A DNA stretch of 64,000 bases. It comes from Anaerolineaceae bacterium. GTDB lineage: Bacteria > Chloroflexota > Anaerolineae > Aggregatilineales > Phototrophicaceae. The stretch lies in NCBI GenBank assembly GCA_002699585.1, contig PABP01000038.1:62001-126000 (forward strand), given 5' to 3'. The translations under genes were made by a program, and so were the position numbers. Positions 1-64,000 of this stretch are shown here, piece by piece. The notes under the pieces are model-generated. The model was given only the letters and a program-made list of their open reading frames with translations, did no database searches and was not told the origin of the DNA. The stretch's first letter is position 1; every line of letters begins with the position of its first letter.

Positions 1-1
1 C

Positions 2-649
2 ACCAGTGCAACCACACTTTTTGCACCATTGATGTTACTCTTCGTTTTCACAGTAGTAGGCGAGGACGGTGAGGGGGCAGCACTTGTTCCTTTTGTAGTC
101 GGATTCACGGTCATGTTCAGTGGGCAGACAATGGCACAAATCCTAATCACATGGCGCAATAATCGTATATTCACCCGTTTATCTGCCACGCCTACGCCGA
201 CCAGCCATCTGATTGTCGGCACAGTCATCACGCAACTGTTGCTTTTTCTGGTACAAGCCTTGCTCGTGATGCTTGCCAGTCTTGTGCTTCATGATCTCTC
301 TTTTGATGTGCTTGATCTGATGGCGATTATGGGCGTAATTCTTGTTGGTACCACCCCCTTCCTGAGTTATGGCGCACTTGTTGCCGCTTTCGTCAACAAA
401 ACTGAAACCGCAGGGATTGTCTATACGTTCACACTCATACCGATGGTTTTTCTCGGCGGAAGCTTGTTTACCATTCCAGGACTCGGTGAATTCGGACGTT
501 ACCTTCCCACCAATTTGCTCACAGATTTGATACGCCCGTATTTTGGATTTGGTGAGCCGGATGCCATCCCGTTCAGTGTGGTCTTACTCCTGGCCTATTC
601 GGTGGTTATCACTGGACTTGCGACAATATTTTTCAAAACAGACCGTTAA
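2..649 (+). CDS. ABC-2 type transporter permease, 5'-truncated by window edge
   Basis: Integral membrane subunit of an ABC-2 exporter (drug, lipid or polysaccharide efflux type). The reading frame is open to the left edge, so the true start lies outside; about 216 codons are visible. It has several hydrophobic segments, a cytoplasmic-looking loop with NNRIFTRLSATPTP, which resembles the loop of ABC-2 permeases that contacts the ATPase, and the family-typical late segment around MVFLGGSLFTIPGL followed by LPTNLLTDLIRP. The last hydrophobic helix ends in a short basic tail. A partner ATPase gene is expected just upstream, outside the window. The substrate cannot be told from sequence. Family assignment is firm; the specific role is not. 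Confidence 0.85.
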   Translation, partial: TSATTLFAPLMLLFVFTVVGEDGEGAALVPFVVGFTVMFSGQTMAQILITWRNNRIFTRLSATPTPTSHLIVGTVITQLLLFLVQALLVMLASLVLHDLSFDVLDLMAIMGVILVGTTPFLSYGALVAAFVNKTETAGIVYTFTLIPMVFLGGSLFTIPGLGEFGRYLPTNLLTDLIRPYFGFGEPDAIPFSVVLLLAYSVVITGLATIFFKTDR

Positions 650-789
650 GTATCTATCTATAAAATCCGCACTTGGGATAGATCTTAAATAGCCAGATGA
701 GCGAATATCGTGTCACAGGACTTTTGCACCAGCGCATACCCATTTCAACAATCACACATTAACTAACACATCCTAAAACGAGGAAAACT

Positions 790-2742
790 ATGAAAACTCA
801 ATTTCGACTACTAATTGCTATCAGCGTCCTGCTGGCACTACCGTTATTGTGGTCTGCTTCAGGTAATGCACAGGATGTATCGTCAACCTTCACTGACCTG
901 AACGGACGTTACACGTTTGCCATGCCAGCAGATTGGATTGATGAAAGCACAACGGATTTTAATGTGTTCCGCAATGAGGAAAATATCTATATCTATCTTG
1001 TCGCTGTTTCGGCGGGAAATGTGGATGAGGGCATTGATGCCGCGCTGAACATCACACACCCGGAACTAAACTCTGAACCGGTACAAACGACCACAGCGAA
1101 CGCACCGAACGGTACATGGACGCAAAAGGTTTACATATCAGAAGATGCTTCTATGACTGTTGCAGTGGGTCAGCTTGTTGATGATGCGGCTTATGTGCTC
1201 ATCCTACAAGCCCCTGATGAGGCGTCCGTACAAGCGGCCAGCGATGATTTCACCAGCACATTGCTCAGCTTCACCATTGGCACAACGCTTGATCTAACGA
1301 ATGTACGGTCGCAGCCGATCACACCGGATATGCTAGCTGACCTTGAAAACTACGTTGAAAGCATCAGCACGTTTTATGAGGTGCCGGGTGCAGCCGTCGC
1401 CATCGTGCAAGGTGGAGAAATCATCTATTCACAGGGGTTTGGTGTGGTAGAAACGGGCACAGAACAGGCTGTCACCACTGATACGCTGTTCATGATTGGT
1501 TCAATTGGCAAATCAATGACGACGATGATGATGGGGTCACTGGTAGACGACGGGATTCTGAGTTGGGATACTCCTGCACGTGCTGTCTTCCCGAATTTCA
1601 GCTTATCCAATGAGGACACGGCAGATCAAATCCGCATCCGTGACTTCGTGAATAATATGAGTGGTGTATCAACATATAATGTGCCGCGATATCTCGTCAA
1701 TCAGACACCTGAACAGGTCATTGAATCGCTGGCAACAGTCCCCATGATTGCGCTCCCAGGAGAAGCCTACAGCTACAGCAATCTGATGTTTGCCGTTGGC
1801 GGATATGCCGCTGCTCGCACGGTTGCCGATAGTGATGGCACTGATCTTCACGGCGCGTATACCACACTGATGCAGAAACGCATCTTCGACCCAATTGGGA
1901 TGTCGAACACGACCTTCGATTTTGATGCTGCTATCAGCGACGAAAATCACGCATTACCTCACACATTTGATGTTGTTGCGCGCAATCTCGACGTGATCCC
2001 GATTGATTGGGAGCAATTTCTTGTACCTGTTGCTCCAGCGGGTGCAGCCTGGTCAAATATCGAAGATATGGCTTTATACCTGACCACACAGCTTAATCGG
2101 GGCATCACACCGTATGGCACAGTAATCGTGTCCGAAGCAAATCTCAGCGAAACCCAAAAGGCGGGAATCAGCATTGCTGGAGATATTTACTACGGTATGG
2201 GTTGGGTCATTGACGCCTACAATGGCATACCGCTTATCTGGCATAACGGGGGTACGCAGGGATTCACATCTGATATTGCCTTCCTGCCGGATGCTGATTT
2301 AGGTGTGATTGTTTTGAGCAATATAGGGAATGTGCATAACTTCACCCGTTCTATTCGTGAGTATGTGTTTGAACTTAGCTTCGGCTTGTCACATGACGGG
2401 GATTCACGCTATCGTGCCGTGCAATCTGCATCTGATGCTGCTCTTGCAGAGCTATTGCAAAACATAGAATTCGTAGCGGTTGATGAAGATCGTGTCCGTG
2501 CCTATGTAGGCGAGTATGATATGGGCATAGCCATTCACTACGATGCGACCGATGGGTTTATGCTCGCTACGGATTATGGTGATATTTCGCTGGTCGCTGT
2601 AATCGGGATGCAGGAAACTTTTTATGCACGCAACGGTCTGATCCTGACGTTTTCTCAGGATAGCGAAGATGCTGTAACGCTCAGCATCGGTATGCTTGAT
2701 GATCCTTTGCAAACTCTCGTTTTGCACAAGCGCGTAGAGTGA
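790..2742 (+). CDS. Secreted beta-lactamase-fold serine hydrolase (class C / esterase-peptidase family)
   Basis: 650-residue exported protein. A Sec signal peptide (residues 1-27, ending SGNAQ) is followed by an extra N-terminal domain of about 140 residues, then a Pfam beta-lactamase domain. The active-site set is complete: SxxK at S238-K241, YxN at Y329-N331 and HxGG at H485-G488. The last 120 residues form a beta-rich C-terminal domain. Such proteins are D-aminopeptidases, esterases or PBP-like hydrolases rather than true lactamases; the substrate is unknown. The start ATG follows AGGAAA at normal spacing. Two further proteins of this fold are encoded at 34084 and 37809, but those lack signal peptides. 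Confidence 0.9.
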   Translation: MKTQFRLLIAISVLLALPLLWSASGNAQDVSSTFTDLNGRYTFAMPADWIDESTTDFNVFRNEENIYIYLVAVSAGNVDEGIDAALNITHPELNSEPVQTTTANAPNGTWTQKVYISEDASMTVAVGQLVDDAAYVLILQAPDEASVQAASDDFTSTLLSFTIGTTLDLTNVRSQPITPDMLADLENYVESISTFYEVPGAAVAIVQGGEIIYSQGFGVVETGTEQAVTTDTLFMIGSIGKSMTTMMMGSLVDDGILSWDTPARAVFPNFSLSNEDTADQIRIRDFVNNMSGVSTYNVPRYLVNQTPEQVIESLATVPMIALPGEAYSYSNLMFAVGGYAAARTVADSDGTDLHGAYTTLMQKRIFDPIGMSNTTFDFDAAISDENHALPHTFDVVARNLDVIPIDWEQFLVPVAPAGAAWSNIEDMALYLTTQLNRGITPYGTVIVSEANLSETQKAGISIAGDIYYGMGWVIDAYNGIPLIWHNGGTQGFTSDIAFLPDADLGVIVLSNIGNVHNFTRSIREYVFELSFGLSHDGDSRYRAVQSASDAALAELLQNIEFVAVDEDRVRAYVGEYDMGIAIHYDATDGFMLATDYGDISLVAVIGMQETFYARNGLILTFSQDSEDAVTLSIGMLDDPLQTLVLHKRVE

Positions 2743-3119
2743 TGTTAGACACCAACATCCCTTAGAACGATCAATCAATTCCACAATCTAAGAGATGCGC
2801 CTCGCAGAACACCAGAGATAGCCAGCTGTGTTTTACCGGGGCGCATCCAGTCTGCGACAGTCCACCGGGCGGAGCGCCTTATATAATAAACAGCCTATAT
2901 GTCTCTTATTTTACGTCAATAGTTATAAGATATTTCAAGAGTTTAAGACTTTAGGGACCGTTAAATTGCCTCAAATAGTGCAAAAAATCGGTTGACTATC
3001 CTTGCACGTTGATAATAAAAACATATCCTAGAAAGATGCCTTTGCGTTCATTCAAATGCACATAGAGTCACACGGTGTCCTGGTTCGAAGAGAGAATAAT
3101 CGCCAACTCCAGATCGACA
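2743..3119. other. Gene-free AT-rich stretch with a two-tier hairpin
   Basis: No supported gene. A perfect 8-bp inverted repeat (GATGCGCC at 2794-2801 and GGCGCATC at 2840-2847) encloses a second stem made by AACAC (around 2809) and GTGTT (around 2828). No T-run follows, so it is not a classical terminator. A shorter stem, GATGTT/AACATC (2741-2759), overlaps the stop codon of the upstream hydrolase. The right part runs into mobile-element debris. Confidence 0.4.
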
Positions 3120-3120
3120 T

Positions 3121-3512
3121 GGTACAGATCGAAATTCACCTGAATATGTTCTGACTTATGATCGTAAGGGCGCATATATCGAGAACATTCAACGTTTCCC
3201 AGAATATGCAATGAATCTGATGCCAGAAGAAATTCGGGCTGCCCTGCCCCGACTCTATACGACTGAGAATGATAGCAACCAGGCGGTTGTGAGTGTGAAA
3301 TACTTTACACCTGATTCAAGTTGGACCTGGTATCCAACTGAATTTGATGGTGGCAGCACTTTTTTTGCCTGGTTGAAGGATTCGAATCAGAATTGGGGTA
3401 TTTTGATTTACGCGAATTACAGGTAGTGCGCGGCGTGCTCGGATTACCCATAGAGCGTGATTTGTATTTTCAGTCGCAAAGTCCAGCGGATATTCGTGGT
3501 CGAGAACGGTGA
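3121..3512 (+). pseudogene. Frameshifted DUF2958-family gene remnant
   Basis: From ATG 3211 the frame gives a DUF2958-like start (MPEEIRAALPRLYTTE, then the WTWYPTEFDGGSTFF core). The family continuation is in another frame: ELGYFDLREL, VVRGVLGLPIERDLYF and a stop at 3510-3512. The switch lies around 3388-3395, and a single-base loss would explain it. DUF2958 proteins are about 100-110 residues, which matches the joined length. In-frame residues upstream of the ATG (3121-3210, including YDRKGAYIENIQRFPEYA) suggest that the reading frame was once longer or fused. DUF2958 genes are typical of plasmids and integrative elements, and a broken recombinase gene follows immediately. Confidence 0.7.
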
Positions 3513-3518
3513 GTAAAA

Positions 3519-4000
3519 TCAGTTATCCATGTTTCCACGCCCACTAGGTAGATACCGATACAGTTTTGATGCGGCAACGCCGAGTCTTTGAGCAACTTGT
3601 TCAACAGTGATTTTTGGATCGCTCAGCATAGCTTTCGCAACATCGAGATCTTATTCAGACGAACTCAGCCAATGCACCAAAAATATGAAACACTAATTTG
3701 CCACTGGACGTGGTTGTATCAATGGCTTCAGTCAGTAACAGGAAACCAATCCCACGTTTTCAAGATCTTCAATAGTCTCGATACGTTTTTTGAGGGATCG
3801 GGCTAATCGGTCCATTTTCCACACGACGCGCGTATCCCCTGCCCTGACATACTCCAAAGCAACCTTCAATTCGGGACGATCGCGCTTAGCTCCCGACATC
3901 TTCTCGGTGAGAATTTTTTCACAGCCAATTTCTGTGAGTGCATCTAGTTGCAGTTCATGATTTTGATCTTGCTCGAAACGAGACTATAGCCAATCAGCAT
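3519..4000 (-). pseudogene. Broken serine recombinase (resolvase/invertase family)
   Basis: The minus strand carries recognisable pieces of a Tn3-resolvase/Pin-type recombinase in at least three frames. They are: a start MLIGYSLVS (ATG 3998-4000); EQDQNHELQLDAL, EKILTEKMSGAKRDRP and VVWKMDRLARSLK; then, after a frame change near ENVG, FLLLTEAIDTTTSSGK and FHIFGALAEF. The usual arginine-rich linker is missing. The C-terminal helix-turn-helix (ITVEQVAQRLGVAASKLYRYL) follows and ends at a stop at 3519-3521. Two frameshifts plus a central deletion make an active product very unlikely. The start is also damaged at the catalytic-serine region (VST-DQ expected, VSSK found). It is best read as debris of a transposon or integrated element. 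Confidence 0.8.
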
Positions 4001-4397
4001 AGAGATTCTCCGATAACTTATGGACAGCATAGCTGTTTGGAGAATGTATTTCGAGAGACAGTTTTGAGATCCCAGAAGAGGTCAATTGCGGCTAAAAAGT
4101 GACCAGGATGGGAGTGTGTTAAAAACGCTCGTTTCCTGTATATAAGTCTGCTGGAAGTAAATATTTCGTTATTAATATCATTTAGATGCTTACATATTCT
4201 CACGCATTTCACCAACCGAGCACAAACTGTGAAACAGTTCGGTGCGACGTTGCAGGTTTCTCAGTCTTAGAAAGCAAAATACAAGAATATCCGCCTGATT
4301 AGTGCAATCCAGGGTAAGCAAAAAGTCAACAATTGGATCTCTATGCGATTTTTGTCGGTAAAATAATACTAAATCTTGGGCTCAGGCAGGTGTCAGT
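4001..4397. other. Intergenic region upstream of the large kinase gene
   Basis: No gene is supported. Short open frames on both strands (for example the minus-strand frame at 4018-4215) have no family resemblance and no good ribosome site. The promoter of the downstream kinase gene should lie here, but no convincing -35/-10 pair could be chosen. Confidence 0.3.
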
Positions 4398-7300
4398 ATG
4401 CATGACCTCTTAGGGCAACATATCAAAGGGTACGAAATAAAGGAGCGAATCGCTGCGGGTGGCTTCGGAGCTGTCTATCGCGCTCAGCAGTCTACAGTGG
4501 GTCGTGAAGTTGCCATGAAAGTGATTCTGCCAGGTCTAGCAAATCGTCCCGACTTCGTGCGACGGTTTGAGGTAGAAGCACAGGTTGTTGCACGCCTTGA
4601 ACATCACTTCATTGTTCCACTATATGATTACTGGCGCGACCCCGATGGCGCATATTTAGTGATGCGCTATCTGCGCGGGGGTAACTTGCACGATTATATA
4701 CAGCAGCACGGAGCATTGAGTATTGAAGAAGCCTTCGTGCTGCTCTCGCAAATAGCACAAGCCTTGCACGTAGCTCATCGCAATCAAGTTGTTCATCGAG
4801 ACATCAAACCAGGAAACATCCTTCTGGACGAAGATGGCAACGGATTCCTGGCTGATTTTGGCATTGCAAAAGGTCCAATAACATCGGAAAACATTACAGA
4901 ACCGGATAGCTTTATTGGTTCACCTGACTATCTCGCACCAGAACAAGCTAGAAGCGAACCTGTTACCCCACAGACTGATATCTATAGTCTGGGAGTTGTG
5001 CTATATGAAATGTTGGCGGGTGATCACCCCTTCCCGAATTTGGAAAAGATCGAGGTTATCTTCAAACATCTGAACGAGCCATTACCCTACATTTCAACGC
5101 TCGATGATCGCATCTGTGATGATATCAATCGCGTTATTGAGAAGGCTACTGAAAAGGATCCGAGCAAGCGCTATGCTGATGTTATCGAGATGGTGGAGGC
5201 CCTGAGGCAAGCAGCACAACTCGACACGCCCATCACTCCGATAAGTCCCATTGAGCTGTTAACGCCACGGGAACAGGAAGTTATGCAGCTCATTATGGAT
5301 GGCAAGACCAACCATGAGATTGCGGATTTACTGGTACTGACAGAAGGTACGATCCGCACCTATATCACGCGAATATACCGTAAGCTAAATGTCCGCAGTC
5401 GTGTTCAGGCGATTGCACGAGCACGTGACCTAGATTTTGTTATTCAAAAGCCGGAAGCTGCAAGCACGTTCAGCACTGAACACTTACCCGAACCAGATAA
5501 TCCATATAAAGGTTTGCGCGCTTTTCAGGCTGCTGATGCGCCAAACTTCTTTGGTCGAGAAAAACTTACCCAGAAATTGCTCAGTCGTTTACAGGAAAAT
5601 GTAGAACATTCTCGCTTCTTATCGATTGTAGGGCCTTCCGGGAGCGGCAAGTCCAGTGTTGTGCATGCGGGGCTGATTCCTGCATTGTGGCGCGGTAATC
5701 TGCGAGGTTCTGAGAATTGGTACATAGTTGATCTTCTTCCGGGGGCCAGTCCCATTGACGAATTAGAAATATCGCTGCTACGAATCACCACTGATAAATC
5801 ACTGAATCTACGTGAACAGCTACAACGTGATGACCGCGGATTGCTAAGAGTTGCCGATCTGATATTGCCTGACGATGGGAGCGAGCTGCTTATTGTCATC
5901 GATCAGTTTGAAGAATTATTTACGCTGGTCGAAAGCGAAGATGAACGTTTGCGCTTCCTGAACCTGGTGCGCAAGGCGGTGTCAGACAACCGGAGTCGTG
6001 TGCGCGTGATTGTAACGCTGCGTGCCGATTATTATGATCGGCCCTTGCAGTACCCTGATTTTGGGGAGCTCATGCGTAATCGCGTGGAAACTGTTTTGCC
6101 ACTCAGAGCGGAAGAGCTGGAAAAAGCCATTGAGGAACCTGCAAATCAGGTTAATGTGGATTTTGAAGATGGGCTGGTCAGTCACATTATTTCAGATGTC
6201 CACTATCAGCCGGGTGCGCTGCCGCTGCTGCAGTATGCACTGACTGAACTGTTTGAGCGCCGCGATGGACGCGTGTTGACACTCGAAGCCTATCAGGACA
6301 TTGGTGGTACAGGCGGTGCCCTGGCCAAGCGTGCGGATGAAATCTACCTTGAAGGAAATGATGGCTGGCAAGAAATCATCCGGCAACTCTTCTTACGGCT
6401 GGTCACACTTGGAGAAGGTGCTGAAGATACCCGTCGCCGTGTTGTGCGGTCGGATTTGCTGGCTATGACTTCCAACCCCGAATTGATGGATGAGATTATT
6501 GATCTCTACACCGACTCGCGTCTGCTATCACTTGACCATGATCCTGCCAGCCGCAGAGCGACTGTTGAAGTCGCTCATGAAGCCATTTTGCGTGAGTGGG
6601 ATCGACTGCGTGCTTGGCTCAATGAAAGCCGCGATGACATCCGGCAGGAGCGCATTGTTGCCCAAGCGGCAGACGCTTGGAGAAATCACAATCAGGATGA
6701 GAGTTATCTACTGACAGGGAGCCGACTTGAACAAGCAGAGGCCTGGCACAATACGACTTCCCTGGCTCTGACGCCATTGGAAAACGCCTTCGTTCAAGTA
6801 AGTCTACAAGCAGCAAGTGCACGCCAGCGAGCCAACGCCGAAAGACAAGCGAGAGAAGAGAAACAGGAACAACGATCCCGATCGTTACTCCAAGCGTTGG
6901 TGGCAGTCTTCGCCATAGCTGCTGTACTTAGTATTGGATTTGGACTATTTGCGTTTGCACAACAACGCTTAGCTCAATCTGAGCGTGATATAGCCCAAAG
7001 ACAAGCTGATGAGAATCAGAGCCTAGTCTGGGCTTTCCAGGCGCGTGAGAACATCAATACCAACTATCCCTTGGCTTTACGCTTAGCACTTGAGAGCGTC
7101 AATATCGAGAATCCTCCTAAACTGGCAGAAAGCACATTTCGTGCAGTACTTAACGACGATGCACTCGCGTTTTCGTTAAATGCACACTCACAATCTGTCC
7201 GGTCCGTTTCTGCGAAAAAGGATGGTCAAATCTTTGTATCTGCGAGTTGTGCCGAGCTTGCTGGCGATATGTGCTTATCAGGTGAGATTGCAGCGTGGGA

Positions 7301-9176
7301 TACAGCCAGCTACAGCGAGATGTGGCGCATAGAGTCGCATGCTGGTTGGGTCAATAGCGTTTTGATCGGCGCAGATGCTGAATCAGTGCTTGCCGTCGGT
7401 TGTGGGTTACGCGATTCAGATGAAGTGTGCTCTCAGGGTGATCTTATCCGATACGATCTGCGAACAGGCGACTTACTGGAAACCAGTACAATTTACAGCG
7501 ACGAATTGACTGCTCTATTCAGATTATCCGACAACGAATATCTGATTGGTACAGCTACTGGTACGATTTTGAAGTGGGATAAGCGAGATTCAGACATCAG
7601 CATGACCTTTGAAGGTCATACGGCGCCCGTTCGACATCTCGCAGTCACTAGTGAGGGGAGCCAGCTTCTAAGTGGAGATGATGACGGCGTCATCATTCTT
7701 CGAACACTTGAAGATGATCAAATCATCTGGAATATCCAGGGTCACGATAACGCATTGACGGGTTTGCACATAGTCGCATCAGGCAGTAGCCAGGATCAGT
7801 TTGCCATAACAACTGGAGCTGATTTCCAGACTCGCCGATGGGACATGACATCAGGTGAGATGATCGAGGGGTTCGGGAGTTTCTCTATCCCGTGTTGCCC
7901 GTTGCCGCATACCGAAAACAGTCAAGTATATATCATGGTTGACGAGGGCGGATCAACGCGGTCTATTTCCAATATGACAGTCGAACTCGAAGAATTTGGG
8001 GTACATCTTTGGTATTCTGAATTTGTAAATGAAGATGATCCAGATGCTTCCCCATCACCAAGTGCCGCTTATTATGTTCCGGAAACGCATACCATTATTC
8101 TGGGCAACCACGCTGGGAATCTCAAAATCTGGGTCATGGCGAATGCACCTATGACCAGTATTCAGGGCACAAGTTATTTCGCTGCTGACATTAATCCAGC
8201 GAATACAAGATTGGCCCTCGTGACCACCTTTGGCACGATTGAAATCTGGGACATTGACCCTGCATCGTCTACCTACTTGACCCAAATTATGACGATAGAA
8301 AACGACCTACAAGGTACAGGTTGGGTCTTCTATGACTCTGAAGGGACACACCTGATCTGGGGTGTTAACGACTACTTCGAGACAGGTGAATCCAGACTTT
8401 ACTATGTCGATGCAGTGACAGGAGAAATCTTGCGGCAATTTGATGCGTCTCAGCACCTGGCTACCCTCAGAAACATCAGTTTCAGCATGGACGAAACGCG
8501 CATTATCTCTGGCAGCCAACCCGCAAACGGAGATAGCAGCCAGCGCGATGTCATCGTCTGGGATATTGATACAGGTGCCTTGCTCACACAATATGTGTTT
8601 GACGAAGATATCACAGATATTGCTGCTTATGACAATGAACGAGTTTTGCTCACCAGCGCGGAAGGTGAAAATATTCGTCTGCTGAATATTGAAACTGGCG
8701 AGATAGAGCAATTATACGACGCGTCCTATTCGACTTTTTCTACGCATTATTTGTCCGATTCACAGCGCATTGTCGCTGGCTTAGGGAATGGGAGTATCAG
8801 CTTATGGAATACAACTGATTCATCTGCGATAGAAACAATTGCTATAGAAGGAGAAGAATTCTACAACTCTGATATCAGTAGTGACAGCCGCCATATCGCT
8901 TTGACAGGCAAAAACCACATTACGGTAGTTGATATTGAAACTGGAGCTGTCGTCAATCAGTTTACACACGATATGGACCTATGGGCTGTAGCCTTCAGCC
9001 CTGACAACCAATCCGTCTGGTCAGCCGATTTCGGAGGCGCCATTCACCAGTGGTCGCTGTCTAATCAGCCACTTGAAGCGCTGAAGACTTGGGCCTATGA
9101 CAATCGATTTATCCACGAACTAACTTGCGAAGAACGATTGCAATACCACTTCGAGCCGCCATGTAGCGATACTTAG
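4398..9176 (+). CDS. Ser/Thr protein kinase - LuxR HTH - STAND NTPase - TM - WD40-type propeller fusion
   Basis: 1592-residue multidomain signalling protein. A Hanks-type kinase (about 10-270) has an intact glycine loop (GGFG 21-24), ATP lysine K41, HRDIKPGN (133-140, catalytic D135) and DFG 153-155. A LuxR/GerE helix-turn-helix follows (about 286-342: LTPREQEVMQLI, then NHEIADLL). Next is an nSTAND1-type NTPase starting at NPYKGLRAF (368), with Walker A GPSGSGKS (412-419) and Walker B LLIVIDQFEEL (497-507). A coiled, charged stretch leads to one membrane helix (831-855). The rest, about 925 to 1575, is a WD40-like propeller with repeated 'I/V-W-D' blade ends. The propeller is probably outside the cell, with kinase, HTH and NTPase inside. 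The kinase looks active. Partners and DNA targets are unknown. Confidence 0.9.
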   Translation: MHDLLGQHIKGYEIKERIAAGGFGAVYRAQQSTVGREVAMKVILPGLANRPDFVRRFEVEAQVVARLEHHFIVPLYDYWRDPDGAYLVMRYLRGGNLHDYIQQHGALSIEEAFVLLSQIAQALHVAHRNQVVHRDIKPGNILLDEDGNGFLADFGIAKGPITSENITEPDSFIGSPDYLAPEQARSEPVTPQTDIYSLGVVLYEMLAGDHPFPNLEKIEVIFKHLNEPLPYISTLDDRICDDINRVIEKATEKDPSKRYADVIEMVEALRQAAQLDTPITPISPIELLTPREQEVMQLIMDGKTNHEIADLLVLTEGTIRTYITRIYRKLNVRSRVQAIARARDLDFVIQKPEAASTFSTEHLPEPDNPYKGLRAFQAADAPNFFGREKLTQKLLSRLQENVEHSRFLSIVGPSGSGKSSVVHAGLIPALWRGNLRGSENWYIVDLLPGASPIDELEISLLRITTDKSLNLREQLQRDDRGLLRVADLILPDDGSELLIVIDQFEELFTLVESEDERLRFLNLVRKAVSDNRSRVRVIVTLRADYYDRPLQYPDFGELMRNRVETVLPLRAEELEKAIEEPANQVNVDFEDGLVSHIISDVHYQPGALPLLQYALTELFERRDGRVLTLEAYQDIGGTGGALAKRADEIYLEGNDGWQEIIRQLFLRLVTLGEGAEDTRRRVVRSDLLAMTSNPELMDEIIDLYTDSRLLSLDHDPASRRATVEVAHEAILREWDRLRAWLNESRDDIRQERIVAQAADAWRNHNQDESYLLTGSRLEQAEAWHNTTSLALTPLENAFVQVSLQAASARQRANAERQAREEKQEQRSRSLLQALVAVFAIAAVLSIGFGLFAFAQQRLAQSERDIAQRQADENQSLVWAFQARENINTNYPLALRLALESVNIENPPKLAESTFRAVLNDDALAFSLNAHSQSVRSVSAKKDGQIFVSASCAELAGDMCLSGEIAAWDTASYSEMWRIESHAGWVNSVLIGADAESVLAVGCGLRDSDEVCSQGDLIRYDLRTGDLLETSTIYSDELTALFRLSDNEYLIGTATGTILKWDKRDSDISMTFEGHTAPVRHLAVTSEGSQLLSGDDDGVIILRTLEDDQIIWNIQGHDNALTGLHIVASGSSQDQFAITTGADFQTRRWDMTSGEMIEGFGSFSIPCCPLPHTENSQVYIMVDEGGSTRSISNMTVELEEFGVHLWYSEFVNEDDPDASPSPSAAYYVPETHTIILGNHAGNLKIWVMANAPMTSIQGTSYFAADINPANTRLALVTTFGTIEIWDIDPASSTYLTQIMTIENDLQGTGWVFYDSEGTHLIWGVNDYFETGESRLYYVDAVTGEILRQFDASQHLATLRNISFSMDETRIISGSQPANGDSSQRDVIVWDIDTGALLTQYVFDEDITDIAAYDNERVLLTSAEGENIRLLNIETGEIEQLYDASYSTFSTHYLSDSQRIVAGLGNGSISLWNTTDSSAIETIAIEGEEFYNSDISSDSRHIALTGKNHITVVDIETGAVVNQFTHDMDLWAVAFSPDNQSVWSADFGGAIHQWSLSNQPLEALKTWAYDNRFIHELTCEERLQYHFEPPCSDT

Positions 9177-9232
9177 TCCTCCCTGACTCGAAAACTTCTC
9201 AAAAACCAAATAGTTATCTTTAGGAGTACACC

Positions 9233-10450
9233 ATGAAACGCAACACATTTTTCACGGTTCTGGTTCTGATCGCCTTATTCGCAGTCAACAACACAATATT
9301 CGCACAGGAAAATGAAGAGGAAAGTACTGGCATTCGTCCTGATGCACCGTCGTATGCTATTCGCGGACCGTATGCTGTCGGGACAATGGAAATGGTCGTA
9401 GACAATGATGAACGGCCATTGCCATTCACAATCTGGTATCCAGCGCTAAATCCGGATAACCTGGAACAAGCGCACACCTATGTGATGAATTACCCAGGTG
9501 CCCTCGTAGGACTAGAAGCACTGGGCCACGCCCTGTTCGAAGCCGACCCTAATCCGGCTGACGGTCCATATCCGCTATTTATCTATGCACATGGTTTCGG
9601 GGGCGTTCGCGCAGGTTATATTGCCTTTATGGAACAACTCGCCTCACGTGGTTTTGTCGCTATTGCGGCAGATCATGTTGGCACAACCATCGCTGTTGAC
9701 CTGAGTTCACCAGATGCTGTTTGGCCCGCCTTGTATACGGTTCCACAGGATTTTAGCTTGTTGATCGACTACGCCGATGTACTTAATAGTAACGGCCTTT
9801 TGAAATCTATGATCGATACAGAGCGGGTAGCCGTTGGCGGGCACTCCGCAGGTGGGTTTTCATCCTTAATAGCAGCAGGTGGATTGCTCGAACTGAACTA
9901 TCTGGCGGATGAATGCGCGAATGGTGCACAGCTCAACGATTGTGAGTTCTTTGTACCCTATTTGCAGGAGATTGCTGAATCACTTGGGCTGGATGCACCG
10001 CCCGAAGGCTTATGGCCATCGGTTCGTGACGAACGTATTGATGCCGTCATTCCAATGGCACCCGATCAAGTTCTCTTCGGCACAGAAGGTCTGGGACAGG
10101 TGAGCGTTCCATCACTCTATTTTGTTGGTAGCGGTGACCAGCTCATACCGCCAGATGTATACAATACCTGGTTCCCAACATTAGGCAGTGAAACGGCATA
10201 CATGGTCGAACTGGAGAATGCATCACATAGCATATATGTGAACAGTTGCGACACTATACCGATGATGGTTGATTGGGGTGCATTCGGCGTATGCGCAGAC
10301 CCAGTATGGGATCGAAACCGCGCGCATGACGTCATTGATCACTATCTGACCGCGTTCCTCCTTTGGCAGCTAAATGGTGACGAGGATGCCGCAAAGATCT
10401 TTGAGGCGGGTGCAGAGCGTTTTCCAGGCGTCAATGTCATTAACAAGTGA
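9233..10450 (+). CDS. Secreted alpha/beta hydrolase (PAF-acetylhydrolase / dienelactone hydrolase-like)
   Basis: 405 residues with a Sec signal peptide (1-24, ending TIFAQ). The alpha/beta-hydrolase features are complete: oxyanion motif HGFGG (120-124), nucleophile elbow GHSAG (203-207, S205), acid D302 in the GSGDQLIPP loop, and H332 in ASHSIY. The layout, with an N-terminal FTIWYPA strand, matches platelet-activating-factor acetylhydrolase-like or chlorophyllase-like esterases. The natural substrate is probably an ester or lipid, but this is not determinable here. It lies 56 bp after the large kinase gene on the same strand with its own SD (TAGGAG), so co-transcription is possible. A strong terminator follows at 10588. 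Confidence 0.88.
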   Translation: MKRNTFFTVLVLIALFAVNNTIFAQENEEESTGIRPDAPSYAIRGPYAVGTMEMVVDNDERPLPFTIWYPALNPDNLEQAHTYVMNYPGALVGLEALGHALFEADPNPADGPYPLFIYAHGFGGVRAGYIAFMEQLASRGFVAIAADHVGTTIAVDLSSPDAVWPALYTVPQDFSLLIDYADVLNSNGLLKSMIDTERVAVGGHSAGGFSSLIAAGGLLELNYLADECANGAQLNDCEFFVPYLQEIAESLGLDAPPEGLWPSVRDERIDAVIPMAPDQVLFGTEGLGQVSVPSLYFVGSGDQLIPPDVYNTWFPTLGSETAYMVELENASHSIYVNSCDTIPMMVDWGAFGVCADPVWDRNRAHDVIDHYLTAFLLWQLNGDEDAAKIFEAGAERFPGVNVINK

Positions 10451-10587
10451 GTGAAGGCGGATCGATTTTGTATCATTTTCTGGCCAACAATAGCAAACTT
10501 GAGGGGCTCAATAACGTAAACGTATTCGCCTGATACCTCAAGTTTAGATCCTATAATCCATTTATCAAACTTTTGTCAACCGCAATG

Positions 10588-10624
10588 CCCGCCAGAAGCA
10601 GATGCACCTGGCGGGTGTTTTTAT
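10588..10624 (+). terminator. Rho-independent terminator
   Basis: Perfect 8-bp stem CCCGCCAG (10588-10595) / CTGGCGGG (10608-10615) with a 12-nt loop, followed by TGTTTTTA. It lies 138 nt after the hydrolase stop codon and would end transcripts from 9233-10450. Confidence 0.8.
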
Positions 10625-11066
10625 TTGCAAATATATTACTGGCCTACCAAGTGTTTTACTAAGCAGGTGGCCATTATCCCATCGGTGTTTTTGCATGGTA
10701 TCTCGAGGTAGGTAATGTTCGCATGCAATGTGCATTTTGATCTTCCCCAAGTTTCGTGGACAAGCGAAATGTCCAATATAATTGAAAAAGGGACGAGTCT
10801 ATGGGACGCAAAAACAAACGATATAGGGAAGCATGCAAGCATGATGTGCTAGAGATGGCGCGAGCATGGACATTAGCAATTCCGCCTCCAATACACGACT
10901 TTAGATGCGACCAAACGCGAGATTGTTGAAGGGGTAATGCAAGCAGCCCAATAGACGTCAAAACTGCTTGGCTACTAATGCGCTACTTTGCCATGTAGTT
11001 GTCAATCGGTGTACAGTTAGCCTTATGAGTGGCAACGAGAGACAATCAAATGTTATAAAAGAAGAT
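10625..11066. other. Intergenic region, nothing firm
   Basis: Apart from the possible transposase fragment at 10801-10929, no gene, hairpin or repeat could be supported. Open frames on the minus strand (10565-10961) overlap one another in different frames and match no family I recognise. Confidence 0.3.
10801..10929 (+). pseudogene. Possible transposase OrfA N-terminal fragment
   Basis: A 42-codon frame starts MGRKNKRYREACKHDVLEMAR, minus its last residue here, and then degenerates. The opening resembles the helix-turn-helix start of IS3-type OrfA proteins (basic start, then a K-x-x-V-x-x-A-R helix). The frame stops early and no OrfB, inverted repeat or target duplication was seen. This is weak evidence; it may be chance. 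Confidence 0.25.
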
Positions 11067-12005
11067 CTATCTTATGTGTTGCCTTAATATCTCGGTCGTT
11101 CTCTGCACCGCTTCTTCAAGAGGCGTTTCGTAGACATGGCTGAACACCTGTTTGAGTTGGGAATCATCAAAACCTTCGGGGAATGGTAGCCTTGTGTCTC
11201 CAACAGTAATTGTGACTTCAGGGAAGAGTTTCATTATGGTATCTGCGACATGCTGTACCGTAATAGGCGGGGTACCCAGATTAAAGCTATACGCACCAGA
11301 TAGTGGTAATTCAGCAGCCATGATGAACTGCTGAGCAACATCTGAAGCGAATTGAAACTGCATCTTTCCGCTAAAGGAAATATGATAGTCCTCTTTTTTC
11401 ACAGCAGCATACATAGCTTTTGTAGGTTCACTCGTTAGCCCCTGATCACGACCGGGCCCATATACTGTGTACGGACGTAGGGCAGTGCTCGATAGACGAT
11501 AATCACGCCAGTATACTTCAGCAATTCCTTCATTTGCGACTTTGAAAACGCCATATAGCGTTTGTGGCATCATTGGAGCGTCATGTGGCAAGATATCCGT
11601 CGTGTATTGATTGGGCGAACCATAGACAGCAATGGATGAAGCGTAAGCAATGTGCTGCAAGCCAGCATTGCGGGCGCCTTCAAAAACATTCATCGTTCCG
11701 GTAACATTGACTTGCGCACCCAAAATCGGATTTGCTTTGCACATTGGGACCTGTAGAGCAGCTAAGTGAATAATGTGCGTGATTTCATTCTCTGCAATAA
11801 CCTGTCGAACCTGAGCACTATCCGTGAGATCGCCCGTCAGAAAGGTGATTGCTGCTTTCTCTTCGTCTGTCATCAACAAGTCAAGCCGACTCTGATCCAC
11901 GCTCAAATCAAAACTGACCACAGATTTGCCTTGTTGTTGTAAGTGATAAAGCGTCCATGCACCTATACAGCCCATTGCACCGGTAACAAGGTATTTAGAC
12001 ATCAT
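11067..12005 (-). CDS. NAD(P)-dependent epimerase/dehydratase (extended SDR family)
   Basis: 312-residue Rossmann-fold protein. The N-terminal nucleotide motif is GAMGCIG (9-15), followed by an acidic residue at the end of strand 2 (SFDLS, 31-35). The catalytic set is a Ser at 123/124 (YASS), Y151 and K155 (YGVFK). The PYTVYGPGRDQG stretch and a GAYSFNLG region are typical of UDP-glucose 4-epimerase-like enzymes. The substrate, probably a nucleotide sugar, is not predictable. Two adjacent ATGs exist; AGAGGTG upstream serves either. It is a single-gene unit, convergent with the hydrolase at 9233 and downstream of a kinase gene on the same strand but more than 440 bp away. Confidence 0.88.
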   Translation of the reverse strand: MMSKYLVTGAMGCIGAWTLYHLQQQGKSVVSFDLSVDQSRLDLLMTDEEKAAITFLTGDLTDSAQVRQVIAENEITHIIHLAALQVPMCKANPILGAQVNVTGTMNVFEGARNAGLQHIAYASSIAVYGSPNQYTTDILPHDAPMMPQTLYGVFKVANEGIAEVYWRDYRLSSTALRPYTVYGPGRDQGLTSEPTKAMYAAVKKEDYHISFSGKMQFQFASDVAQQFIMAAELPLSGAYSFNLGTPPITVQHVADTIMKLFPEVTITVGDTRLPFPEGFDDSQLKQVFSHVYETPLEEAVQRTTEILRQHIR

Positions 12006-12452
12006 GACACCTCTACAAGTCGATTAGACAACTGGCCAAGCCCTTTGATCTTTATAATGCAGACGTGAACGGCTTTCGTCCACTGGCATACGTTAGCCGA
12101 GTGGCCACGAATGTGCCCTTCGCACGTAAGAATATCAACATAGTTTTGGCCGTTTGATTGATACATGACAAATTTCAAGCTGCATCTGCCTTATTGTGAC
12201 ACAAAGTAGACAATAAACTGGTCAACATATCCATATTTGGTATTCAATACCCGAATCCCGACGCGGCCCATGTTATGGTTGCTTTGTTTCCCAGTTCTTC
12301 TCAACGAGCGGTATTCACCCAATAAAATGGAGTGTGTTGATTTCGAAGCTAGAATAGGAATACAGGAAGGAATCTAAACCTCGCGCATTCATCGCTAAAC
12401 TGAGGAACCTCAGCTTACTTAGCGCTACTCAATGCATCCAGAGTAAGCTGAT
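12006..12452. other. Intergenic region with two adjacent inverted repeats
   Basis: No gene seen. Just past the end of the minus-strand kinase gene are a 9-bp inverted repeat, CAGCTTACT (12411-12419) / AGTAAGCTG (12442-12450), and directly beside it CTGAGG-AA-CCTCAG (12400-12413). They could form a transcription-ending structure for the kinase operon, but there is no T-run on either strand. Confidence 0.4.
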
Positions 12453-13526
12453 TCATGCGATAGGCAATTCAAAGTAAAACAAACTACCCTGGCCCGTTTC
12501 ACTTTCCACCCCAACCTGGCCGCCGAGTTTATCGACAATTCTCCTCACAATGGACAACCCAAGCCCATGCCCATTGGCTCGAATCTTATCAAGCCTTGTA
12601 AACTCGGTAAATAATGTCGCCTGTTCGGGTTGCGTTAGGCCTGGACCGTTATCGCGAACCCAGAAACATGCCAGATTGTCTTGAAGCACATCAGCACCGA
12701 CCTCTATAAGTGCGGGTGTTCCGCCGTACTTCATGGCATTGCTAAGATAATTGATCCATACTTCTTCGATCCAGGGACCGTAACCCAACGCCGTAGGCCA
12801 CTCTGATTGAATAAAGAGTTCCGCCTGGTATTGATCAATCATTGCATGTAAGCGATCAACCGTGTGTTGGACGATGTTCCCCATATCATGAATCGGCGAA
12901 ATATCGACATCCTCTTTGCGCACGCTTGAGAGCAAAAGCAGCTCGTCAATAATGTTGACCATTCGATATGCCGTCTGCGACCCAATCTGAAACAAATCAT
13001 CAGGCAACTTATCACCTTGTTCAGCATCCATCTTTTGCATCTCGAACAGGCTAATCAAGATAGATAAGGGATTTTTTAGGTCGTGTGCTACGGTATGGGC
13101 AAAGGCTTCCAATTCTTGATTTTGTTTCTGCAACTGCTGACGCATTGCGCGTAAGCTAAGATGCGTTTCTACACGAGCAAGGACTTCTTCTACCTGGAAG
13201 GGTTTTGTGATGTAATCTACGCCCCCCACGGCAAAGGCCTGTACTTTGTCAAACACTTCATCCAATGCGCTCACAAAGATGACCGGAATATCATTGACGA
13301 GATCAATCATTTTTAGCTGTCTACACACCTCAAATCCATCAAGCTCTGGCATAAGGATGTCTAGCAAAATCAGGTCAGGCGGAGATTTCATAATGCTGCT
13401 AATCGCTAACTGGCCATTGGGCGCAGGACGAACAACATAGCCCTGCTCGCTTAGCATATTTACTAACAATCGCAAGTTCTCAGGTGTGTCATCCACAACA
13501 ACGATGGATTTTGGGTCTGGACTCAT
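12453..13526 (-). CDS. Response regulator-histidine kinase (REC-HisKA-HATPase), cytoplasmic
   Basis: 357 residues with no membrane segment. An N-terminal receiver domain has the acidic pair D12/D13, phospho-acceptor D56 (LILLDILMP) and K108 (TKPF). A short coiled coil leads to a HisKA domain with H148 in VAHDLKNPLS and a HATPase_c domain with the N box (NYLSNAMKYGG), a DNGPGL G1 box and GHGLGLSIV. All catalytic motifs look intact. The start codon overlaps the stop of the large hybrid kinase upstream by 4 bp (ATGA-type), so the two are translationally coupled and probably form one phosphorelay, with the hybrid kinase passing phosphate to, or sensing with, this REC-kinase. No DNA-binding output domain is present. 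Confidence 0.92.
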   Translation of the reverse strand: MSPDPKSIVVVDDTPENLRLLVNMLSEQGYVVRPAPNGQLAISSIMKSPPDLILLDILMPELDGFEVCRQLKMIDLVNDIPVIFVSALDEVFDKVQAFAVGGVDYITKPFQVEEVLARVETHLSLRAMRQQLQKQNQELEAFAHTVAHDLKNPLSILISLFEMQKMDAEQGDKLPDDLFQIGSQTAYRMVNIIDELLLLSSVRKEDVDISPIHDMGNIVQHTVDRLHAMIDQYQAELFIQSEWPTALGYGPWIEEVWINYLSNAMKYGGTPALIEVGADVLQDNLACFWVRDNGPGLTQPEQATLFTEFTRLDKIRANGHGLGLSIVRRIVDKLGGQVGVESETGQGSLFYFELPIA

Positions 13527-16500
13527 TCGGCCTGGACTTCCTTCAAATAGGCTAACAGTTCGTCAAAATCAAACCGATCCACGATGCTTTCAAGTGCATC
13601 TGCGAGCGGTTGATGAAGGCTTGCAATACTTTGGATAATATCACCAAGCCGCGATATATCACCTAATTCAACGTTCTCATGCAGGCTCCTGACCAAATCA
13701 TTAGGCACAGTTGCCAAGGCACTGAGGAGGTCATCCTTTGAGAGTTCAGGCCGGACTGCGTCGTTGACTCCCGCTGGCTGCTCCGTAATGAAACGTACAT
13801 TGATTTGCTGTCGGAGCACATTGAACATGTCCTCGGCCTTTATAGGCTTGCGCAAAAAGTCATCACAACCAGAAGACATAACTCTCGCGCTATCTTCTTC
13901 CCCAACGCTGGCCGTCAGGGCGACGATTTTCATGGACTGCCCCCAGGAGGCTGCTCTTATTTGTTGGACCGCCTCTATGCCATCTATTATCGGCATATAA
14001 ATATCCATCCAGATGAGATGCGGCCTGAAAGATTGAGCTATCGCAACCGCTTCTTCACCATTTTCAGCCTCTCGCATTATAAAGCCGAGGGGTTCCAAAA
14101 GCCTCACAAGCAGTTGGCGATTCTCCCAAATATCATCCACTACCAGGATTCGATATGGCGGCTGACCCGGTTCCAGTCCAATAACCTGAGGCCCATGCGC
14201 AACCGATTGGATAGCAGGTTGTGAAACCACATTACAAGCCACTTCAAGTGTAAAGGTTGTCCCTCGCCCTACCTGGCTTTCAACGTGGATATCACCGCCC
14301 ATCATTTGGGCAAAGCGGCGACTAATCGATAATCCCAGGCCCGTCCCTTCAGCAGCCTGGATACCGATAGAGGTCTGCGAAAATGCCTTAAACAGATCGC
14401 TCAATTCGTCATCTGGAATGCCTGGACCTGTATCTTCAACAGTAAAGATCAAGCGTCTTTCGTCTCTGCTGTCACTCTCTCGTTCTATACATTTCGCTGT
14501 CAGGGTGACACGACCCTCTTGCGTAAATTTGATCGCGTTTCCAATTAAGTTGATTAGTGCCTGCCGCAACTTCATCACATCAGCAGACAAGAACTGTGGC
14601 AAAGATTCATGATAAACCACATGCCAGTCCAACAGTTTTTCCCTGGCAGCATACGCAAACATATCTTCGAGTTCATCAAGTAATTGATATAGATCGAAGT
14701 CTTGCTCACTGAGTACCATGCGTCCGGCTTCCAGCTTAGACATATCCAACACTTGATTGATGAGTGCTAGCAAGTGATCGCCACTCTTGAGTATGATGTC
14801 CAGATTACTCATCTCTTCTGGCGGGAGAGACTCGCTTCGTTTGGTCACTTGAGCAAAGCCCAAGATCGCATTGAGCGGTGACCTTAACTCATGGCTCATG
14901 TTCGCCAAAAAGGCAGATTTCGCGCGGTTAGCTGCTTCCGCTGCATCTTTCGCCTTGCGCAACTGGGCCTCGCTGAGTTCCAGCTCTCTCGTTTGGTTGA
15001 TGAGCGCTTTGGTTTTCTCTTTTACTTGTTTTTCCAAGACCTGGCTTCGCCGCTTGAGGTGCTGAACACGCCAGGTATAGGCAAGCCCAAGCGCACCTAG
15101 AATCATAATGGCTGCAAACAATCTGAATTGCCCGGTCGCCCACCAGGGTGGCATAATCCTTAGCGATAGACTTGCCTCGCGGCTGCTCCAAACGCCATCC
15201 CGGTTTGCTGCCTGCACACGGAATGTATATTCACCTGAGGGCAATCTCGGATAGGACGCAAAACGACGGCGGCTATCGGTTTCCGTCCATTCGGTGTCAA
15301 AGTTCTCCAATATGTATCGGTAGTGATTTACGTCCTCAAACATGAAGTTAAACGCAGCGAATTCAAAAGCAACGTAGTTCTGGTCATAATCCAGGGACAC
15401 ATCCGTTGTTAGCCAGATTGGCTCTGTCAACACGGCGTCTTCAGCCGGTACGACAGGTTGATTAAAGAGATCAAACTCGCTGATAATAACGCGGGTCTGG
15501 TAGTTGGATGCCACAATTTGCTCAGGATAAAATGAGGTTACACCGCCACTGCCCCCAAATAGAAGACGGCCATCGGGCGCTTTGGCAACGAGACCACTCT
15601 CAAACTCCATACTCTGTAGGCCATCAAACGCATCGTAGTTTTGGAAGGTTCCGGTCGATGGATCAAAACGAGACAGGCCACGATCAGAGCTTATCCACAG
15701 ATGACCTTCATTGTCCCATTCGATACCCATCAGATTGCTACTGGGCAAGCCATTCTGTTTGGTAAACAAGCTCGTTTCGCCCGTCTGTGGATTCAAATGA
15801 ATCAGCCCACTTTGCGACGCGATCCACATACTGTCTACAGACTCTTCAACAATATCTTCTGTAACGGCATCTGCCCCACGTCCAATCAATGGATAGCGTC
15901 GGTAAGTCTCCGTAGCCATGTCAAAACGAGCTAATCCGTTGAGAGATGTCAGCCACAGGTCACCATTGCTATCAAGGATAGCATTTGTCAGTGGCGGTCT
16001 GACCCGCGCGCCTGTCTCAGCAATCGGGTCGGCTTCAGGGATATCATATCTCGTTACAGAGGTGCGGTCTGAGGTGATATGAAAGATGCCCGTATAATCA
16101 CGTATCACCCAGATGCCATTGGCCTGGTCACCCACAATTTCGACAACTTGCGGCCTAGCTAAACCATGTGGCGGCGGCCGTAAAGGCTGCTGGTCGGTTT
16201 GTGAGTCACGAACCTGTGACTCGTCTGAGCCTCCTTGCGGTGGACCATCGCGCCGAGTCTCGTCATCTGGCAGAGCCATGTCTGGTTGACTGGATAGGTT
16301 TATCCCTTCTGTGATGACCTCATTATGTACATCTACTGACATATCAAATGCAGAAATCTCGCCAGAGGACGGGAAAAGCTGCAACAACTGCGGCTGATTT
16401 CCTCCTATCCATACAACGCCTTCTGGGTCTTGATAGACCGCAGTGATTTCAAAATCTGTAAAGCCGTAGTCGGCAAGTGAATAGAGGACGACTTCTTGCG

Positions 16501-17716
16501 ATCTGAAGTCAAACTCATGAAGCACATTACCAACCCCGACCCAGCCAATATCCGAGCTTGCCATCTCAATGGCTTGAAGCGCCCCTGACACCAAGCTATA
16601 TGGCGCATCTGGGACGAAGTGCCGATACAGTCCAAAGCGATTGTACATGGGGTTATAAACGTCGATTCCGTTGTCGCCGCCAATCCAGATTAAGCCGGAA
16701 TCATCCTGATAAAGCGCGTTGACTTCGTTGTTTTTTAAGCTATCAGTGACAAAGGAGGAAGGTTGTGCGCGATCTATGACCTGACCTGATTCCATGTCGT
16801 ACAGGACAATGCCGTTTGACGTCCCTAACCAGAGCGTACCCCCTGGTTCCGGCTCCAGGATGGCGGTAATAGCCCCCATATCAGCACTGTATTCAAAACC
16901 ATTTGCCTGCTCGTTAAAGACATAGAGGCCTTGCGCTGTACCTAGCCAGATACGCCCGTACTGATCTTGATGAACTGCACTGCTATTGTTCCCCTCATCC
17001 AAGGGAAAATTTGTAAAGGCTTCTGTCGCAAGATCAAATCTATCGACCGAGCGCCCAGCAGCAAACCAAACCTTGGCATCGTCGGTCTCAATAATATCGA
17101 GAAAGGTGGAGCCAGATATATTGTTATCGCGATCATCACTTAAAAGATAATTGTCAAAAGTTGCCGTTGCTGGGTTCATCCTCGATAAGCCAAACATATT
17201 ATTGCTGCCAAACCATATATTGCCCGAACTATCCTGGAACAAGGATCGAACTCGCGAATCAAATATGGGTGGCGCTTCGCCCGCGGTGGGTTCTAGAAAC
17301 AGGTTCCTGATCTCTAGTGTATGAGGGTCAAGCCTTAGGACACCTCCCCCGTCAGTAGCAATCCAGATCCTGCCGGTATCATCTTCCATCAAGGCATTAA
17401 TGTGGTCACGCTGCATGCCTTCAACATCATTGGCATCTGCCTCAAATGTCAAGAAGTCATAGCCGTCATATCGGCTAAGCCCGCCTTCGGTACCAAACCA
17501 CATAAAGCCATTACGATCTTGCATGATGGCGTACACTGTGTTTTGGGCCAAACCATCTTCGGAAGTTAGGTGTTGAAACCGCAACGGAGATTGAAGCTGA
17601 GGAGAAAGCGCTTCTGTATCCAGTTCCTGGGCGGATGATGCACCCGTAACCAGGCAAAAAGATATAACAAGCGTGAAGGCACACAACACGTTCGTCAAAA
17701 GCTTGATGGCGAGCAT
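13523..17716 (-). CDS. Reg_prop two-propeller hybrid sensor histidine kinase with receiver
   Basis: 1397 residues. A signal peptide (about 1-29) precedes a large extracytoplasmic sensor of repeated Reg_prop units (for example GLAQNTVYAIMQDRNGFMWF-type blades, NGDLWLTSLNGLARFD), about residues 45-720. A Y_Y_Y domain follows (about 780-850), then one membrane helix (about 858-878), a coiled coil, HisKA with H942 (SHELRSPLNAIL), HATPase_c (NLIGNAIKFT, DTGPGI, GTGLGLSIS) and a receiver domain with D1238 (IWMDIYMP). The C-terminal 100 residues lack the phospho-histidine of an Hpt domain. The sensor half is like that of polysaccharide-sensing HTCS proteins, but the AraC output domain is missing. 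A Pro/Gln-rich insert lies near residues 480-520. Overlaps the downstream kinase by 4 bp. Confidence 0.92.
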   Translation of the reverse strand: MLAIKLLTNVLCAFTLVISFCLVTGASSAQELDTEALSPQLQSPLRFQHLTSEDGLAQNTVYAIMQDRNGFMWFGTEGGLSRYDGYDFLTFEADANDVEGMQRDHINALMEDDTGRIWIATDGGGVLRLDPHTLEIRNLFLEPTAGEAPPIFDSRVRSLFQDSSGNIWFGSNNMFGLSRMNPATATFDNYLLSDDRDNNISGSTFLDIIETDDAKVWFAAGRSVDRFDLATEAFTNFPLDEGNNSSAVHQDQYGRIWLGTAQGLYVFNEQANGFEYSADMGAITAILEPEPGGTLWLGTSNGIVLYDMESGQVIDRAQPSSFVTDSLKNNEVNALYQDDSGLIWIGGDNGIDVYNPMYNRFGLYRHFVPDAPYSLVSGALQAIEMASSDIGWVGVGNVLHEFDFRSQEVVLYSLADYGFTDFEITAVYQDPEGVVWIGGNQPQLLQLFPSSGEISAFDMSVDVHNEVITEGINLSSQPDMALPDDETRRDGPPQGGSDESQVRDSQTDQQPLRPPPHGLARPQVVEIVGDQANGIWVIRDYTGIFHITSDRTSVTRYDIPEADPIAETGARVRPPLTNAILDSNGDLWLTSLNGLARFDMATETYRRYPLIGRGADAVTEDIVEESVDSMWIASQSGLIHLNPQTGETSLFTKQNGLPSSNLMGIEWDNEGHLWISSDRGLSRFDPSTGTFQNYDAFDGLQSMEFESGLVAKAPDGRLLFGGSGGVTSFYPEQIVASNYQTRVIISEFDLFNQPVVPAEDAVLTEPIWLTTDVSLDYDQNYVAFEFAAFNFMFEDVNHYRYILENFDTEWTETDSRRRFASYPRLPSGEYTFRVQAANRDGVWSSREASLSLRIMPPWWATGQFRLFAAIMILGALGLAYTWRVQHLKRRSQVLEKQVKEKTKALINQTRELELSEAQLRKAKDAAEAANRAKSAFLANMSHELRSPLNAILGFAQVTKRSESLPPEEMSNLDIILKSGDHLLALINQVLDMSKLEAGRMVLSEQDFDLYQLLDELEDMFAYAAREKLLDWHVVYHESLPQFLSADVMKLRQALINLIGNAIKFTQEGRVTLTAKCIERESDSRDERRLIFTVEDTGPGIPDDELSDLFKAFSQTSIGIQAAEGTGLGLSISRRFAQMMGGDIHVESQVGRGTTFTLEVACNVVSQPAIQSVAHGPQVIGLEPGQPPYRILVVDDIWENRQLLVRLLEPLGFIMREAENGEEAVAIAQSFRPHLIWMDIYMPIIDGIEAVQQIRAASWGQSMKIVALTASVGEEDSARVMSSGCDDFLRKPIKAEDMFNVLRQQINVRFITEQPAGVNDAVRPELSKDDLLSALATVPNDLVRSLHENVELGDISRLGDIIQSIASLHQPLADALESIVDRFDFDELLAYLKEVQAE

Positions 17717-17939
17717 ATATGGAACCTTGAGATTGATTTACGAACGGTAGTCAGTATGACTTATTCTATTCTAAGGAATTATTGCCAACGAAGAATTGAG
17801 AGAGCACCTTCTCATTTTCAAATGGGGGAGAATACAGGAATAGGCCAAAAGGTCCAGTAAAAGTTAACCTGTCGACCGACCCCAAAAATGGTTTCTTATA
17901 TTAATCTCAGTTATAGGGACCATCGGGGATAAAACATAA

Positions 17940-18977
17940 ATGGGTAATACTTTTAGGACTATTCACTTGCTGATACAGCTATCGCTAAATCAGCAGCATA
18001 TCGTCCCATTTGTCGACAAAATTGCCAAACGCTATGGACAAAATTGGCATGTATCCGTCATCGGGAAACATGGCGATGGATTCACACTGGCACGTCAAGC
18101 TGTTGATTGTGGGGCTGACCTCGTTATTTGTGTAAGTGACAATCGACGGTTAAATGAGGTTGTCTCAGGACTTTACTTAAGCGACGTTCCTTTGGCTGTT
18201 TTTTCTACTGATTCCATTCTTAGTAGCCAGACAAGCAAACGAACTTCATTTAAATTCCACAGGTATCTGCATCAAGTTGCACTCGGTTTTGGTCAGGTGG
18301 AATGGGTTGATGCGGGTTTGTTAGAAACATTGGTTTTCCTACGATACGTTAAAGTATCGAGTATCGACGTATCAAGCAAGTACAAGCTTATCCAAAGTAA
18401 TGGGACAAGTTCCTCATCGCATGATGGCTATTCTCACAATGGAGCCACGTCAAATGGAGCCACACCCAACGGGGCTGTCGCTGGGTCTGCCAGCAACGGT
18501 GCGACTCACAACGGCATGTTCAATGGTTTTGGTCACAACGGTGCTTCTGCTAATGGGAGGAAACCGGGGCACAATGAGAATGGTACCCCGACCTTACAAC
18601 TGACCATTGATAAACAACCTGTTGCGGTCTGTGGCGAACTCATCACCGTGGCCAACCGACTAAAGCTCGATTCTATTAAGATGAGCAATCAGCAAGATAA
18701 CCTACTCAGTGTTTTGATTTACAACACACTCAAAGAAGGTCCAAAACAAGCCCTAGTGGCAGATGGCAATCAGTCAACAAGAGGCCGCTCATCAGGTGTA
18801 CAAGCAACGGTGGCCCAAGCAAAGATGACTGTGAAGGACTATCGAGGCGCTTACATTCAGATTACCAGTCAGAACGGGTCGCCAATTTTTGTAGATGATG
18901 ACCTCTTTAGTACATCAAGCGTCACTATCAAGAAGTTACGCAAGGCCATACCGCTGCTAAAAATGTCCAGAGGTTAG
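17940..18977 (+). CDS. Degenerate diacylglycerol/sphingosine-kinase-like protein with Asn-Gly-rich linker
   Basis: 345 residues in three parts. Residues 5-95 follow the pattern of the DAGK catalytic domain: GDGFTLARQAV, GADLVICV, LNEVVSGL and DVPLAVF align with family positions. However, the nucleotide-binding GGDGT is replaced by SDNRR (66-70), and the GT-N-D segment by STDSIL. Residues 153-216 are a low-complexity linker rich in NGA/HNG units. Residues 217-345 resemble the C-terminal beta-sandwich of lipid kinases, ending in a small basic helix. Loss of GGDGT argues against kinase activity, so I infer a regulatory or lipid-sensing pseudoenzyme. It stands alone between two signalling operons, divergent from the hybrid kinase. 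The fold assignment rests on pattern reading only. Confidence 0.6.
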   Translation: MGNTFRTIHLLIQLSLNQQHIVPFVDKIAKRYGQNWHVSVIGKHGDGFTLARQAVDCGADLVICVSDNRRLNEVVSGLYLSDVPLAVFSTDSILSSQTSKRTSFKFHRYLHQVALGFGQVEWVDAGLLETLVFLRYVKVSSIDVSSKYKLIQSNGTSSSSHDGYSHNGATSNGATPNGAVAGSASNGATHNGMFNGFGHNGASANGRKPGHNENGTPTLQLTIDKQPVAVCGELITVANRLKLDSIKMSNQQDNLLSVLIYNTLKEGPKQALVADGNQSTRGRSSGVQATVAQAKMTVKDYRGAYIQITSQNGSPIFVDDDLFSTSSVTIKKLRKAIPLLKMSRG

Positions 18978-19021
18978 GCTGCGAACTATAAATAGCGTAT
19001 ATTTGAATCGCATTTACCTGG

Positions 19022-19069
19022 ACACCAGCATACTCGCATCTGGGCGAGATACGCGGTGTTGGCATTTTT
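19022..19069 (+). terminator. Probable terminator between convergent genes
   Basis: Interrupted stem: ACACC (19022-19026) pairs with GGTGT (19055-19059), and CTCGC (19033-19037) with GCGAG (19044-19048) around a 6-nt loop. ATTTTT follows at 19064-19069. It follows the pseudo-DAGK gene and abuts the stop of the response regulator gene on the other strand. Confidence 0.55.
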
Positions 19070-19726
19070 CTACGAATGATTCGCCACGTCGATAATGCCA
19101 TATTCCATTGCAATGGCGACCGCTTCTGCGCGGTTGTTTGCCTGCAATTTTGACAAGACCCCACTCACATGATGTTTAACCGTAGCCGGACTAATAACGA
19201 GGCGATCTGCGATCTGCTTGTTATTGAGTCCTTCCACCAATAGCTCCAAGACTTCATTTTCACGAGATGTCAGATCATGACCCGGTTTCGGTGGACGTAC
19301 GGTTGCCGCGATGAGTTCCTGGGTTGCTTCTGGTGAAAGCGTGGGTTTGCCTTCATAGGCTGCGCGGATCGCATCTGCTAAATCACTTAAGCTAATATTC
19401 TTTTTGAGATAACTGGTGGCCCCAGCTTTGAGCGCTCTCTCAACCATGCCATCCGTATTGAAGGTTGTCAGGGCAATCACGCGAGTATCAGGATGCTTAC
19501 GGAGTATCTCTTTTGTTGCATAAATCCCGTCATTATCCGGCAACACGAGATCCATAAGAATGACATCCGGCTGTTCTTTGTCGCAAACCAAAATCGCCAT
19601 CTCTGCATTTTTGGCTTCGCCCGCACGCACAAAGTCCTCGCTCGTGTCGATCATTAGATTGATACCATCTCGGACAATATCATGATCGTCAACAACCATC
19701 ACACGAATTGATCGTTTATTCTCCAT
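19070..19726 (-). CDS. NarL/FixJ-family response regulator
   Basis: 218 residues. The receiver domain has acidic residues D13/D14, phospho-acceptor D59 (VILMDLVLP), a T in the ALTTF segment and a K in the SYLKKN segment. The C-terminal LuxR-type helix-turn-helix is LTSRENEVLELL with KQIADRLVISPATVKHHV as the DNA-contact unit. It is a transcription factor, the obvious output of the two HisKA_3 kinases encoded upstream on the same strand (19928-21616 and 21781-24213). Gaps of 201 and 164 bp separate the three genes, so each may also have its own promoter. Targets are unknown. Confidence 0.93.
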   Translation of the reverse strand: MENKRSIRVMVVDDHDIVRDGINLMIDTSEDFVRAGEAKNAEMAILVCDKEQPDVILMDLVLPDNDGIYATKEILRKHPDTRVIALTTFNTDGMVERALKAGATSYLKKNISLSDLADAIRAAYEGKPTLSPEATQELIAATVRPPKPGHDLTSRENEVLELLVEGLNNKQIADRLVISPATVKHHVSGVLSKLQANNRAEAVAIAMEYGIIDVANHS

Positions 19727-19927
19727 AGATTTACGTTCTTTCTAGATAGGTTTCTCATATTCGGTTCTTCGCAAAGTGTCGATCAGCCGTCTGCTATATG
19801 GTACACAGTTCTACACCACGCGATGGGCATTTGTATACGAAGCTATCTGCTGCCCCATAAACCTTCATATCATGCCAAAGCCATCTTGATTTTCGAAAAG
19901 AATCGGTTCATATGCAAAACACAAGAG

Positions 19928-21616
19928 CTATTCTTTGACAACATTATTCAGGGCAATGATCAGACGACAACCATCATTATGGGACTCACCTCGAAGGTCT
20001 ATCTGTATGGACTTCGATTGAGCATAGTCCCATGTTATAGCAAAGTCTTCATACTGATGTAATTCCTTGCTATCGAAATACCTACCATCATGGTTGATAA
20101 TCAGGTCGATTTGTTGCCCCTTACCTTCTAGTGAAATTCGGACTTCTTCTGCATTTGCGAACCGCACCATGTATTCCAAAACTTGCCGTGTCAACCGATA
20201 AAGGACTTGTTTTGCCTCTGTCGTCAACGCATCAGATGATTTGTCGATCATCGTGGTGACATTGATCGATGACCGCCCGTTGATACCCTCTGCCAGACGT
20301 TGAAGAAGGATTGCAAGATCAACAGACACCGGTTCCGATGATCTTAGTTCCAGCAATAGGTTGTTCATTTCACTCATAACACCACGATTGAGTCGGTGGA
20401 GGTGGTCCAACTGATTGTCAAGTTCTTGTCTATCTTCAATTTGGGATAGGGCCTGGGCAATAAGTTGCGATGAAAACAACATTTGCATGATGCTATCGTG
20501 CAGACCTTGTGCAATTTTCTGGCGCTCTTTGAGAGCAACGAGTTGCTGCGAGTTATCAAGGAGTTGGGACTCTTGGACAGCTAAGGAGATATGCTGGGCA
20601 AACTGCGAGAACCAGTCCCTGTCCTCTTCGCTAAATTCACTTTTTACGGGGCGATACAAACACAGAAAACCAATTAACTCGTCATCTTGAATGAGTGGAA
20701 TACCCAGGAATGAGGCATTCGCGGAAGGAACCCAAGCCGCATTGTCCACCTTTAGAGCATCCGCGCCCAGGTTTGGGATGACCAATTGCGCTTCTGTCTG
20801 TGCGATGGTCTGCAACAAACCGCCCATTGAGACTAACCTATCAAAGTTGTCATCAGGGGATCGACGAACATTCTTTTCATATATGACCTGCGCTTTCTCG
20901 CCGTCCTGCTCAATAATGATGACCTGCGCCATCGTAAATGGCGCGATAGATGCCATAATTTGCAAAATGCGACTGAGCTTGTCACTCAGAATATCCGGGC
21001 TGTTGAGCACAAGCGCGCTATCGCGTAGGGCTTCAGCAAGTAAACGCTGCTGTTCTCTCGCAACCTGCGTTTGTTTGAGTTCATCGATGTCTATAATGGC
21101 ATAGTGAATGCAAGGGCGATCATCTTGCACCCGCAGGTTGCCACGCACGAACGTCCAGAACGCCCTGCCATCAGAAGTACACATCTTAAGCTGAGCTTCC
21201 TGGCTATCTTCATCCTGTTGTAGACGCTGGCGCATCCAATGATAATCATTTTGAGACTCGGCAGCAATGAAGTCCGACATCTGCCGGTGTAGCAGACTAG
21301 CGCGATTGACTTTCAGGAAGTCGAGAGCGGTCAAGTTTGCCGCAATGATTTCACCATTTAAGTTTGTCGTGAGATAGCTATTGGGTGCATTGTCGTATAA
21401 TTTGAAATAGCGGTCGTGGGCTTCTGCAAGCAATACCTGGTTGCGACGCAACTCTTCATTCTGTAATTCCAGCTCGACCTGTTGCACCCGTAGTTCGTGC
21501 AAGAGTTGGCTGGTTTCTTCCTCTGAAAGGGCCTCGATATCGACGTCATGTGCCTGGACCCTGGCTTCGGCCCTGGTGCGCAAATTTGTTTTTTCGCTTC
21601 GGTGCCAATTGGACAT
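19928..21616 (-). CDS. PAS-GAF HisKA_3 sensor kinase with degenerate ATPase domain
   Basis: 562-residue cytoplasmic protein. A coiled-coil start is followed by a PAS domain (about 60-190), a GAF domain (about 200-350) and a HisKA_3 dimerisation helix with a candidate phospho-histidine H373 (IAQGLHDSIMQML). The following HATPase region keeps the general pattern (VLYRLT...) but has lost the diagnostic motifs. The N box expected as QEALNN is RQVLEY, the G1 DDGxGF is HDGRYF, and the GLxxMRERA box is absent. Catalysis of ATP transfer is therefore doubtful. It may act as a phospho-acceptor or heterodimer partner of the intact kinase encoded immediately upstream. The frame is open and undamaged, so this looks like functional divergence, not decay. 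Confidence 0.85.
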   Translation of the reverse strand: MSNWHRSEKTNLRTRAEARVQAHDVDIEALSEEETSQLLHELRVQQVELELQNEELRRNQVLLAEAHDRYFKLYDNAPNSYLTTNLNGEIIAANLTALDFLKVNRASLLHRQMSDFIAAESQNDYHWMRQRLQQDEDSQEAQLKMCTSDGRAFWTFVRGNLRVQDDRPCIHYAIIDIDELKQTQVAREQQRLLAEALRDSALVLNSPDILSDKLSRILQIMASIAPFTMAQVIIIEQDGEKAQVIYEKNVRRSPDDNFDRLVSMGGLLQTIAQTEAQLVIPNLGADALKVDNAAWVPSANASFLGIPLIQDDELIGFLCLYRPVKSEFSEEDRDWFSQFAQHISLAVQESQLLDNSQQLVALKERQKIAQGLHDSIMQMLFSSQLIAQALSQIEDRQELDNQLDHLHRLNRGVMSEMNNLLLELRSSEPVSVDLAILLQRLAEGINGRSSINVTTMIDKSSDALTTEAKQVLYRLTRQVLEYMVRFANAEEVRISLEGKGQQIDLIINHDGRYFDSKELHQYEDFAITWDYAQSKSIQIDLRGESHNDGCRLIIALNNVVKE

Positions 21617-21780
21617 AAGTCAGTCGATGTTCACCAAATATGTTATCTCTAGAGTAGAGCATAGCAAATCTGAGACTCAATGACATGGTATAAGGAACTA
21701 GTTTTGTATAGGTCAATCGTTCCATCTAGCGCCCTATAGGCTAGTATCCTATAGGTGCTTGAGCCCGTATTTTGTCCAAT

Positions 21781-24213
21781 TCACCATACGACCGTGATTT
21801 GAGTTCCCTGGCCGATTGTGCTTTGAATGGTCAAGATTGCATCAATGCTCTCTGCACGTTCTCGCATGGAGACCAACCCAAAACCCTGGGCTATGGTATC
21901 CACATTGAACCCATTGCCATCATCAATAATCACAAGCTGCCTAAGATCGCGATTCACTGTCAGCCTGATCTCAATATGCTGTGAATCAGCATGTTTGATG
22001 ATGTTATTAAGCGCTTCTTGCGTGATCCGATAAAGGGCAACCTTGACATTTGGATCCAGAATAATATCGGGCGCAATCTCAATATATATTTCTGTCTGCG
22101 ACTGTATTTCGGTTTGCTCAGCAAGGTAGGTCAAATGTTCTGTCAGGCTACCATCTTCAAGTTGGTCCGGTCTCAATTCAAAGAGCAGAATGCGCATTTC
22201 AGCTTGTGCGCTCCGCAACATACGGTTGAGTTCCAATAATCCATGGGCCAAGCGGTCTGGATCAGATTCGTAAAGTCTGGGCAAGCCTTCGCTCAACATC
22301 TGAGCGGAAAACAAAGCTTGACTGATTGCGTCGTGTAAATCTCTGGCAAGCTGCTGTCGCGCTTGCACAATGGCATAGTCACGGGCTATTTTACGTACCT
22401 GGACAAGATTACTCGCTGTTGCACAAAGTGTCGCAATAGCCAGCAAGAAATCCTTGTAATCTTCGGTAAAAGCCACTTGATGGTCGTACCACAATGTGAT
22501 GGCACCAACGACGTGGTTGTCGATAATCAGGGGTAAACAGGCAAGCGAGCGGGTTGTTGTGTCCGCGATCTTCCATGAGGCTAAATCTTGGTAGCTCTGT
22601 TCAATATCTTCCGGCGTTTCTATCCAAAGCGGCGACCCGGAGAGATAGACATCGCTAGCGGGCAAAATTGAATCGATATGAATTGTTTGGACACGAATAT
22701 CATCATTTTCCCCCATATAGGCCGTCAGCGTATGATCTGTACCTGTGTCGAGGTTCTCGCCGTCTGGAGCTACCGCAACAACCACCCTGGAGGCGCTTAA
22801 CTGCAACTTCGCTCTGATGAACTCGATAGCAACTTCTTCAACATCTTTTGCTGACGCCAGCTTGGTGGTCAATTCCTTTAAGAACTGTTCCCGCTGAGAA
22901 CTAACCATATGTTTGGTGACGTCAATGGCGGCACATGTCACGCCAGTGATGGTACCCGCTTCATCTCGAGTTGGCTCTGCTCTTACATTGTAGTATCGAG
23001 GTTTTCCTTGATAGTGAGAAACAAGTATCTCCTGATTAGGGTATCCTCTGTCGATGACATCCTGTGCAAAACGATCAAAGTCGATGGCTTCTTCTTCTCG
23101 TTCGGCAATATCACTGTGACGCTTACCTAACGCTACTTCTAGTGAAAAATCAGGTCGCGGGTTATGCAACCAGGTATAGCGCAAATCCAGGTCTTGATGG
23201 TAGAGGATGATATCCGCACCTTTTAAAGCTAGCGCCAGCATGCTCTCTGTATGCTGATGGGCCGTCTTAACCTCATTGAGTTCGCTAACGTCATGTAAAG
23301 CCACCAAGACCAAAGCTTTCTCATGTCCCTCAAATGGCTGAGCATTCACCATCATATGTTGCTTGCCAACGCGAGGAAACGTTTGGATCAGCTCGTACTG
23401 AGTTATGGCCTTTTGACTAGGCAACACTTGCACAAGTTCATCTATAAGCTCATCGACATCCCAGGCGCCATCGTCAATATCGCCAAGATGTTGGCCAACG
23501 ATGTCGTCTTTTTTGAGTTGGAACGTCTCATAAAAACGGCGACTCGCTGAGACCACTTTGAGGTCCTGATCGAGCACGAGGAGACCTTCTCGTATCGTAT
23601 TGACAATTGCCTCAGCATAGACAAGTTGACTCTTCGTCTCGAGGCGTGCTGCCTTTATCTCGCTGATGTCTGTGAGGCAAAGATAGAGGTGGTGTGTTTG
23701 TTTGCCTGGTCGAGATGGGATGGGATGCTGCAAGCATTTCACACGCACGAAGACGAGTTCGCCATCTAGACCCTGCATGCGAATGTCGAGGTCATCTTCG
23801 TTAGAGGTATTAGGGACATGCAGCAGCGATTGCATGTATTCAACGAAAGACGGCTGATCCTCGGCAACAACAAAACTCTCCAGTGGCCTGCCAATAAGCG
23901 ATTCGCTATCAGCCTGCAAGAGCTTTGTGCCAGCGATATTGACACGTTCGATGCGACCATCAGCACCTAACGCAACATAGGCAATGGGTGCATTTTCATA
24001 CAAGTATTGGAAAACATCAGACATGCGAGTCGCTTTTTCTTGGGCAGAATGGGGTTCGCTATTTTGCTCCTTCACGTTCCTTAATTGGACGTGAAGATCT
24101 TGCACGAGTTGTTCAACCTCTTTGCGGGATAGAGTTGAAAGGTCAACCTGCGTATCCAGATTTTCTGATACACTACCAGAAGATGTGAAAGGGTTTTTGT
24201 AGTCTGAAACCAC
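21781..24213 (-). CDS. Multi-PAS/GAF sensor histidine kinase (NarX/LiaS type, HisKA_3)
   Basis: 810 residues with no membrane helix. Three PAS-like domains (about 65-190, 200-315 and 320-435) precede a GAF domain (about 440-605). HisKA_3 follows with H627 (ARDLHDAISQAL), then an intact HATPase_c: QEALNN (732-737), DDGNGF (764-769) and GLVSMRERA. The enzyme should autophosphorylate and feed the NarL-type regulator at 19070. It is the first gene of the three-gene minus-strand set, followed by the degenerate kinase and the regulator. No cysteine cluster or haem-binding signature was recognised in the PAS domains, so the signal is unknown. A palindrome AGGTGG-A-CCACCT lies 82-94 bp upstream of the start. 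Confidence 0.92.
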   Translation of the reverse strand: MVSDYKNPFTSSGSVSENLDTQVDLSTLSRKEVEQLVQDLHVQLRNVKEQNSEPHSAQEKATRMSDVFQYLYENAPIAYVALGADGRIERVNIAGTKLLQADSESLIGRPLESFVVAEDQPSFVEYMQSLLHVPNTSNEDDLDIRMQGLDGELVFVRVKCLQHPIPSRPGKQTHHLYLCLTDISEIKAARLETKSQLVYAEAIVNTIREGLLVLDQDLKVVSASRRFYETFQLKKDDIVGQHLGDIDDGAWDVDELIDELVQVLPSQKAITQYELIQTFPRVGKQHMMVNAQPFEGHEKALVLVALHDVSELNEVKTAHQHTESMLALALKGADIILYHQDLDLRYTWLHNPRPDFSLEVALGKRHSDIAEREEEAIDFDRFAQDVIDRGYPNQEILVSHYQGKPRYYNVRAEPTRDEAGTITGVTCAAIDVTKHMVSSQREQFLKELTTKLASAKDVEEVAIEFIRAKLQLSASRVVVAVAPDGENLDTGTDHTLTAYMGENDDIRVQTIHIDSILPASDVYLSGSPLWIETPEDIEQSYQDLASWKIADTTTRSLACLPLIIDNHVVGAITLWYDHQVAFTEDYKDFLLAIATLCATASNLVQVRKIARDYAIVQARQQLARDLHDAISQALFSAQMLSEGLPRLYESDPDRLAHGLLELNRMLRSAQAEMRILLFELRPDQLEDGSLTEHLTYLAEQTEIQSQTEIYIEIAPDIILDPNVKVALYRITQEALNNIIKHADSQHIEIRLTVNRDLRQLVIIDDGNGFNVDTIAQGFGLVSMRERAESIDAILTIQSTIGQGTQITVVW

Positions 24214-24294
24214 AGAAATGGCCTCCCTAGCCCATGCGCGGCTAAACTAGATCACGACAGCGAATGGTCGAAAGCTCAGACACTTCAAGTTTCC

Positions 24295-24307
24295 AGGTGG
24301 ACCACCT
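24295..24307. promoter_or_regulatory. Palindrome upstream of sensor kinase gene
   Basis: AGGTGG-A-CCACCT is a perfect 6-bp dyad with a 1-bp centre, 82-94 bp before the start codon of the minus-strand kinase. It could be a regulator site, but no promoter elements could be fixed and no second copy was found. Confidence 0.3.
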
Positions 24308-24417
24308 GAAGTTGGTGACTATGGCCCTGATTCGTATACTTTTTTCTAGTAATGATACCTATGCCTCACATTGATCATACTATATAGAATACGTAATAAG
24401 AAAAATCAACTCCAACT

Positions 24418-24510
24418 TCAAACGGACTGATCCATATTGCACTGAAGTACGTTGCTATCTGTTGTTTCATCGTTTTGGGACATGTCATCGGTCTCTGGTT
24501 GGTCGGCCAT
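24418..24510 (-). CDS. Possible 30-residue acidic small protein
   Basis: ATG at 24508-24510 is preceded by GGAGAT at good spacing. The 30-codon frame reads MADQPETDDMSQNDETTD and then a short neutral tail containing one cysteine, ending in TGA. It is strongly acidic and hydrophilic, with no hydrophobic segment. It resembles no family I know. The ribosome site is the main support; conservation could not be tested. Confidence 0.3.
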   Translation of the reverse strand: MADQPETDDMSQNDETTDSNVLQCNMDQSV

Positions 24511-24734
24511 GCTATTATCTCCACACAAATGGCAGGCGATCCTGTAAGAGTTTCGCCTACCCGTCTGCAATATTGGGACTTAATACGGTTATGATCCTAT
24601 ATTCTAGCGTAGGACGTAAGTCACTGCATATCATGGCCCGTAGTCAAACCTCATCCGCGTGCAAGGCGCTGATCTTCATTTCTTATCGTTGCATCACACA
24701 CGTCACATGCATCTCGCATTAACCCTGATAACAC

Positions 24735-24752
24735 GATTCTTATTTAAGAATC
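24735..24752. promoter_or_regulatory. 18-bp dyad upstream of the MgtC-family gene
   Basis: GATTCTTA-TT-TAAGAATC is a perfect 8-bp inverted repeat about 78 bp before the ATG of the MgtC-family gene. Stem and position suit a repressor site, but no matching regulator can be named. Confidence 0.35.
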
Positions 24753-24829
24753 AACCCCATCTAACTACCAGAGGCTATGATTAATTGAATACAAATACTG
24801 CATGCAAATAAGGAGAAACCTACCCTCGA

Positions 24830-25279
24830 ATGCCTGTTCAGCAACAGTTAGAAATTGCAGTCCAACTGGTTATCGCCATGATATTGAGCATGCTTGTCGG
24901 TATTGAGAGAGAGCGGCGAGATAAAGATGCTGGTCTGCGCACACACATGCTCGTTGGCGTAGGTGCTTGTCTTTTCACAGCGCTATCATTGGTAGCCTTC
25001 CCCAGGTCAGAAACAGCGCGTGTCGCGGCGAATGTCGTTACAGGTGTCGGCTTTCTGGGCGCAGGCGTCATCTGGCGCGGAGAAGATGGTGTCCATGACT
25101 TAACGACAGCAGCCAGTATCTGGGTCACGGCGGCCTTAGGGATGACTGTCGGTGTTGGAGCCCCCGTGTTGGCTATCATCGTAACGGTTATTTGCTGGTT
25201 TATTCTGCGTATATTGCGCCATTTCCGCGATTTCTTGTCGCCATCAGAGACACCCAATGCAGAAAAGAATGCCACCTGA
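24830..25279 (+). CDS. MgtC/SapB-family membrane protein
   Basis: 149 residues with four hydrophobic segments. The family signatures are clear: GIERERRDKDAGLRTHMLVG, minus its last residues, in the first cytoplasmic loop; then GFLGAGVIWR and LTTAASIWVTAALGM. MgtC-type proteins modulate P-type/F-type ATPase activity or magnesium and pH homeostasis. This one is the short form: it stops soon after the last membrane helix and lacks the C-terminal ACT-like domain of enteric MgtC. An AGGAG lies about 14 nt before the ATG, a little far. It is followed after 95 bp by a small unknown gene on the same strand. Confidence 0.92.
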   Translation: MPVQQQLEIAVQLVIAMILSMLVGIERERRDKDAGLRTHMLVGVGACLFTALSLVAFPRSETARVAANVVTGVGFLGAGVIWRGEDGVHDLTTAASIWVTAALGMTVGVGAPVLAIIVTVICWFILRILRHFRDFLSPSETPNAEKNAT

Positions 25280-25374
25280 TTATCATCGGGCACAGATGAC
25301 TTATTAGAAGATATTTACTCAAATAAACATAGGAAAAGTATAGTAAGCCCGCGGAAGCGAAAAGGAAAACGAGT

Positions 25375-25785
25375 ATGAAACTCAATAAGAAAGCATTTGA
25401 ACATGCACAATCATTGGTCCGCAACGGAGAAGTCGCCAAAGACAGTGACTGGTCAGAGGCACAACCCTCGCCGGCTGATGAAAATCAGTTCCTAGAAAAA
25501 CATGGTTGGGATGAATATGCCACATGGTTCCTCGCAATCGATACGGACGAGAACGAAGAAACTAAAGGGCACTACAACTACCCCTTTGGCGATTTTGACG
25601 TGGCGCATCGCAGCGCACTCATCGCTGCTAAACAACGCGCCAGCGAATATGATCATTTAGCCATCGCCAATGCAGCAGACGAACTCCTGGAGCATATTGA
25701 TAAGGGCTTCGATGCAGTCAACATGGCCTCTGATCAATCTTTCCCGGCCAGTGATCCGCCGAACTGGCGCGATGGAACGGAATAA
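25375..25785 (+). CDS. Conserved small cytoplasmic protein of unknown function
   Basis: 136 residues, hydrophilic and acidic, with no signal peptide or membrane helix. The sequence has the look of a small family I recall from other bacteria, with the pattern A-F-E-H-A near the start, then DSDWSE, HGWDEYATWFLAID, and TKGHYNYPFGDF followed by an alpha-helical tail. No catalytic motif or known fold was recognised. The SD (AAAGGAAAA) and start are good. It follows the MgtC-like gene by 95 bp and ends before a bidirectional terminator. Confidence 0.75.
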   Translation: MKLNKKAFEHAQSLVRNGEVAKDSDWSEAQPSPADENQFLEKHGWDEYATWFLAIDTDENEETKGHYNYPFGDFDVAHRSALIAAKQRASEYDHLAIANAADELLEHIDKGFDAVNMASDQSFPASDPPNWRDGTE

Positions 25786-25848
25786 TTCGCGATTACTGTG
25801 CGACACAGCACACTTAGCATTGCAAGCGAAAACATATACTCCAAAAGC

Positions 25849-25876
25849 AAAGCGCCTGTCTATCACAGGCGCTTTT
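25849..25876. terminator. Bidirectional rho-independent terminator
   Basis: Perfect 11-bp stem AAAGCGCCTGT (25849-25859) / ACAGGCGCTTT (25865-25875) with a 5-nt loop. A-rich and T-rich flanks allow function on both strands. It separates the small gene (plus) from the sulfatase gene (minus). Confidence 0.85.
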
Positions 25877-25938
25877 GACTGGCAGCGGAAGATAATCGTG
25901 ATGTGAATAGCTTCGTGAGCACAATCGCCCTAACTTTG

Positions 25939-27672
25939 TCACGCGCCAGCAATGCGAGGCATCCATAGGGGTTCCAGGCCCCAGCGCCCAAAGAGCAATG
26001 CTCGTACCATATCCGCGCGAACCTGAGCAAAGGCTGGATCGTTCCACAGGTTTTTGGTCCGAGCCGGATCATCGAACAAGTCGAACAGCTCATAGCGTGC
26101 TTCGTCAGGATGAAAGTTGATCTGATAGCTCCCCATATTGAAGCTCTTCATATACATTGCATCCGATTTGTTGGGGAATGCCCGTGAAGCATCTGTGAGT
26201 GGTTCCTCTTTGAGCATCTCTGCCCGCAGGAAACGCTCAAGCAACTCGGCTCGCAGATCTTCATCGGACCACAAGTTGCTGATTTCGTGTGGATCTTTCT
26301 GCAAGTCAAAGATTTCGCCATAGTTGCGGTTGAAGTACAGCGTGATTTTATAGCGGTCATCAATGTAGGTTTTCATGTGGATGGTCGTCGGCTGATGGCG
26401 ATTTTCCACGATGACGTGCTCCCGCGCCTGACTGTCATCGCCCAACCAGAGACCACGTTGACTGATACCCGTCATAGCTTCAGGGATGCAGAGGCCACAG
26501 AAATCTATGAAGGTCGGCGCATAGTCCACCAATGATTGCAAACTAGCTCTTTGCGCACCAGCCGCGACCTGCCCCGGCAAACGCGCAATCATCGGCACGC
26601 GAATACCATCCTCATAATGAAAAGCGCCCTTGGCAATGAGTCCATGTTGGCCAAAGTAATGGCCGTGGTCGCTTGTAAAGACAACAAGCGTATTTTCTGC
26701 CAACCCTAGATGATCCAGATGATCGATAATCTGTCCGATGTACTTGTCCATGCAACTGACCATGCCATAGTAACAGGCAATATCCCTGGCCAATTCATCA
26801 TGGTCATACAGATGCGAGTGGAAGCCATGCGCACTGCTGCCATTAGGTTCCTCGTAGATTGAGAAATCTGGGTCGGCTTGCTGCGTCATCTGTAAGTGCG
26901 GTGGATTGGCATCGTGCTCTCCAGGGATGACTGCCGGAACGGTCACTTGCTGGGGGTCATACATCGTATCCCAGGGTTCTGGGACCAGATAATCGGGATG
27001 AGGGTCAAAGAAGCTGGCCCACATGAAGAAGGGTTCGTCATTATCATTGTAGTCTGAAATGAGAGCATTGGTGCGGTCGGCAATCCAGGCATTGTAATGA
27101 TATTCTTCGGGGATGAGCCATTTGCGCTTCTGGTTAGGATTGTTGCCCGTCGGTGGCCGGAAATAATCTCGCCAGTTATCAAGCCCTTTTTCTTCCATCC
27201 ATAGGACGTAGTGCTGGCCCACATGCGATTCATCGGTATGGTTGCGCGCGATCTCGATATGATCGAAGCCATAAAACGGTTCGTCAAAATTTCTCCAAAA
27301 ATCCAGGTTTTGAAGCAGGGGATACGACTCAAGCGAAGGGTATTCTTCCGTGCCCCGCAATGGCTGGAAGTGCGCTTTGCCAACAAGTGCCGTTCGATAC
27401 CCCGCTTCCTTAAATATGTCGCCGACGGTTGGCTCAAACTCCGGCAGTTTGGTTCCTAACGAGTAAGCTCCATGTTGTGACGGATATTTGCCTGTAATGA
27501 GCGTACTGCGCGTCGGCGTGCAAGTCGGATTGGGACAATAGGCTCGCGCAAACGTGGTCCCCTGTTCTGCCAACTTATCGAGTGCGGGCGTCTTTATCTC
27601 AGGATTAAATTGCCCTAAAGTATTCCAATGCTGCTGATCGGAGGTAATGAGCAACACATTTAACTTCGACAT
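25939..27672 (-). CDS. Type I sulfatase
   Basis: 577-residue member of the alkaline-phosphatase superfamily. It starts with the metal-binding strand LLITSDQQ (D12) and has the formylglycine motif CTPTR (C51-R55) followed by STLITGKYP. Later ligands appear in FTSDHGHYFGQHG. C51 must be converted to formylglycine by FGE or anSME, neither of which is in this window. There is no signal peptide, so it is predicted to be cytoplasmic, hydrolysing a sulfate (or phosphonate) ester after uptake. It is the last gene of the leftward unit mlrC-dppB-dppC-rpiR-sulfatase, 73 bp after the regulator. A second sulfatase is encoded at 58750. Confidence 0.9.
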   Translation of the reverse strand: MSKLNVLLITSDQQHWNTLGQFNPEIKTPALDKLAEQGTTFARAYCPNPTCTPTRSTLITGKYPSQHGAYSLGTKLPEFEPTVGDIFKEAGYRTALVGKAHFQPLRGTEEYPSLESYPLLQNLDFWRNFDEPFYGFDHIEIARNHTDESHVGQHYVLWMEEKGLDNWRDYFRPPTGNNPNQKRKWLIPEEYHYNAWIADRTNALISDYNDNDEPFFMWASFFDPHPDYLVPEPWDTMYDPQQVTVPAVIPGEHDANPPHLQMTQQADPDFSIYEEPNGSSAHGFHSHLYDHDELARDIACYYGMVSCMDKYIGQIIDHLDHLGLAENTLVVFTSDHGHYFGQHGLIAKGAFHYEDGIRVPMIARLPGQVAAGAQRASLQSLVDYAPTFIDFCGLCIPEAMTGISQRGLWLGDDSQAREHVIVENRHQPTTIHMKTYIDDRYKITLYFNRNYGEIFDLQKDPHEISNLWSDEDLRAELLERFLRAEMLKEEPLTDASRAFPNKSDAMYMKSFNMGSYQINFHPDEARYELFDLFDDPARTKNLWNDPAFAQVRADMVRALLFGRWGLEPLWMPRIAGA

Positions 27673-27745
27673 GACACTGACTTTCGCTTTGAAACAACTT
27701 AAACAAGGTCATATTTAGGAACTGCTGACGGAATCTATTTTATCG

Positions 27746-28645
27746 CTACTCGTCGGATTTCGTGAGCAAGTCAAACGTTTCGTACAACTCTTCCAGGCTT
27801 TCCAGGCGCTGCTGGGTCGCTTGAGGGTAGCGCAACGACAAGGCGGCTAAGATGGCATCAACCAGCGCATAGGTTCCGATCATGTTGCCAAATAAGCGGA
27901 AGCGATACGGCATCACCAGCGTCAGGTCAGCGCGCTTGGCCGCCGGCGACAGCGTGCTATCTGTAATGGTGATGACTTTAGCGCCCTTTCGTTGGCCAAA
28001 TTCCATCGTCGTCAATGTTTCGCGCGTGTAGCGCGCAAAGCAGATCGAAAACACGAGGTCGCCCGATTTAAGGGGGGTTAACTGCGCTGGAATCGGATCA
28101 ATGCCGGGTGTCAAAACGGTGGTATTGGGCCGAATATAGCGCAAATACACGCCGAAATTCAAGGCAATCGGGAAGGACGCACCCAGACCGATAATAAACA
28201 CATGGTTGGCATTGTCGAGCATATCCACAGCGTTATCGAAGGTGCGCGTCGAGACATGTTGTGGCAGGTCCATGACATGCTGAATTTCATCACGGAGGAC
28301 GGTTGTCAGAATGTGCCCATCCTGGTCGCCTTCATTATGTAAGTCATCAATGAGCTGCTGTGAACCAATTTGCAGCCGTTGCAACAGACGCGCCTGCCGC
28401 AAGAAATGCCGCCGCAGGTCTGCCTGAAGCTCAGGAAAGCCTTCATAGCCCAGCGATTGCGCCGTCCTGACGACAGTCGAGGCATTGACATCGACTGCTT
28501 CTGCGATACGGGCAATAGGATAGTGTATGACTTCTATGCCGCCATGCAACAAGAACTCGGCTACTTTGCGTTGACTCGGACTCAACGACTCATGCTGCTG
28601 ACGGATCCACTGAATCACATCTTCGGTAGACCTTGGCTCTGACAT
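27746..28645 (-). CDS. RpiR/MurR-family transcriptional regulator (HTH + SIS)
   Basis: 299 residues from the ATG chosen here. An N-terminal HTH_6 domain (LSPSQRKVAEFLL, then IAEAVDVNASTVVRTAQSLGY) is joined to a SIS sugar-phosphate-binding domain (about 125-260: FIIGLGASFPIALNFGVYLR). The frame extends to an upstream ATG at 28714, but the extra 23 residues are atypical for the family, and MSEP at 28645 has a GAGAG upstream. Such regulators respond to phosphosugars such as MurNAc-6-P. Encoded between the dppBC genes and the sulfatase, it is the likely controller of the divergent mlrC/peptide-binding-protein promoter at 32216-32291. Confidence 0.9.
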   Translation of the reverse strand: MSEPRSTEDVIQWIRQQHESLSPSQRKVAEFLLHGGIEVIHYPIARIAEAVDVNASTVVRTAQSLGYEGFPELQADLRRHFLRQARLLQRLQIGSQQLIDDLHNEGDQDGHILTTVLRDEIQHVMDLPQHVSTRTFDNAVDMLDNANHVFIIGLGASFPIALNFGVYLRYIRPNTTVLTPGIDPIPAQLTPLKSGDLVFSICFARYTRETLTTMEFGQRKGAKVITITDSTLSPAAKRADLTLVMPYRFRLFGNMIGTYALVDAILAALSLRYPQATQQRLESLEELYETFDLLTKSDE

Positions 28646-28732
28646 AGGAACGTTACTCTCTAAAACAGCCAGATTATTAAGACAGGTACGTGATGAGATG
28701 CGTCTGAGTCTCACTCACACACGATTGACCCA

Positions 28733-29641
28733 TTACTTGCGGTTGCGTGGATCGAGTGCATCTCGCAAGCCATCACCCAGCAAGAAGAAACACAAGACTG
28801 TCAGCGTAATCATCGTCCCGGGCCAGACAACCAGATGGATACCATATGAAAAATAAGAACGCGAGTCACTGAGCATGTTGCCCCAGGTGGGTGTCGGCGG
28901 CTGCACACCCAGACCTAAAAAGCTCAATCCAGATTCCACAAGAATGAGGTTGCCTGCACTGATGGTAACGGCAATCAGGGCAATCGAGATCACATTGGGC
29001 AAGATATGATAGACCATGATCCGCAAATCTGAGCTGCCTAATGCTTGTGCAGCAAGTACGAAGTCCTGGCGCTTAAGGGACAAAATTTGCCCGCGGACCA
29101 GTCGTGCAATCTGTATCCAGCTCAAAAAGCCCAGGATCATTACAAGAACTTCAGGCGACGGTGAAAAAATCGCCGAAGCAATCAGCAGCAAAAATAGTGA
29201 AGGAATTGAGCTGAGGGTCGAGATAACCCAGGTTAAGATGTCATCTATAGCCCCACCAAAATATCCGGCGAGCGTCCCGACAGACACACCGATGGTCATA
29301 GCCAGCAAGCTAGCGCTGTAAGCGATAAGTAAGGAAATACGTCCGCCATACAACAAACGTATAAATTGATCGCGGCCCAATTGATCCGTACCGAGAATAT
29401 GCTCAGAACTCGGTGGCAGATAACGATCACGGACGCTGGCATCTTCCACATCAACGTGCAGCGCGTTTTCCACAATAGTCGGTCCGAAAAAGCTGGCGAC
29501 CGTAAATAAGAAGAGAATGGAAAGCGCCATCAGCGTCAGACGATCTCGCAGAATCTGCTTTATCATCCGATTCCAGAAGGAGCGTTCTTGATTTTTCTCT
29601 ACGGTATTGAGTTGGGTTACTTTGGTTTGCACGGACATCAT
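28733..29641 (-). CDS. dppC: Dipeptide/oligopeptide ABC transporter permease, DppC type
   Basis: 302 residues with six membrane helices. An N-terminal OppC_N segment (FWNRMIKQILRDRLTLMAL) is followed by HILGTDQLGRDQFIRLLYGGR, minus flanks, the hallmark of DppC/OppC. The EAA loop reads LGSSDLRIMVYHILPNV. It pairs with DppB encoded 9 bp upstream to form the translocation pore for peptides delivered by the binding protein at 32359. No DppD/DppF ATPase genes are in the unit, so they must come from elsewhere in the genome. Confidence 0.93.
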   Translation of the reverse strand: MMSVQTKVTQLNTVEKNQERSFWNRMIKQILRDRLTLMALSILFLFTVASFFGPTIVENALHVDVEDASVRDRYLPPSSEHILGTDQLGRDQFIRLLYGGRISLLIAYSASLLAMTIGVSVGTLAGYFGGAIDDILTWVISTLSSIPSLFLLLIASAIFSPSPEVLVMILGFLSWIQIARLVRGQILSLKRQDFVLAAQALGSSDLRIMVYHILPNVISIALIAVTISAGNLILVESGLSFLGLGVQPPTPTWGNMLSDSRSYFSYGIHLVVWPGTMITLTVLCFFLLGDGLRDALDPRNRK

Positions 29642-29650
29642 TTCCTGTAT

Positions 29651-30676
29651 TTAATACCGAATGCGGGGATCGAGGATGCCATATAGAATATCGGAAATTA
29701 ACAATCCAATGATGTACAGGATCGCACCCACCAGTACAGTCCCCATGACAACCGGGAAATCGCGCTGATAAATCGCTGTAATAACGAGCCGACCCATTCC
29801 AGGCCAGCTAAACACCTGCTCAATGATAACGGTTCCGCTGAGCAGCGCGGCCAGCCCCGGACCAAACAGCGTCGCAATCGGCAAGAGTGCATTGCGCATG
29901 ATATGAATATTGAATACGCGCCGTTGGGACAAGCCTTTTGAACGGGCGGTGCGGACATAATCCTGCTCGATCACCTCTAAAACCGATGCACGCATATAGC
30001 GCGTCACGCTAGCAATGATGGCCAGCGACAACACAATCGTGGGCAAGATCATATGAGCAATGGTGTCAAGCAAGTCAAAACTAGAATCTGTTTTGGCTAA
30101 ATCTCGCATCCCGCCGATGGGTAGCCACTGTAAATTCACACTGAAAATGATAATCAGAATGAGGCCAAGCCAGAAGTTAGGCAAGGCAGTCCCGACGACG
30201 GATAAGAATCGTAGAAGTTGATCAAAAAACGAACCCTGCTTGGCAGCGGCCAACGTGCCAAGCAGTATTCCTAATCCATAGCCAATGAAAAGAGGCGGCA
30301 CGGATAGTTGTAATGTAGCAGGCACACGCTCCAGGATGAGATCCAGCACAGGACGATTATGCTGGAAGGATTGCCCTAAATCCCCACGTAGCAAACCGAG
30401 CCTTGTCCCCTGCAAATCGCCGACGCCGTCACCATCTACATCAATTGTGGTCCAATCATTACCGACCATCCAATAGAGGTACTGCTCCAATATGGGCTTA
30501 TCCAGACCCATCAATCGACGCAAATGCTCAGTGGATTCTTTGGATGCTTCTGGATTGACGACAAACCGAGTCAATGGATCGCCCGGAGCCAGCATAATCA
30601 TGACAAAAGATATGAGCGTAATACCCAGAACGGTTGGAATGGCCTGGAATACACGCCGGATGAGATAGGATGTCAT
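29651..30676 (-). CDS. dppB: Dipeptide/oligopeptide ABC transporter permease, DppB type
   Basis: 341 residues. It starts MTSYLIRRVFQAIPTVLGIT, which is typical of DppB, with six membrane segments and an EAA motif (ARSKGLSQRRVFNIHIMRNAL). The extracytoplasmic loop after helix 1 contains DVDGDGVGD (79-87), which has the spacing of an EF-hand/dockerin calcium loop, within an insertion relative to E. coli DppB. It lies 26 bp downstream of the mlrC-like gene and 9 bp upstream of dppC, so one operon. Confidence 0.93.
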   Translation of the reverse strand: MTSYLIRRVFQAIPTVLGITLISFVMIMLAPGDPLTRFVVNPEASKESTEHLRRLMGLDKPILEQYLYWMVGNDWTTIDVDGDGVGDLQGTRLGLLRGDLGQSFQHNRPVLDLILERVPATLQLSVPPLFIGYGLGILLGTLAAAKQGSFFDQLLRFLSVVGTALPNFWLGLILIIIFSVNLQWLPIGGMRDLAKTDSSFDLLDTIAHMILPTIVLSLAIIASVTRYMRASVLEVIEQDYVRTARSKGLSQRRVFNIHIMRNALLPIATLFGPGLAALLSGTVIIEQVFSWPGMGRLVITAIYQRDFPVVMGTVLVGAILYIIGLLISDILYGILDPRIRY

Positions 30677-30702
30677 CTGCGACGAAACCTCTTAGATACG
30701 TG

Positions 30703-32172
30703 TTACGTGACGATTGGATCCTCGATCCAGGGGTACTTATGAGAATGATCGTGTCGATACGGCAGACTGGGATAGTCGGATTGTAATGCGCCGCCTGCAT
30801 CCATGTATAGTATTTTGGACGCAATGGGCGCAAAGGCCGCATAAAAATGCTGAGTGGATTTGACCACAAGGATGTCTTTTTGGCGAACATCAATGCCAAA
30901 GTTCGTAAAGACCTGTGGCGTAAAAACTTGCCCACGCAGGCTGTTAACGATGATATCGATGCCCTGGCAGCGCAATGCAACTGCATCTCCACATGGTAAA
31001 GCGATGGGTTCACTCCCAGGCTGCGGGAAATCCTGGACCATTTGCGGGATGATGCCCACCACCTCGACCTGAAGATCGAGCGGATCCCCGGACATCGGGC
31101 CAAGTTTACCGCCCAAACGCACATCCAATATGGCCCCTACTTCTGTAGACATGACAATATTGACGATCACCGGGTCCCAGATCATGGCAATGGCCGTGTT
31201 GGTCAGGCCACGGTCCAGCATTTCTCGCAATGCAGTGGTTGAATCACTGGGGGCACCACCACCTGGGTTATCGGTCGCGTCGGCAATCACCACCGGGCCA
31301 TTACCAACAGCAACCGCCTCGTCGAACGTTTCTTTGAGTCCACGCGGCTTGGTATCGACCTCATGGCGCATGGCGACGAACTTTTTTCCAAATGATGCCG
31401 CGACATTTGCGGCCTGTTGTATGTTGCCATCGGTGATAGCGAGCATCTTGGTACCTAAGTGGGGTACATCGCCCCAGGGAAAGCAATGCGCCAGTGACAG
31501 AGACAGCACCCTATCCTTACCTTCCGCAGCGAACATGTCATCGACAAAGCTGCGCATAGGCTCGTAGGGCGTCAGATACATACCAACCATCTGGCAATTG
31601 TACAGGGCCATCGTTGGATTGATTTTGCCCTCGTGAGTCTCCGCAACCAACTTCACCAAGTCATGGGCGCGATCCAGAATATCCGTATGCGGATATTCTT
31701 TATAAATACAGATGACATCGGCCGTATCGACCAGGGACTGTAACACATGGCAGTGCAAATCGAGTTCAATGCCAATAATCACGTCGGGACCAACGATGTC
31801 CCGGACACGACTCACAATATCTTCTTCGCAATCATCATACCCCTGCGCGACCATCGCCCCATGCAAATCCAATAGGACCGCATCAACAGGCATGGCTGCC
31901 TGGAGCGCAACGAGGATTTCATCCCGTAACGTTTCATAAGCGGAGCGCACTGTTGTACCGGCTGGCTCTGCTACAGCGTGCAAGCCAAAAGCAAATTCCC
32001 AGCCGCGTGCCTCGGCTTCTTCGCGGAAGACTTGCATGACAGCTGCCCAATCCGTAAAGGGGCGACCATCAGCGACATCGATGGGCCGAACGATCTGAAA
32101 ATCTTTTAAGCCTGTTGGGAAGGGTGCGAAGGTGTTGGTTTCGGTCACTAAGCCAGAGGTGAAGATTTTCAA
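30703..32172 (-). CDS. mlrC: M81-family metallopeptidase, MlrC-like
   Basis: 489-residue cytoplasmic protein with the M81/DUF1485 N-terminal domain and MlrC C-terminal domain. The start SGLVTETNTFAP, DLHGAM (102-107) and the putative zinc set D138-x-H140 and H162 (YPHTD) fit the D-x-H...H arrangement of microcystinase C. MlrC removes residues from linearised microcystin; most M81 relatives act on unknown peptides or amides. The start is TTG at 32170-32172 with AGAGAGG upstream, and a TTGCAT-17-TATAAT promoter lies upstream. First gene of the leftward unit. I infer a role in cleaving imported peptides with unusual linkages. Confidence 0.9.
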   Translation of the reverse strand: MKIFTSGLVTETNTFAPFPTGLKDFQIVRPIDVADGRPFTDWAAVMQVFREEAEARGWEFAFGLHAVAEPAGTTVRSAYETLRDEILVALQAAMPVDAVLLDLHGAMVAQGYDDCEEDIVSRVRDIVGPDVIIGIELDLHCHVLQSLVDTADVICIYKEYPHTDILDRAHDLVKLVAETHEGKINPTMALYNCQMVGMYLTPYEPMRSFVDDMFAAEGKDRVLSLSLAHCFPWGDVPHLGTKMLAITDGNIQQAANVAASFGKKFVAMRHEVDTKPRGLKETFDEAVAVGNGPVVIADATDNPGGGAPSDSTTALREMLDRGLTNTAIAMIWDPVIVNIVMSTEVGAILDVRLGGKLGPMSGDPLDLQVEVVGIIPQMVQDFPQPGSEPIALPCGDAVALRCQGIDIIVNSLRGQVFTPQVFTNFGIDVRQKDILVVKSTQHFYAAFAPIASKILYMDAGGALQSDYPSLPYRHDHSHKYPWIEDPIVT

Positions 32173-32215
32173 AAGAAGCCTCTCTGCAAACCGGACATGC
32201 CATCAATTGCGGCGC

Positions 32216-32291
32216 ATTATAGCTGTCCTAGCCCTACTATGCAAAAAACATTGCACGCCATTTTGCATTTTGCACTTTATGTTGCTATCAT
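32216..32291. promoter_or_regulatory. Divergent promoters with symmetric TGCAAAA/TTTTGCA operator
   Basis: Leftward promoter: -35 TTGCAT (complement of 32239-32244), 17-bp spacer, -10 TATAAT (complement of 32216-32221). Rightward promoter: -35 TTGCAT (32263-32268), 17-bp spacer, -10 TATCAT (32286-32291). The inverted repeat TGCAAAA (32240-32246) / TTTTGCA (32261-32267) overlaps both -35 boxes symmetrically, and a further TTTTGCA direct copy lies at 32268-32274. This is an operator for joint control of the mlrC unit and the peptide-binding protein, most likely by the RpiR protein at 27746. Confidence 0.75.
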
Positions 32292-32358
32292 CTGGCGCAA
32301 GTGGCACAAATCGTCCGGCAAATTGTACCCAGTCCCTGACCTTCGAGGAGCAACAAGC

Positions 32359-33972
32359 ATGAAACGATACGGCATTATACTCATCATCGGGCTGTTGATG
32401 GCGGCAATTCTGCCCATCACAGCACAAGACGACAGCACACTCATTTGGGGCTTCCCGGCAGATGGGTCGACTTTCAACTCCGTATTGCAGGTCGAAAGTG
32501 TGGACTCCACGTTACAGGGATTGGTGCTGCCTTTCCTGGCCCAGACAGACCCGGCGACAGGCGCTGATGAACCGAATTTAACTACCTGGGAAATCTCAGA
32601 CGACGGGTTAACCTACACATTCACAATTGACCCTGATGCCAATTGGAGTGACGGGACACCCATCACATCGGCTGATGTTGCTTTTACAATTGGGGCATTA
32701 AGCGAAGAGAGTGTTGGCAGCTTCCGGTCGATCAGCAATCTGGAAGCCCTGAACATCATTGATGACAAGACATTCGAGATGGTATTTTCTGCCCAGACTT
32801 GCAATCTATTCTCAGAAGCGGGTTTCGGTATTTTGCCGGCCCATGTGTATGCTGCTGACTACAGCGACTTTGCAACTAACCCGTTCAACACGCAGCCCAC
32901 AATTTCAGGTGGACCTTTTACCTTCGTCGAGCGTTCGACGGATGAGTTCCTGCGCTTCGCTGCGAACGACGCCTACTATGGCGGTACGCCAAACATCGAC
33001 CAGTTGGTTGTTCAGGTCATCCCTGATCCAGAAGTTCGCTTCCAGGCATTGGAAAGCGGCAGTGTCGACCTGGTAAACACCATCACAGCAGACCAAGCGC
33101 CACTCCTGGAAACGAACCCAAATGTCAACCTGGTCTCCTTCCCGCTGAACGGTTGGTACATGACCTTCTTCAACATGGCAGATCCGAGCAATCCGCAAGC
33201 AGCATATGATGAAGATGGCAATTTGATCGAACAAGATCCGCATCCCATTTTGGGCGACATCCGCGTCCGTGAGGCCCTGGTCATGGGTTGGGATCATGAA
33301 GACAGCTTGTTCCTGGCTGGTGAAGGCGCATTGCCCCTGTACGGTCCGGTCGCACCGGTAATGCCAGACCTCGTCAATGAAGAACTGGCACCCTATACAT
33401 ATGATCCTGAAGCCGCGATGGCGCTGCTGGAAGAAGCTGGTTGGGTCGATAGTGATGGCGATGGCATCCGGGAAAAAGATGGGGAGCCACTTGCGTTGGA
33501 ACTCATCTACCTTGCAGCCAATATCAATGATGCGGCACTCATCGCCGATTATTGGGGCGACCTGGGCATTAATGTCACGCTAACAACGGGCGAACAAGGC
33601 GCCATGATTGGTGACCGTCTGGGCGCCCAGAACTTCGATGCATTCATCATTGGTGTTACCTGGAGCAGCCCCACACCGGACGAACTGCTTAAGTTCCTGT
33701 ACCCATCGACCAATGACTTCGGTACGAACTTTAATTCCTACATCAATACGGAACTGGATGACCTCATCAACAGTTTGCCAAGCCTGGGCTGTGCACCAGA
33801 AGAACGCAAAGCCACCTATGATCGTATCCAGGAAATTCTCCGAGAAGATCTACCTATGGACTTCCTGTATACGCAGGTCGGGCGCGTGGCACACAGCCTG
33901 AAGCTAGAGAATTACACGGCCACAACCTGGGGCACAAATCCAATCCAAGAGTGGACTATCGCAGACGAGTAA
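32359..33972 (+). CDS. Peptide ABC transporter substrate-binding protein (SBP_bac_5 family)
   Basis: 537 residues from ATG 32359, which has GAGGAG 8 nt upstream; the frame is open further upstream but that part is not protein-like. A Sec signal peptide (ending PITAQ) lacks a lipobox cysteine. Family 5 features: FPADGSTFN near the start, TFTIDPDANWSDGTPITSAD, GWDHEDSL, and the aspartate-rich loop DSDGDGIREKDGEP common in these proteins. It captures oligopeptides and delivers them to DppBC encoded on the opposite strand. Its own promoter overlaps the shared operator, and a strong hairpin terminator follows at 33992, which would favour high binding-protein output. Confidence 0.92.
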   Translation: MKRYGIILIIGLLMAAILPITAQDDSTLIWGFPADGSTFNSVLQVESVDSTLQGLVLPFLAQTDPATGADEPNLTTWEISDDGLTYTFTIDPDANWSDGTPITSADVAFTIGALSEESVGSFRSISNLEALNIIDDKTFEMVFSAQTCNLFSEAGFGILPAHVYAADYSDFATNPFNTQPTISGGPFTFVERSTDEFLRFAANDAYYGGTPNIDQLVVQVIPDPEVRFQALESGSVDLVNTITADQAPLLETNPNVNLVSFPLNGWYMTFFNMADPSNPQAAYDEDGNLIEQDPHPILGDIRVREALVMGWDHEDSLFLAGEGALPLYGPVAPVMPDLVNEELAPYTYDPEAAMALLEEAGWVDSDGDGIREKDGEPLALELIYLAANINDAALIADYWGDLGINVTLTTGEQGAMIGDRLGAQNFDAFIIGVTWSSPTPDELLKFLYPSTNDFGTNFNSYINTELDDLINSLPSLGCAPEERKATYDRIQEILREDLPMDFLYTQVGRVAHSLKLENYTATTWGTNPIQEWTIADE

Positions 33973-33991
33973 GCACACCGTCACATCAAGT

Positions 33992-34018
33992 GGAGGGCCT
34001 GCACGGCCCTCCTTTCCT
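33992..34018 (+). terminator. Terminator/attenuator after the peptide-binding-protein gene
   Basis: GGAGGGCC (33992-33999) / GGCCCTCC (34005-34012), 8-bp perfect stem with a 5-nt loop, followed by TTTCCT. The T-run is short, so partial read-through into the hydrolase cluster is plausible. Confidence 0.65.
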
Positions 34019-34083
34019 CATGTAATACAAGCATCAGCTCTTCAACATGCACAATCAATCTTTTCAAAAGGAAGAAGCGCTCT

Positions 34084-35562
34084 ATGAGTACGTTTGATGG
34101 TTTCGATGGCTTCATGAGCACAATCATGGAAAAGTGGGACGTGCCAGGTATGGCTGTCGCCGTCGTCCAGGATGATGAAGTGATCTATCAACAGGGCTTT
34201 GGCTACAAAGATTTAGACAGCAAGGAGCCTATCGACCCTGAAACAATCTTTGCCATTGGGTCATCCAGCAAGGCCTTCACCGCGATGGCGCTAGGTCTAT
34301 TGGTTGACGACGGTTTACTAGAGTGGGATAAACCCCTCAAACATTACATGCCTGATTTTGAGCTTATGGATAAGTTCGCTACCGAACGCATGACAGCTAC
34401 GGATCTGGTTACGCATCGCAGCGGGCTGCCCCGGCATGACCTGCTCTGGTATGGCTCTTCGCTCAGTCGCAAAGACTTATTTAGTCGCCTGAAGTATCTG
34501 GAACCTTCTAAGGATTTCAGGAGTTGGATGCAGTACCAGAACCTGATGTTTATGACAGCCGGGTATCTGGTTGAGGTGATCACGGGCAAAACCTGGGAAG
34601 AATTCGTTACCGAACGCATCTTCCAACCATTGGGCATGAGCCGGACCAACTGCTCGGTCGAGGATACACAGAAGCACGAAAATTATGCCCTCCCGCATGA
34701 AAAGCCCATTGATAAAGACCGCAAGCAAATTCCATTTCGGAATATTGACAGCATTGGTCCAGCTGGCTCGATCAACTCGTGTGCTTCGGATATGGCCAAT
34801 TGGCTGCGACTGAACCTGAATAATGGCAAATTCGATGATGTGCAAATTGCGTCCGAAGATGTCATCTCAGAAATGCAATCCCGACAAATGCCCATCGTCA
34901 ACAAAGCCATGATGTTTGATGTGCTGGATACCCACCCAGAAGTCGGTCAGGCGAGCTACGGTATGGGTTGGTTCATCCAGAACTATCGCGGTACGAAGTG
35001 GGTGCATCATGGTGGCGCGATTGATGGGTTTATCGCGCAGGTATCTATGCTACCTCAGAAAAAGATCGGCGTGGTATGTCTATCAAACTTAGGCGGTCGG
35101 CATGTACCGATTGCCGTATGCGGCAATATCTTCGATCGCTTAATGGGCTATGACCCCATCGACTGGGATACCCTGCTCAAAAATTCCATGGATGAAGCTA
35201 TCGAAAAGATGAATGAAGCCAAAGACAAGATGAATGAAGCGCATATCGCGGATACGTCACCCTCGCGGGAGCTAAGCGCCTATGTCGGCGCGTATGAACA
35301 TCCTGGCTATGGCACATTCACTGTTGGGCTCGAAGATGACAGCCTGACAGCCACTTACAACGGACTCGACCTGAAGGTTGACCACTATCACTACGACATC
35401 TTCATGCTGGAACTTGATGAACAACCGATGGGGATGATGTCATTCATTGGTGGCACAGACGGGAGCATCAAAGAAGTGCATGTGCCGTTGGAACCGACAG
35501 TAAAGCCGATTGTCTTTGTGCATCAGCCAGCACCAGAGCCAGAAGAAAGCTCAGAAGCATAG
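34084..35562 (+). CDS. Cytoplasmic beta-lactamase-fold serine hydrolase (MlrB/D-peptidase type)
   Basis: 492 residues with no signal peptide. The active-site set is complete: SxxK S60-K63 (IGSSSKAF), YxN Y151-N153 and HHGG 308-311. A C-terminal domain of about 120 residues starts after a coiled stretch of repeated KMNEA units (about 378-395). The family includes D-aminopeptidases, alkaline D-peptidase, esterases and MlrB. The cytoplasmic location next to an importer argues for hydrolysis of imported peptides. First of six same-strand catabolic genes (34084-42795). The substrate is not determinable from sequence. Confidence 0.9.
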   Translation: MSTFDGFDGFMSTIMEKWDVPGMAVAVVQDDEVIYQQGFGYKDLDSKEPIDPETIFAIGSSSKAFTAMALGLLVDDGLLEWDKPLKHYMPDFELMDKFATERMTATDLVTHRSGLPRHDLLWYGSSLSRKDLFSRLKYLEPSKDFRSWMQYQNLMFMTAGYLVEVITGKTWEEFVTERIFQPLGMSRTNCSVEDTQKHENYALPHEKPIDKDRKQIPFRNIDSIGPAGSINSCASDMANWLRLNLNNGKFDDVQIASEDVISEMQSRQMPIVNKAMMFDVLDTHPEVGQASYGMGWFIQNYRGTKWVHHGGAIDGFIAQVSMLPQKKIGVVCLSNLGGRHVPIAVCGNIFDRLMGYDPIDWDTLLKNSMDEAIEKMNEAKDKMNEAHIADTSPSRELSAYVGAYEHPGYGTFTVGLEDDSLTATYNGLDLKVDHYHYDIFMLELDEQPMGMMSFIGGTDGSIKEVHVPLEPTVKPIVFVHQPAPEPEESSEA

Positions 35563-35604
35563 GAAAACCCGAACAACTTTGTATCAAACATGCTATTAGT
35601 CAGC

Positions 35605-35669
35605 GCCAAGCTGCCACTTGTGTGTCTCTGAATCCACATTTTTCAGGACACACCTCTGTGGCGCTTGGC
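35605..35669. repeat. Long imperfect hairpin before the racemase-like gene
   Basis: The left arm GCCAAG, GCCAC, GTGTGTC, CTGAA (35605-35632) pairs in order with TTCAG, GACACAC, GTGGC, CTTGGC (35642-35669). Only 1-4-nt bulges interrupt it and the loop is 9 nt. That is 23 base pairs with no U-run after it. It lies 26 nt before the GTG start of the next gene. It could be an mRNA processing or stability structure, or a small repeated element. No second copy was seen in this window. Confidence 0.7.
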
Positions 35670-35695
35670 AAAAACGAGCTTAGGAAGGTCGTTCT

Positions 35696-36862
35696 GTGAA
35701 GCCCATAACAATCAAAGATGTGTTGGTTCACACTGTTGCACTACCCCTGGTTGAACCGATAACAACCAGCTTCGGCTCAGAGCCGGACAAAACGGCTGTT
35801 TTGCTGGAAGTCATCACCGAGGATGGCATCAGCGGTTGGGGAGAAGCCGCCGTCGATACCTATCCGGGTTATGGTCCAGAGACAACGGCAACAGCAGAGC
35901 ACATCTTAAACAATTTTCTCATTCCCAAATTGATTGGCCAAACCATCGCGCAAGCGACTGATGTGCCTGCATTGCTCCGGTCTGCACGAGGTCATCGTCA
36001 TACCAAGGCCGGACTCGAAGCGGCGGTCTGGGATGCCTGTGCCAAAGCCAATGACATGCGGCTGGCTGACTACTTCGCTAGTTTTCTGCCGGAAGGCAAT
36101 GCCCCACGCGCGGCAGCGACTGTTGGCGTCAGCATTGGCATTCAGCCGAGCGTTGAAGACACAGTCGCGCTCATTCAAAAGCGGCTGGATGAAGGCTATC
36201 AACGCATCAAACTCAAGATCAAACGTGGTTGGGATGTTGAACTGGCAAAGGGCATCCGGGCGGCGTTGCCAGACATCACATTGATGCTGGATGCGAACAG
36301 CGATTACACCCTGGCCGATGCCGAGCACCTGAAGCAGTTGGATGCCTTCAACTTGCTAATGATCGAGCAGCCGTTATCCTACTATGACATCTTCGAACAC
36401 AGTAAATTGGCTCCGCAGCTCAAAACACCGCTTTGTCTGGACGAAAGCATTCATACGGTCAATGACTTACAGATGGCCATCGAAGTTGGCGCCATTGGCA
36501 TCCTCAACCTGAAACCTGCCCGTGTCGGTGGTTACAGCGAAAGTCTGGCTATCTATCGCGTGTGTGTTGAAAACGATCTGCCACTGTGGATCGGCGGCAT
36601 GCTGGAAACGGGCGTCGGGCGAGCGGCCAATGTGGCCTTTGCCGCGCTGCCGGGCGTTACTCTGCCTTGCGATATTTCCGCGACGGACCGCTATTTTGAA
36701 ACAGACCTCACCGAACCCCCATTTGTATTGGGTGCCAACAGCACGCTGGCCGTGCCTGATGGTTATGGCATTGGCGTTGAAGTTCAGAGGGATCGCATTG
36801 AGGCAGCCAAAGCACACTGGCAGGCCATCTACCCATATGTTGAGAAAGGCACTGCCCTATGA
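35696..36862 (+). CDS. N-acylamino-acid racemase / o-succinylbenzoate synthase-like enolase-superfamily enzyme
   Basis: 388 residues. The sequence follows the MenC/NAAAR branch closely: KxK at K172-K174, metal ligands D199, E224 and D249, and base K273 in NLKPARVGGY. Typical stretches include SGWGEAAVDTYPGYGPET, IEQPLSYYD, CLDESIH and GGMLETGVGRAANV. NAAARs interconvert D- and L-N-acylamino acids, whereas MenC makes menaquinone precursors. The neighbours (D-aminoacylase-like amidohydrolase, peptidases) favour the racemase reading; no men genes are nearby. The start is GTG with AGGAAGG upstream, and the stop overlaps the next ATG by 4 bp (ATGA). Confidence 0.9.
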   Translation: MKPITIKDVLVHTVALPLVEPITTSFGSEPDKTAVLLEVITEDGISGWGEAAVDTYPGYGPETTATAEHILNNFLIPKLIGQTIAQATDVPALLRSARGHRHTKAGLEAAVWDACAKANDMRLADYFASFLPEGNAPRAAATVGVSIGIQPSVEDTVALIQKRLDEGYQRIKLKIKRGWDVELAKGIRAALPDITLMLDANSDYTLADAEHLKQLDAFNLLMIEQPLSYYDIFEHSKLAPQLKTPLCLDESIHTVNDLQMAIEVGAIGILNLKPARVGGYSESLAIYRVCVENDLPLWIGGMLETGVGRAANVAFAALPGVTLPCDISATDRYFETDLTEPPFVLGANSTLAVPDGYGIGVEVQRDRIEAAKAHWQAIYPYVEKGTAL

Positions 36863-37767
36863 CCCTCAAAGACGATATTCAGGCCGTTTTGACACAGGCC
36901 AATATCGACGCAGGTGTGGCAGTATGGCACATCGAATCCGGCGAGCAGACAGACGTCAACGGCGATGTCCCCTACCCGATGGCCAGCACCTTCAAGATTC
37001 CGATTCTGGCAACGGTCTTCACGCAGATCAAAGAAGGCAAGCTCAGCCTGGAAACGCGCTACAAGCTAACAACGGAAGTCAAAAGCCCTGGCAGCGGCAT
37101 TCTGCCCTATTTTCAGGAAGGCTTGGAGCCAACGCTGCTGGACATGCTGACGTTGATGATTATCATCAGCGACAACACAGCCACTGACATGATCGTTGAC
37201 ATCCTGGGTGGGCCGGATGTAGTTGAGTCTTATATGCATCAACTAGGGCTGACAAATATCTACTTCAAGATGAACTGCAAAGATCTGATCGCTGAGTTGT
37301 TCCCACCAGAAATTCGGAACCTATCCCCGGAAGAAATTGAGGCTTGGTCGGCTACGAATGATGTGGTGCGTGACGGGCGCGTCTTCAGCCTGATGCCGGA
37401 TAATGACATCGCCACAGCCAATGATATGAATAAGCTGCTGCACATGATCTATACGGGCGAGCTATTCGATGGTGAGCTACGCGAGACAGCGCTCGGCATC
37501 CTGTTTAAACAACAGTTCAATGTGCGCATGACACGCTTCTTCCCACCGAGCGTCAAAGTCGCCCATAAGACAGGCACTATCGGCGGTATTCGTAATGACA
37601 GCGGCATCATCTATATCAACGACGACACCCATGTCATTCTGACGCTGTTTGTCGAGTGGGACGCCGTCAACGTATGGGACAAGCCAGAGGCAGAACTCAA
37701 ACGGATTTTCGAAGTTGAAACGGCCATGGGCAGGATCGGCCTACTCGTTTTAGAAGCCTATCAATAA
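36859..37767 (+). CDS. Class A beta-lactamase-like serine hydrolase, cytoplasmic
   Basis: 302 residues with no signal peptide. STFK (S43-K46), SDN (104-106) and KTGT (237-240) match the class A lactamase core. No clear ExxLN omega-loop glutamate was found; the region contains an insertion (about 138-175). Together with the absence of export this suggests a peptidase or amidase relative, not an antibiotic-resistance enzyme. Translationally coupled to the racemase-like gene (ATGA overlap), so the two products probably act together. The substrate is unknown; an imported cyclic or D-residue-containing compound would fit. Confidence 0.88.
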   Translation: MTLKDDIQAVLTQANIDAGVAVWHIESGEQTDVNGDVPYPMASTFKIPILATVFTQIKEGKLSLETRYKLTTEVKSPGSGILPYFQEGLEPTLLDMLTLMIIISDNTATDMIVDILGGPDVVESYMHQLGLTNIYFKMNCKDLIAELFPPEIRNLSPEEIEAWSATNDVVRDGRVFSLMPDNDIATANDMNKLLHMIYTGELFDGELRETALGILFKQQFNVRMTRFFPPSVKVAHKTGTIGGIRNDSGIIYINDDTHVILTLFVEWDAVNVWDKPEAELKRIFEVETAMGRIGLLVLEAYQ

Positions 37768-37808
37768 CGCTAGCACAGGCAAGCGTATTAGATTGAGGAA
37801 AAAATCAC

Positions 37809-39158
37809 ATGTCAGAGAACAAGCAAAAGTTCGATCAGCTTTGTGGGCTGGTTGATGAATGGCGCGAAGAACTGGGCATCCCCGGCACCGTTATGGGCAT
37901 CAGCATCGGCGATGAAACCTTCACTTATGGCTCTGGTGTGACCAGCGCAACCAATCCGCTGCCGATGAATGACGAAACACTGGCACAAATCGGCTCTACG
38001 ACCAAAACCGTAACCGCAACCGCCATGATGTGTCTGGTCGAACAAGGCAAGCTCGACCTCAACGCACCGATACGCCAGTATCTGCCTGATTTTAAAGTGA
38101 AAGATGAAGATGTCGCCGCAAAAGTGACCGTCAAGCACCTGATTACACACAGTGCTGGCTGGATTGGCGACCTCTTCACGGATACGGGTGATGGCGACGA
38201 TGCCCTGGCGGAGTATGTTCGCCTGATGGAAAATACGGAACAACTCGCACCGCCAGACCGCACTTTTTCCTATAATAATGCCGCCTTCTGCATCGCTGGA
38301 CGTATTATCGAAGTCGTCACCGGGTTGGTTTATGAAACAGCGATCAAGCAGCTCATCTTTGAGCCGCTGGGTATGGAACACGCTTTCTTCTTCCCCAAAG
38401 ACGTGATGACCTATCGTTTTGTAGTCGGACATCGCGTGGATGAGGAACAAGGCCCTATCGTCCAGCGCCCCTGGCCGATTCCGCGTTCCTCAAATCCGGC
38501 AGGTGGCATCGTTTGCGACATCAAAAACCTGTTGACCTATGGGCGTTATCACCTGGGCGATGGCTCGCCAATGCTGTCACAGGAATCCTTCGACCTGATG
38601 CACAGCCCGCACTTCCCCATTAATGACCAGGACGGATCGATGGGGTTGGCATGGTTTGTCGGCGACGTTGCCGGTACAAAGACGCTGCAACATGGTGGGT
38701 CAACTTTTGGCCAGCAAACGCAATTGCTGCTGGTCCCAGAGCATGATTTTGTATTCGGTGCGATGACAAATGCGGATAGTGGCACCAAGCTCAATGACAA
38801 AATCGAAAAATGGGCACTGAAAGAATTCCTGGGTTTGGAAGAAGCCGAACCCGAAACCATTGATGCCAGCCCGGAAGAACTCGCGCCGTATGTTGGCTTA
38901 TACTCACGCCCCGCAATGGATACCGAGATTCGGCTCGAAGATGGCCAGGTCATCATGCAGATTACATCGAAAGATGTGCTCGATACAGAAGACAAAGCGC
39001 CTCAGCCACCACCCGCTACCATGAAGTTGTGCGGCAAAGACCAGATGGTCGTCATCGATGGCATGTTCAAAGACCTACGCGTCGAGTTCCTGCGGGATGA
39101 TGAGGGTAACATCGACTACTTGCGGCTGGGACTGCGTATCAATCCGCGTGTGAACTAA
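37809..39158 (+). CDS. Beta-lactamase-fold serine hydrolase (class C type), cytoplasmic
   Basis: 449 residues with no signal peptide. SxxK S63-K66 (IGSTTKTV), YxN Y155-N157 (FSYNNAAF) and HGG 295-297. The C-terminal domain (about 350-449) is a small beta-barrel-like extension found in D-aminopeptidase relatives. It lies 41 bp after the class A-like gene with a GAGGAAAA SD and 11 bp before the S9 peptidase, all in one unit. It is the third serine hydrolase of lactamase fold here, and divergent from the other two, so it is not a recent duplication. Confidence 0.9.
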   Translation: MSENKQKFDQLCGLVDEWREELGIPGTVMGISIGDETFTYGSGVTSATNPLPMNDETLAQIGSTTKTVTATAMMCLVEQGKLDLNAPIRQYLPDFKVKDEDVAAKVTVKHLITHSAGWIGDLFTDTGDGDDALAEYVRLMENTEQLAPPDRTFSYNNAAFCIAGRIIEVVTGLVYETAIKQLIFEPLGMEHAFFFPKDVMTYRFVVGHRVDEEQGPIVQRPWPIPRSSNPAGGIVCDIKNLLTYGRYHLGDGSPMLSQESFDLMHSPHFPINDQDGSMGLAWFVGDVAGTKTLQHGGSTFGQQTQLLLVPEHDFVFGAMTNADSGTKLNDKIEKWALKEFLGLEEAEPETIDASPEELAPYVGLYSRPAMDTEIRLEDGQVIMQITSKDVLDTEDKAPQPPPATMKLCGKDQMVVIDGMFKDLRVEFLRDDEGNIDYLRLGLRINPRVN

Positions 39159-39169
39159 GGAGATAACCC

Positions 39170-41173
39170 ATGACAACGGATGATGCAACGCAAGCAGAAG
39201 CAGCGCCACAAATCGGCCTGGAAGATTATTTCAAGCTCAAGTACATCATGGGGGCATCGCTGTCCCCGGATGGTGCGCAAGTGGCCTATGTGCTGTCAGA
39301 ATATGATGCAGACGACGATGCCGATAAGACCACGCTCTGGTTAAAGGACATCAACACGGGCGATACGCGCCAGATGACCAGCGCCACATCCAGCGTCAGT
39401 TCGCCGCAGTGGTCGCCAGATGGCACGAAAATCGGCTTCATCTCGGATCGGAGTGGCAAGCCGCAGCTCTATGCGCTGCCCGTCGATGGTGGCGAAGCCC
39501 AGCAGATCACTGACATCGAACAGGGCGTGCGCGAAGGTCCAGTCTGGTCGCCAGATGGCAAGTGGATCGCATTTACATCGGGCTTCACTGAAGAAGACAT
39601 GCCGGATCATAGCAAGCCCTACCGCGTCACCCGTGATGTGTACCGCGTGGATGGCGTTGGTTATGTCGATCTGGCTGTGCAGCAGGTTTACGTGATTCCG
39701 GCTGAGGGTGGCGAAGCCAAACAGCTTACGGATGACACCTTCATCAACGCGGAGATAAAGTGGTCGCCGGATAGTAGCAAGCTGCTTTATGGCGCCATGC
39801 TTGAAACCAACAATCTTTATAAATTCTCGCCTCTGCTGCGCGTCGTCACACTGGATGGTGACATCACGCCCTTGTTGGATGACTGGGGCACGGTTGGCAG
39901 CGCGGCATGGATCGACAATGAGCGCATTGCCTTCATCGGGCAGGTTGATGGCCTACCCATGGGTTCCAAAGAGGACATCTGGGTCACGGATGTTAACGGG
40001 GCCGAACCTGTCAATCGGACGGCTGATTTCGCGGTGGGTGTCGGCAGCGGCCTACAGGGTGATATGCTCGCATTGGCGGCACTTCGCAGCCTGACTTTAC
40101 GCGTCGTTGATGGTGACGCCTACGTCTGGGCACAGATCGGCGGAACCGTCCAGATCTATAAATTCACCTTAACTGGCGACGAAGTGGCTGTGCCGCTGGT
40201 GACAGGTGACCGCGCTTGCCATCCGCTGGATATTCAAGGTGGGAGCATTCTCTATGCGGTCAGCGACTTCAATGACCCGCTCGAACTGTACGTTTGCAGT
40301 CTAGATGGCAGCAACGAGCAACAACTGACTGAGGTGAATGCAGCCTACCTGGCAACAAAAGTGCTGCCGGAGGTCGTCAATCTACATTGGCCGAGCGTGG
40401 ACGGTGTCGACGTCGAAGGCTGGTATATGAAGCCGACCATCGGCGAAGCCCCCTACCCGACCGTACTATACATTCATGGCGGCCCACACTCGGCATTTGG
40501 GAATGTTTTCTCGTTCGACTTCCAGATGCTGGCTGGCGCAGGTTATGGCGTGCTAGCGATCAACCATCGGGCGTCACTGGGTTATGGCGATGCCTTTTCG
40601 ACGGCCATCAAAGGGGATTGGGGCAACCTCGATTACCAGGATTTGATGACCGGCGTCGATTATGCCATCGAGCAAGGGTTGGCTGATGCGGATAAACTGG
40701 GCGCTTGCGGGATTTCCGGCGGTGGCAATTTGTCGGCATGGATTGTGGGTCATACGGACCGCTTTAAGGCAGCCATCCCAGAGAATCCAGTTACGAACTG
40801 GCTGAGTTTTTACGGCGTTTCCGACATTGGGGTGTGGTTTGCTACCGAAGAACTGGGTGGGCATCCACATGAGATACCGGACGTCTACGTGAAGTGCTCG
40901 CCGATTACCTATGCGTATCGCTGCACCACGCCGACGCTGCTGGTCCAGGGTGAGCATGATTATCGCTGCCCAGCGGAGCAATCCGAACAGTTCTATAACG
41001 TGCTCAAGGCCAATGGCTGCCCGGTGGAAATGCTGCGCTTGCCAAATAGCCCACATATCGGGTCTATCGCTGGCCCACCGCCGCTGCGCCGCGCCCAGAA
41101 CGAAGCCATGCTCGATTGGTTCAATCGCTACATCCTTGAAAAATACCCTGAATCCGAAAGCGAGACAGCCTGA
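39170..41173 (+). CDS. S9-family peptidase (acylaminoacyl-peptidase/prolyl-oligopeptidase type)
   Basis: 667 residues. An N-terminal propeller with TolB-like WSPDG repeats (about 30-390) is followed by an alpha/beta-hydrolase domain. The catalytic triad is S516 (GISGGG), D597 (GEHDYRCP) and H629 (SPHIGS). The oxyanion region is YIHGGPHSAFG. Members release N-acylated or short peptides entering through the propeller. No signal peptide; cytoplasmic. A GGAGAT SD lies 11 bp after the preceding gene's stop. Its stop codon TGA overlaps the next gene's ATG by one base, so the amidohydrolase is coupled to it. Confidence 0.93.
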   Translation: MTTDDATQAEAAPQIGLEDYFKLKYIMGASLSPDGAQVAYVLSEYDADDDADKTTLWLKDINTGDTRQMTSATSSVSSPQWSPDGTKIGFISDRSGKPQLYALPVDGGEAQQITDIEQGVREGPVWSPDGKWIAFTSGFTEEDMPDHSKPYRVTRDVYRVDGVGYVDLAVQQVYVIPAEGGEAKQLTDDTFINAEIKWSPDSSKLLYGAMLETNNLYKFSPLLRVVTLDGDITPLLDDWGTVGSAAWIDNERIAFIGQVDGLPMGSKEDIWVTDVNGAEPVNRTADFAVGVGSGLQGDMLALAALRSLTLRVVDGDAYVWAQIGGTVQIYKFTLTGDEVAVPLVTGDRACHPLDIQGGSILYAVSDFNDPLELYVCSLDGSNEQQLTEVNAAYLATKVLPEVVNLHWPSVDGVDVEGWYMKPTIGEAPYPTVLYIHGGPHSAFGNVFSFDFQMLAGAGYGVLAINHRASLGYGDAFSTAIKGDWGNLDYQDLMTGVDYAIEQGLADADKLGACGISGGGNLSAWIVGHTDRFKAAIPENPVTNWLSFYGVSDIGVWFATEELGGHPHEIPDVYVKCSPITYAYRCTTPTLLVQGEHDYRCPAEQSEQFYNVLKANGCPVEMLRLPNSPHIGSIAGPPPLRRAQNEAMLDWFNRYILEKYPESESETA

Positions 41174-42795
41174 TGCCAGACTATGACGTCATCCTGCGTG
41201 GTGGCACGCTGTATGATGGTTCCGGCGAAGCTGCTTTTACAGGTGACATCGCCCTGAATGGCGACCAAATCGCTGCTATCGGTGATCTGAGTGGCAAAAG
41301 CGCTACCCAAGACCTGGATGTCAGCGGGCTGGCAGTCGCGCCGGGGTTCATCAATATGCTGAGTTGGGCGGTCATGTCGCTGATTGTGGATGGCAAATCC
41401 CAGAGTGATATTCGCCAGGGCGTGACACTGGAAGTCGTTGGCGAAGCGATTTCTATGGGGCCGATTAACGACCAATCGCGGCCTGTTATGGAGGAAATGC
41501 GCGGGAATTTAGACTTTGACGTTGAGTGGGAGACATTGGGCGAGTATCTGCGATATATGGAAGATCGCGGTATTTCACCCAATATCACCTCATTCGTTGG
41601 TGCGACCCTACTGCGCATGAATACAGTCGGCTTCGATGACCGGGAAGCGACCCCGTCCGAGTTAGACGCCATGAAGCAGATGGTCCGGCAGGCGATGGAA
41701 GAAGGCGCGGTTGGCATGTCTACCGCGCTCATTTATCCGCCGGGTGCTTATGCAACGACCGAAGAACTGACTGAGTTGTGCCGCGTCGTTGCTGAGTATG
41801 ATGGGCTGTATATCTCGCATATGCGCAGCGAAGGCGATACGCTCGAAAATGGCCTGGGCGAATTCCTGAGCATCGTGCGCGATGCCAAGGTACGCGGCGA
41901 AATCTACCATCTGAAGATCGCCGGACAGGATAACTGGCATAAACTCGACTGGCTGATTGAGCAGGTCGAAGCCGCGCAAAAAGAAGGTCTGGATGTCACG
42001 GCGGATATGTATACCTACCCCGCTGGCGGCACCGGGCTGCAAGCCATCATCCCGCCCTGGGCACATGATGGCGGCACAGAAAAATTGCTTGAGCGTCTAC
42101 ACAACCCGGAACTGCGAGCACGCATTAAACATGAGATCAATCACAGTACAGAGGGTTGGGAAAATCTGTACCGGGCAGCGGGCGGTGCCGAAGGTATTCT
42201 GTTAGCTAACGTCGAGAATGCGGCCCTGCAACCGCTTGTCGGCAAGCGATTGGCAGAAGTTGCTGCTGAACGGGGTACATCCCCACTAGATACAGCGATG
42301 GACCTCGTCATTGAAGATCAGGGCAATATCGGGGCGATTTACTTCATCATTGATGAAGACAACATCCGGCGGCAGGTGCAACTGCCCTGGGTCAGCTTCT
42401 GCTCGGATTCGCCCTCATTGGCACCTGAAGGCATCTTCTTGAAGGAGCATCCGCATCCACGCGCCTATGGGTCGTTCTCGCGCTTCCTGGGGCATTATGC
42501 CTATCAGGAGAGGCTTGTTCCGTTGGAAGAAGCGGTGCGCAAGCTGTCGGCGTTCCCGGCAGAAACACTGCATATTCCTGAGCGTGGCCGCCTTAAAGCC
42601 GGGTACTTCGCTGATGTGGTCGTCTTTGACCCGGCGAGTGTCACGGCCCCGGCGACATTTGAAGAGCCAGCGCAATATGCAACAGGCATGACCCATGTTT
42701 TCGTCAATGGCGTGCAGGTGATTGCTGACGGAGAGCATACAGGTGCAACGCCCGGACGTTTTCTTAAGGGGCCGGGATACAAAGGCGAACAATAG
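41173..42795 (+). CDS. D-aminoacylase-family amidohydrolase lacking the HxH motif
   Basis: 540 residues, N-acyl-D-amino-acid deacylase family. It opens VILRGGTLYDGSG, with a GLAVAPGFI strand (53-60). The expected metal motif HxHxD is replaced by NMLSW (61-65), and the cysteine-containing NCG segment by EAI (91-93). H216 (ISHMRSEGD), H246 (IYHLKIAG) and D412 (CSDSP) are kept and have the family spacing. The C-terminal end has the usual GYFADVVVFDP strand. I recall a divergent subfamily with this same change, so it is probably a functional variant with an altered metal site. Likely role: hydrolysis of N-acyl or peptide amides downstream of the racemase. Last gene of the cluster. Confidence 0.88.
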   Translation: MPDYDVILRGGTLYDGSGEAAFTGDIALNGDQIAAIGDLSGKSATQDLDVSGLAVAPGFINMLSWAVMSLIVDGKSQSDIRQGVTLEVVGEAISMGPINDQSRPVMEEMRGNLDFDVEWETLGEYLRYMEDRGISPNITSFVGATLLRMNTVGFDDREATPSELDAMKQMVRQAMEEGAVGMSTALIYPPGAYATTEELTELCRVVAEYDGLYISHMRSEGDTLENGLGEFLSIVRDAKVRGEIYHLKIAGQDNWHKLDWLIEQVEAAQKEGLDVTADMYTYPAGGTGLQAIIPPWAHDGGTEKLLERLHNPELRARIKHEINHSTEGWENLYRAAGGAEGILLANVENAALQPLVGKRLAEVAAERGTSPLDTAMDLVIEDQGNIGAIYFIIDEDNIRRQVQLPWVSFCSDSPSLAPEGIFLKEHPHPRAYGSFSRFLGHYAYQERLVPLEEAVRKLSAFPAETLHIPERGRLKAGYFADVVVFDPASVTAPATFEEPAQYATGMTHVFVNGVQVIADGEHTGATPGRFLKGPGYKGEQ

Positions 42796-42815
42796 ACCCA
42801 TAAAGCATACATGTT

Positions 42816-42850
42816 AAATGCCCTGAACTCGCGTAGAACAGGGCATTTTT
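42816..42850 (+). terminator. Terminator after the peptide-catabolism cluster
   Basis: Perfect 10-bp stem AAATGCCCTG (42816-42825) / CAGGGCATTT (42839-42848) ending in a T-run. It closes the 34084-42795 unit and also faces the end of the GntR gene on the other strand. Confidence 0.88.
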
Positions 42851-42949
42851 GATACCTGTATGTTGCTACACTCGATGCTTAAATTGGATAGCAAATAGTC
42901 TATTGATCAACGGAGTTGATGCCTAAATAAGGATCAGAAAGTCGGAAGA

Positions 42950-43681
42950 TCAGGATTGTTTGTGGAATTCTTGACTGAAGGTAAAGCGATCTCCCCGATA
43001 GATATGTTCAGAATATTCGCATATTGTGTCGTCAGCAGTATATGCGACACGTTTTTCGAGGATGAGGGGTGCGCCAATCGGAATTTCGAGCAATCTGGAC
43101 ATGTAGGCATCCGAAATAATCGATTCGATGGAAATATCGACCCGCACAATCTGAATACCATAGGCAACTAGCAAGAGTTCTCGGAGTGAGGATACCAGGT
43201 CATGTTTGAGTAAATCGGGTGCGGTGCTGATCGGTATGTGAATAGTCTCGATGATCAAGGGGTCATCTGCGACCAGTCGCAGACGATGAACCACATAATA
43301 TTCATCTTTGAACGGGATTTTATGCGAGACGCCGTCTTTTTCCGCACTTTGTATGTAAGTATCCAATAGAGTTGCTTTAGGACGTTCACCAATTTCTTTA
43401 GCGAGATCAACCAACCCCAGCCGGAGCGACGTGCGCTTGCCCTGGACATGGGGCATATCCACTACAAATGTTCCTCTGCCACGTTGCCGGGTAATCAACT
43501 TTTCACCCTCCAGAATATCCAGTGCACGACGGACCGTATGGCGATTGTGCCCGAACTCGTCACTCAAATCACGGTCAGACGGTAATCTCTCACCAGGCTT
43601 GTACGCACCCTGCTTGATGCGCAAAATCAAAATATCCGCGATTTGTCGGTAGATGGAAATTCCACTTTTCTTCTTTGACAT
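42950..43681 (-). CDS. GntR-family (HutC/UTRA) transcriptional regulator
   Basis: 243 residues. An N-terminal winged helix (YRQIADILILRIKQGAYKPG, minus ends; then LPSDRDLSDEFGHNRHTVRRAL) is followed by a UTRA ligand-binding domain (about 90-240). HutC/UTRA regulators such as NagR and DasR sense amino-sugar phosphates or related ligands and usually repress transporter operons. It is divergent from the sugar ABC operon. The intergenic region holds TGGTCTA and TAGACCA half-sites resembling those bound by DasR/NagR, so it very probably controls that operon and itself. Confidence 0.92.
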   Translation of the reverse strand: MSKKKSGISIYRQIADILILRIKQGAYKPGERLPSDRDLSDEFGHNRHTVRRALDILEGEKLITRQRGRGTFVVDMPHVQGKRTSLRLGLVDLAKEIGERPKATLLDTYIQSAEKDGVSHKIPFKDEYYVVHRLRLVADDPLIIETIHIPISTAPDLLKHDLVSSLRELLLVAYGIQIVRVDISIESIISDAYMSRLLEIPIGAPLILEKRVAYTADDTICEYSEHIYRGDRFTFSQEFHKQS

Positions 43682-43860
43682 AACCGTTACATACCCGTAG
43701 ACCCAGAATTTAGAGTGATTTTACGTAGTTAGATTCTCCGCGAAACAAAGATTTGCAGATTCAGCACATTTCTTCATACGTTTTTAAAAGAACATCCCCA
43801 CGATTTTTAAACAAAATTGTTATTTTGTGTCGCTTGTAAAAATCAAGATTGTACTCACAA

Positions 43861-43921
43861 TTTGACAGAAGATATACACTGGTCTAAAATCCTAGACCAA
43901 TATTGATATTATTCTGTCAAA
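43861..43921 (+). promoter_or_regulatory. Sugar-operon promoter with nested operator dyads
   Basis: -35 TTGACA (43862-43867), 17-bp spacer, -10 TAAAAT (43885-43890), read toward the binding-protein gene. The inner dyad TGGTCTA (43880-43886) / TAGACCA (43893-43899) covers the -10. The outer dyad TTTGACAGAA (43861-43870) / TTCTGTCAAA (43912-43921) has nearly the same centre and covers the -35. The half-sites match those of HutC-type GntR repressors, with a 6-bp spacer instead of abutting. Confidence 0.8.
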
Positions 43922-43958
43922 ATTAGTAGATATTCGCAAAATATGAAAGGAAATACCG

Positions 43959-45305
43959 ATGAATAAACGTTTGTTTAGTGTGTTGTTGGTTTTGATGATG
44001 GCCGTTATCGGCGTTTTTGGCAGTCAAGCACAGGAAACTGTCGACATCACCATTCGTTGTAAAGCCAATGTACAGGGTGGAGAAGGCTGGCGTTGTGACA
44101 ACTTCTCTGAAATCGAATCACAGGTAGAAGAGGAACTCGGTATCGATCTCAATCTCACACTGATTCAAGACGATATCGGGTGGGAAGATTACAAAACAGA
44201 ATTCCTCCTATCAACAGAAGCTGGCGATGCACCGGACATTATCCTTTCTGGTCATGAAGATATTGGCTCATGGGCACCTGCCGGATATATCATCCCGCTA
44301 GATGACAAACTCGGTGATTATCCAGAATTTGACGATGTCGTATCAACCCTATGGGAATCACAGAAATGGGACGGTCAAATTTGGGGCGTACCCCAGGACG
44401 CAGAAGCTCGCCCGATCTTCTACAGCAAATTGCTTCTGAGTGATCTTGGTTGGAGCGACGAAGAAATCGAATCTCTACCCGACCGCGTTGCTTCCGGTGA
44501 TTTCACATTCGACGATATGGTCGCAACGGCACAACAAGCCATCGAGGAAGGCATTATTGAAGAAGGTTTCGGCTATTGGCATCGTGGCAGCAACGGTTTC
44601 GACTGGTTGATGCCTTACTATGCAATGGGCGGCGAAATCCTCGGCGAAGACGGCAAATTAGTATGGGATAGTGAAGCACTCTTGCGCGTCTATGAAGCAG
44701 TTGCTTCCTGGGTCGAAACGGGCATAACTCGCTCTGACATGCTCGGCCTGAGCAGTAGTGAAGTTGTGTATCCAGCGGTTTCATCCGCAGAAGAAGTCCT
44801 GTTTTTCCAGGGTGGTAGTTGGAACTGGGCAAACATGGCTAAGAACTATGTTGCGGATAGAGGCGGTAACGACTACTTGCTGGAAAATATCGGGCTGATC
44901 CTTTACCCGGCAATGAGCGCTGGCACACCGGTCACTGTAACCCATCCACTGTCTTACATGATCAGTAGTGATAGCGAAAACCCGGACGTGGCAATGGCCT
45001 TGATCGCTGCGGTCACCACACCTGAAGCTAACAACCGTCACGCGATTGATAGCTTCCACCTCGGTATCCTGAATTCACAAGTTGAGTCCGAAGCCTACCA
45101 GAATGATCCGGTTCTCAGTAGCGCACACTATATGCTGGATTACACCCGTGTTGCACCGAATCATCCTGATTGGTCAGCATGGACGAATGCATATTGGCTT
45201 GGTATTCAAGCAGCAGAAACCGGTGCGTCCACACCACAGGAAGCGCTCGACCAAGCAACTGCACAATTACAGAATGAAGTAGGCGATAATATCACCTATA
45301 AATAG
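43959..45305 (+). CDS. Sugar ABC transporter substrate-binding protein (SBP_bac_1 family)
   Basis: 448 residues with a Sec signal peptide (about 1-24, ending GSQAQ) and no lipobox cysteine. The family 1 layout is clear: a DIILSGHEDIGSWAPAGYI strand-loop, minus ends, and GVPQDAEARPIFYSK, with aromatic residues suited to stacking on sugars (YWHRGSNGFDW). Two cysteines near the start (C34, C48) could form a disulfide. It is first in the operon binding protein, permease, permease-PDZ, ATPase, isomerase, behind the GntR-controlled promoter. A hairpin terminator after it would give excess binding protein relative to the permeases. The sugar is unknown; an amino sugar would suit the regulator. Confidence 0.92.
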   Translation: MNKRLFSVLLVLMMAVIGVFGSQAQETVDITIRCKANVQGGEGWRCDNFSEIESQVEEELGIDLNLTLIQDDIGWEDYKTEFLLSTEAGDAPDIILSGHEDIGSWAPAGYIIPLDDKLGDYPEFDDVVSTLWESQKWDGQIWGVPQDAEARPIFYSKLLLSDLGWSDEEIESLPDRVASGDFTFDDMVATAQQAIEEGIIEEGFGYWHRGSNGFDWLMPYYAMGGEILGEDGKLVWDSEALLRVYEAVASWVETGITRSDMLGLSSSEVVYPAVSSAEEVLFFQGGSWNWANMAKNYVADRGGNDYLLENIGLILYPAMSAGTPVTVTHPLSYMISSDSENPDVAMALIAAVTTPEANNRHAIDSFHLGILNSQVESEAYQNDPVLSSAHYMLDYTRVAPNHPDWSAWTNAYWLGIQAAETGASTPQEALDQATAQLQNEVGDNITYK

Positions 45306-45339
45306 GTCATATCGTTAACCGCTAGAAGCTTAATAGAAT

Positions 45340-45374
45340 GGGGAGAACCATCTTAGTCTGGCTCTCCCCGTTTT
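45340..45374 (+). terminator. Terminator/attenuator after the sugar-binding-protein gene
   Basis: GGGGAGAACC (45340-45349) / GGCTCTCCCC (45360-45369), a 10-bp stem with one mismatch and 10-nt loop, then GTTTT. Placed between the binding-protein gene and the permease genes, it probably allows partial read-through. Confidence 0.75.
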
Positions 45375-45462
45375 GCACATTGCTCCAAATAAATTTTGCG
45401 ATCCACTCGCAATCTCATTAAATTAGCAATGTAGTCTATCGCTCACGATGGAGACGCTTTGA

Positions 45463-46419
45463 ATGGAAAAAAAAGCACCTGATAGCCGGCGAAATATTCT
45501 CCGCGCTAATCTCACTGCATATGGGTTTTTGGCCCCAGCAGGGATACTCGTTATTATCTTTTTCTTGATTCCCGTGCTGCTCATCATCTATTTGAGCATG
45601 ACCAATCTCGCCACAACGAACTTCACAACCAATGTGAGCCAGATGGAATTTGTGGGACTAGAAAATTATGCCATCCTACTACGGGACCAATTTGCCGGAA
45701 AAATATTCTTTAATACGGTATTTTATGTGCTGGTCACGCTCGCGATATTCAATGTGTCGCTGGCGCTCATCGTCTCGTTGTTGACAATGCATATCCCACG
45801 GCGTGCAGGTTTTGCATTCCGTGCAATATGGATTTTGCCGCGTATCACAACCGCCACTGTTTACATTATGCTGTGGCGCAGATTGGCGGTGGAAGCCCCT
45901 TACGGCATCATCAACCAATTCAATACCCTGCTCAATCAACCTACTTATAACTATCTCGACGCACGACCATGGGAATTTGTTATCATGGCCAATGGCTTCA
46001 TCGGCGTATCATTCGGGATGATCATTTTCACGTCTGCGATTGAATCGATTCCCAAAGACCTGATGAATGCCTCGCTGGTAGACGGTTCAACGATTATGCA
46101 GCGCATTCGTTTTATCATCATGCCTCTGCTGCGCTGGCCGCTGTTGTTTGTCGTGACCTATCAGACCTTATCGTTGTTGACTTCATTCGAGCAAATCCTT
46201 CTCCTCACCAATGGTGGACCCGGGTTATATGACACGGAGGTGTGGTCGCTGACGGCGTATCACAGGGCATTATCCAATTACTTCGGCAATGCACAGTGGG
46301 GCTATGGATCGGCTTTTGCAGTGGTACTGGTGATCATCGGCGTCGTGCTGGCGGTGATTTATATGCGCGTGTTCCGCTTCAATGAACTGGTCGCAGAACC
46401 CAAGATTGAGGTGCTCTGA
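45463..46419 (+). CDS. Sugar ABC transporter permease, MalF type
   Basis: 318 residues with six membrane helices. The start is typical (NLTAYGFLAPAGILVIIFFLIP). The EAA loop reads SIPKDLMNASLVDGSTIMQRIRFIIMPLL, of which the first half is the ATPase-contact helix. It makes the pore with the PDZ-containing permease encoded next; its stop (TGA) overlaps the next ATG by one base. No large extracytoplasmic P2 domain like that in enteric MalF is present here, which is of interest because the partner carries a PDZ domain instead. Confidence 0.93.
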   Translation: MEKKAPDSRRNILRANLTAYGFLAPAGILVIIFFLIPVLLIIYLSMTNLATTNFTTNVSQMEFVGLENYAILLRDQFAGKIFFNTVFYVLVTLAIFNVSLALIVSLLTMHIPRRAGFAFRAIWILPRITTATVYIMLWRRLAVEAPYGIINQFNTLLNQPTYNYLDARPWEFVIMANGFIGVSFGMIIFTSAIESIPKDLMNASLVDGSTIMQRIRFIIMPLLRWPLLFVVTYQTLSLLTSFEQILLLTNGGPGLYDTEVWSLTAYHRALSNYFGNAQWGYGSAFAVVLVIIGVVLAVIYMRVFRFNELVAEPKIEVL

Positions 46420-47969
46420 TGACAGTCACCGATAATGAATCTCAGGGTATCATCCATGTCCCGACGCTTATTATCGCACTCAAAAATGGCCTACTGGTTG
46501 TCGTGATATTCAGCCTCTTGGCGCTAATTCTACAGGGTATCCTTAAACCACTGGTGGCATCTCTGCAAGTTGTAGAAACGGTGACCACGACCTTATCCCT
46601 GATCTTAATCTTGGTCTTGCCCTATATCGCTTACATCATGAGTGGTAGCGCCGTTCGTGAATTGGTAAAAACATCAATCCCACAAGCGCTATTGACGGCA
46701 GTGATCGCGACAATTGTGCTCTTTTCGATTATTTCTGTTGGACACTATCTCCTCAATCTAGGGATATTTGCCCCAACTTCCTCGATACAAATGACCGTTG
46801 TCGATACCGATGAGGGTGTACTGGTTGAATCGGTAGTCGAAGGTGGCGCGGCAGACATTGCCGAAGTAAAAGTTGGTGATGTGATAACGGCAATCCGCCG
46901 TGATCCGGTTGACCGTGCTACGTTGATGGCGCGGGTCGCACAATCAGAAGTTGATTCACCGTTACGCTTGCGAATGATCCGTGATGGAGAAGAAATCCAG
47001 GTAACCGTACGCACGGTTCTGGCCACATCGTCCGATGCATCGGCACTATTTCCAGGTCTGATTATGGCACTGGGAGTGACACTCATCACCATTATCTGGC
47101 CCGGTCAATTTACACCCTATGTGATTCTGCTAGCGATACTATCACCGCTATTTTTGGGCTATCTGTGGTTAATTATCGCAACATTTTCCACACGTACTCA
47201 AGGTATTATCCCGCTCGATGGGGAGGGCAATATTGGTGGATTCACTCTCTCCAACTGGGACTTCCTGTTTGGAAAAGACATCGTCGGACTCAACGTCAGC
47301 ATCTGGCAAGTCACCCTAAACTCGTTGATTATCGCAGTATCCATGATGTTGATCGTACTAGTGGTCTCATCAATGGCTGCTTATGCCCTTTCACGGATGC
47401 ACTTTCCTGGGCGCAAAGCATTTCTATCGTTTACATTGGTTCTGCATGGCTTCCCAGCAGTAACCCTCTTGATCCCGATCTTCTTTGTCCTTGCCAATCT
47501 TGGACGAACACCTGTGATCGGTGAAATAGTGGGCTTCAACAAACCGATTGGTATCGCACTGGTGATGGTGGCGTTTCAATTGCCACTCGGTGTCTGGCTA
47601 ATGAAGGGGTTTTTCGATGGCATCCCCTGGGATATCGAACGTTCGGCAATGATTGATGGCGCATCACGCTGGCGCGTCTACTGGGAAATTCTATTGCCAC
47701 AAATACGCCCAGGCTTATTGGCGCTTGGGATTTTCGCATTTTTGGGTGGTTGGAATGCCTTCCTCATCCCGCAGACCTATAGTACCGGTGCGGGGATGGT
47801 TAATCTGCCGGTATTCCTCAACCAATTGATTTCAGAAACGGCTCCAGTCAACTGGAATCAGATTGCGGCAGTAGGCTTATTCCAGTTGGTGCCGGTGTTT
47901 ATCCTTTTTATCTTTGCACAAGAATATCTACTGAATATCTATGCGGGTGGCACCAAAGGGTTTTCCTAG
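46419..47969 (+). CDS. Sugar ABC transporter permease, MalG type, with inserted PDZ domain
   Basis: 516 residues, against about 275 for ordinary MalG-type permeases. Three hydrophobic helices (about 16-42, 54-75, 88-113) lead to a PDZ domain (about 124-200). In it, GVLVESVVEGGAADIA, KVGDVITAIRRDPV and LRMIRDGEEIQVTVR match the PDZ pattern of HtrA/Tsp proteins. Two more helices follow (about 209-228, 233-256). The standard MalG core begins about 270 (FTLSNWDFLF), with the EAA motif at GIPWDIERSAMIDGASRW (401-418). If the N-terminus is inside, the PDZ domain sits outside, after helix 3, the same topological place as the P2 loop of MalF that holds the binding protein. No frameshift or duplicated start separates the parts. 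Confidence 0.9.
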   Translation: MTVTDNESQGIIHVPTLIIALKNGLLVVVIFSLLALILQGILKPLVASLQVVETVTTTLSLILILVLPYIAYIMSGSAVRELVKTSIPQALLTAVIATIVLFSIISVGHYLLNLGIFAPTSSIQMTVVDTDEGVLVESVVEGGAADIAEVKVGDVITAIRRDPVDRATLMARVAQSEVDSPLRLRMIRDGEEIQVTVRTVLATSSDASALFPGLIMALGVTLITIIWPGQFTPYVILLAILSPLFLGYLWLIIATFSTRTQGIIPLDGEGNIGGFTLSNWDFLFGKDIVGLNVSIWQVTLNSLIIAVSMMLIVLVVSSMAAYALSRMHFPGRKAFLSFTLVLHGFPAVTLLIPIFFVLANLGRTPVIGEIVGFNKPIGIALVMVAFQLPLGVWLMKGFFDGIPWDIERSAMIDGASRWRVYWEILLPQIRPGLLALGIFAFLGGWNAFLIPQTYSTGAGMVNLPVFLNQLISETAPVNWNQIAAVGLFQLVPVFILFIFAQEYLLNIYAGGTKGFS

Positions 47970-48015
47970 GCACTACCTAATTTGGTATGACTTGACTTCT
48001 GTTTAAGGATGTTCC

Positions 48016-49095
48016 ATGCAAGTAACAATTGAGAATCTGACCAAAAAATTCGGCGATGTGATCGGGGCGGAAAATCTGAGCCTCGATATCAAGGATGGTG
48101 AATTTGTCGCCTTCTTAGGCCCATCTGGTTGTGGCAAGACCACAACACTCCTGATGCTGGCAGGTATTTACAAACCCACCAGTGGCACAATCCGTTTCGG
48201 CGATACCGTTGTCAACCGATTGTCTCCCAGAGAACGCAATATCGGCATGGTGTTCCAGAGTTATGCGCTCTATCCGCATATGACAGTCTATAAAAATATC
48301 GGGTATCCACTCAAGCTCAAGAATATGCAGAAGAAAGAAATAGATGAGCGGGTGAATGCTGTCGCCAATACAATGGGGATTGGCGATTTACTGGATCGTC
48401 GTCCCGGTCAATTGTCGGGTGGCCAGCAACAGCGTGTGGCATTGGGCCGTGCTCTAGTTAAAGAGCCAGATATTTTGCTGTTTGACGAACCCCTATCCAA
48501 TCTTGATGCACGGTTACGATTGACAATGCGCGGTGAAATCAAGCATCTGCAACATGATCTCGGTATCACTTCAATCTATGTCACACACGATCAGATTGAG
48601 GCGATGACGATGGCGGACCGTATCGCAGTTATGAGTGGCGGGCATTTGCAGGCGTTTGATACGCCTGAAGCACTCTATGATCGACCGAAGACGCTCTTTG
48701 TGGCCGGTTTTGTCGGCAATCCACCCATGAACTTTATCAATGTTGAGGTGTCCGCTTCAAACGGGCATTTCGTCGCAACCAATGGCAATATGTCTTTGGA
48801 TTTATCGAAGGAACGGGGAGAAAAACCAGCTACAGCAGGTAATTCGGTTGTCATGGGCATCCGTCCCGAAGATATCCAAATCGCACCCGATGGTACGGTC
48901 CCGGCAGAAGTCTTTGTGGTCGAGCCACTCGGTAGAGAAAATCTAGTCGATGTGCGAATAGATGGCGAGAGTATTCTGTTATTAGCAGACACGAAAGCCG
49001 ATCATAAACGTGGTGACAGTGTAAAGCTCAAATTTAATATGAATAAGGCGCAATTCTTCGATTCCAAAACAGGCAAATCACTGTTGTGGGCGTAA
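48016..49095 (+). CDS. ugpC: Sugar ABC transporter ATP-binding protein (MalK/UgpC/MsmK type)
   Basis: 359 residues. Walker A GPSGCGKTT (35-43), Q-loop in FQSYALYPHMT, signature LSGGQQQR (133-140), Walker B LLFDEPLSNLD with D157/E158, H-loop VTHDQ. A C-terminal OB/TOBE region (about 240-355) contains GIRPEDI. It powers the permeases encoded just upstream (gap 46 bp, SD AAGGA). As the only ATPase of this class in the window, it may also serve the sugar permeases at 60238-62039, as MsmX does in Bacillus; that is inference. Confidence 0.93.
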   Translation: MQVTIENLTKKFGDVIGAENLSLDIKDGEFVAFLGPSGCGKTTTLLMLAGIYKPTSGTIRFGDTVVNRLSPRERNIGMVFQSYALYPHMTVYKNIGYPLKLKNMQKKEIDERVNAVANTMGIGDLLDRRPGQLSGGQQQRVALGRALVKEPDILLFDEPLSNLDARLRLTMRGEIKHLQHDLGITSIYVTHDQIEAMTMADRIAVMSGGHLQAFDTPEALYDRPKTLFVAGFVGNPPMNFINVEVSASNGHFVATNGNMSLDLSKERGEKPATAGNSVVMGIRPEDIQIAPDGTVPAEVFVVEPLGRENLVDVRIDGESILLLADTKADHKRGDSVKLKFNMNKAQFFDSKTGKSLLWA

Positions 49096-49327
49096 AACAA
49101 TTCTGAGAACAGCTCGACATGATGTAGAAACGAGTAGAGAAACAAGCAAGAGGCTAGCTCACGAATACAGATATTGAGTGCCCTTCTGGATTTACAAAAT
49201 TTCAAGAGAACAGGCATTCCCTTATCTCTACTAGGAAACCTGGAAATGCCATCAATGAAGCCGTTTTGCCTAAAAACTTCTGTCAATCAGCACTCAACTA
49301 TATTTGGGTGATGCCACGGATAATCTC

Positions 49328-50296
49328 ATGGAAATCGATGGAATCGGGAAAGATGTTAGTAATGGATACATTGATGGGCGGCTAGAGCGGTTAGATCAGT
49401 GCTTAACGTATTACGCAACGCTAGGATATCGTGTCGCGGAATTACCCATCACGGGATTGAGTGTGATTATTAATGGCAAGCTGTTTGAGCCCCGTGTGAA
49501 GCGCGTCAAGGATATCCTAGCGAAATATGATTTTCGATATACGGTACACACACCCAACCGCACTAATCTGGCCTACGGCGCCAATCATGAGCTAGAAAAA
49601 TCGGTTCTGGAGGCCTCTATACAATTCTGCCAGAGTATCGGCGCGAAACGACTTGTTTATCACAGTGGCTTACAGGCTCTTGATGCGGCACGTACGGGAA
49701 CAGTCTTGCTCCCGACAGATGATGAGATGGCATATGGTGCAGAAAGGGAAATAGCTGCATTGCGGGCCCTGGCATCGGTTGCACAAGACGCAGATGTCAT
49801 CATCGGTATGGAAAACGGCGATCCACATCTGTGGGAATATGCTGTGCTCAAGCAAAATCAAAAACGTCCTGACGAATTGCCCAAGTATCATGCTCGCCTG
49901 CGGATTCAGCCCATCATCGAACAACTTGAGGCGATCAACCACCCCAATATAGCGATGACGCTTGACCTCGCGCATTTGCATCTGGCAACCCACGCTGTTG
50001 GCGATAATTATCTCAGCGCCGTTGAACAGGCTAGCCCATGGGTGCGGCATCTGCACATCAACGATAATTTCGGGAAATTGGATGTCGGATTTGATAACGA
50101 GAAAGACCGCCTGCCCTATGGTGAAGCTGATTTGCACCTACCGCCAGGTTGGGGTGCTATACCGTTCGCAGAGGCATTCGCAAAGCTAGAAAACTACAAA
50201 GGTGAAATCATCCTAGAAATCAAAGATCGCTATTGGGATCACTTTGGCGACGCGCTCAACAATACTCGACAAATACTCGCCGACCATGGTATCTAA
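49328..50296 (+). CDS. Sugar phosphate isomerase/epimerase-like TIM-barrel protein
   Basis: About 322 residues from ATG 49328; an in-frame TTG at 49304 is a possible earlier start, and neither has a strong SD. The xylose-isomerase-like (AP_endonuc_2) fold is seen in YTVHTPNR, RLVYHSGL, VIIGMENGDPH, AMTLDLAHLHLA, VRHLHINDNFG and the late EIILEIKDRYW strand, with E, D, H and E residues at the usual metal positions. It probably isomerises or epimerises a sugar acid or sugar derived from the substrate imported by the preceding ABC system. The substrate is not known. It ends the GntR-linked unit. Confidence 0.82.
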   Translation: MEIDGIGKDVSNGYIDGRLERLDQCLTYYATLGYRVAELPITGLSVIINGKLFEPRVKRVKDILAKYDFRYTVHTPNRTNLAYGANHELEKSVLEASIQFCQSIGAKRLVYHSGLQALDAARTGTVLLPTDDEMAYGAEREIAALRALASVAQDADVIIGMENGDPHLWEYAVLKQNQKRPDELPKYHARLRIQPIIEQLEAINHPNIAMTLDLAHLHLATHAVGDNYLSAVEQASPWVRHLHINDNFGKLDVGFDNEKDRLPYGEADLHLPPGWGAIPFAEAFAKLENYKGEIILEIKDRYWDHFGDALNNTRQILADHGI

Positions 50297-50608
50297 AGTC
50301 GAGAATTAGCCAAGTTTTGAGAGATAACATCCTATTGCATGACTCCCCCCGCACCATCCTCGCCTGACGGTGGGCGTCGATGGTGAAAAGCTGTGATACG
50401 GCAGGTATGATAATCATCTAATCTGTACATAGTGGCCCACTTTCTGGAATACGCATAGCCTGAGTTTGCGCTTTGGCTAATCTCGTCTAGTTGGTACATA
50501 AACTTTTGTTGATATTCACGAGATAAATGGTGTGCCTGGCGAGTTACATTTGACTTGCAATTTGTTGCACATTCAAAGCGTCCATCAGGAGATTGGGGTA
50601 AAGCCACA
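50297..50608. other. Intergenic region upstream of the BMP-type binding protein
   Basis: No gene is supported. TTGACT at about 50549 may be a -35 box, but no good -10 lies 17 bp away. No purine-riboswitch core was recognised in spite of the nucleoside context. The SD region AGGAGATTGGGG lies 12-23 nt before the ATG. Confidence 0.3.
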
Positions 50609-51841
50609 ATGAAGTTCAACTTCAAGGTTTTAAGCTTAGTGGTGCTGCTGCTAAGTATCGGCATCGGCACAGTCATTGCACAAGATGACACGTATAAGGT
50701 CGCATTCTTGCTCGCTGATTCACCATCGGACCAGGGTTGGAATGCCGCACATTATCGTGGCATTGAGCAAATCAAAGAGCTTGGCGAAGTTGTCGAAGAA
50801 AACGGTCTATCTTTCAATGTCGCACTTGAAGACGGAACAGTATTAGAAGTGCAGGTTGTCGAAAATATCGGCTACAACGATGCTGACATCGAACGTGTTG
50901 CACGTCAGGTCATCAACGGTGGCGCGGACTATGTCTTTGGCACATGGTTTGATTCCATGAGCGCGATCTCTCGCCTCGCTGAAGAATTCCCAGATGTGTT
51001 GTTCGAGCATGGGTCAGGCTATCCCTTCGTCGCATCGAACGACACCAATTTCAGCACCTACTTCATCCGTATTGAAGAAAGTGACTACGTTGCAGGTTAC
51101 GTCGCTGGCCTGCTCGGTTATTCTGACGTGGGGTTAGTTGGCACCTTCTCGATCCCTGAACCGGTACGTGGCGTCAATGGATTTGCCCTGGGCCTGCAAG
51201 ACGGCCTCGCGGAAATTGGCGAAGATCCCGCTAAATCGAACGTCCAGGTCATCTGGATCAATAGCTGGCTGGACCGTGAATTGGAAGTCCAGGCGGCTAC
51301 GGCCCTGCTGGATGAAGGATTCACCGTCATCCGCCAAATGGCAGACACACCCTATTCCAGCCAGACCACCTGCGAAACTGAGGGCAATATTGCCATCGGC
51401 TATGGTAGTGATGTTTCTGGCGTTGCCGATTGCTCGTTGATGACCAACGAATGGAAGTGGGGTGCGTATTACGTGCCGCAGGTGCAGGCTGCACTCGATG
51501 GCACCTGGGAAACCCACGACTGGTGGGAGGGTTTTGCTGCCGATGCGTTGGGTATCACAGGATGGAACGATGAACTCGTGCCTGCCGACGTTCAGGAAAA
51601 AGCACAAGCGCTCATTGATAGCATCGCAGCGGGTGAATTCAACCCCTTCTGTGGTCCCATCAGCGGGACGGGCCTGTCACCAGAAGGTGATGTCGTCGAA
51701 ATCGACGTACCAGAAGGCATGTGCCTGAGCGATATGGACCAGCTCACCATGCAGTGGTATGTCGATGGTGTCAGCGGTGAGTATCCGGCTGCCCCACCTG
51801 ACGGCTTTGAGCTGGAGCTTGTCGAAGCGGCCTCAGAATAA
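50609..51841 (+). CDS. BMP-family nucleoside-type ABC transporter substrate-binding protein
   Basis: 410 residues from ATG 50609; the frame continues upstream, but only this start gives a signal peptide (about 1-26, ending TVIAQ). There is no lipobox. Bmp/Med family features: VAFLLADSPSDQGWNAAHYRGI, minus its last residues, ADYVFGTWFDSM, then AGYVAGLLGYSDVGLVGTF and IAIGYGSDVSG. Four cysteines in the C-terminal half could form disulfides. BMP proteins bind nucleosides or purines. The ABC permeases and ATPase on the opposite strand (52752-56337) are of the matching kind. A terminator hairpin follows at once. Confidence 0.92.
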   Translation: MKFNFKVLSLVVLLLSIGIGTVIAQDDTYKVAFLLADSPSDQGWNAAHYRGIEQIKELGEVVEENGLSFNVALEDGTVLEVQVVENIGYNDADIERVARQVINGGADYVFGTWFDSMSAISRLAEEFPDVLFEHGSGYPFVASNDTNFSTYFIRIEESDYVAGYVAGLLGYSDVGLVGTFSIPEPVRGVNGFALGLQDGLAEIGEDPAKSNVQVIWINSWLDRELEVQAATALLDEGFTVIRQMADTPYSSQTTCETEGNIAIGYGSDVSGVADCSLMTNEWKWGAYYVPQVQAALDGTWETHDWWEGFAADALGITGWNDELVPADVQEKAQALIDSIAAGEFNPFCGPISGTGLSPEGDVVEIDVPEGMCLSDMDQLTMQWYVDGVSGEYPAAPPDGFELELVEAASE

Positions 51842-51853
51842 GTATGGTTACAA

Positions 51854-51886
51854 GGGGAATTGCCGATGCGACAATTCCCCTTTATT
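51854..51886 (+). terminator. Terminator after the BMP-type binding-protein gene
   Basis: GGGGAATTG (51854-51862) / CAATTCCCC (51872-51880), a 9-bp perfect stem with 9-nt loop, then TTTATT. It lies 13 nt after the stop and 26 nt before the next gene, so it probably trims but does not abolish downstream expression. Confidence 0.75.
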
Positions 51887-51911
51887 GAATAATCAACCAG
51901 GAAATGACTTA

Positions 51912-52748
51912 ATGACTCCTCTTCAAATCGAACTATCCCCTGAGCGCGTCCTGCGGCACATTCTGCGGCCTGCCACTGATCTCAGTGAATACATGACTGT
52001 GCAGGTCATCCCAACCGATACAGAACCAATTCCCACATTGGCAGGCCCCTACTACCTGGCCAACATTGGGTCCGATGAGGGCAATCCGCTGTTGCTGGAA
52101 CTGCGATTTGCCGCGACGGATCATGGTTTTTCGATTGCGCTACTGATGACTAACGAGCGCTATCCGATTGACCTGACGGTGATTGCCAAAGAATTTATGG
52201 GACGTTTAGCCGATCAAAGTATCGCGTTTGATGGCGTGATTGGGCCAGAAAGCCTGGGGCCAAAGCTCTCGCAGGAAATCGCACGGCTCAAAGGGGACTA
52301 TACGCCGCATACGACCTTGCAAAAAGGCAAGCCACGCGCCGATGATGACGGCAACGTGACAGTTGCAGCCCCTAAAGCGTGGATCAGCGATGATAGTGGT
52401 GTGGCGGTTTCGTCGGGGACATCGCACCCGGCAGCCCAGCAAAAGCTGTACATCGACCCGCTGGTCGCGGAGAAATTCGCAACTTTACCCAACGGTGTCT
52501 TGCTGGTGGATGATGCACGGCTATCTTCGGGCACGGTTTCCAGCTCGATTGAACTATTGACCAAAATGAATATCAAGATCGCGGCGGTCGCTACTGTATT
52601 GAATGAGCATGACCCGGTTGACGAGGTCGATGGCATTCCGTATATCTGGTTAACGAAGCTGCCGATTTTCGATGAGGTCGAAGGTGGATGGCAACCGCGT
52701 GCAGGGAGCTTCAAAGGGTTAGATAACTTCTTCGTGAAAGTGCGCTAG
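51912..52748 (+). CDS. Phosphoribosyltransferase-like protein linked to nucleoside import
   Basis: 278 residues from ATG 51912, with AGGAAA 8 nt upstream; the open frame extends back into the binding-protein gene and is not used. The PRPP-loop pattern is VLLVDDARLSSGTVSSS, where typical enzymes have VDD-V-x-x-T-G-x-T; the two acidic residues and SGT are kept. A DGVIGPESLGPKLSQE strand supports a type I PRTase fold, with an insertion between (about 125-175) and an N-terminal extension. It probably salvages a base released after import, or binds PRPP as a regulator. It ends 3 bp from the stop of the convergent permease gene. Confidence 0.75.
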   Translation: MTPLQIELSPERVLRHILRPATDLSEYMTVQVIPTDTEPIPTLAGPYYLANIGSDEGNPLLLELRFAATDHGFSIALLMTNERYPIDLTVIAKEFMGRLADQSIAFDGVIGPESLGPKLSQEIARLKGDYTPHTTLQKGKPRADDDGNVTVAAPKAWISDDSGVAVSSGTSHPAAQQKLYIDPLVAEKFATLPNGVLLVDDARLSSGTVSSSIELLTKMNIKIAAVATVLNEHDPVDEVDGIPYIWLTKLPIFDEVEGGWQPRAGSFKGLDNFFVKVR

Positions 52749-52751
52749 CAC

Positions 52752-53699
52752 TTATTCCCGATGGTAGACAGTCCCCAGGGCCGATGGCACGCCATTATGG
52801 CGATAGAGGGATCGTCGGCCTGATATGAACAGCAGCGCGACAATGGTCGCAATATAGGGTGCCATGCTCAGGAAAAATGTCGGGATGCTGGTACCCGCTG
52901 CCTGCATACGGAATTGAATGGCCGTGACACCCCCAAACAAGAGCGCACCAATCACCGCCCTTAATGGGTTCCACAACGAGAAAATCACCATCGCAATGGC
53001 GATCCAGCCACGTCCACTGGTGATGTCCACGCTCCAACCCGGTGTGTAGGCCAGCGATAAATGTGCGCCGCCCAGGCCGATGAGCACACCGCCCACAATC
53101 GTATAAACATAGCGCAAGCGCGTGACACTGACGCCGAGGGAATCCGCCGCGCGGGGATTTTCCCCAATGGCGCGTAAGTGAATCCCTGGCCGCGTCTTGA
53201 ACAAGTAATACCATATCAAGGGCACGAGCAGATAAAGCAGGTATGTGAGCGCATCCTGATGAAAGAAGGATTCGCCGACAATCGGCAGTGAGGACAGGCC
53301 CGGTACGGCAAAACGCTGTAATTTGGGGCCAGCCAGCCCCACCAGGGTCGTGCCTTCTGGACCGATATTCTGGCCGATAAAGTCCGCAAGTCCGGTGCTG
53401 AAGATCACCAATGCCAAGCCGCTAGCCACCTGGTTCGCCGAGAGGGTGACGCACCAGAACGCATGCACGGCAGCAACCAACCCACCGACGATCATGCCAG
53501 CGAAGACGCCAACTAGCAGGCTACCGCTATAGAACGCCCCGGCAAAGCCTGCCAAAGCTGATAGCAGCATCATGCCTTCGATGCCGAGGTTGAGCACACC
53601 TGAGCGTTCGGTCATGATGCCGCCCAGGGTCGCAAACAGGACCGATGTCCCGGCACGTATGGCAATGCTCAGCACAGATTCAATTAAAGCTAGCTCCAT
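52752..53699 (-). CDS. Nucleoside-type ABC transporter permease (NupQ-like)
   Basis: 315 residues, strongly hydrophobic (about eight helices). The BPD_transp_2 family pattern is seen in GGIMTERSGVLNLGIEGMML, minus ends, and NPRAADSLGVSVTRLRY, the ATPase-contact loop. It is the second permease of the BMP-type importer, encoded 8 bp after the first permease on the minus strand. It is distinct from the sugar permeases elsewhere in this window, which are of the MalF/MalG family. Confidence 0.93.
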   Translation of the reverse strand: MELALIESVLSIAIRAGTSVLFATLGGIMTERSGVLNLGIEGMMLLSALAGFAGAFYSGSLLVGVFAGMIVGGLVAAVHAFWCVTLSANQVASGLALVIFSTGLADFIGQNIGPEGTTLVGLAGPKLQRFAVPGLSSLPIVGESFFHQDALTYLLYLLVPLIWYYLFKTRPGIHLRAIGENPRAADSLGVSVTRLRYVYTIVGGVLIGLGGAHLSLAYTPGWSVDITSGRGWIAIAMVIFSLWNPLRAVIGALLFGGVTAIQFRMQAAGTSIPTFFLSMAPYIATIVALLFISGRRSLYRHNGVPSALGTVYHRE

Positions 53700-53707
53700 G
53701 TCCTACC

Positions 53708-54793
53708 CTATTCTGCGACCATCTGCTGCGATGGTGGTCTGACGTTCAAGCGCACGCGATACCGTAAAAAGAGATCGCCAGCAGCAATACAAAGTAAAAC
53801 GGCCCCCTGCAAAATCAGCGCAAATGAGGCCGGAAGGTTCATCGACAGTTGAAGCTGCTCGCTGCCGACAGATAGGCCAGCCACAAACACCGCCGCGACG
53901 ATCACGCCCGGAGGCGACAACCGTCCCAGAAAAGCGACGATCAAGGCCGTAAAGCCATAACCGACTGCCAGCCCATTCTGCATGCGGTGGCTGATGCCCG
54001 CGACCTCGCCCATGCCTGCTAACCCGGCAATGCCACCTGACAGGAACATAACGAGCATCAAATTGCGCATGACGTTGATGCCAGCATAGCGGGCTGACAA
54101 TGGACTTTTTCCTTGCACCCTGATTTCGTAGCCGATGGTCGTGCGATTGAGCAAAAACCAGATGAGCGCGGCAATAATCAGGCCAAAGATGATGCCAATA
54201 TGCAGTTGTCCGGTCAGACGCGGCAACCATGCCGCACGGGGGAATTCTGCTGTTCCAGGGAAGCCAAAGCCGCGCGGATCGCGCCATGCATCAAAGAAGA
54301 GGTACTCGACCCACAACACAGCCACGTAATTCAGCATGAGGGTAGAGACGATTTCATTGACGCCACCGAATATCTTGAGCAGCGCCGGTATCAGACCCCA
54401 GAGTGCCCCACCTACGAACCCCGCCAGGATAACCGCAGGCAGAAGCAACGGTTCGGGCAACCACTCTGACCAGAAAAGCGCGACACCTGCCGCAGCAAAA
54501 CCGCCCATCACCAACTGGCCTTCTGCGCCGATGTTCCAGATATTGGCACGTAGGGCCAGTGAGACGCCTAAGCCGGTCAACAAGAGCGGCGACGCTTTGA
54601 CCAGGGTATCGACTGTGGCAAACTCGCTGCCGAATGCGCCAACAAACATGAGGCGATACGCCTCAATGGGGTTAACACCGACGATCAACAACAATAACGC
54701 GCCAAAGGCCAGCGCCACAAGCACCGCGCCCAGGATGGTCAGCAGAAGCGTCCATTGACCATAACCCTGCCGGCGCTCCAGCGTTAATTTCAT
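53708..54793 (-). CDS. Nucleoside-type ABC transporter permease (NupP-like)
   Basis: 361 residues, about eight to ten helices, BPD_transp_2 family. The features ANIWNIGAEGQLVMGG and SPLSARYAGINVMRNLML place it in the NupP/YufP group for nucleoside or purine uptake. Its ATG overlaps the end of the ATPase gene by 4 bp, so the two are translationally coupled. It forms a heterodimer with the following permease. Confidence 0.93.
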   Translation of the reverse strand: MKLTLERRQGYGQWTLLLTILGAVLVALAFGALLLLIVGVNPIEAYRLMFVGAFGSEFATVDTLVKASPLLLTGLGVSLALRANIWNIGAEGQLVMGGFAAAGVALFWSEWLPEPLLLPAVILAGFVGGALWGLIPALLKIFGGVNEIVSTLMLNYVAVLWVEYLFFDAWRDPRGFGFPGTAEFPRAAWLPRLTGQLHIGIIFGLIIAALIWFLLNRTTIGYEIRVQGKSPLSARYAGINVMRNLMLVMFLSGGIAGLAGMGEVAGISHRMQNGLAVGYGFTALIVAFLGRLSPPGVIVAAVFVAGLSVGSEQLQLSMNLPASFALILQGAVLLCIAAGDLFLRYRVRLNVRPPSQQMVAE

Positions 54794-56337
54794 GTCATTT
54801 GTCCTTCAGATTGCATTTGCTGATGGGACGTACGATTGACGCCCGTCATCATCAGGCCGAGTTCATCAATGTCCGCCTGCGCTGCGGGGATCGTCCCCAT
54901 AGATACCCCTCCAGAAAGCACCATGATGCGGTCGCTCAGCAAAAGAAGTTCGTCCAGGTCTTCAGAAATCAGCAGGATGGCTTTGCCTTGTTTTCGCTCT
55001 TCCAGCAACAGCCGATGCACGGCTTCTGCAGCGCCGACATCCAGGCCGCGCGTCGGCTGCGATACGATGATGGCTTCTGGCGCGATGCTGATTTCCCGTG
55101 CGAGAATCACTTTCTGAATATTGCCACCGGAGAGCTTTTCAATGGGTGTATCCACACTGGAAGTAACCACATTGAAGTGCTTGACCATCCGTGAAGCGAA
55201 TTTTTTGATTGCTGAGAAATTAAGCAAGGAAGAACGAGAAAATGGTTTTTGGCGATAGCTCTTGAGGATCAAATTGTCACTGACAGCCAGACCGGGAACG
55301 CTGCCCATATGCAGGCGATCTTCAGGGACATAGCCCAGGTATTGTGAGACGGTACGGTCAAGGCTGTTGCGGGTGATGTCTTTGTCACGAATCCATACGC
55401 GACCATTTTGCAACGGGCGCAAACCCGCCAGAACTTCTGCCAGTTCACGCTGGCCGTTACCGGCAACACCCGCGATGCCCAGGATCTCCCCTTTATGGAT
55501 TTCAAAGCTCAGGTCACTGAGGGCACGCAAGCCACGATCTCCTAGGGCACTGAGACCTTGAGCGCGAAGGATGATTTCGTCACCTGTTTGCTCATGTGCG
55601 CGTTGGACACGCGCCATCTCGTGACCTAGCATGTAACGGGCCAATTGGGTTGGCGATGTGGTAGCCGTATCAACTGTGACGACGTTCTCGCCACTGCGCA
55701 ATACCGTCACGCGGTCAGCAAACTGCATAACCTCATCGAGCTTGTGGGTAATCAACACGACGGATTTACCCAGGGACATCATCTGACGCAGGGCATGACC
55801 TAATTGTTCGGCCTCCTGGGGCGTGAGTACAGCCGTCGGCTCGTCCAGAATGAGAATATCCGCACCGCGATGCAGCAGGCGCAGAATTTCGACACGTTGT
55901 TTTTCGCCTACCGATAGCTGCCAGACGCGAGCATCGAGGGGAACATCAAGGCCGTACTGCTTGGACAGACTTTCAAATTCGGTGCGAAGTTTTTTACGAT
56001 TTGGAATGAGGTCGACCGTATGCAGGCCAAGCAGCAGATTCTCCTCAACAGTCATGGTTTCTACCAGCATAAAGTGCTGATAGACCATACCAATCCCTTG
56101 TTTGAGGGCATCCGCTGGCGAGTGCAAATTAACCTCGCGACCTTTAATCAGGATGCGCCCGCTATCCGGTTGGTAAGCCCCCGCCAGAATTTTCATGAGG
56201 GTGGATTTACCAGCCCCATTTTCCCCCAGAAGCGCATGAATCTCACCAGCCCTGACGGTCAAGTCAATGCTGTTATTGGCGACCACGCCTGAAAACGTCT
56301 TGGTGATCGCAATCATTTCTACCGATAAGTCGGACAT
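54790..56337 (-). CDS. Nucleoside-type ABC transporter ATP-binding protein with two NBDs (NupO-like)
   Basis: 515 residues, two nucleotide-binding domains. First half: Walker A GENGAGKST (38-46), signature LSVGEKQRVEIL, Walker B ILILDEPTAVLTPQE. Second half: degenerate P-loop GVAGNGQRELAEVLAG, with the classical lysine replaced, and signature LSGGNIQKV followed by VSQPTRGLDVGA. This is the normal asymmetry of simple-sugar/nucleoside importers. It is first of the minus-strand unit ATPase-permease-permease that serves the binding protein at 50609. A tandem repeat lies upstream of its start at 56414-56442. Confidence 0.93.
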   Translation of the reverse strand: MSDLSVEMIAITKTFSGVVANNSIDLTVRAGEIHALLGENGAGKSTLMKILAGAYQPDSGRILIKGREVNLHSPADALKQGIGMVYQHFMLVETMTVEENLLLGLHTVDLIPNRKKLRTEFESLSKQYGLDVPLDARVWQLSVGEKQRVEILRLLHRGADILILDEPTAVLTPQEAEQLGHALRQMMSLGKSVVLITHKLDEVMQFADRVTVLRSGENVVTVDTATTSPTQLARYMLGHEMARVQRAHEQTGDEIILRAQGLSALGDRGLRALSDLSFEIHKGEILGIAGVAGNGQRELAEVLAGLRPLQNGRVWIRDKDITRNSLDRTVSQYLGYVPEDRLHMGSVPGLAVSDNLILKSYRQKPFSRSSLLNFSAIKKFASRMVKHFNVVTSSVDTPIEKLSGGNIQKVILAREISIAPEAIIVSQPTRGLDVGAAEAVHRLLLEERKQGKAILLISEDLDELLLLSDRIMVLSGGVSMGTIPAAQADIDELGLMMTGVNRTSHQQMQSEGQMT

Positions 56338-56413
56338 GGGGAGAATTGCCTTAGCTGGGCCGGGTGCTATCTGTTATGGGTATGCTGGAATTCACAATGC
56401 GGCAAATCAGGAA

Positions 56414-56442
56414 CGCTATATCTGAAACGCCATATCTGGAAA
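56414..56442. repeat. Two tandem near-identical units upstream of the nucleoside ATPase gene
   Basis: CGCTATATCTGAAA (56414-56427) is followed directly by CGCCATATCTGGAAA (56428-56442), a tandem repeat with one substitution and one insertion, 77-105 bp before the ATG on the minus strand. Helical-turn spacing (about 14 bp) is not ideal. It may be a binding site for an unknown regulator. Confidence 0.4.
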
Positions 56443-56528
56443 CTCGGTATAGTGTAACGCGCACTGCCATGACACGACATGGCCAAACATCACAAAGATA
56501 ATGGCCTTCTAGAGGTATAACTTGAAAG

Positions 56529-56558
56529 AAAATCGGGAAGGTAAGCTTCCCGATTTTT
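56529..56558. terminator. Bidirectional terminator
   Basis: Perfect 12-bp stem AAAATCGGGAAG (56529-56540) / CTTCCCGATTTT (56546-56557) with a 5-nt loop; runs of A and T on each side. It ends transcripts of the GtaA-like gene at 56616 and isolates the nucleoside ABC unit. Confidence 0.85.
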
Positions 56559-56615
56559 AGAGCATTTTCGTGTTCACGATAGGTCATCGCTGCAATGATA
56601 GCAACAGATGAGGAA

Positions 56616-58652
56616 CTACAATGCTTTTTGCCGCCATTTCGCCCAGGTTGCACGGTCATAAAGCAGCTTGATAAAAACACCACCGACAACAGAGCGTGCC
56701 TGAAAGTGGCGATGTTGACCTGTATCTGTGTAGTACCAGTCACTCAGGGGCACACGGCTAGGGGTCTCATTCAGCCACTTGTAAATGGGGGCTACCAAGG
56801 CCTCAAAATCATCCTGCGACTGCGTTAAGCAGGCCGACCAGATGATCCAGTCCAGCTTGGTATAGGTGCTGCGATTGTCCAGCGGCAAGCCATACTGTGC
56901 TTGATTTTGACGATAGTAAGCCAGTTCGGTTTCCGCGACAGATTTCGGGAACAGGTTCAGATCCAGGAGGACATCCCACACCAGGTTGTATTTCTGGCTC
57001 CAGGTGCCTTCCTGGTCAAATGCCAAGCGATAATGGTCGCCATCGAAGGCCATTTCCTGCCATTGTTGGGCCATCTGCTCTGCCTGCGCCCGGACGCGGT
57101 CGGCTTCTTCGATTTGGCCATCTTTGCGGCATAGTTCAGCATAAGCGCCAAGCCCCTCAATCGCCTTGATTGACAGATTGACGTTATGGGCCAGATGTCC
57201 AGCAAAGTCATCGGTGCAGAGTTGATTTGCCGGGTCAAGGCCACTTTCCAGCAGATAATCCGCCCATTGTGCCAGCAGAGGCCAATAGGGTTTGGCATAC
57301 GCCGTGCTACCCTGGGCCTCACACAACGTGGCGACCATCAGCAGCATATTGCCGCATTCTTCGACAGGCATCTGGCGGAAATCATTCTCCTCAGCGCCAC
57401 CATAAACCTGACCATTGGCTAACGGGTAGCGGCCAATGTCATGGGGTGCATAGCGATGCGGCCAGCGAGATGACCCCGCATAGTCCAGAACAGGCGTCAG
57501 CATAGCCTCCAGTAGGGCCGGGTTGAACAGCAGGAAGAAAGGACTAGCCGGATAAGCAACATCGACTGTAGCCATACAGCCATTGCTGAAATTCTCTTTT
57601 GAGAGGAACAACAGCGTACCGTCGAGGTCTTCAACGAGCTTATGCGCCGCAATACACTGACGGAAGGCCAGTGCAGACAACTGCGCATATTCAGCCCCGC
57701 CAGCGGATTCAAGGTCGGCCATGAGTTCATCATCGAATTGCTCGCAAGCCTCGCGAAGCTTTTTATAATCCTGCAAACCCCATTGCAGCAAATCGACCGC
57801 AGTGGCTTTATTACGCCGCCAATAGGGCCGCAGCCTGCGATACATGTATTCCACAGAGAACAGATCATCATAAGCGATCATCAACTGACTCTGTTCGGTT
57901 GTGCCCGGTTTGGCATCCAGATCAAACACCCAGGCACTGGCGGGCGCAGGGGGCCGCGCACCGACATTCCTGGGCATTTCAGTCCAATCAGACACAGGCA
58001 ATTGGCCTGTTTTAACAAACGTCTCACGCAGTCTGAGGCTCAGGCCATTAACGCCTTGAGCCGACTGAATGGGCATGCTATAGAGATAACCCCAATCAAT
58101 ACGGAGATCATCGCCATCTTTACCCAGAATTTGCTGTTCCTGGCTGCCTAGCCACAGGGCGTCCTGCGTTGCACTGATGCGGTGACGGCCCCAGACAAGG
58201 GGCTGTTCAATGGTATTGACAACCAGATGCCCGCTGACGTCCAGATAGATGGACACATCATGTGATTGGCCATCGACCACGCTTACGGCCAGGTCGATAT
58301 AGCTTAAAGGTCGCGCCATAACGTCCAGATCATGTGGCAGCAGCGGCGACAAGAATGTCACCACCAGTTGGATACCATCTACTTCAAAGGTGTAGATGCT
58401 GCGCGTGGGTGTCACACGCAAATCAGTCTGTGGCAGCAGCGTGACTTCGGCATCCATTTGATGCCTGGACCCGCCCATAAAGACGTAACTGGTACCGTCA
58501 ACGCGGATGATGCCACAAAGCGGGTTTGGTTTGCCCGTCCAGTGAACGGTTTCAGCATCACTGAGATTGTCCGTCGCCGACCAAACGCTGAGATATGGAT
58601 CATGGGTAATGAGTGGTACTGATGGCGGACGGAATGCCTCTTGGTTTGTCAT
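56616..58652 (-). CDS. GtaA-like glutaminase-domain protein (DUF5127/DUF4965/DUF1793), probable glycan-acting enzyme
   Basis: 678 residues with no signal peptide. The N-terminal beta domain opens RPPSVPLITHDPYLSVWSA and has TVHWTGKPNPLCGIIRVDG-type sequence; the C-terminal half is an alpha/alpha barrel (HKLVEDLDGTLLFLSKENFSN and similar, minus ends). The family is named after fungal glutaminase A, but its bacterial members occur with sugar transporters and glycoside hydrolases, and the name should not be taken as the reaction. SD AAGGA precedes the ATG. It lies downstream of the sulfatase and sugar ABC genes on the same strand. Confidence 0.85.
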   Translation of the reverse strand: MTNQEAFRPPSVPLITHDPYLSVWSATDNLSDAETVHWTGKPNPLCGIIRVDGTSYVFMGGSRHQMDAEVTLLPQTDLRVTPTRSIYTFEVDGIQLVVTFLSPLLPHDLDVMARPLSYIDLAVSVVDGQSHDVSIYLDVSGHLVVNTIEQPLVWGRHRISATQDALWLGSQEQQILGKDGDDLRIDWGYLYSMPIQSAQGVNGLSLRLRETFVKTGQLPVSDWTEMPRNVGARPPAPASAWVFDLDAKPGTTEQSQLMIAYDDLFSVEYMYRRLRPYWRRNKATAVDLLQWGLQDYKKLREACEQFDDELMADLESAGGAEYAQLSALAFRQCIAAHKLVEDLDGTLLFLSKENFSNGCMATVDVAYPASPFFLLFNPALLEAMLTPVLDYAGSSRWPHRYAPHDIGRYPLANGQVYGGAEENDFRQMPVEECGNMLLMVATLCEAQGSTAYAKPYWPLLAQWADYLLESGLDPANQLCTDDFAGHLAHNVNLSIKAIEGLGAYAELCRKDGQIEEADRVRAQAEQMAQQWQEMAFDGDHYRLAFDQEGTWSQKYNLVWDVLLDLNLFPKSVAETELAYYRQNQAQYGLPLDNRSTYTKLDWIIWSACLTQSQDDFEALVAPIYKWLNETPSRVPLSDWYYTDTGQHRHFQARSVVGGVFIKLLYDRATWAKWRQKAL

Positions 58653-58749
58653 ACAGTTCCTTCTTGAAAAATGTAACTATCATCGACTAGATTATTTGCT
58701 ATTCACAGTAAATTCCCCAGAGAATATCACACCCTGGGGAACAGCGTCA

Positions 58750-60204
58750 TTACCAATCGGCCTGGCGTACAGGCAGCGGGTCAACGGTCCAGGCCATACG
58801 GTCACAGAGCCGCTGCAACATGTCGAGTTTGATACTAGCGTAGTCCAGGTTATCCCACTGGTTGTGTGTCTCAGTGGGGTCATTTTCCAGGTCATAAAGC
58901 TCACCCTGCCCCAGGCTATGGACAGAAACCAGTTTGTACTTGTCTGTACGGACCATGGTGGCCTGGGCTGTTGGCGTTTTATGCCAGGGCATGGCGTTAT
59001 AGTACTCGGAATAGACGCTATCGCGGTGCTGGCTGCTGTCAGAATCCCCTGTCAGGATGGACCAGATCGACTCGCCTTGCATACCCGCATAGATTTCCAT
59101 GCCTGCCGCTTCCAGCAAAGTGGGGGCAATATCGGTCAGCTCGACCAGTGCTGTACTGCGAACGCCCGATTGAATCGTCCCTGGCATAGAGACAATCAGC
59201 GGAACGTGGACAGCTCCTTCGTAGAAGTATGGGCCTTTTAGATAAATACCATGATCGCCAAGCATCTCCCCATGATCCGACATGAAAATGATGATGGTGT
59301 TGTCAAGCTGGCCGACTTCTTCGACGGCTGCAATCATACGGCCCAACTGGACATCAATCAGATCGCACATGGCCCAATAAGCTGCCGTGACCAGACGGTG
59401 GTCATCATCGGTCATGGCATCGTTATCAAACCATCCCTCGTTGTTATAGGCATTGTGATGGTCATTTTGCTGATAGCCAGGTTTATTGGCCAGTTCGCCC
59501 GGTTGGTAATTGGGTAGAGGGATTTCAGCCAACTTGTCTAGATAACGCTCAAGATACTCGACTGGCGGATTGAAGGGATGGTGCGGGTCAAAAATATTGA
59601 CTGTATAACACCAGGGTGTACCGTGTTTGGCATTCTCTTTGATGAAGGTAATGGCTTTATCCGCGCACCAAGTCGTCTGGTGATGTGCCTCAGGCATGCC
59701 TGCTTCGACATATTTGGAGCCATTGTAGCTGGGCGTATTGTAGGTCACGCCTTGTTCCGTCAGCCACTGCGTATATTCATTAGTCGGCCAATCGGGTGGC
59801 GGGTGATGTGACCAATGAAAATCGTCATAGCCATCATCAATGCGGCGTTCCGTACCGTTGATGACTTCTGGATTGCAGACTGAAAGATGAAGTTTGCCAG
59901 ATAACCCACACACATAGCCCCCATCTTTGAGCAAGCGCGTCACCAGGCGCTCTTCTGCGGGGATGTCCTGGCCATTTTGACGGCAGCGGGTCGTGCGTGG
60001 GTAACGGCCCGTCAGGAAAGAAGCACGGCTTGGCGTACAAATCGGAGCCTGACAGAAGGCATTTTCGAACAAGACACCATTTTCCGCCAGACGGTCGGCG
60101 ACAGGGGTTTCTACAAATGGGTTACCATACGCCCCCAACGTGTCCCATCTTTGCTGATCGGTACAAACCCATAATATATTCGGCGGTTTTTTAACAAACA
60201 TCAT
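58750..60204 (-). CDS. Type I sulfatase
   Basis: 484 residues with no signal peptide. The formylglycine motif is CTPSR (C56-R60) in the CQAPICTPSRASFLTGRYP stretch, and metal-binding segments are WVCTDQQRWD near the start and FMSDHGEMLGDHG (about 304-316). The cysteine-type motif needs an FGE or anSME maturase, not seen here. It is placed between the GtaA-like gene and two sugar permease genes, 33 bp after the latter. This suggests removal of sulfate from an imported sulfated sugar. It has only distant similarity to the sulfatase at 25939. Confidence 0.92.
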   Translation of the reverse strand: MMFVKKPPNILWVCTDQQRWDTLGAYGNPFVETPVADRLAENGVLFENAFCQAPICTPSRASFLTGRYPRTTRCRQNGQDIPAEERLVTRLLKDGGYVCGLSGKLHLSVCNPEVINGTERRIDDGYDDFHWSHHPPPDWPTNEYTQWLTEQGVTYNTPSYNGSKYVEAGMPEAHHQTTWCADKAITFIKENAKHGTPWCYTVNIFDPHHPFNPPVEYLERYLDKLAEIPLPNYQPGELANKPGYQQNDHHNAYNNEGWFDNDAMTDDDHRLVTAAYWAMCDLIDVQLGRMIAAVEEVGQLDNTIIIFMSDHGEMLGDHGIYLKGPYFYEGAVHVPLIVSMPGTIQSGVRSTALVELTDIAPTLLEAAGMEIYAGMQGESIWSILTGDSDSSQHRDSVYSEYYNAMPWHKTPTAQATMVRTDKYKLVSVHSLGQGELYDLENDPTETHNQWDNLDYASIKLDMLQRLCDRMAWTVDPLPVRQADW

Positions 60205-60237
60205 TGATCCAATTCTGTATAGTCGATAGAGATAAAC

Positions 60238-61083
60238 TCACTGCTTAACAGCACCAGCAATACCCTCAACAAAACGGCGCTGCATCACAAAGAAGATGAT
60301 GATGACCGGAATGAGGGAGATCGTCGCGGCTGCGGCCATGCCCGTCCAATCCGTTTCATTTTCCCCAACGAAGGCAAACATACCCACACTGAGCGTCCGT
60401 AGATCTGGACGACTGAACGTAAAGACAAGCGGAACAAAGAAGTTGTTCCAGGACCCCAAAAACTTGAGGATCGTCACAGTTGCGATGACCGGACCAGACA
60501 AAGGCAGCATCACACGGAAGAAAACCGTCAAGAAACCTGCCCCATCCAGAACAGCCGCCTCTTCCAGCTCTTTAGGTAAGCTGCTGAAATACGCAGAGAA
60601 CAGCAGGATATGAATGACGTTCCCTGTACCGGCCAGCACCAGAATAACACCCCACAAGGAGTTGAGCAGACCCAGCTTATTGGCTAAGTCTACGGTTGGG
60701 ATGATGGTATAGCCAGCCGGGATGAAGATCGTCCCAGCGAGAATGGCCATGATCGGGCGGCGACCTATGAAGCGATAGCGCCCCAGCACGTACCCAGCAA
60801 GGCTGGTGCTGACAATGGTCAGGATAACTGTGCCGACCGTAATCAGGACCGTGTTAATCATATAGCGGCTGAATTGGGCATCGACCCAGGCGCGCTGGTA
60901 GTTATGCCATTGTGGATCCTGCGGTATGAGGTTGAGACCGCTGGAAAAGACTTCGCTCTGTGTTTTGAGTGACGCGGATACCATCCATAAAAACGGATAG
61001 ACCCAAATCAAACAGAGAAGCGTTAGCACAACTATCGTCAATAGCGTTTGCCAACGCAGATTGTATCTACCCACTGTTATCAT
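60238..61083 (-). CDS. Carbohydrate ABC transporter permease, MalG type
   Basis: 281 residues with six helices and the MalG/UgpE layout: SLKTQSEVFSSGLNLIP (about 37-53), EAA loop SLPKELEEAAVLDGAGFL, and IVIFFVMQRRFVEGIAGAVKQ-type end, shortened here. No PDZ insertion, in contrast to the permease at 46419. Its start overlaps the end of the other permease gene by 4 bp. No ATPase gene is present in this unit. Confidence 0.94.
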   Translation of the reverse strand: MITVGRYNLRWQTLLTIVVLTLLCLIWVYPFLWMVSASLKTQSEVFSSGLNLIPQDPQWHNYQRAWVDAQFSRYMINTVLITVGTVILTIVSTSLAGYVLGRYRFIGRRPIMAILAGTIFIPAGYTIIPTVDLANKLGLLNSLWGVILVLAGTGNVIHILLFSAYFSSLPKELEEAAVLDGAGFLTVFFRVMLPLSGPVIATVTILKFLGSWNNFFVPLVFTFSRPDLRTLSVGMFAFVGENETDWTGMAAAATISLIPVIIIFFVMQRRFVEGIAGAVKQ

Positions 61084-62039
61084 GATGTCCCCCTCATCCG
61101 CCTGACCAGCGCATAACCCAGCCCCTGCAAGATAGCCATGAACATGGTTGTCAGGCCAAAGAAGACAGCAGCAGCGGAGGCATAACCCAGTCGCGGAATG
61201 CTGGAGTTAAAGGCCCAGCGGTAGATATAGACTTCGACCACTTCCGTTTTGAGGAAGGGCCCACCACCTGTCAGTGTAAGGATGAGGTCAAAGACACGCA
61301 GGGTATCGATAGCTGTAATCAAGACAATGATGATGCCAAAGGGAACCAGCAACGGCACAGTGATATGGCGGAATGTGCGATAAACACTGGCACCATCCAC
61401 ACGGGCGGCTTCGTACAATTCCTCAGGGACGGTTTGCAAGGCGGCTAACCAGTAGATCAGCGTGACGCCAAACCATTTCCATACGTGAATACCCATCGCC
61501 GTTGGCAAAGCGGTATTCGAGCGCCCTAGAAAATTGATTGGCGCTGAAATCAGGTTTGTATCCATCAAAACCTGATTGACAGGCCCTCCGACAGGGTCGA
61601 AGACAAAGGTCATGACCACGCCAACGATAGCCATTGTGGTGACAACGGGCAAGAACAATGCCGTCCTGAAAAAGCCCGCAAAAGGCAACTTCGGATTGTT
61701 TAACACCAGCGCCAAGATCAATGCGAGCGTTACGCGGATCGGTACGGTGATCACCATGAACAGAATGGTATTGGCGAACGCCATCCAGAATTGCGGGTCA
61801 GCGATAACTTCCTGATAATTGGCCAGGCCCACATAGGACGCTTCTCGCGAGAAGCCATTCCAATCCTGGAACGACAGCAAGAAGCTGGCAATCATCGGGT
61901 ACAACGTGAACAGGCCAAACAAAATGATCGTCGGCACCAAGAACAGATAAATCCAGCGATCCCGCCATACCTTGTTGAGGATAGTGGAGGGCGCCAGCGA
62001 AGCTGGCGCACCCCTATTTTGCGAAGATAGAACAGTCAT
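61080..62039 (-). CDS. Carbohydrate ABC transporter permease, MalF type
   Basis: 319 residues, six helices. YLFLVPTIILFGLFTLYPM marks the first helix, and the EAA loop is TVPEELYEAARVDGASVYRTFRH, of which part is shown. Pairs with the MalG-type permease encoded next (4-bp overlap). It lies 9 bp after the binding-protein gene, so all three are co-transcribed. Confidence 0.94.
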   Translation of the reverse strand: MTVLSSQNRGAPASLAPSTILNKVWRDRWIYLFLVPTIILFGLFTLYPMIASFLLSFQDWNGFSREASYVGLANYQEVIADPQFWMAFANTILFMVITVPIRVTLALILALVLNNPKLPFAGFFRTALFLPVVTTMAIVGVVMTFVFDPVGGPVNQVLMDTNLISAPINFLGRSNTALPTAMGIHVWKWFGVTLIYWLAALQTVPEELYEAARVDGASVYRTFRHITVPLLVPFGIIIVLITAIDTLRVFDLILTLTGGGPFLKTEVVEVYIYRWAFNSSIPRLGYASAAAVFFGLTTMFMAILQGLGYALVRRMRGTS

Positions 62040-62048
62040 AATGAGCGC

Positions 62049-63500
62049 CTAGGCATCATACATGTCAGACGTGTAGTCTGCAGCCGGATCCCAGTTCGAG
62101 AACACCCAATCATCCTGGCTGACTTCGAAGCCTTCAGCTTGTGCTTCTGAGATAGCCCGTTCGCGTTCTGCGCTGAGCTGGTCAGAATAAGCTTGCAACG
62201 TGCCCGCAATGTCGGAGACTTCCCCGGCAATGGCGCCCTGAACGATTTCGCCCAGGTTCGGACGGATGTCGTTCATACGGGATAAAACTTCTGAAACAGC
62301 CGGATTCTTCACAAGCGGATCTGGCGCAAGACGGACGATGTCGCGGAACAAGTCCATTGATTTGCTATAGGTCGGGTGGACATTGGCCTTGGCAACAGTA
62401 TCTAGATCAAGCGGCGGTTGGTCCATGCGCTCGGCTAGTGCGATCTGGTAGGACTCCGATGTAAATTCCTGGAGAATGGCTGCTGCATGTTCCGGGTAGT
62501 CAGATTGTGCAGAAATCCAGAAGTCGCCACTCTTCGGAGAAGAATACGTGTAGGCGGGTGTATCCAGATCAGGAACAGGTGCCTGAGATACGCCTACAAC
62601 TTCCAGGAATTCAGGGAAGTTGCCTTGCAAAACGCCTGGGTTCCACGGCCCATCCATGAACAAGCCACCGCTACCGGTTGCCCAGCGAGAGCGTGCATTG
62701 CGCGTATCAATGGTGATGCCAGTCGGGAATAGGCTGCCATCGCGTTCCATCGAGACTAGGAATTCCAGTGCGTTAACAAACGCATCCGACCCGTATGCAT
62801 ATTCGCCAGTGGACCAGTCAAACTCGCCCGACGACCCTGCTAAATGAGCAAGGCGCGTTAAGGTCGCACCCATGCGGTCGATGTGGCCGATACCCTGCGT
62901 CCAACCAAAGACCGTTCCGCCACCGTTTGCAGTGATCTTCTGAGCCGCATCGCGGAACTCGTCCCAGGTACGTGGACCGACTTCAGGATCGTAGCCAGCC
63001 TCTTCCAGAATCTGCTTGTCAAACCAGGTCAGGGCTTCGTGCCAGCGGAAGCTGAAAATTGGGAAGCTATAAAGCTCGCCACCAAATGTCGTGCGACCCT
63101 CAATGAAGATGGATTCTGGCAGACTATTCTTCCACTCTTCGGACACATGTGGGCCAAGGGGCGCGAACCAGCCTTCGCCTTGTAGTGCTGCAATCGGCAC
63201 ATTGATACCCGCCAATGCGTGCACATCAGGCGCTTGATCGTTAGGATAAGCAAGTTGTAAAGCCTGGCCCAGGTCCGGCGGCGAGAATACACTGTATTCA
63301 ACGCTCACATTGGGATTGGCTTCTTTGTAGGCTGCGAAGACGCTTTCGGTCAAGGGCTGCAACGGCAAGAAGTGGTCCCACCACTGCATAACGATTTCAT
63401 CTTGCGCCATCACAGGCATAAATGAAGCCAGCCCACCACTCGCGGTCGTCGCTGCGGCGATGCCGGACAATTTCAAAAAGTCGCGTCTTGAAAGTTTCAT
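62049..63500 (-). CDS. Tat-exported sugar-binding protein of ABC transporter (SBP_bac_1 family)
   Basis: 483 residues. Twin-arginine signal SRRDFLKLSG (R5-R6) with a hydrophobic stretch ending PVMAQDE, so export is by the Tat route, unlike the Sec signals of the three other binding proteins here. Family 1 layout: IVMQWWDHFLPLQP, NVSVEYSVFSPPDLG, FDKQILEEAGYDPE. First gene of the leftward unit with the two permeases, sulfatase and GtaA-like protein. The leader contains an operator-like palindrome (63585) and a hairpin (63541-63567). SD AGGAG lies 7 nt before the ATG. Confidence 0.94.
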   Translation of the reverse strand: MKLSRRDFLKLSGIAAATTASGGLASFMPVMAQDEIVMQWWDHFLPLQPLTESVFAAYKEANPNVSVEYSVFSPPDLGQALQLAYPNDQAPDVHALAGINVPIAALQGEGWFAPLGPHVSEEWKNSLPESIFIEGRTTFGGELYSFPIFSFRWHEALTWFDKQILEEAGYDPEVGPRTWDEFRDAAQKITANGGGTVFGWTQGIGHIDRMGATLTRLAHLAGSSGEFDWSTGEYAYGSDAFVNALEFLVSMERDGSLFPTGITIDTRNARSRWATGSGGLFMDGPWNPGVLQGNFPEFLEVVGVSQAPVPDLDTPAYTYSSPKSGDFWISAQSDYPEHAAAILQEFTSESYQIALAERMDQPPLDLDTVAKANVHPTYSKSMDLFRDIVRLAPDPLVKNPAVSEVLSRMNDIRPNLGEIVQGAIAGEVSDIAGTLQAYSDQLSAERERAISEAQAEGFEVSQDDWVFSNWDPAADYTSDMYDA

Positions 63501-63540
63501 TTTCTAACTCCTAATTGAACTTTTTTGACAAACATTGCGT

Positions 63541-63567
63541 GAATCAGCCAAAAATCGGCTCTGATTC
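63541..63567 (-). promoter_or_regulatory. Leader hairpin before the Tat-exported binding-protein gene
   Basis: GAATCAG (63541-63547) pairs with CTGATTC (63561-63567), with an inner CC/GG extension and short loop. It would form in the 5' leader, about 40-67 nt before the start codon. No T-run; a role in mRNA stability or translation is possible. Confidence 0.4.
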
Positions 63568-63584
63568 GGCATACAACGCCAATG

Positions 63585-63598
63585 TGACAGCGCTGTCA
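63585..63598. promoter_or_regulatory. LacI-type operator palindrome
   Basis: TGACAGCGCTGTCA is a perfect 14-bp palindrome with the central CG step typical of LacI-family operators. It lies between the LacI-family gene (63684) and the binding-protein gene it probably controls, 85-98 bp before the ATG. Confidence 0.75.
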
Positions 63599-63617
63599 TA
63601 CCGACCAAAATAAAATT

Positions 63618-63638
63618 CTATGTCATATACACCTCCTT
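63618..63638 (-). promoter_or_regulatory. Perfect Shine-Dalgarno with two-codon minimal ORF
   Basis: On the minus strand AAGGAGGT (complement of 63631-63638) is followed 4 nt later by ATG-ACA-TAG (63626-63618). The ribosome site is nearly ideal, yet the frame ends after two codons. It sits just after the LacI-type gene and before the operator palindrome. Confidence 0.45.
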
Positions 63639-63683
63639 ATTTGCCACATACTGAAAAGCTATGTTCTTAGATTGCTTGGGCTG

Positions 63684-64000
63684 CTATGTAGGTGTGCTGT
63701 CGCGTTTCACGAATTCAGGTTTAATGATGACCTCTGACGTATCAAAGGTCGCCGCAATACGCTCGAACAAGATGCGAGCAGCGGTCGCCCCCACTTCATA
63801 ACGTGGGATGCGGAACGTCGTCAGCGAGATACGCTGAAGCTGGGATAAGCTGATGTCATCAAAACCAACAATGGCGATGTCATCTGGAACCTGGATGCCC
63901 AACCGATCACAGGCTTCTATGGTCGCAAAAGCTGTCTCATCGTTATAACAGATGATCGCATCTATGTCCGGTTGGGTCCTGAGCCATGCCTCAACCTGAT
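63684..64000 (-). CDS. LacI-family transcriptional regulator, truncated by window edge
   Basis: C-terminal 105 residues only; the frame is open to the right edge, so the DNA-binding N-terminus lies outside the window. The PBP-like ligand domain is evident: AIICYNDETAFATIEACDRLG, minus ends, VPDDIAIVGFDDISLSQL, LTTFRIPRYEVGATAARIL and a final VKRDST. These match the GalR/LacI C-terminal subdomain. It reads toward the sugar transporter unit and is the probable binder of the palindrome at 63585. Confidence 0.9.
   Translation of the reverse strand, partial: QVEAWLRTQPDIDAIICYNDETAFATIEACDRLGIQVPDDIAIVGFDDISLSQLQRISLTTFRIPRYEVGATAARILFERIAATFDTSEVIIKPEFVKRDSTPT

Follow-up and report, generated by a model that had tools for sequence, protein, structure and literature searches.

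The window, that is, the whole 64,000-nucleotide stretch of DNA analysed here, carries an ABC importer operon with a PDZ domain in one of its membrane subunits. The operon includes a binding protein, a second permease, the PDZ permease itself and an ATPase. The genes of the locus, and the parts of the PDZ permease, are the following:

42950..43681, minus strand: divergent GntR-UTRA regulator, by profile match
43959..45305, plus strand: extracytoplasmic binding protein with a signal peptidase I type signal (..SQAQE) and without lipobox; C-terminus (..GDNITYK) predicted to be folded
45463..46419, plus strand: partner permease of the MalF/UgpA type, 318 aa, no large P2 loop
46419..47969, plus strand: whole gene of the PDZ-bearing MalG-type permease, 516 aa, ten predicted membrane helices
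46458..46754, plus strand: extra helices TM1-TM3 (residues 14-47, 55-78 and 87-112), from AlphaFold2 secondary structure
46767..47027, plus strand: PDZ domain (residues 117-203), HtrA-like and predicted to be extracytoplasmic, from PF13180, phmmer matches to DegP/DegQ, the folds 2pzd and 3stj, and charge bias
46782..46793, plus strand: SIQM (residues 122-125), in the place of the peptide-carboxylate (GLGF) loop
47037..47096, plus strand: extra helix TM4 (residues 207-226), re-entering the membrane after the PDZ in the AlphaFold2 model
47103..47966, plus strand: canonical MalG-type core (residues 229-516) with the EAA loop near 404-427, from BPD_transp_1, the 2r6g fold and invariant EAA residues
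48016..49095, plus strand: ATPase subunit of the MalK/UgpC type
49304..50296, plus strand: downstream AP_endonuc_2-type TIM-barrel protein

The last base of the partner permease gene is shared with the start of the PDZ permease. The divergent GntR-UTRA regulator likely controls the importer operon, and its homologs adjoin the operon in two relatives (L001 and L034). The TIM-barrel gene is specific to this window and is not conserved at the loci of relatives. Just upstream of the regulator gene, a Dpp5-like S9 peptidase is followed without a gap by a D-aminoacylase-like amidohydrolase (39170-42795). A second ABC import system lies at 50555-56337, with a BMP-like binding protein, also devoid of a lipobox, and two permeases on the opposite strand; a further ORF of 515 aa in this region may encode its ATPase.

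The reading frame of the PDZ permease has 516 codons; it starts with the ATG at 46419 and runs without interruption to its stop at 47969. Two unrelated domains score above their curated Pfam cut-offs in it: BPD_transp_1 at residues 316-504 (49.7 bits vs. 26.4) and PDZ_2, PF13180, at residues 125-198 (34.5 bits vs. 27). A second PDZ profile, PF00595, barely exceeds its cut-off. The best sequence matches of the PDZ, according to phmmer, are the PDZ domains of DegQ and DegP. In the core, E407, A410, D413, G414 and P427 of the EAA loop are invariant among 49 sequences. The protein does not qualify as a maltose MalG by the NCBIfam equivalog (92.2 bits vs. a cut-off of 261). The helices TM1-TM3 occur in no MalG and are missing from the PDZ-less sister proteins. 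The ORF is thus a complete MalG-type (CUT1) permease of a type I ABC importer, preceded by an N-terminal four-helix PDZ module. This bears out the preliminary description of an enlarged MalG-type permease, with a core matching MalG and four helices in addition.

An AlphaFold2 model was built with 49 relatives (mean pLDDT 79.9, pTM 0.50). In the model, three helices are followed by the PDZ sandwich, the helix 207-226 and, from residue 229, the six-helix permease, which brings the membrane helices to ten. The PDZ itself is predicted with a pLDDT of about 92 and superimposes on the PDZ of HtrA2 (2pzd) with 1.1 Å over 80 residues (Z 15.7) and on PDZ1 of DegQ (3stj) with 1.2 Å over 83 residues. The presence of a PDZ domain, proposed earlier, is therefore borne out by profile, model confidence and fold. 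Its place between helices 3 and 4 also stands, although its limits are nearer to residues 117-203 than to the 124-200 first given. Residues 224-514 superimpose on E. coli MalG (2r6g_G) with a Z of 22.0 and 4.9 Å over 275 residues. As the pTM is low, the placement of the PDZ relative to the core in the model is not trustworthy.

The orientation is derived from homology. The MalG core starts inside, so that the two-residue turn at 226-229 would be cytoplasmic and the PDZ outside. The mean charge (K+R minus D+E, 42 sequences) agrees with this prediction: +1.5 for loop 2-3 and +2.0 for loop 6-7, vs. -2.1 for loop 1-2, -5.1 for the PDZ segment and -2.5 for the P loop. The PDZ is consequently predicted on the outer face, as had been deduced before from the helix count.

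A scan of genome contigs yielded 41 relatives with the whole architecture, on separate contigs and with 52-70% identity. All except one of these contigs (40/41) are labelled Chloroflexota or one of its classes or orders; the remaining one, L038, bears the label Bacteroidetes, perhaps through misbinning. For another 39 relatives, the alignment does not begin before about residue 229. The N-terminal module is present in 49 of the 154 genomes of the bacterium's own order, and an even sampling of the class shows the complete module in that order only. An assembly error joining two genes, named at the outset as what could overturn the fusion, can be set aside: the same fusion, free of stops, recurs in these 49 genomes and on the 41 separate contigs, which leaves an artefact or accidental join a negligible chance.

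Among the 51 core orthologs of the order, 49 carry the PDZ, one (G385) is truncated at the end of its contig, and one (G344) is truly PDZ-less. In the core tree, all PDZ proteins form one clade (support 98/95), to which the G344 protein is sister; the module was gained once, and no loss is seen. In this PDZ-less sister MalG (L333, identical to L071, on contig G344:C147), the first outer loop is enlarged by a different insertion, which spans about 85 residues and is predicted to contain two hydrophobic stretches. In the window's own genome, the fusion is a single gene among 45 permease-related matches, and the genomes with the fusion contain dozens of other importers that lack it. No free-standing four-helix-PDZ module was found among the matches listed for 298 genomes of the class and 154 of the order, where the remaining module matches span mainly the PDZ part. 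Viral and plasmid copies of the module were searched for, and none was found.

The core is the most conserved part of the protein (mean entropy 0.52), followed by the PDZ (1.18) and the extra helices (1.4-1.8). The median pairwise dN/dS, used as a ranking only because many pairs are near saturation, follows the same order: 0.18 for the core, 0.28 for the PDZ, 0.54 for helix 4 and 0.55 for helices 1-3. Purifying selection is hence stronger on the PDZ than on the helices that support it. G133, A145, G153, D154, R161 and R188 are invariant in the PDZ, and R183, R185, E191, E192 and Q194 almost so. The carboxylate loop, x-L-G-V in HtrA domains, reads on the contrary S-L-Q/E-M in the relatives: residue 124 is Q or E in 41 of 42 sequences, and only L038 has SLGF. 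The glycine of the GLGF type, characteristic of peptide-binding PDZ domains, is thus absent from 41 of the 42. Taken together, sequence comparison and structure prediction establish the fusion, a predicted PDZ fold, a predicted intact core, a single origin, retention and purifying selection.

This pattern bears on two explanations that involve no binding protein. The module could be structural, the extra helices and the PDZ stabilizing the importer or helping in its assembly with no separate partner. The helices are poorly conserved, as would fit an anchor facing the lipids, the PDZ has lost its GLGF glycine, and the different two-helix insertion of the PDZ-less G344 protein indicates that additions to this subunit are tolerated or acquired. 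However, the charged residues R161 and R188 are invariant on the surface of the PDZ and not just in its core, and we regard a structural role as somewhat unlikely. Alternatively, the PDZ would tune the importer by sensing or recruiting another exported or membrane partner. This could be a regulator, a protease or damaged envelope proteins, recognized by their C-termini. PDZ domains are known to tune DegS and RseP. The nearest relatives of this PDZ are found in HtrA proteases, it is more conserved than its anchor helices, and its conserved charged set (R160, R161, R183, R185, R188, E191 and E192) is unlike a plain peptide groove. On the other hand, no conserved protease or regulator gene accompanies the operon among the neighbourhoods examined, and we consider this explanation rather improbable, slightly more so than the structural one.

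The binding protein was one of the partners proposed at first, and it was described as unanchored. This observation stands. Lipoboxes were called by pattern and by eye rather than by SignalP, and the automated reading got some of the sampled frames wrong. In all 37 readable PDZ operons, the binding protein has a signal of the signal peptidase I type and no lipobox, while the binding proteins of the PDZ-less sisters in Chloroflexota and Actinomycetota mostly have the lipobox cysteine, and lipoboxes are present in PDZ-less sister genomes. The correlation between a PDZ and a missing lipobox is perfect across clades. It was nevertheless rejected as proof of anchoring, since it is confounded by a single gain and by a whole lineage without lipoboxes. 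In the window's own genome, none of the 30 SBP_bac_1 proteins has a recognizable lipobox, despite the presence of the lgt and lspA genes; neither has any of about 60 readable binding proteins in ten other PDZ genomes, nor those in the genome of the PDZ-less sister G344. Essentially all SBP_bac_1 proteins of the order (e.g., L101-L130 and L173-L232) apparently lack a lipobox and carry a signal of the signal peptidase I or Tat type. Lineages related to the order have lipoprotein binding proteins.

The loss of the anchor is lineage-wide and apparently older than the PDZ. As it is found throughout the lineage, and beside dozens of importers free of the fusion, the missing anchor alone is no sufficient explanation of the PDZ; these other importers imply that such a device is not needed in general. 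A PDZ capturing and positioning the freely secreted binding protein from outside, as a replacement of the lipid anchor that arose after the order stopped lipidating its binding proteins, is a reading that we consider less likely than not.

A variant put forward in the preliminary description is a classical PDZ interaction, in which the domain would bind the binding protein by its C-terminal tail. The domain is of the HtrA peptide-binding type, its loop SL(Q/E)M is well conserved (SLGF in L038) and the binding protein has no anchor. However, in the model of the binding protein, the chain ends in a strand, residues 445-447 (pLDDT of the block about 93), directly after a helix, and no free tail is left. 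The last residues, ..ITVR or ..ITYK in the PDZ operons, are of the same kind as in the PDZ-less sisters (..VIIR or ..VIIK), and the C-terminal residue is R, K or Q, not a hydrophobic one. The folded end and its likeness to that of the PDZ-less sisters make tail capture unlikely and, with the loop glycine replaced, we give it little credence. The C-terminal leucine of the partner permease (..EPKIEVL), which resembles a PDZ ligand, was also considered and rejected: it is equally present in the PDZ-less sisters, and it is cytoplasmic by homology. The density of PDZ-clade-specific sites is 5.4 per 100 in the binding protein, little above the 4.7 of the partner permease and the 3.8 of the core, which is not decisive.

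The substrate need not be the sugar that was first assumed. A glycerophosphodiesterase (GDPD) gene follows the ATPase gene in 26 of the 41 PDZ loci, and GDPD genes are found near 12 of the 39 PDZ-less sister loci. In the protein encoded at the PDZ loci, the GDPD domain is C-terminal, and the N-terminal part, 245 residues long, has no Pfam match. This N-terminal domain of about 245 residues is conserved in the protein at L002:8609-10060 and its relatives, and it is encoded alone at L030 8595-9329 (minus strand). The window's own operon has no GDPD gene and carries the TIM-barrel protein gene in its place; a full-length GDPD homolog (56% identity) is encoded elsewhere in the genome. The partner permease scores best against UgpA, far below the cut-off. 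The NCBIfam models of UgpA and UgpE are missed with 64.5 vs. 335 and 66 vs. 297, respectively. The binding protein of the window does not match UgpB. From the neighbours in relatives, we infer with moderate confidence that the substrate is a glycerophosphodiester or glycerol-3-phosphate rather than a plain sugar.

The best explanation as a whole, to which we assign a probability of roughly 0.35, is a type I importer whose MalG-type subunit gained, once, an outer PDZ that holds or orients the soluble binding protein. The MalG-type subunit of an importer of the MalFGK/Ugp kind would have acquired the N-terminal four-helix module with its PDZ once in this order of Chloroflexota. MalG is the side of MalFGK2 on which the binding protein docks with its C-lobe, and the PDZ would probably lie beside the corresponding docking surface. 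There, it may hold or orient the binding protein through a domain-to-domain or internal contact instead of a C-terminal tail, and so serve as a lipid anchor or the MalF P2 loop does in other systems. An auxiliary docking or retention domain appears to be the most economical reading of the data, and the leading, if tentative, one; docking is hardly more likely than a partner encoded outside the operon or a role that is purely structural.

One importer thus has a PDZ in its membrane subunit as a fixed trait, under selection, throughout an order. This raises the question of how cells that secrete soluble, apparently unanchored binding proteins keep them near their importers, for which the orthologs with and without PDZ offer a natural comparison.

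Taken singly, PDZ fold, permease and operon are of known kinds; the fusion is the new part, within the open-access literature searched. As the preliminary description had supposed, no PDZ fusion with an ABC importer permease is described in this open-access literature. The domain resembles the PDZ of HtrA, DegP, DegQ and HtrA2 in fold (1.1-1.2 Å) and in its best phmmer matches. It differs in a shorter first part and in the Q or E that replaces the glycine (41/42) and, instead of sitting behind a protease domain, it is set in a membrane permease. With Ugp, most relatives share the order binding protein, permease, permease, ATPase and glycerophosphodiesterase of the E. coli ugpBAECQ operon, which serves glycerophosphodiester uptake (PMC4415409). 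Ugp, on the contrary, has no PDZ, and the window's operon no GDPD. Unliganded MalE binds outward-open MalFGK2 tightly, at about 79 nM (PMC3328499), and, according to work cited in the same paper, MalE interacts with the MalF P2 loop throughout the cycle. The similarity to MalG extends to the six-helix core, the EAA loop, the fold (Z 22) and an operon with binding protein, second permease and ATPase, whereas MalG itself has neither the extra N-terminal helices nor a PDZ. The large extracytoplasmic domain of MalFGK2 is the P2 loop, carried by MalF; here, the added domain is found on the MalG-type subunit.
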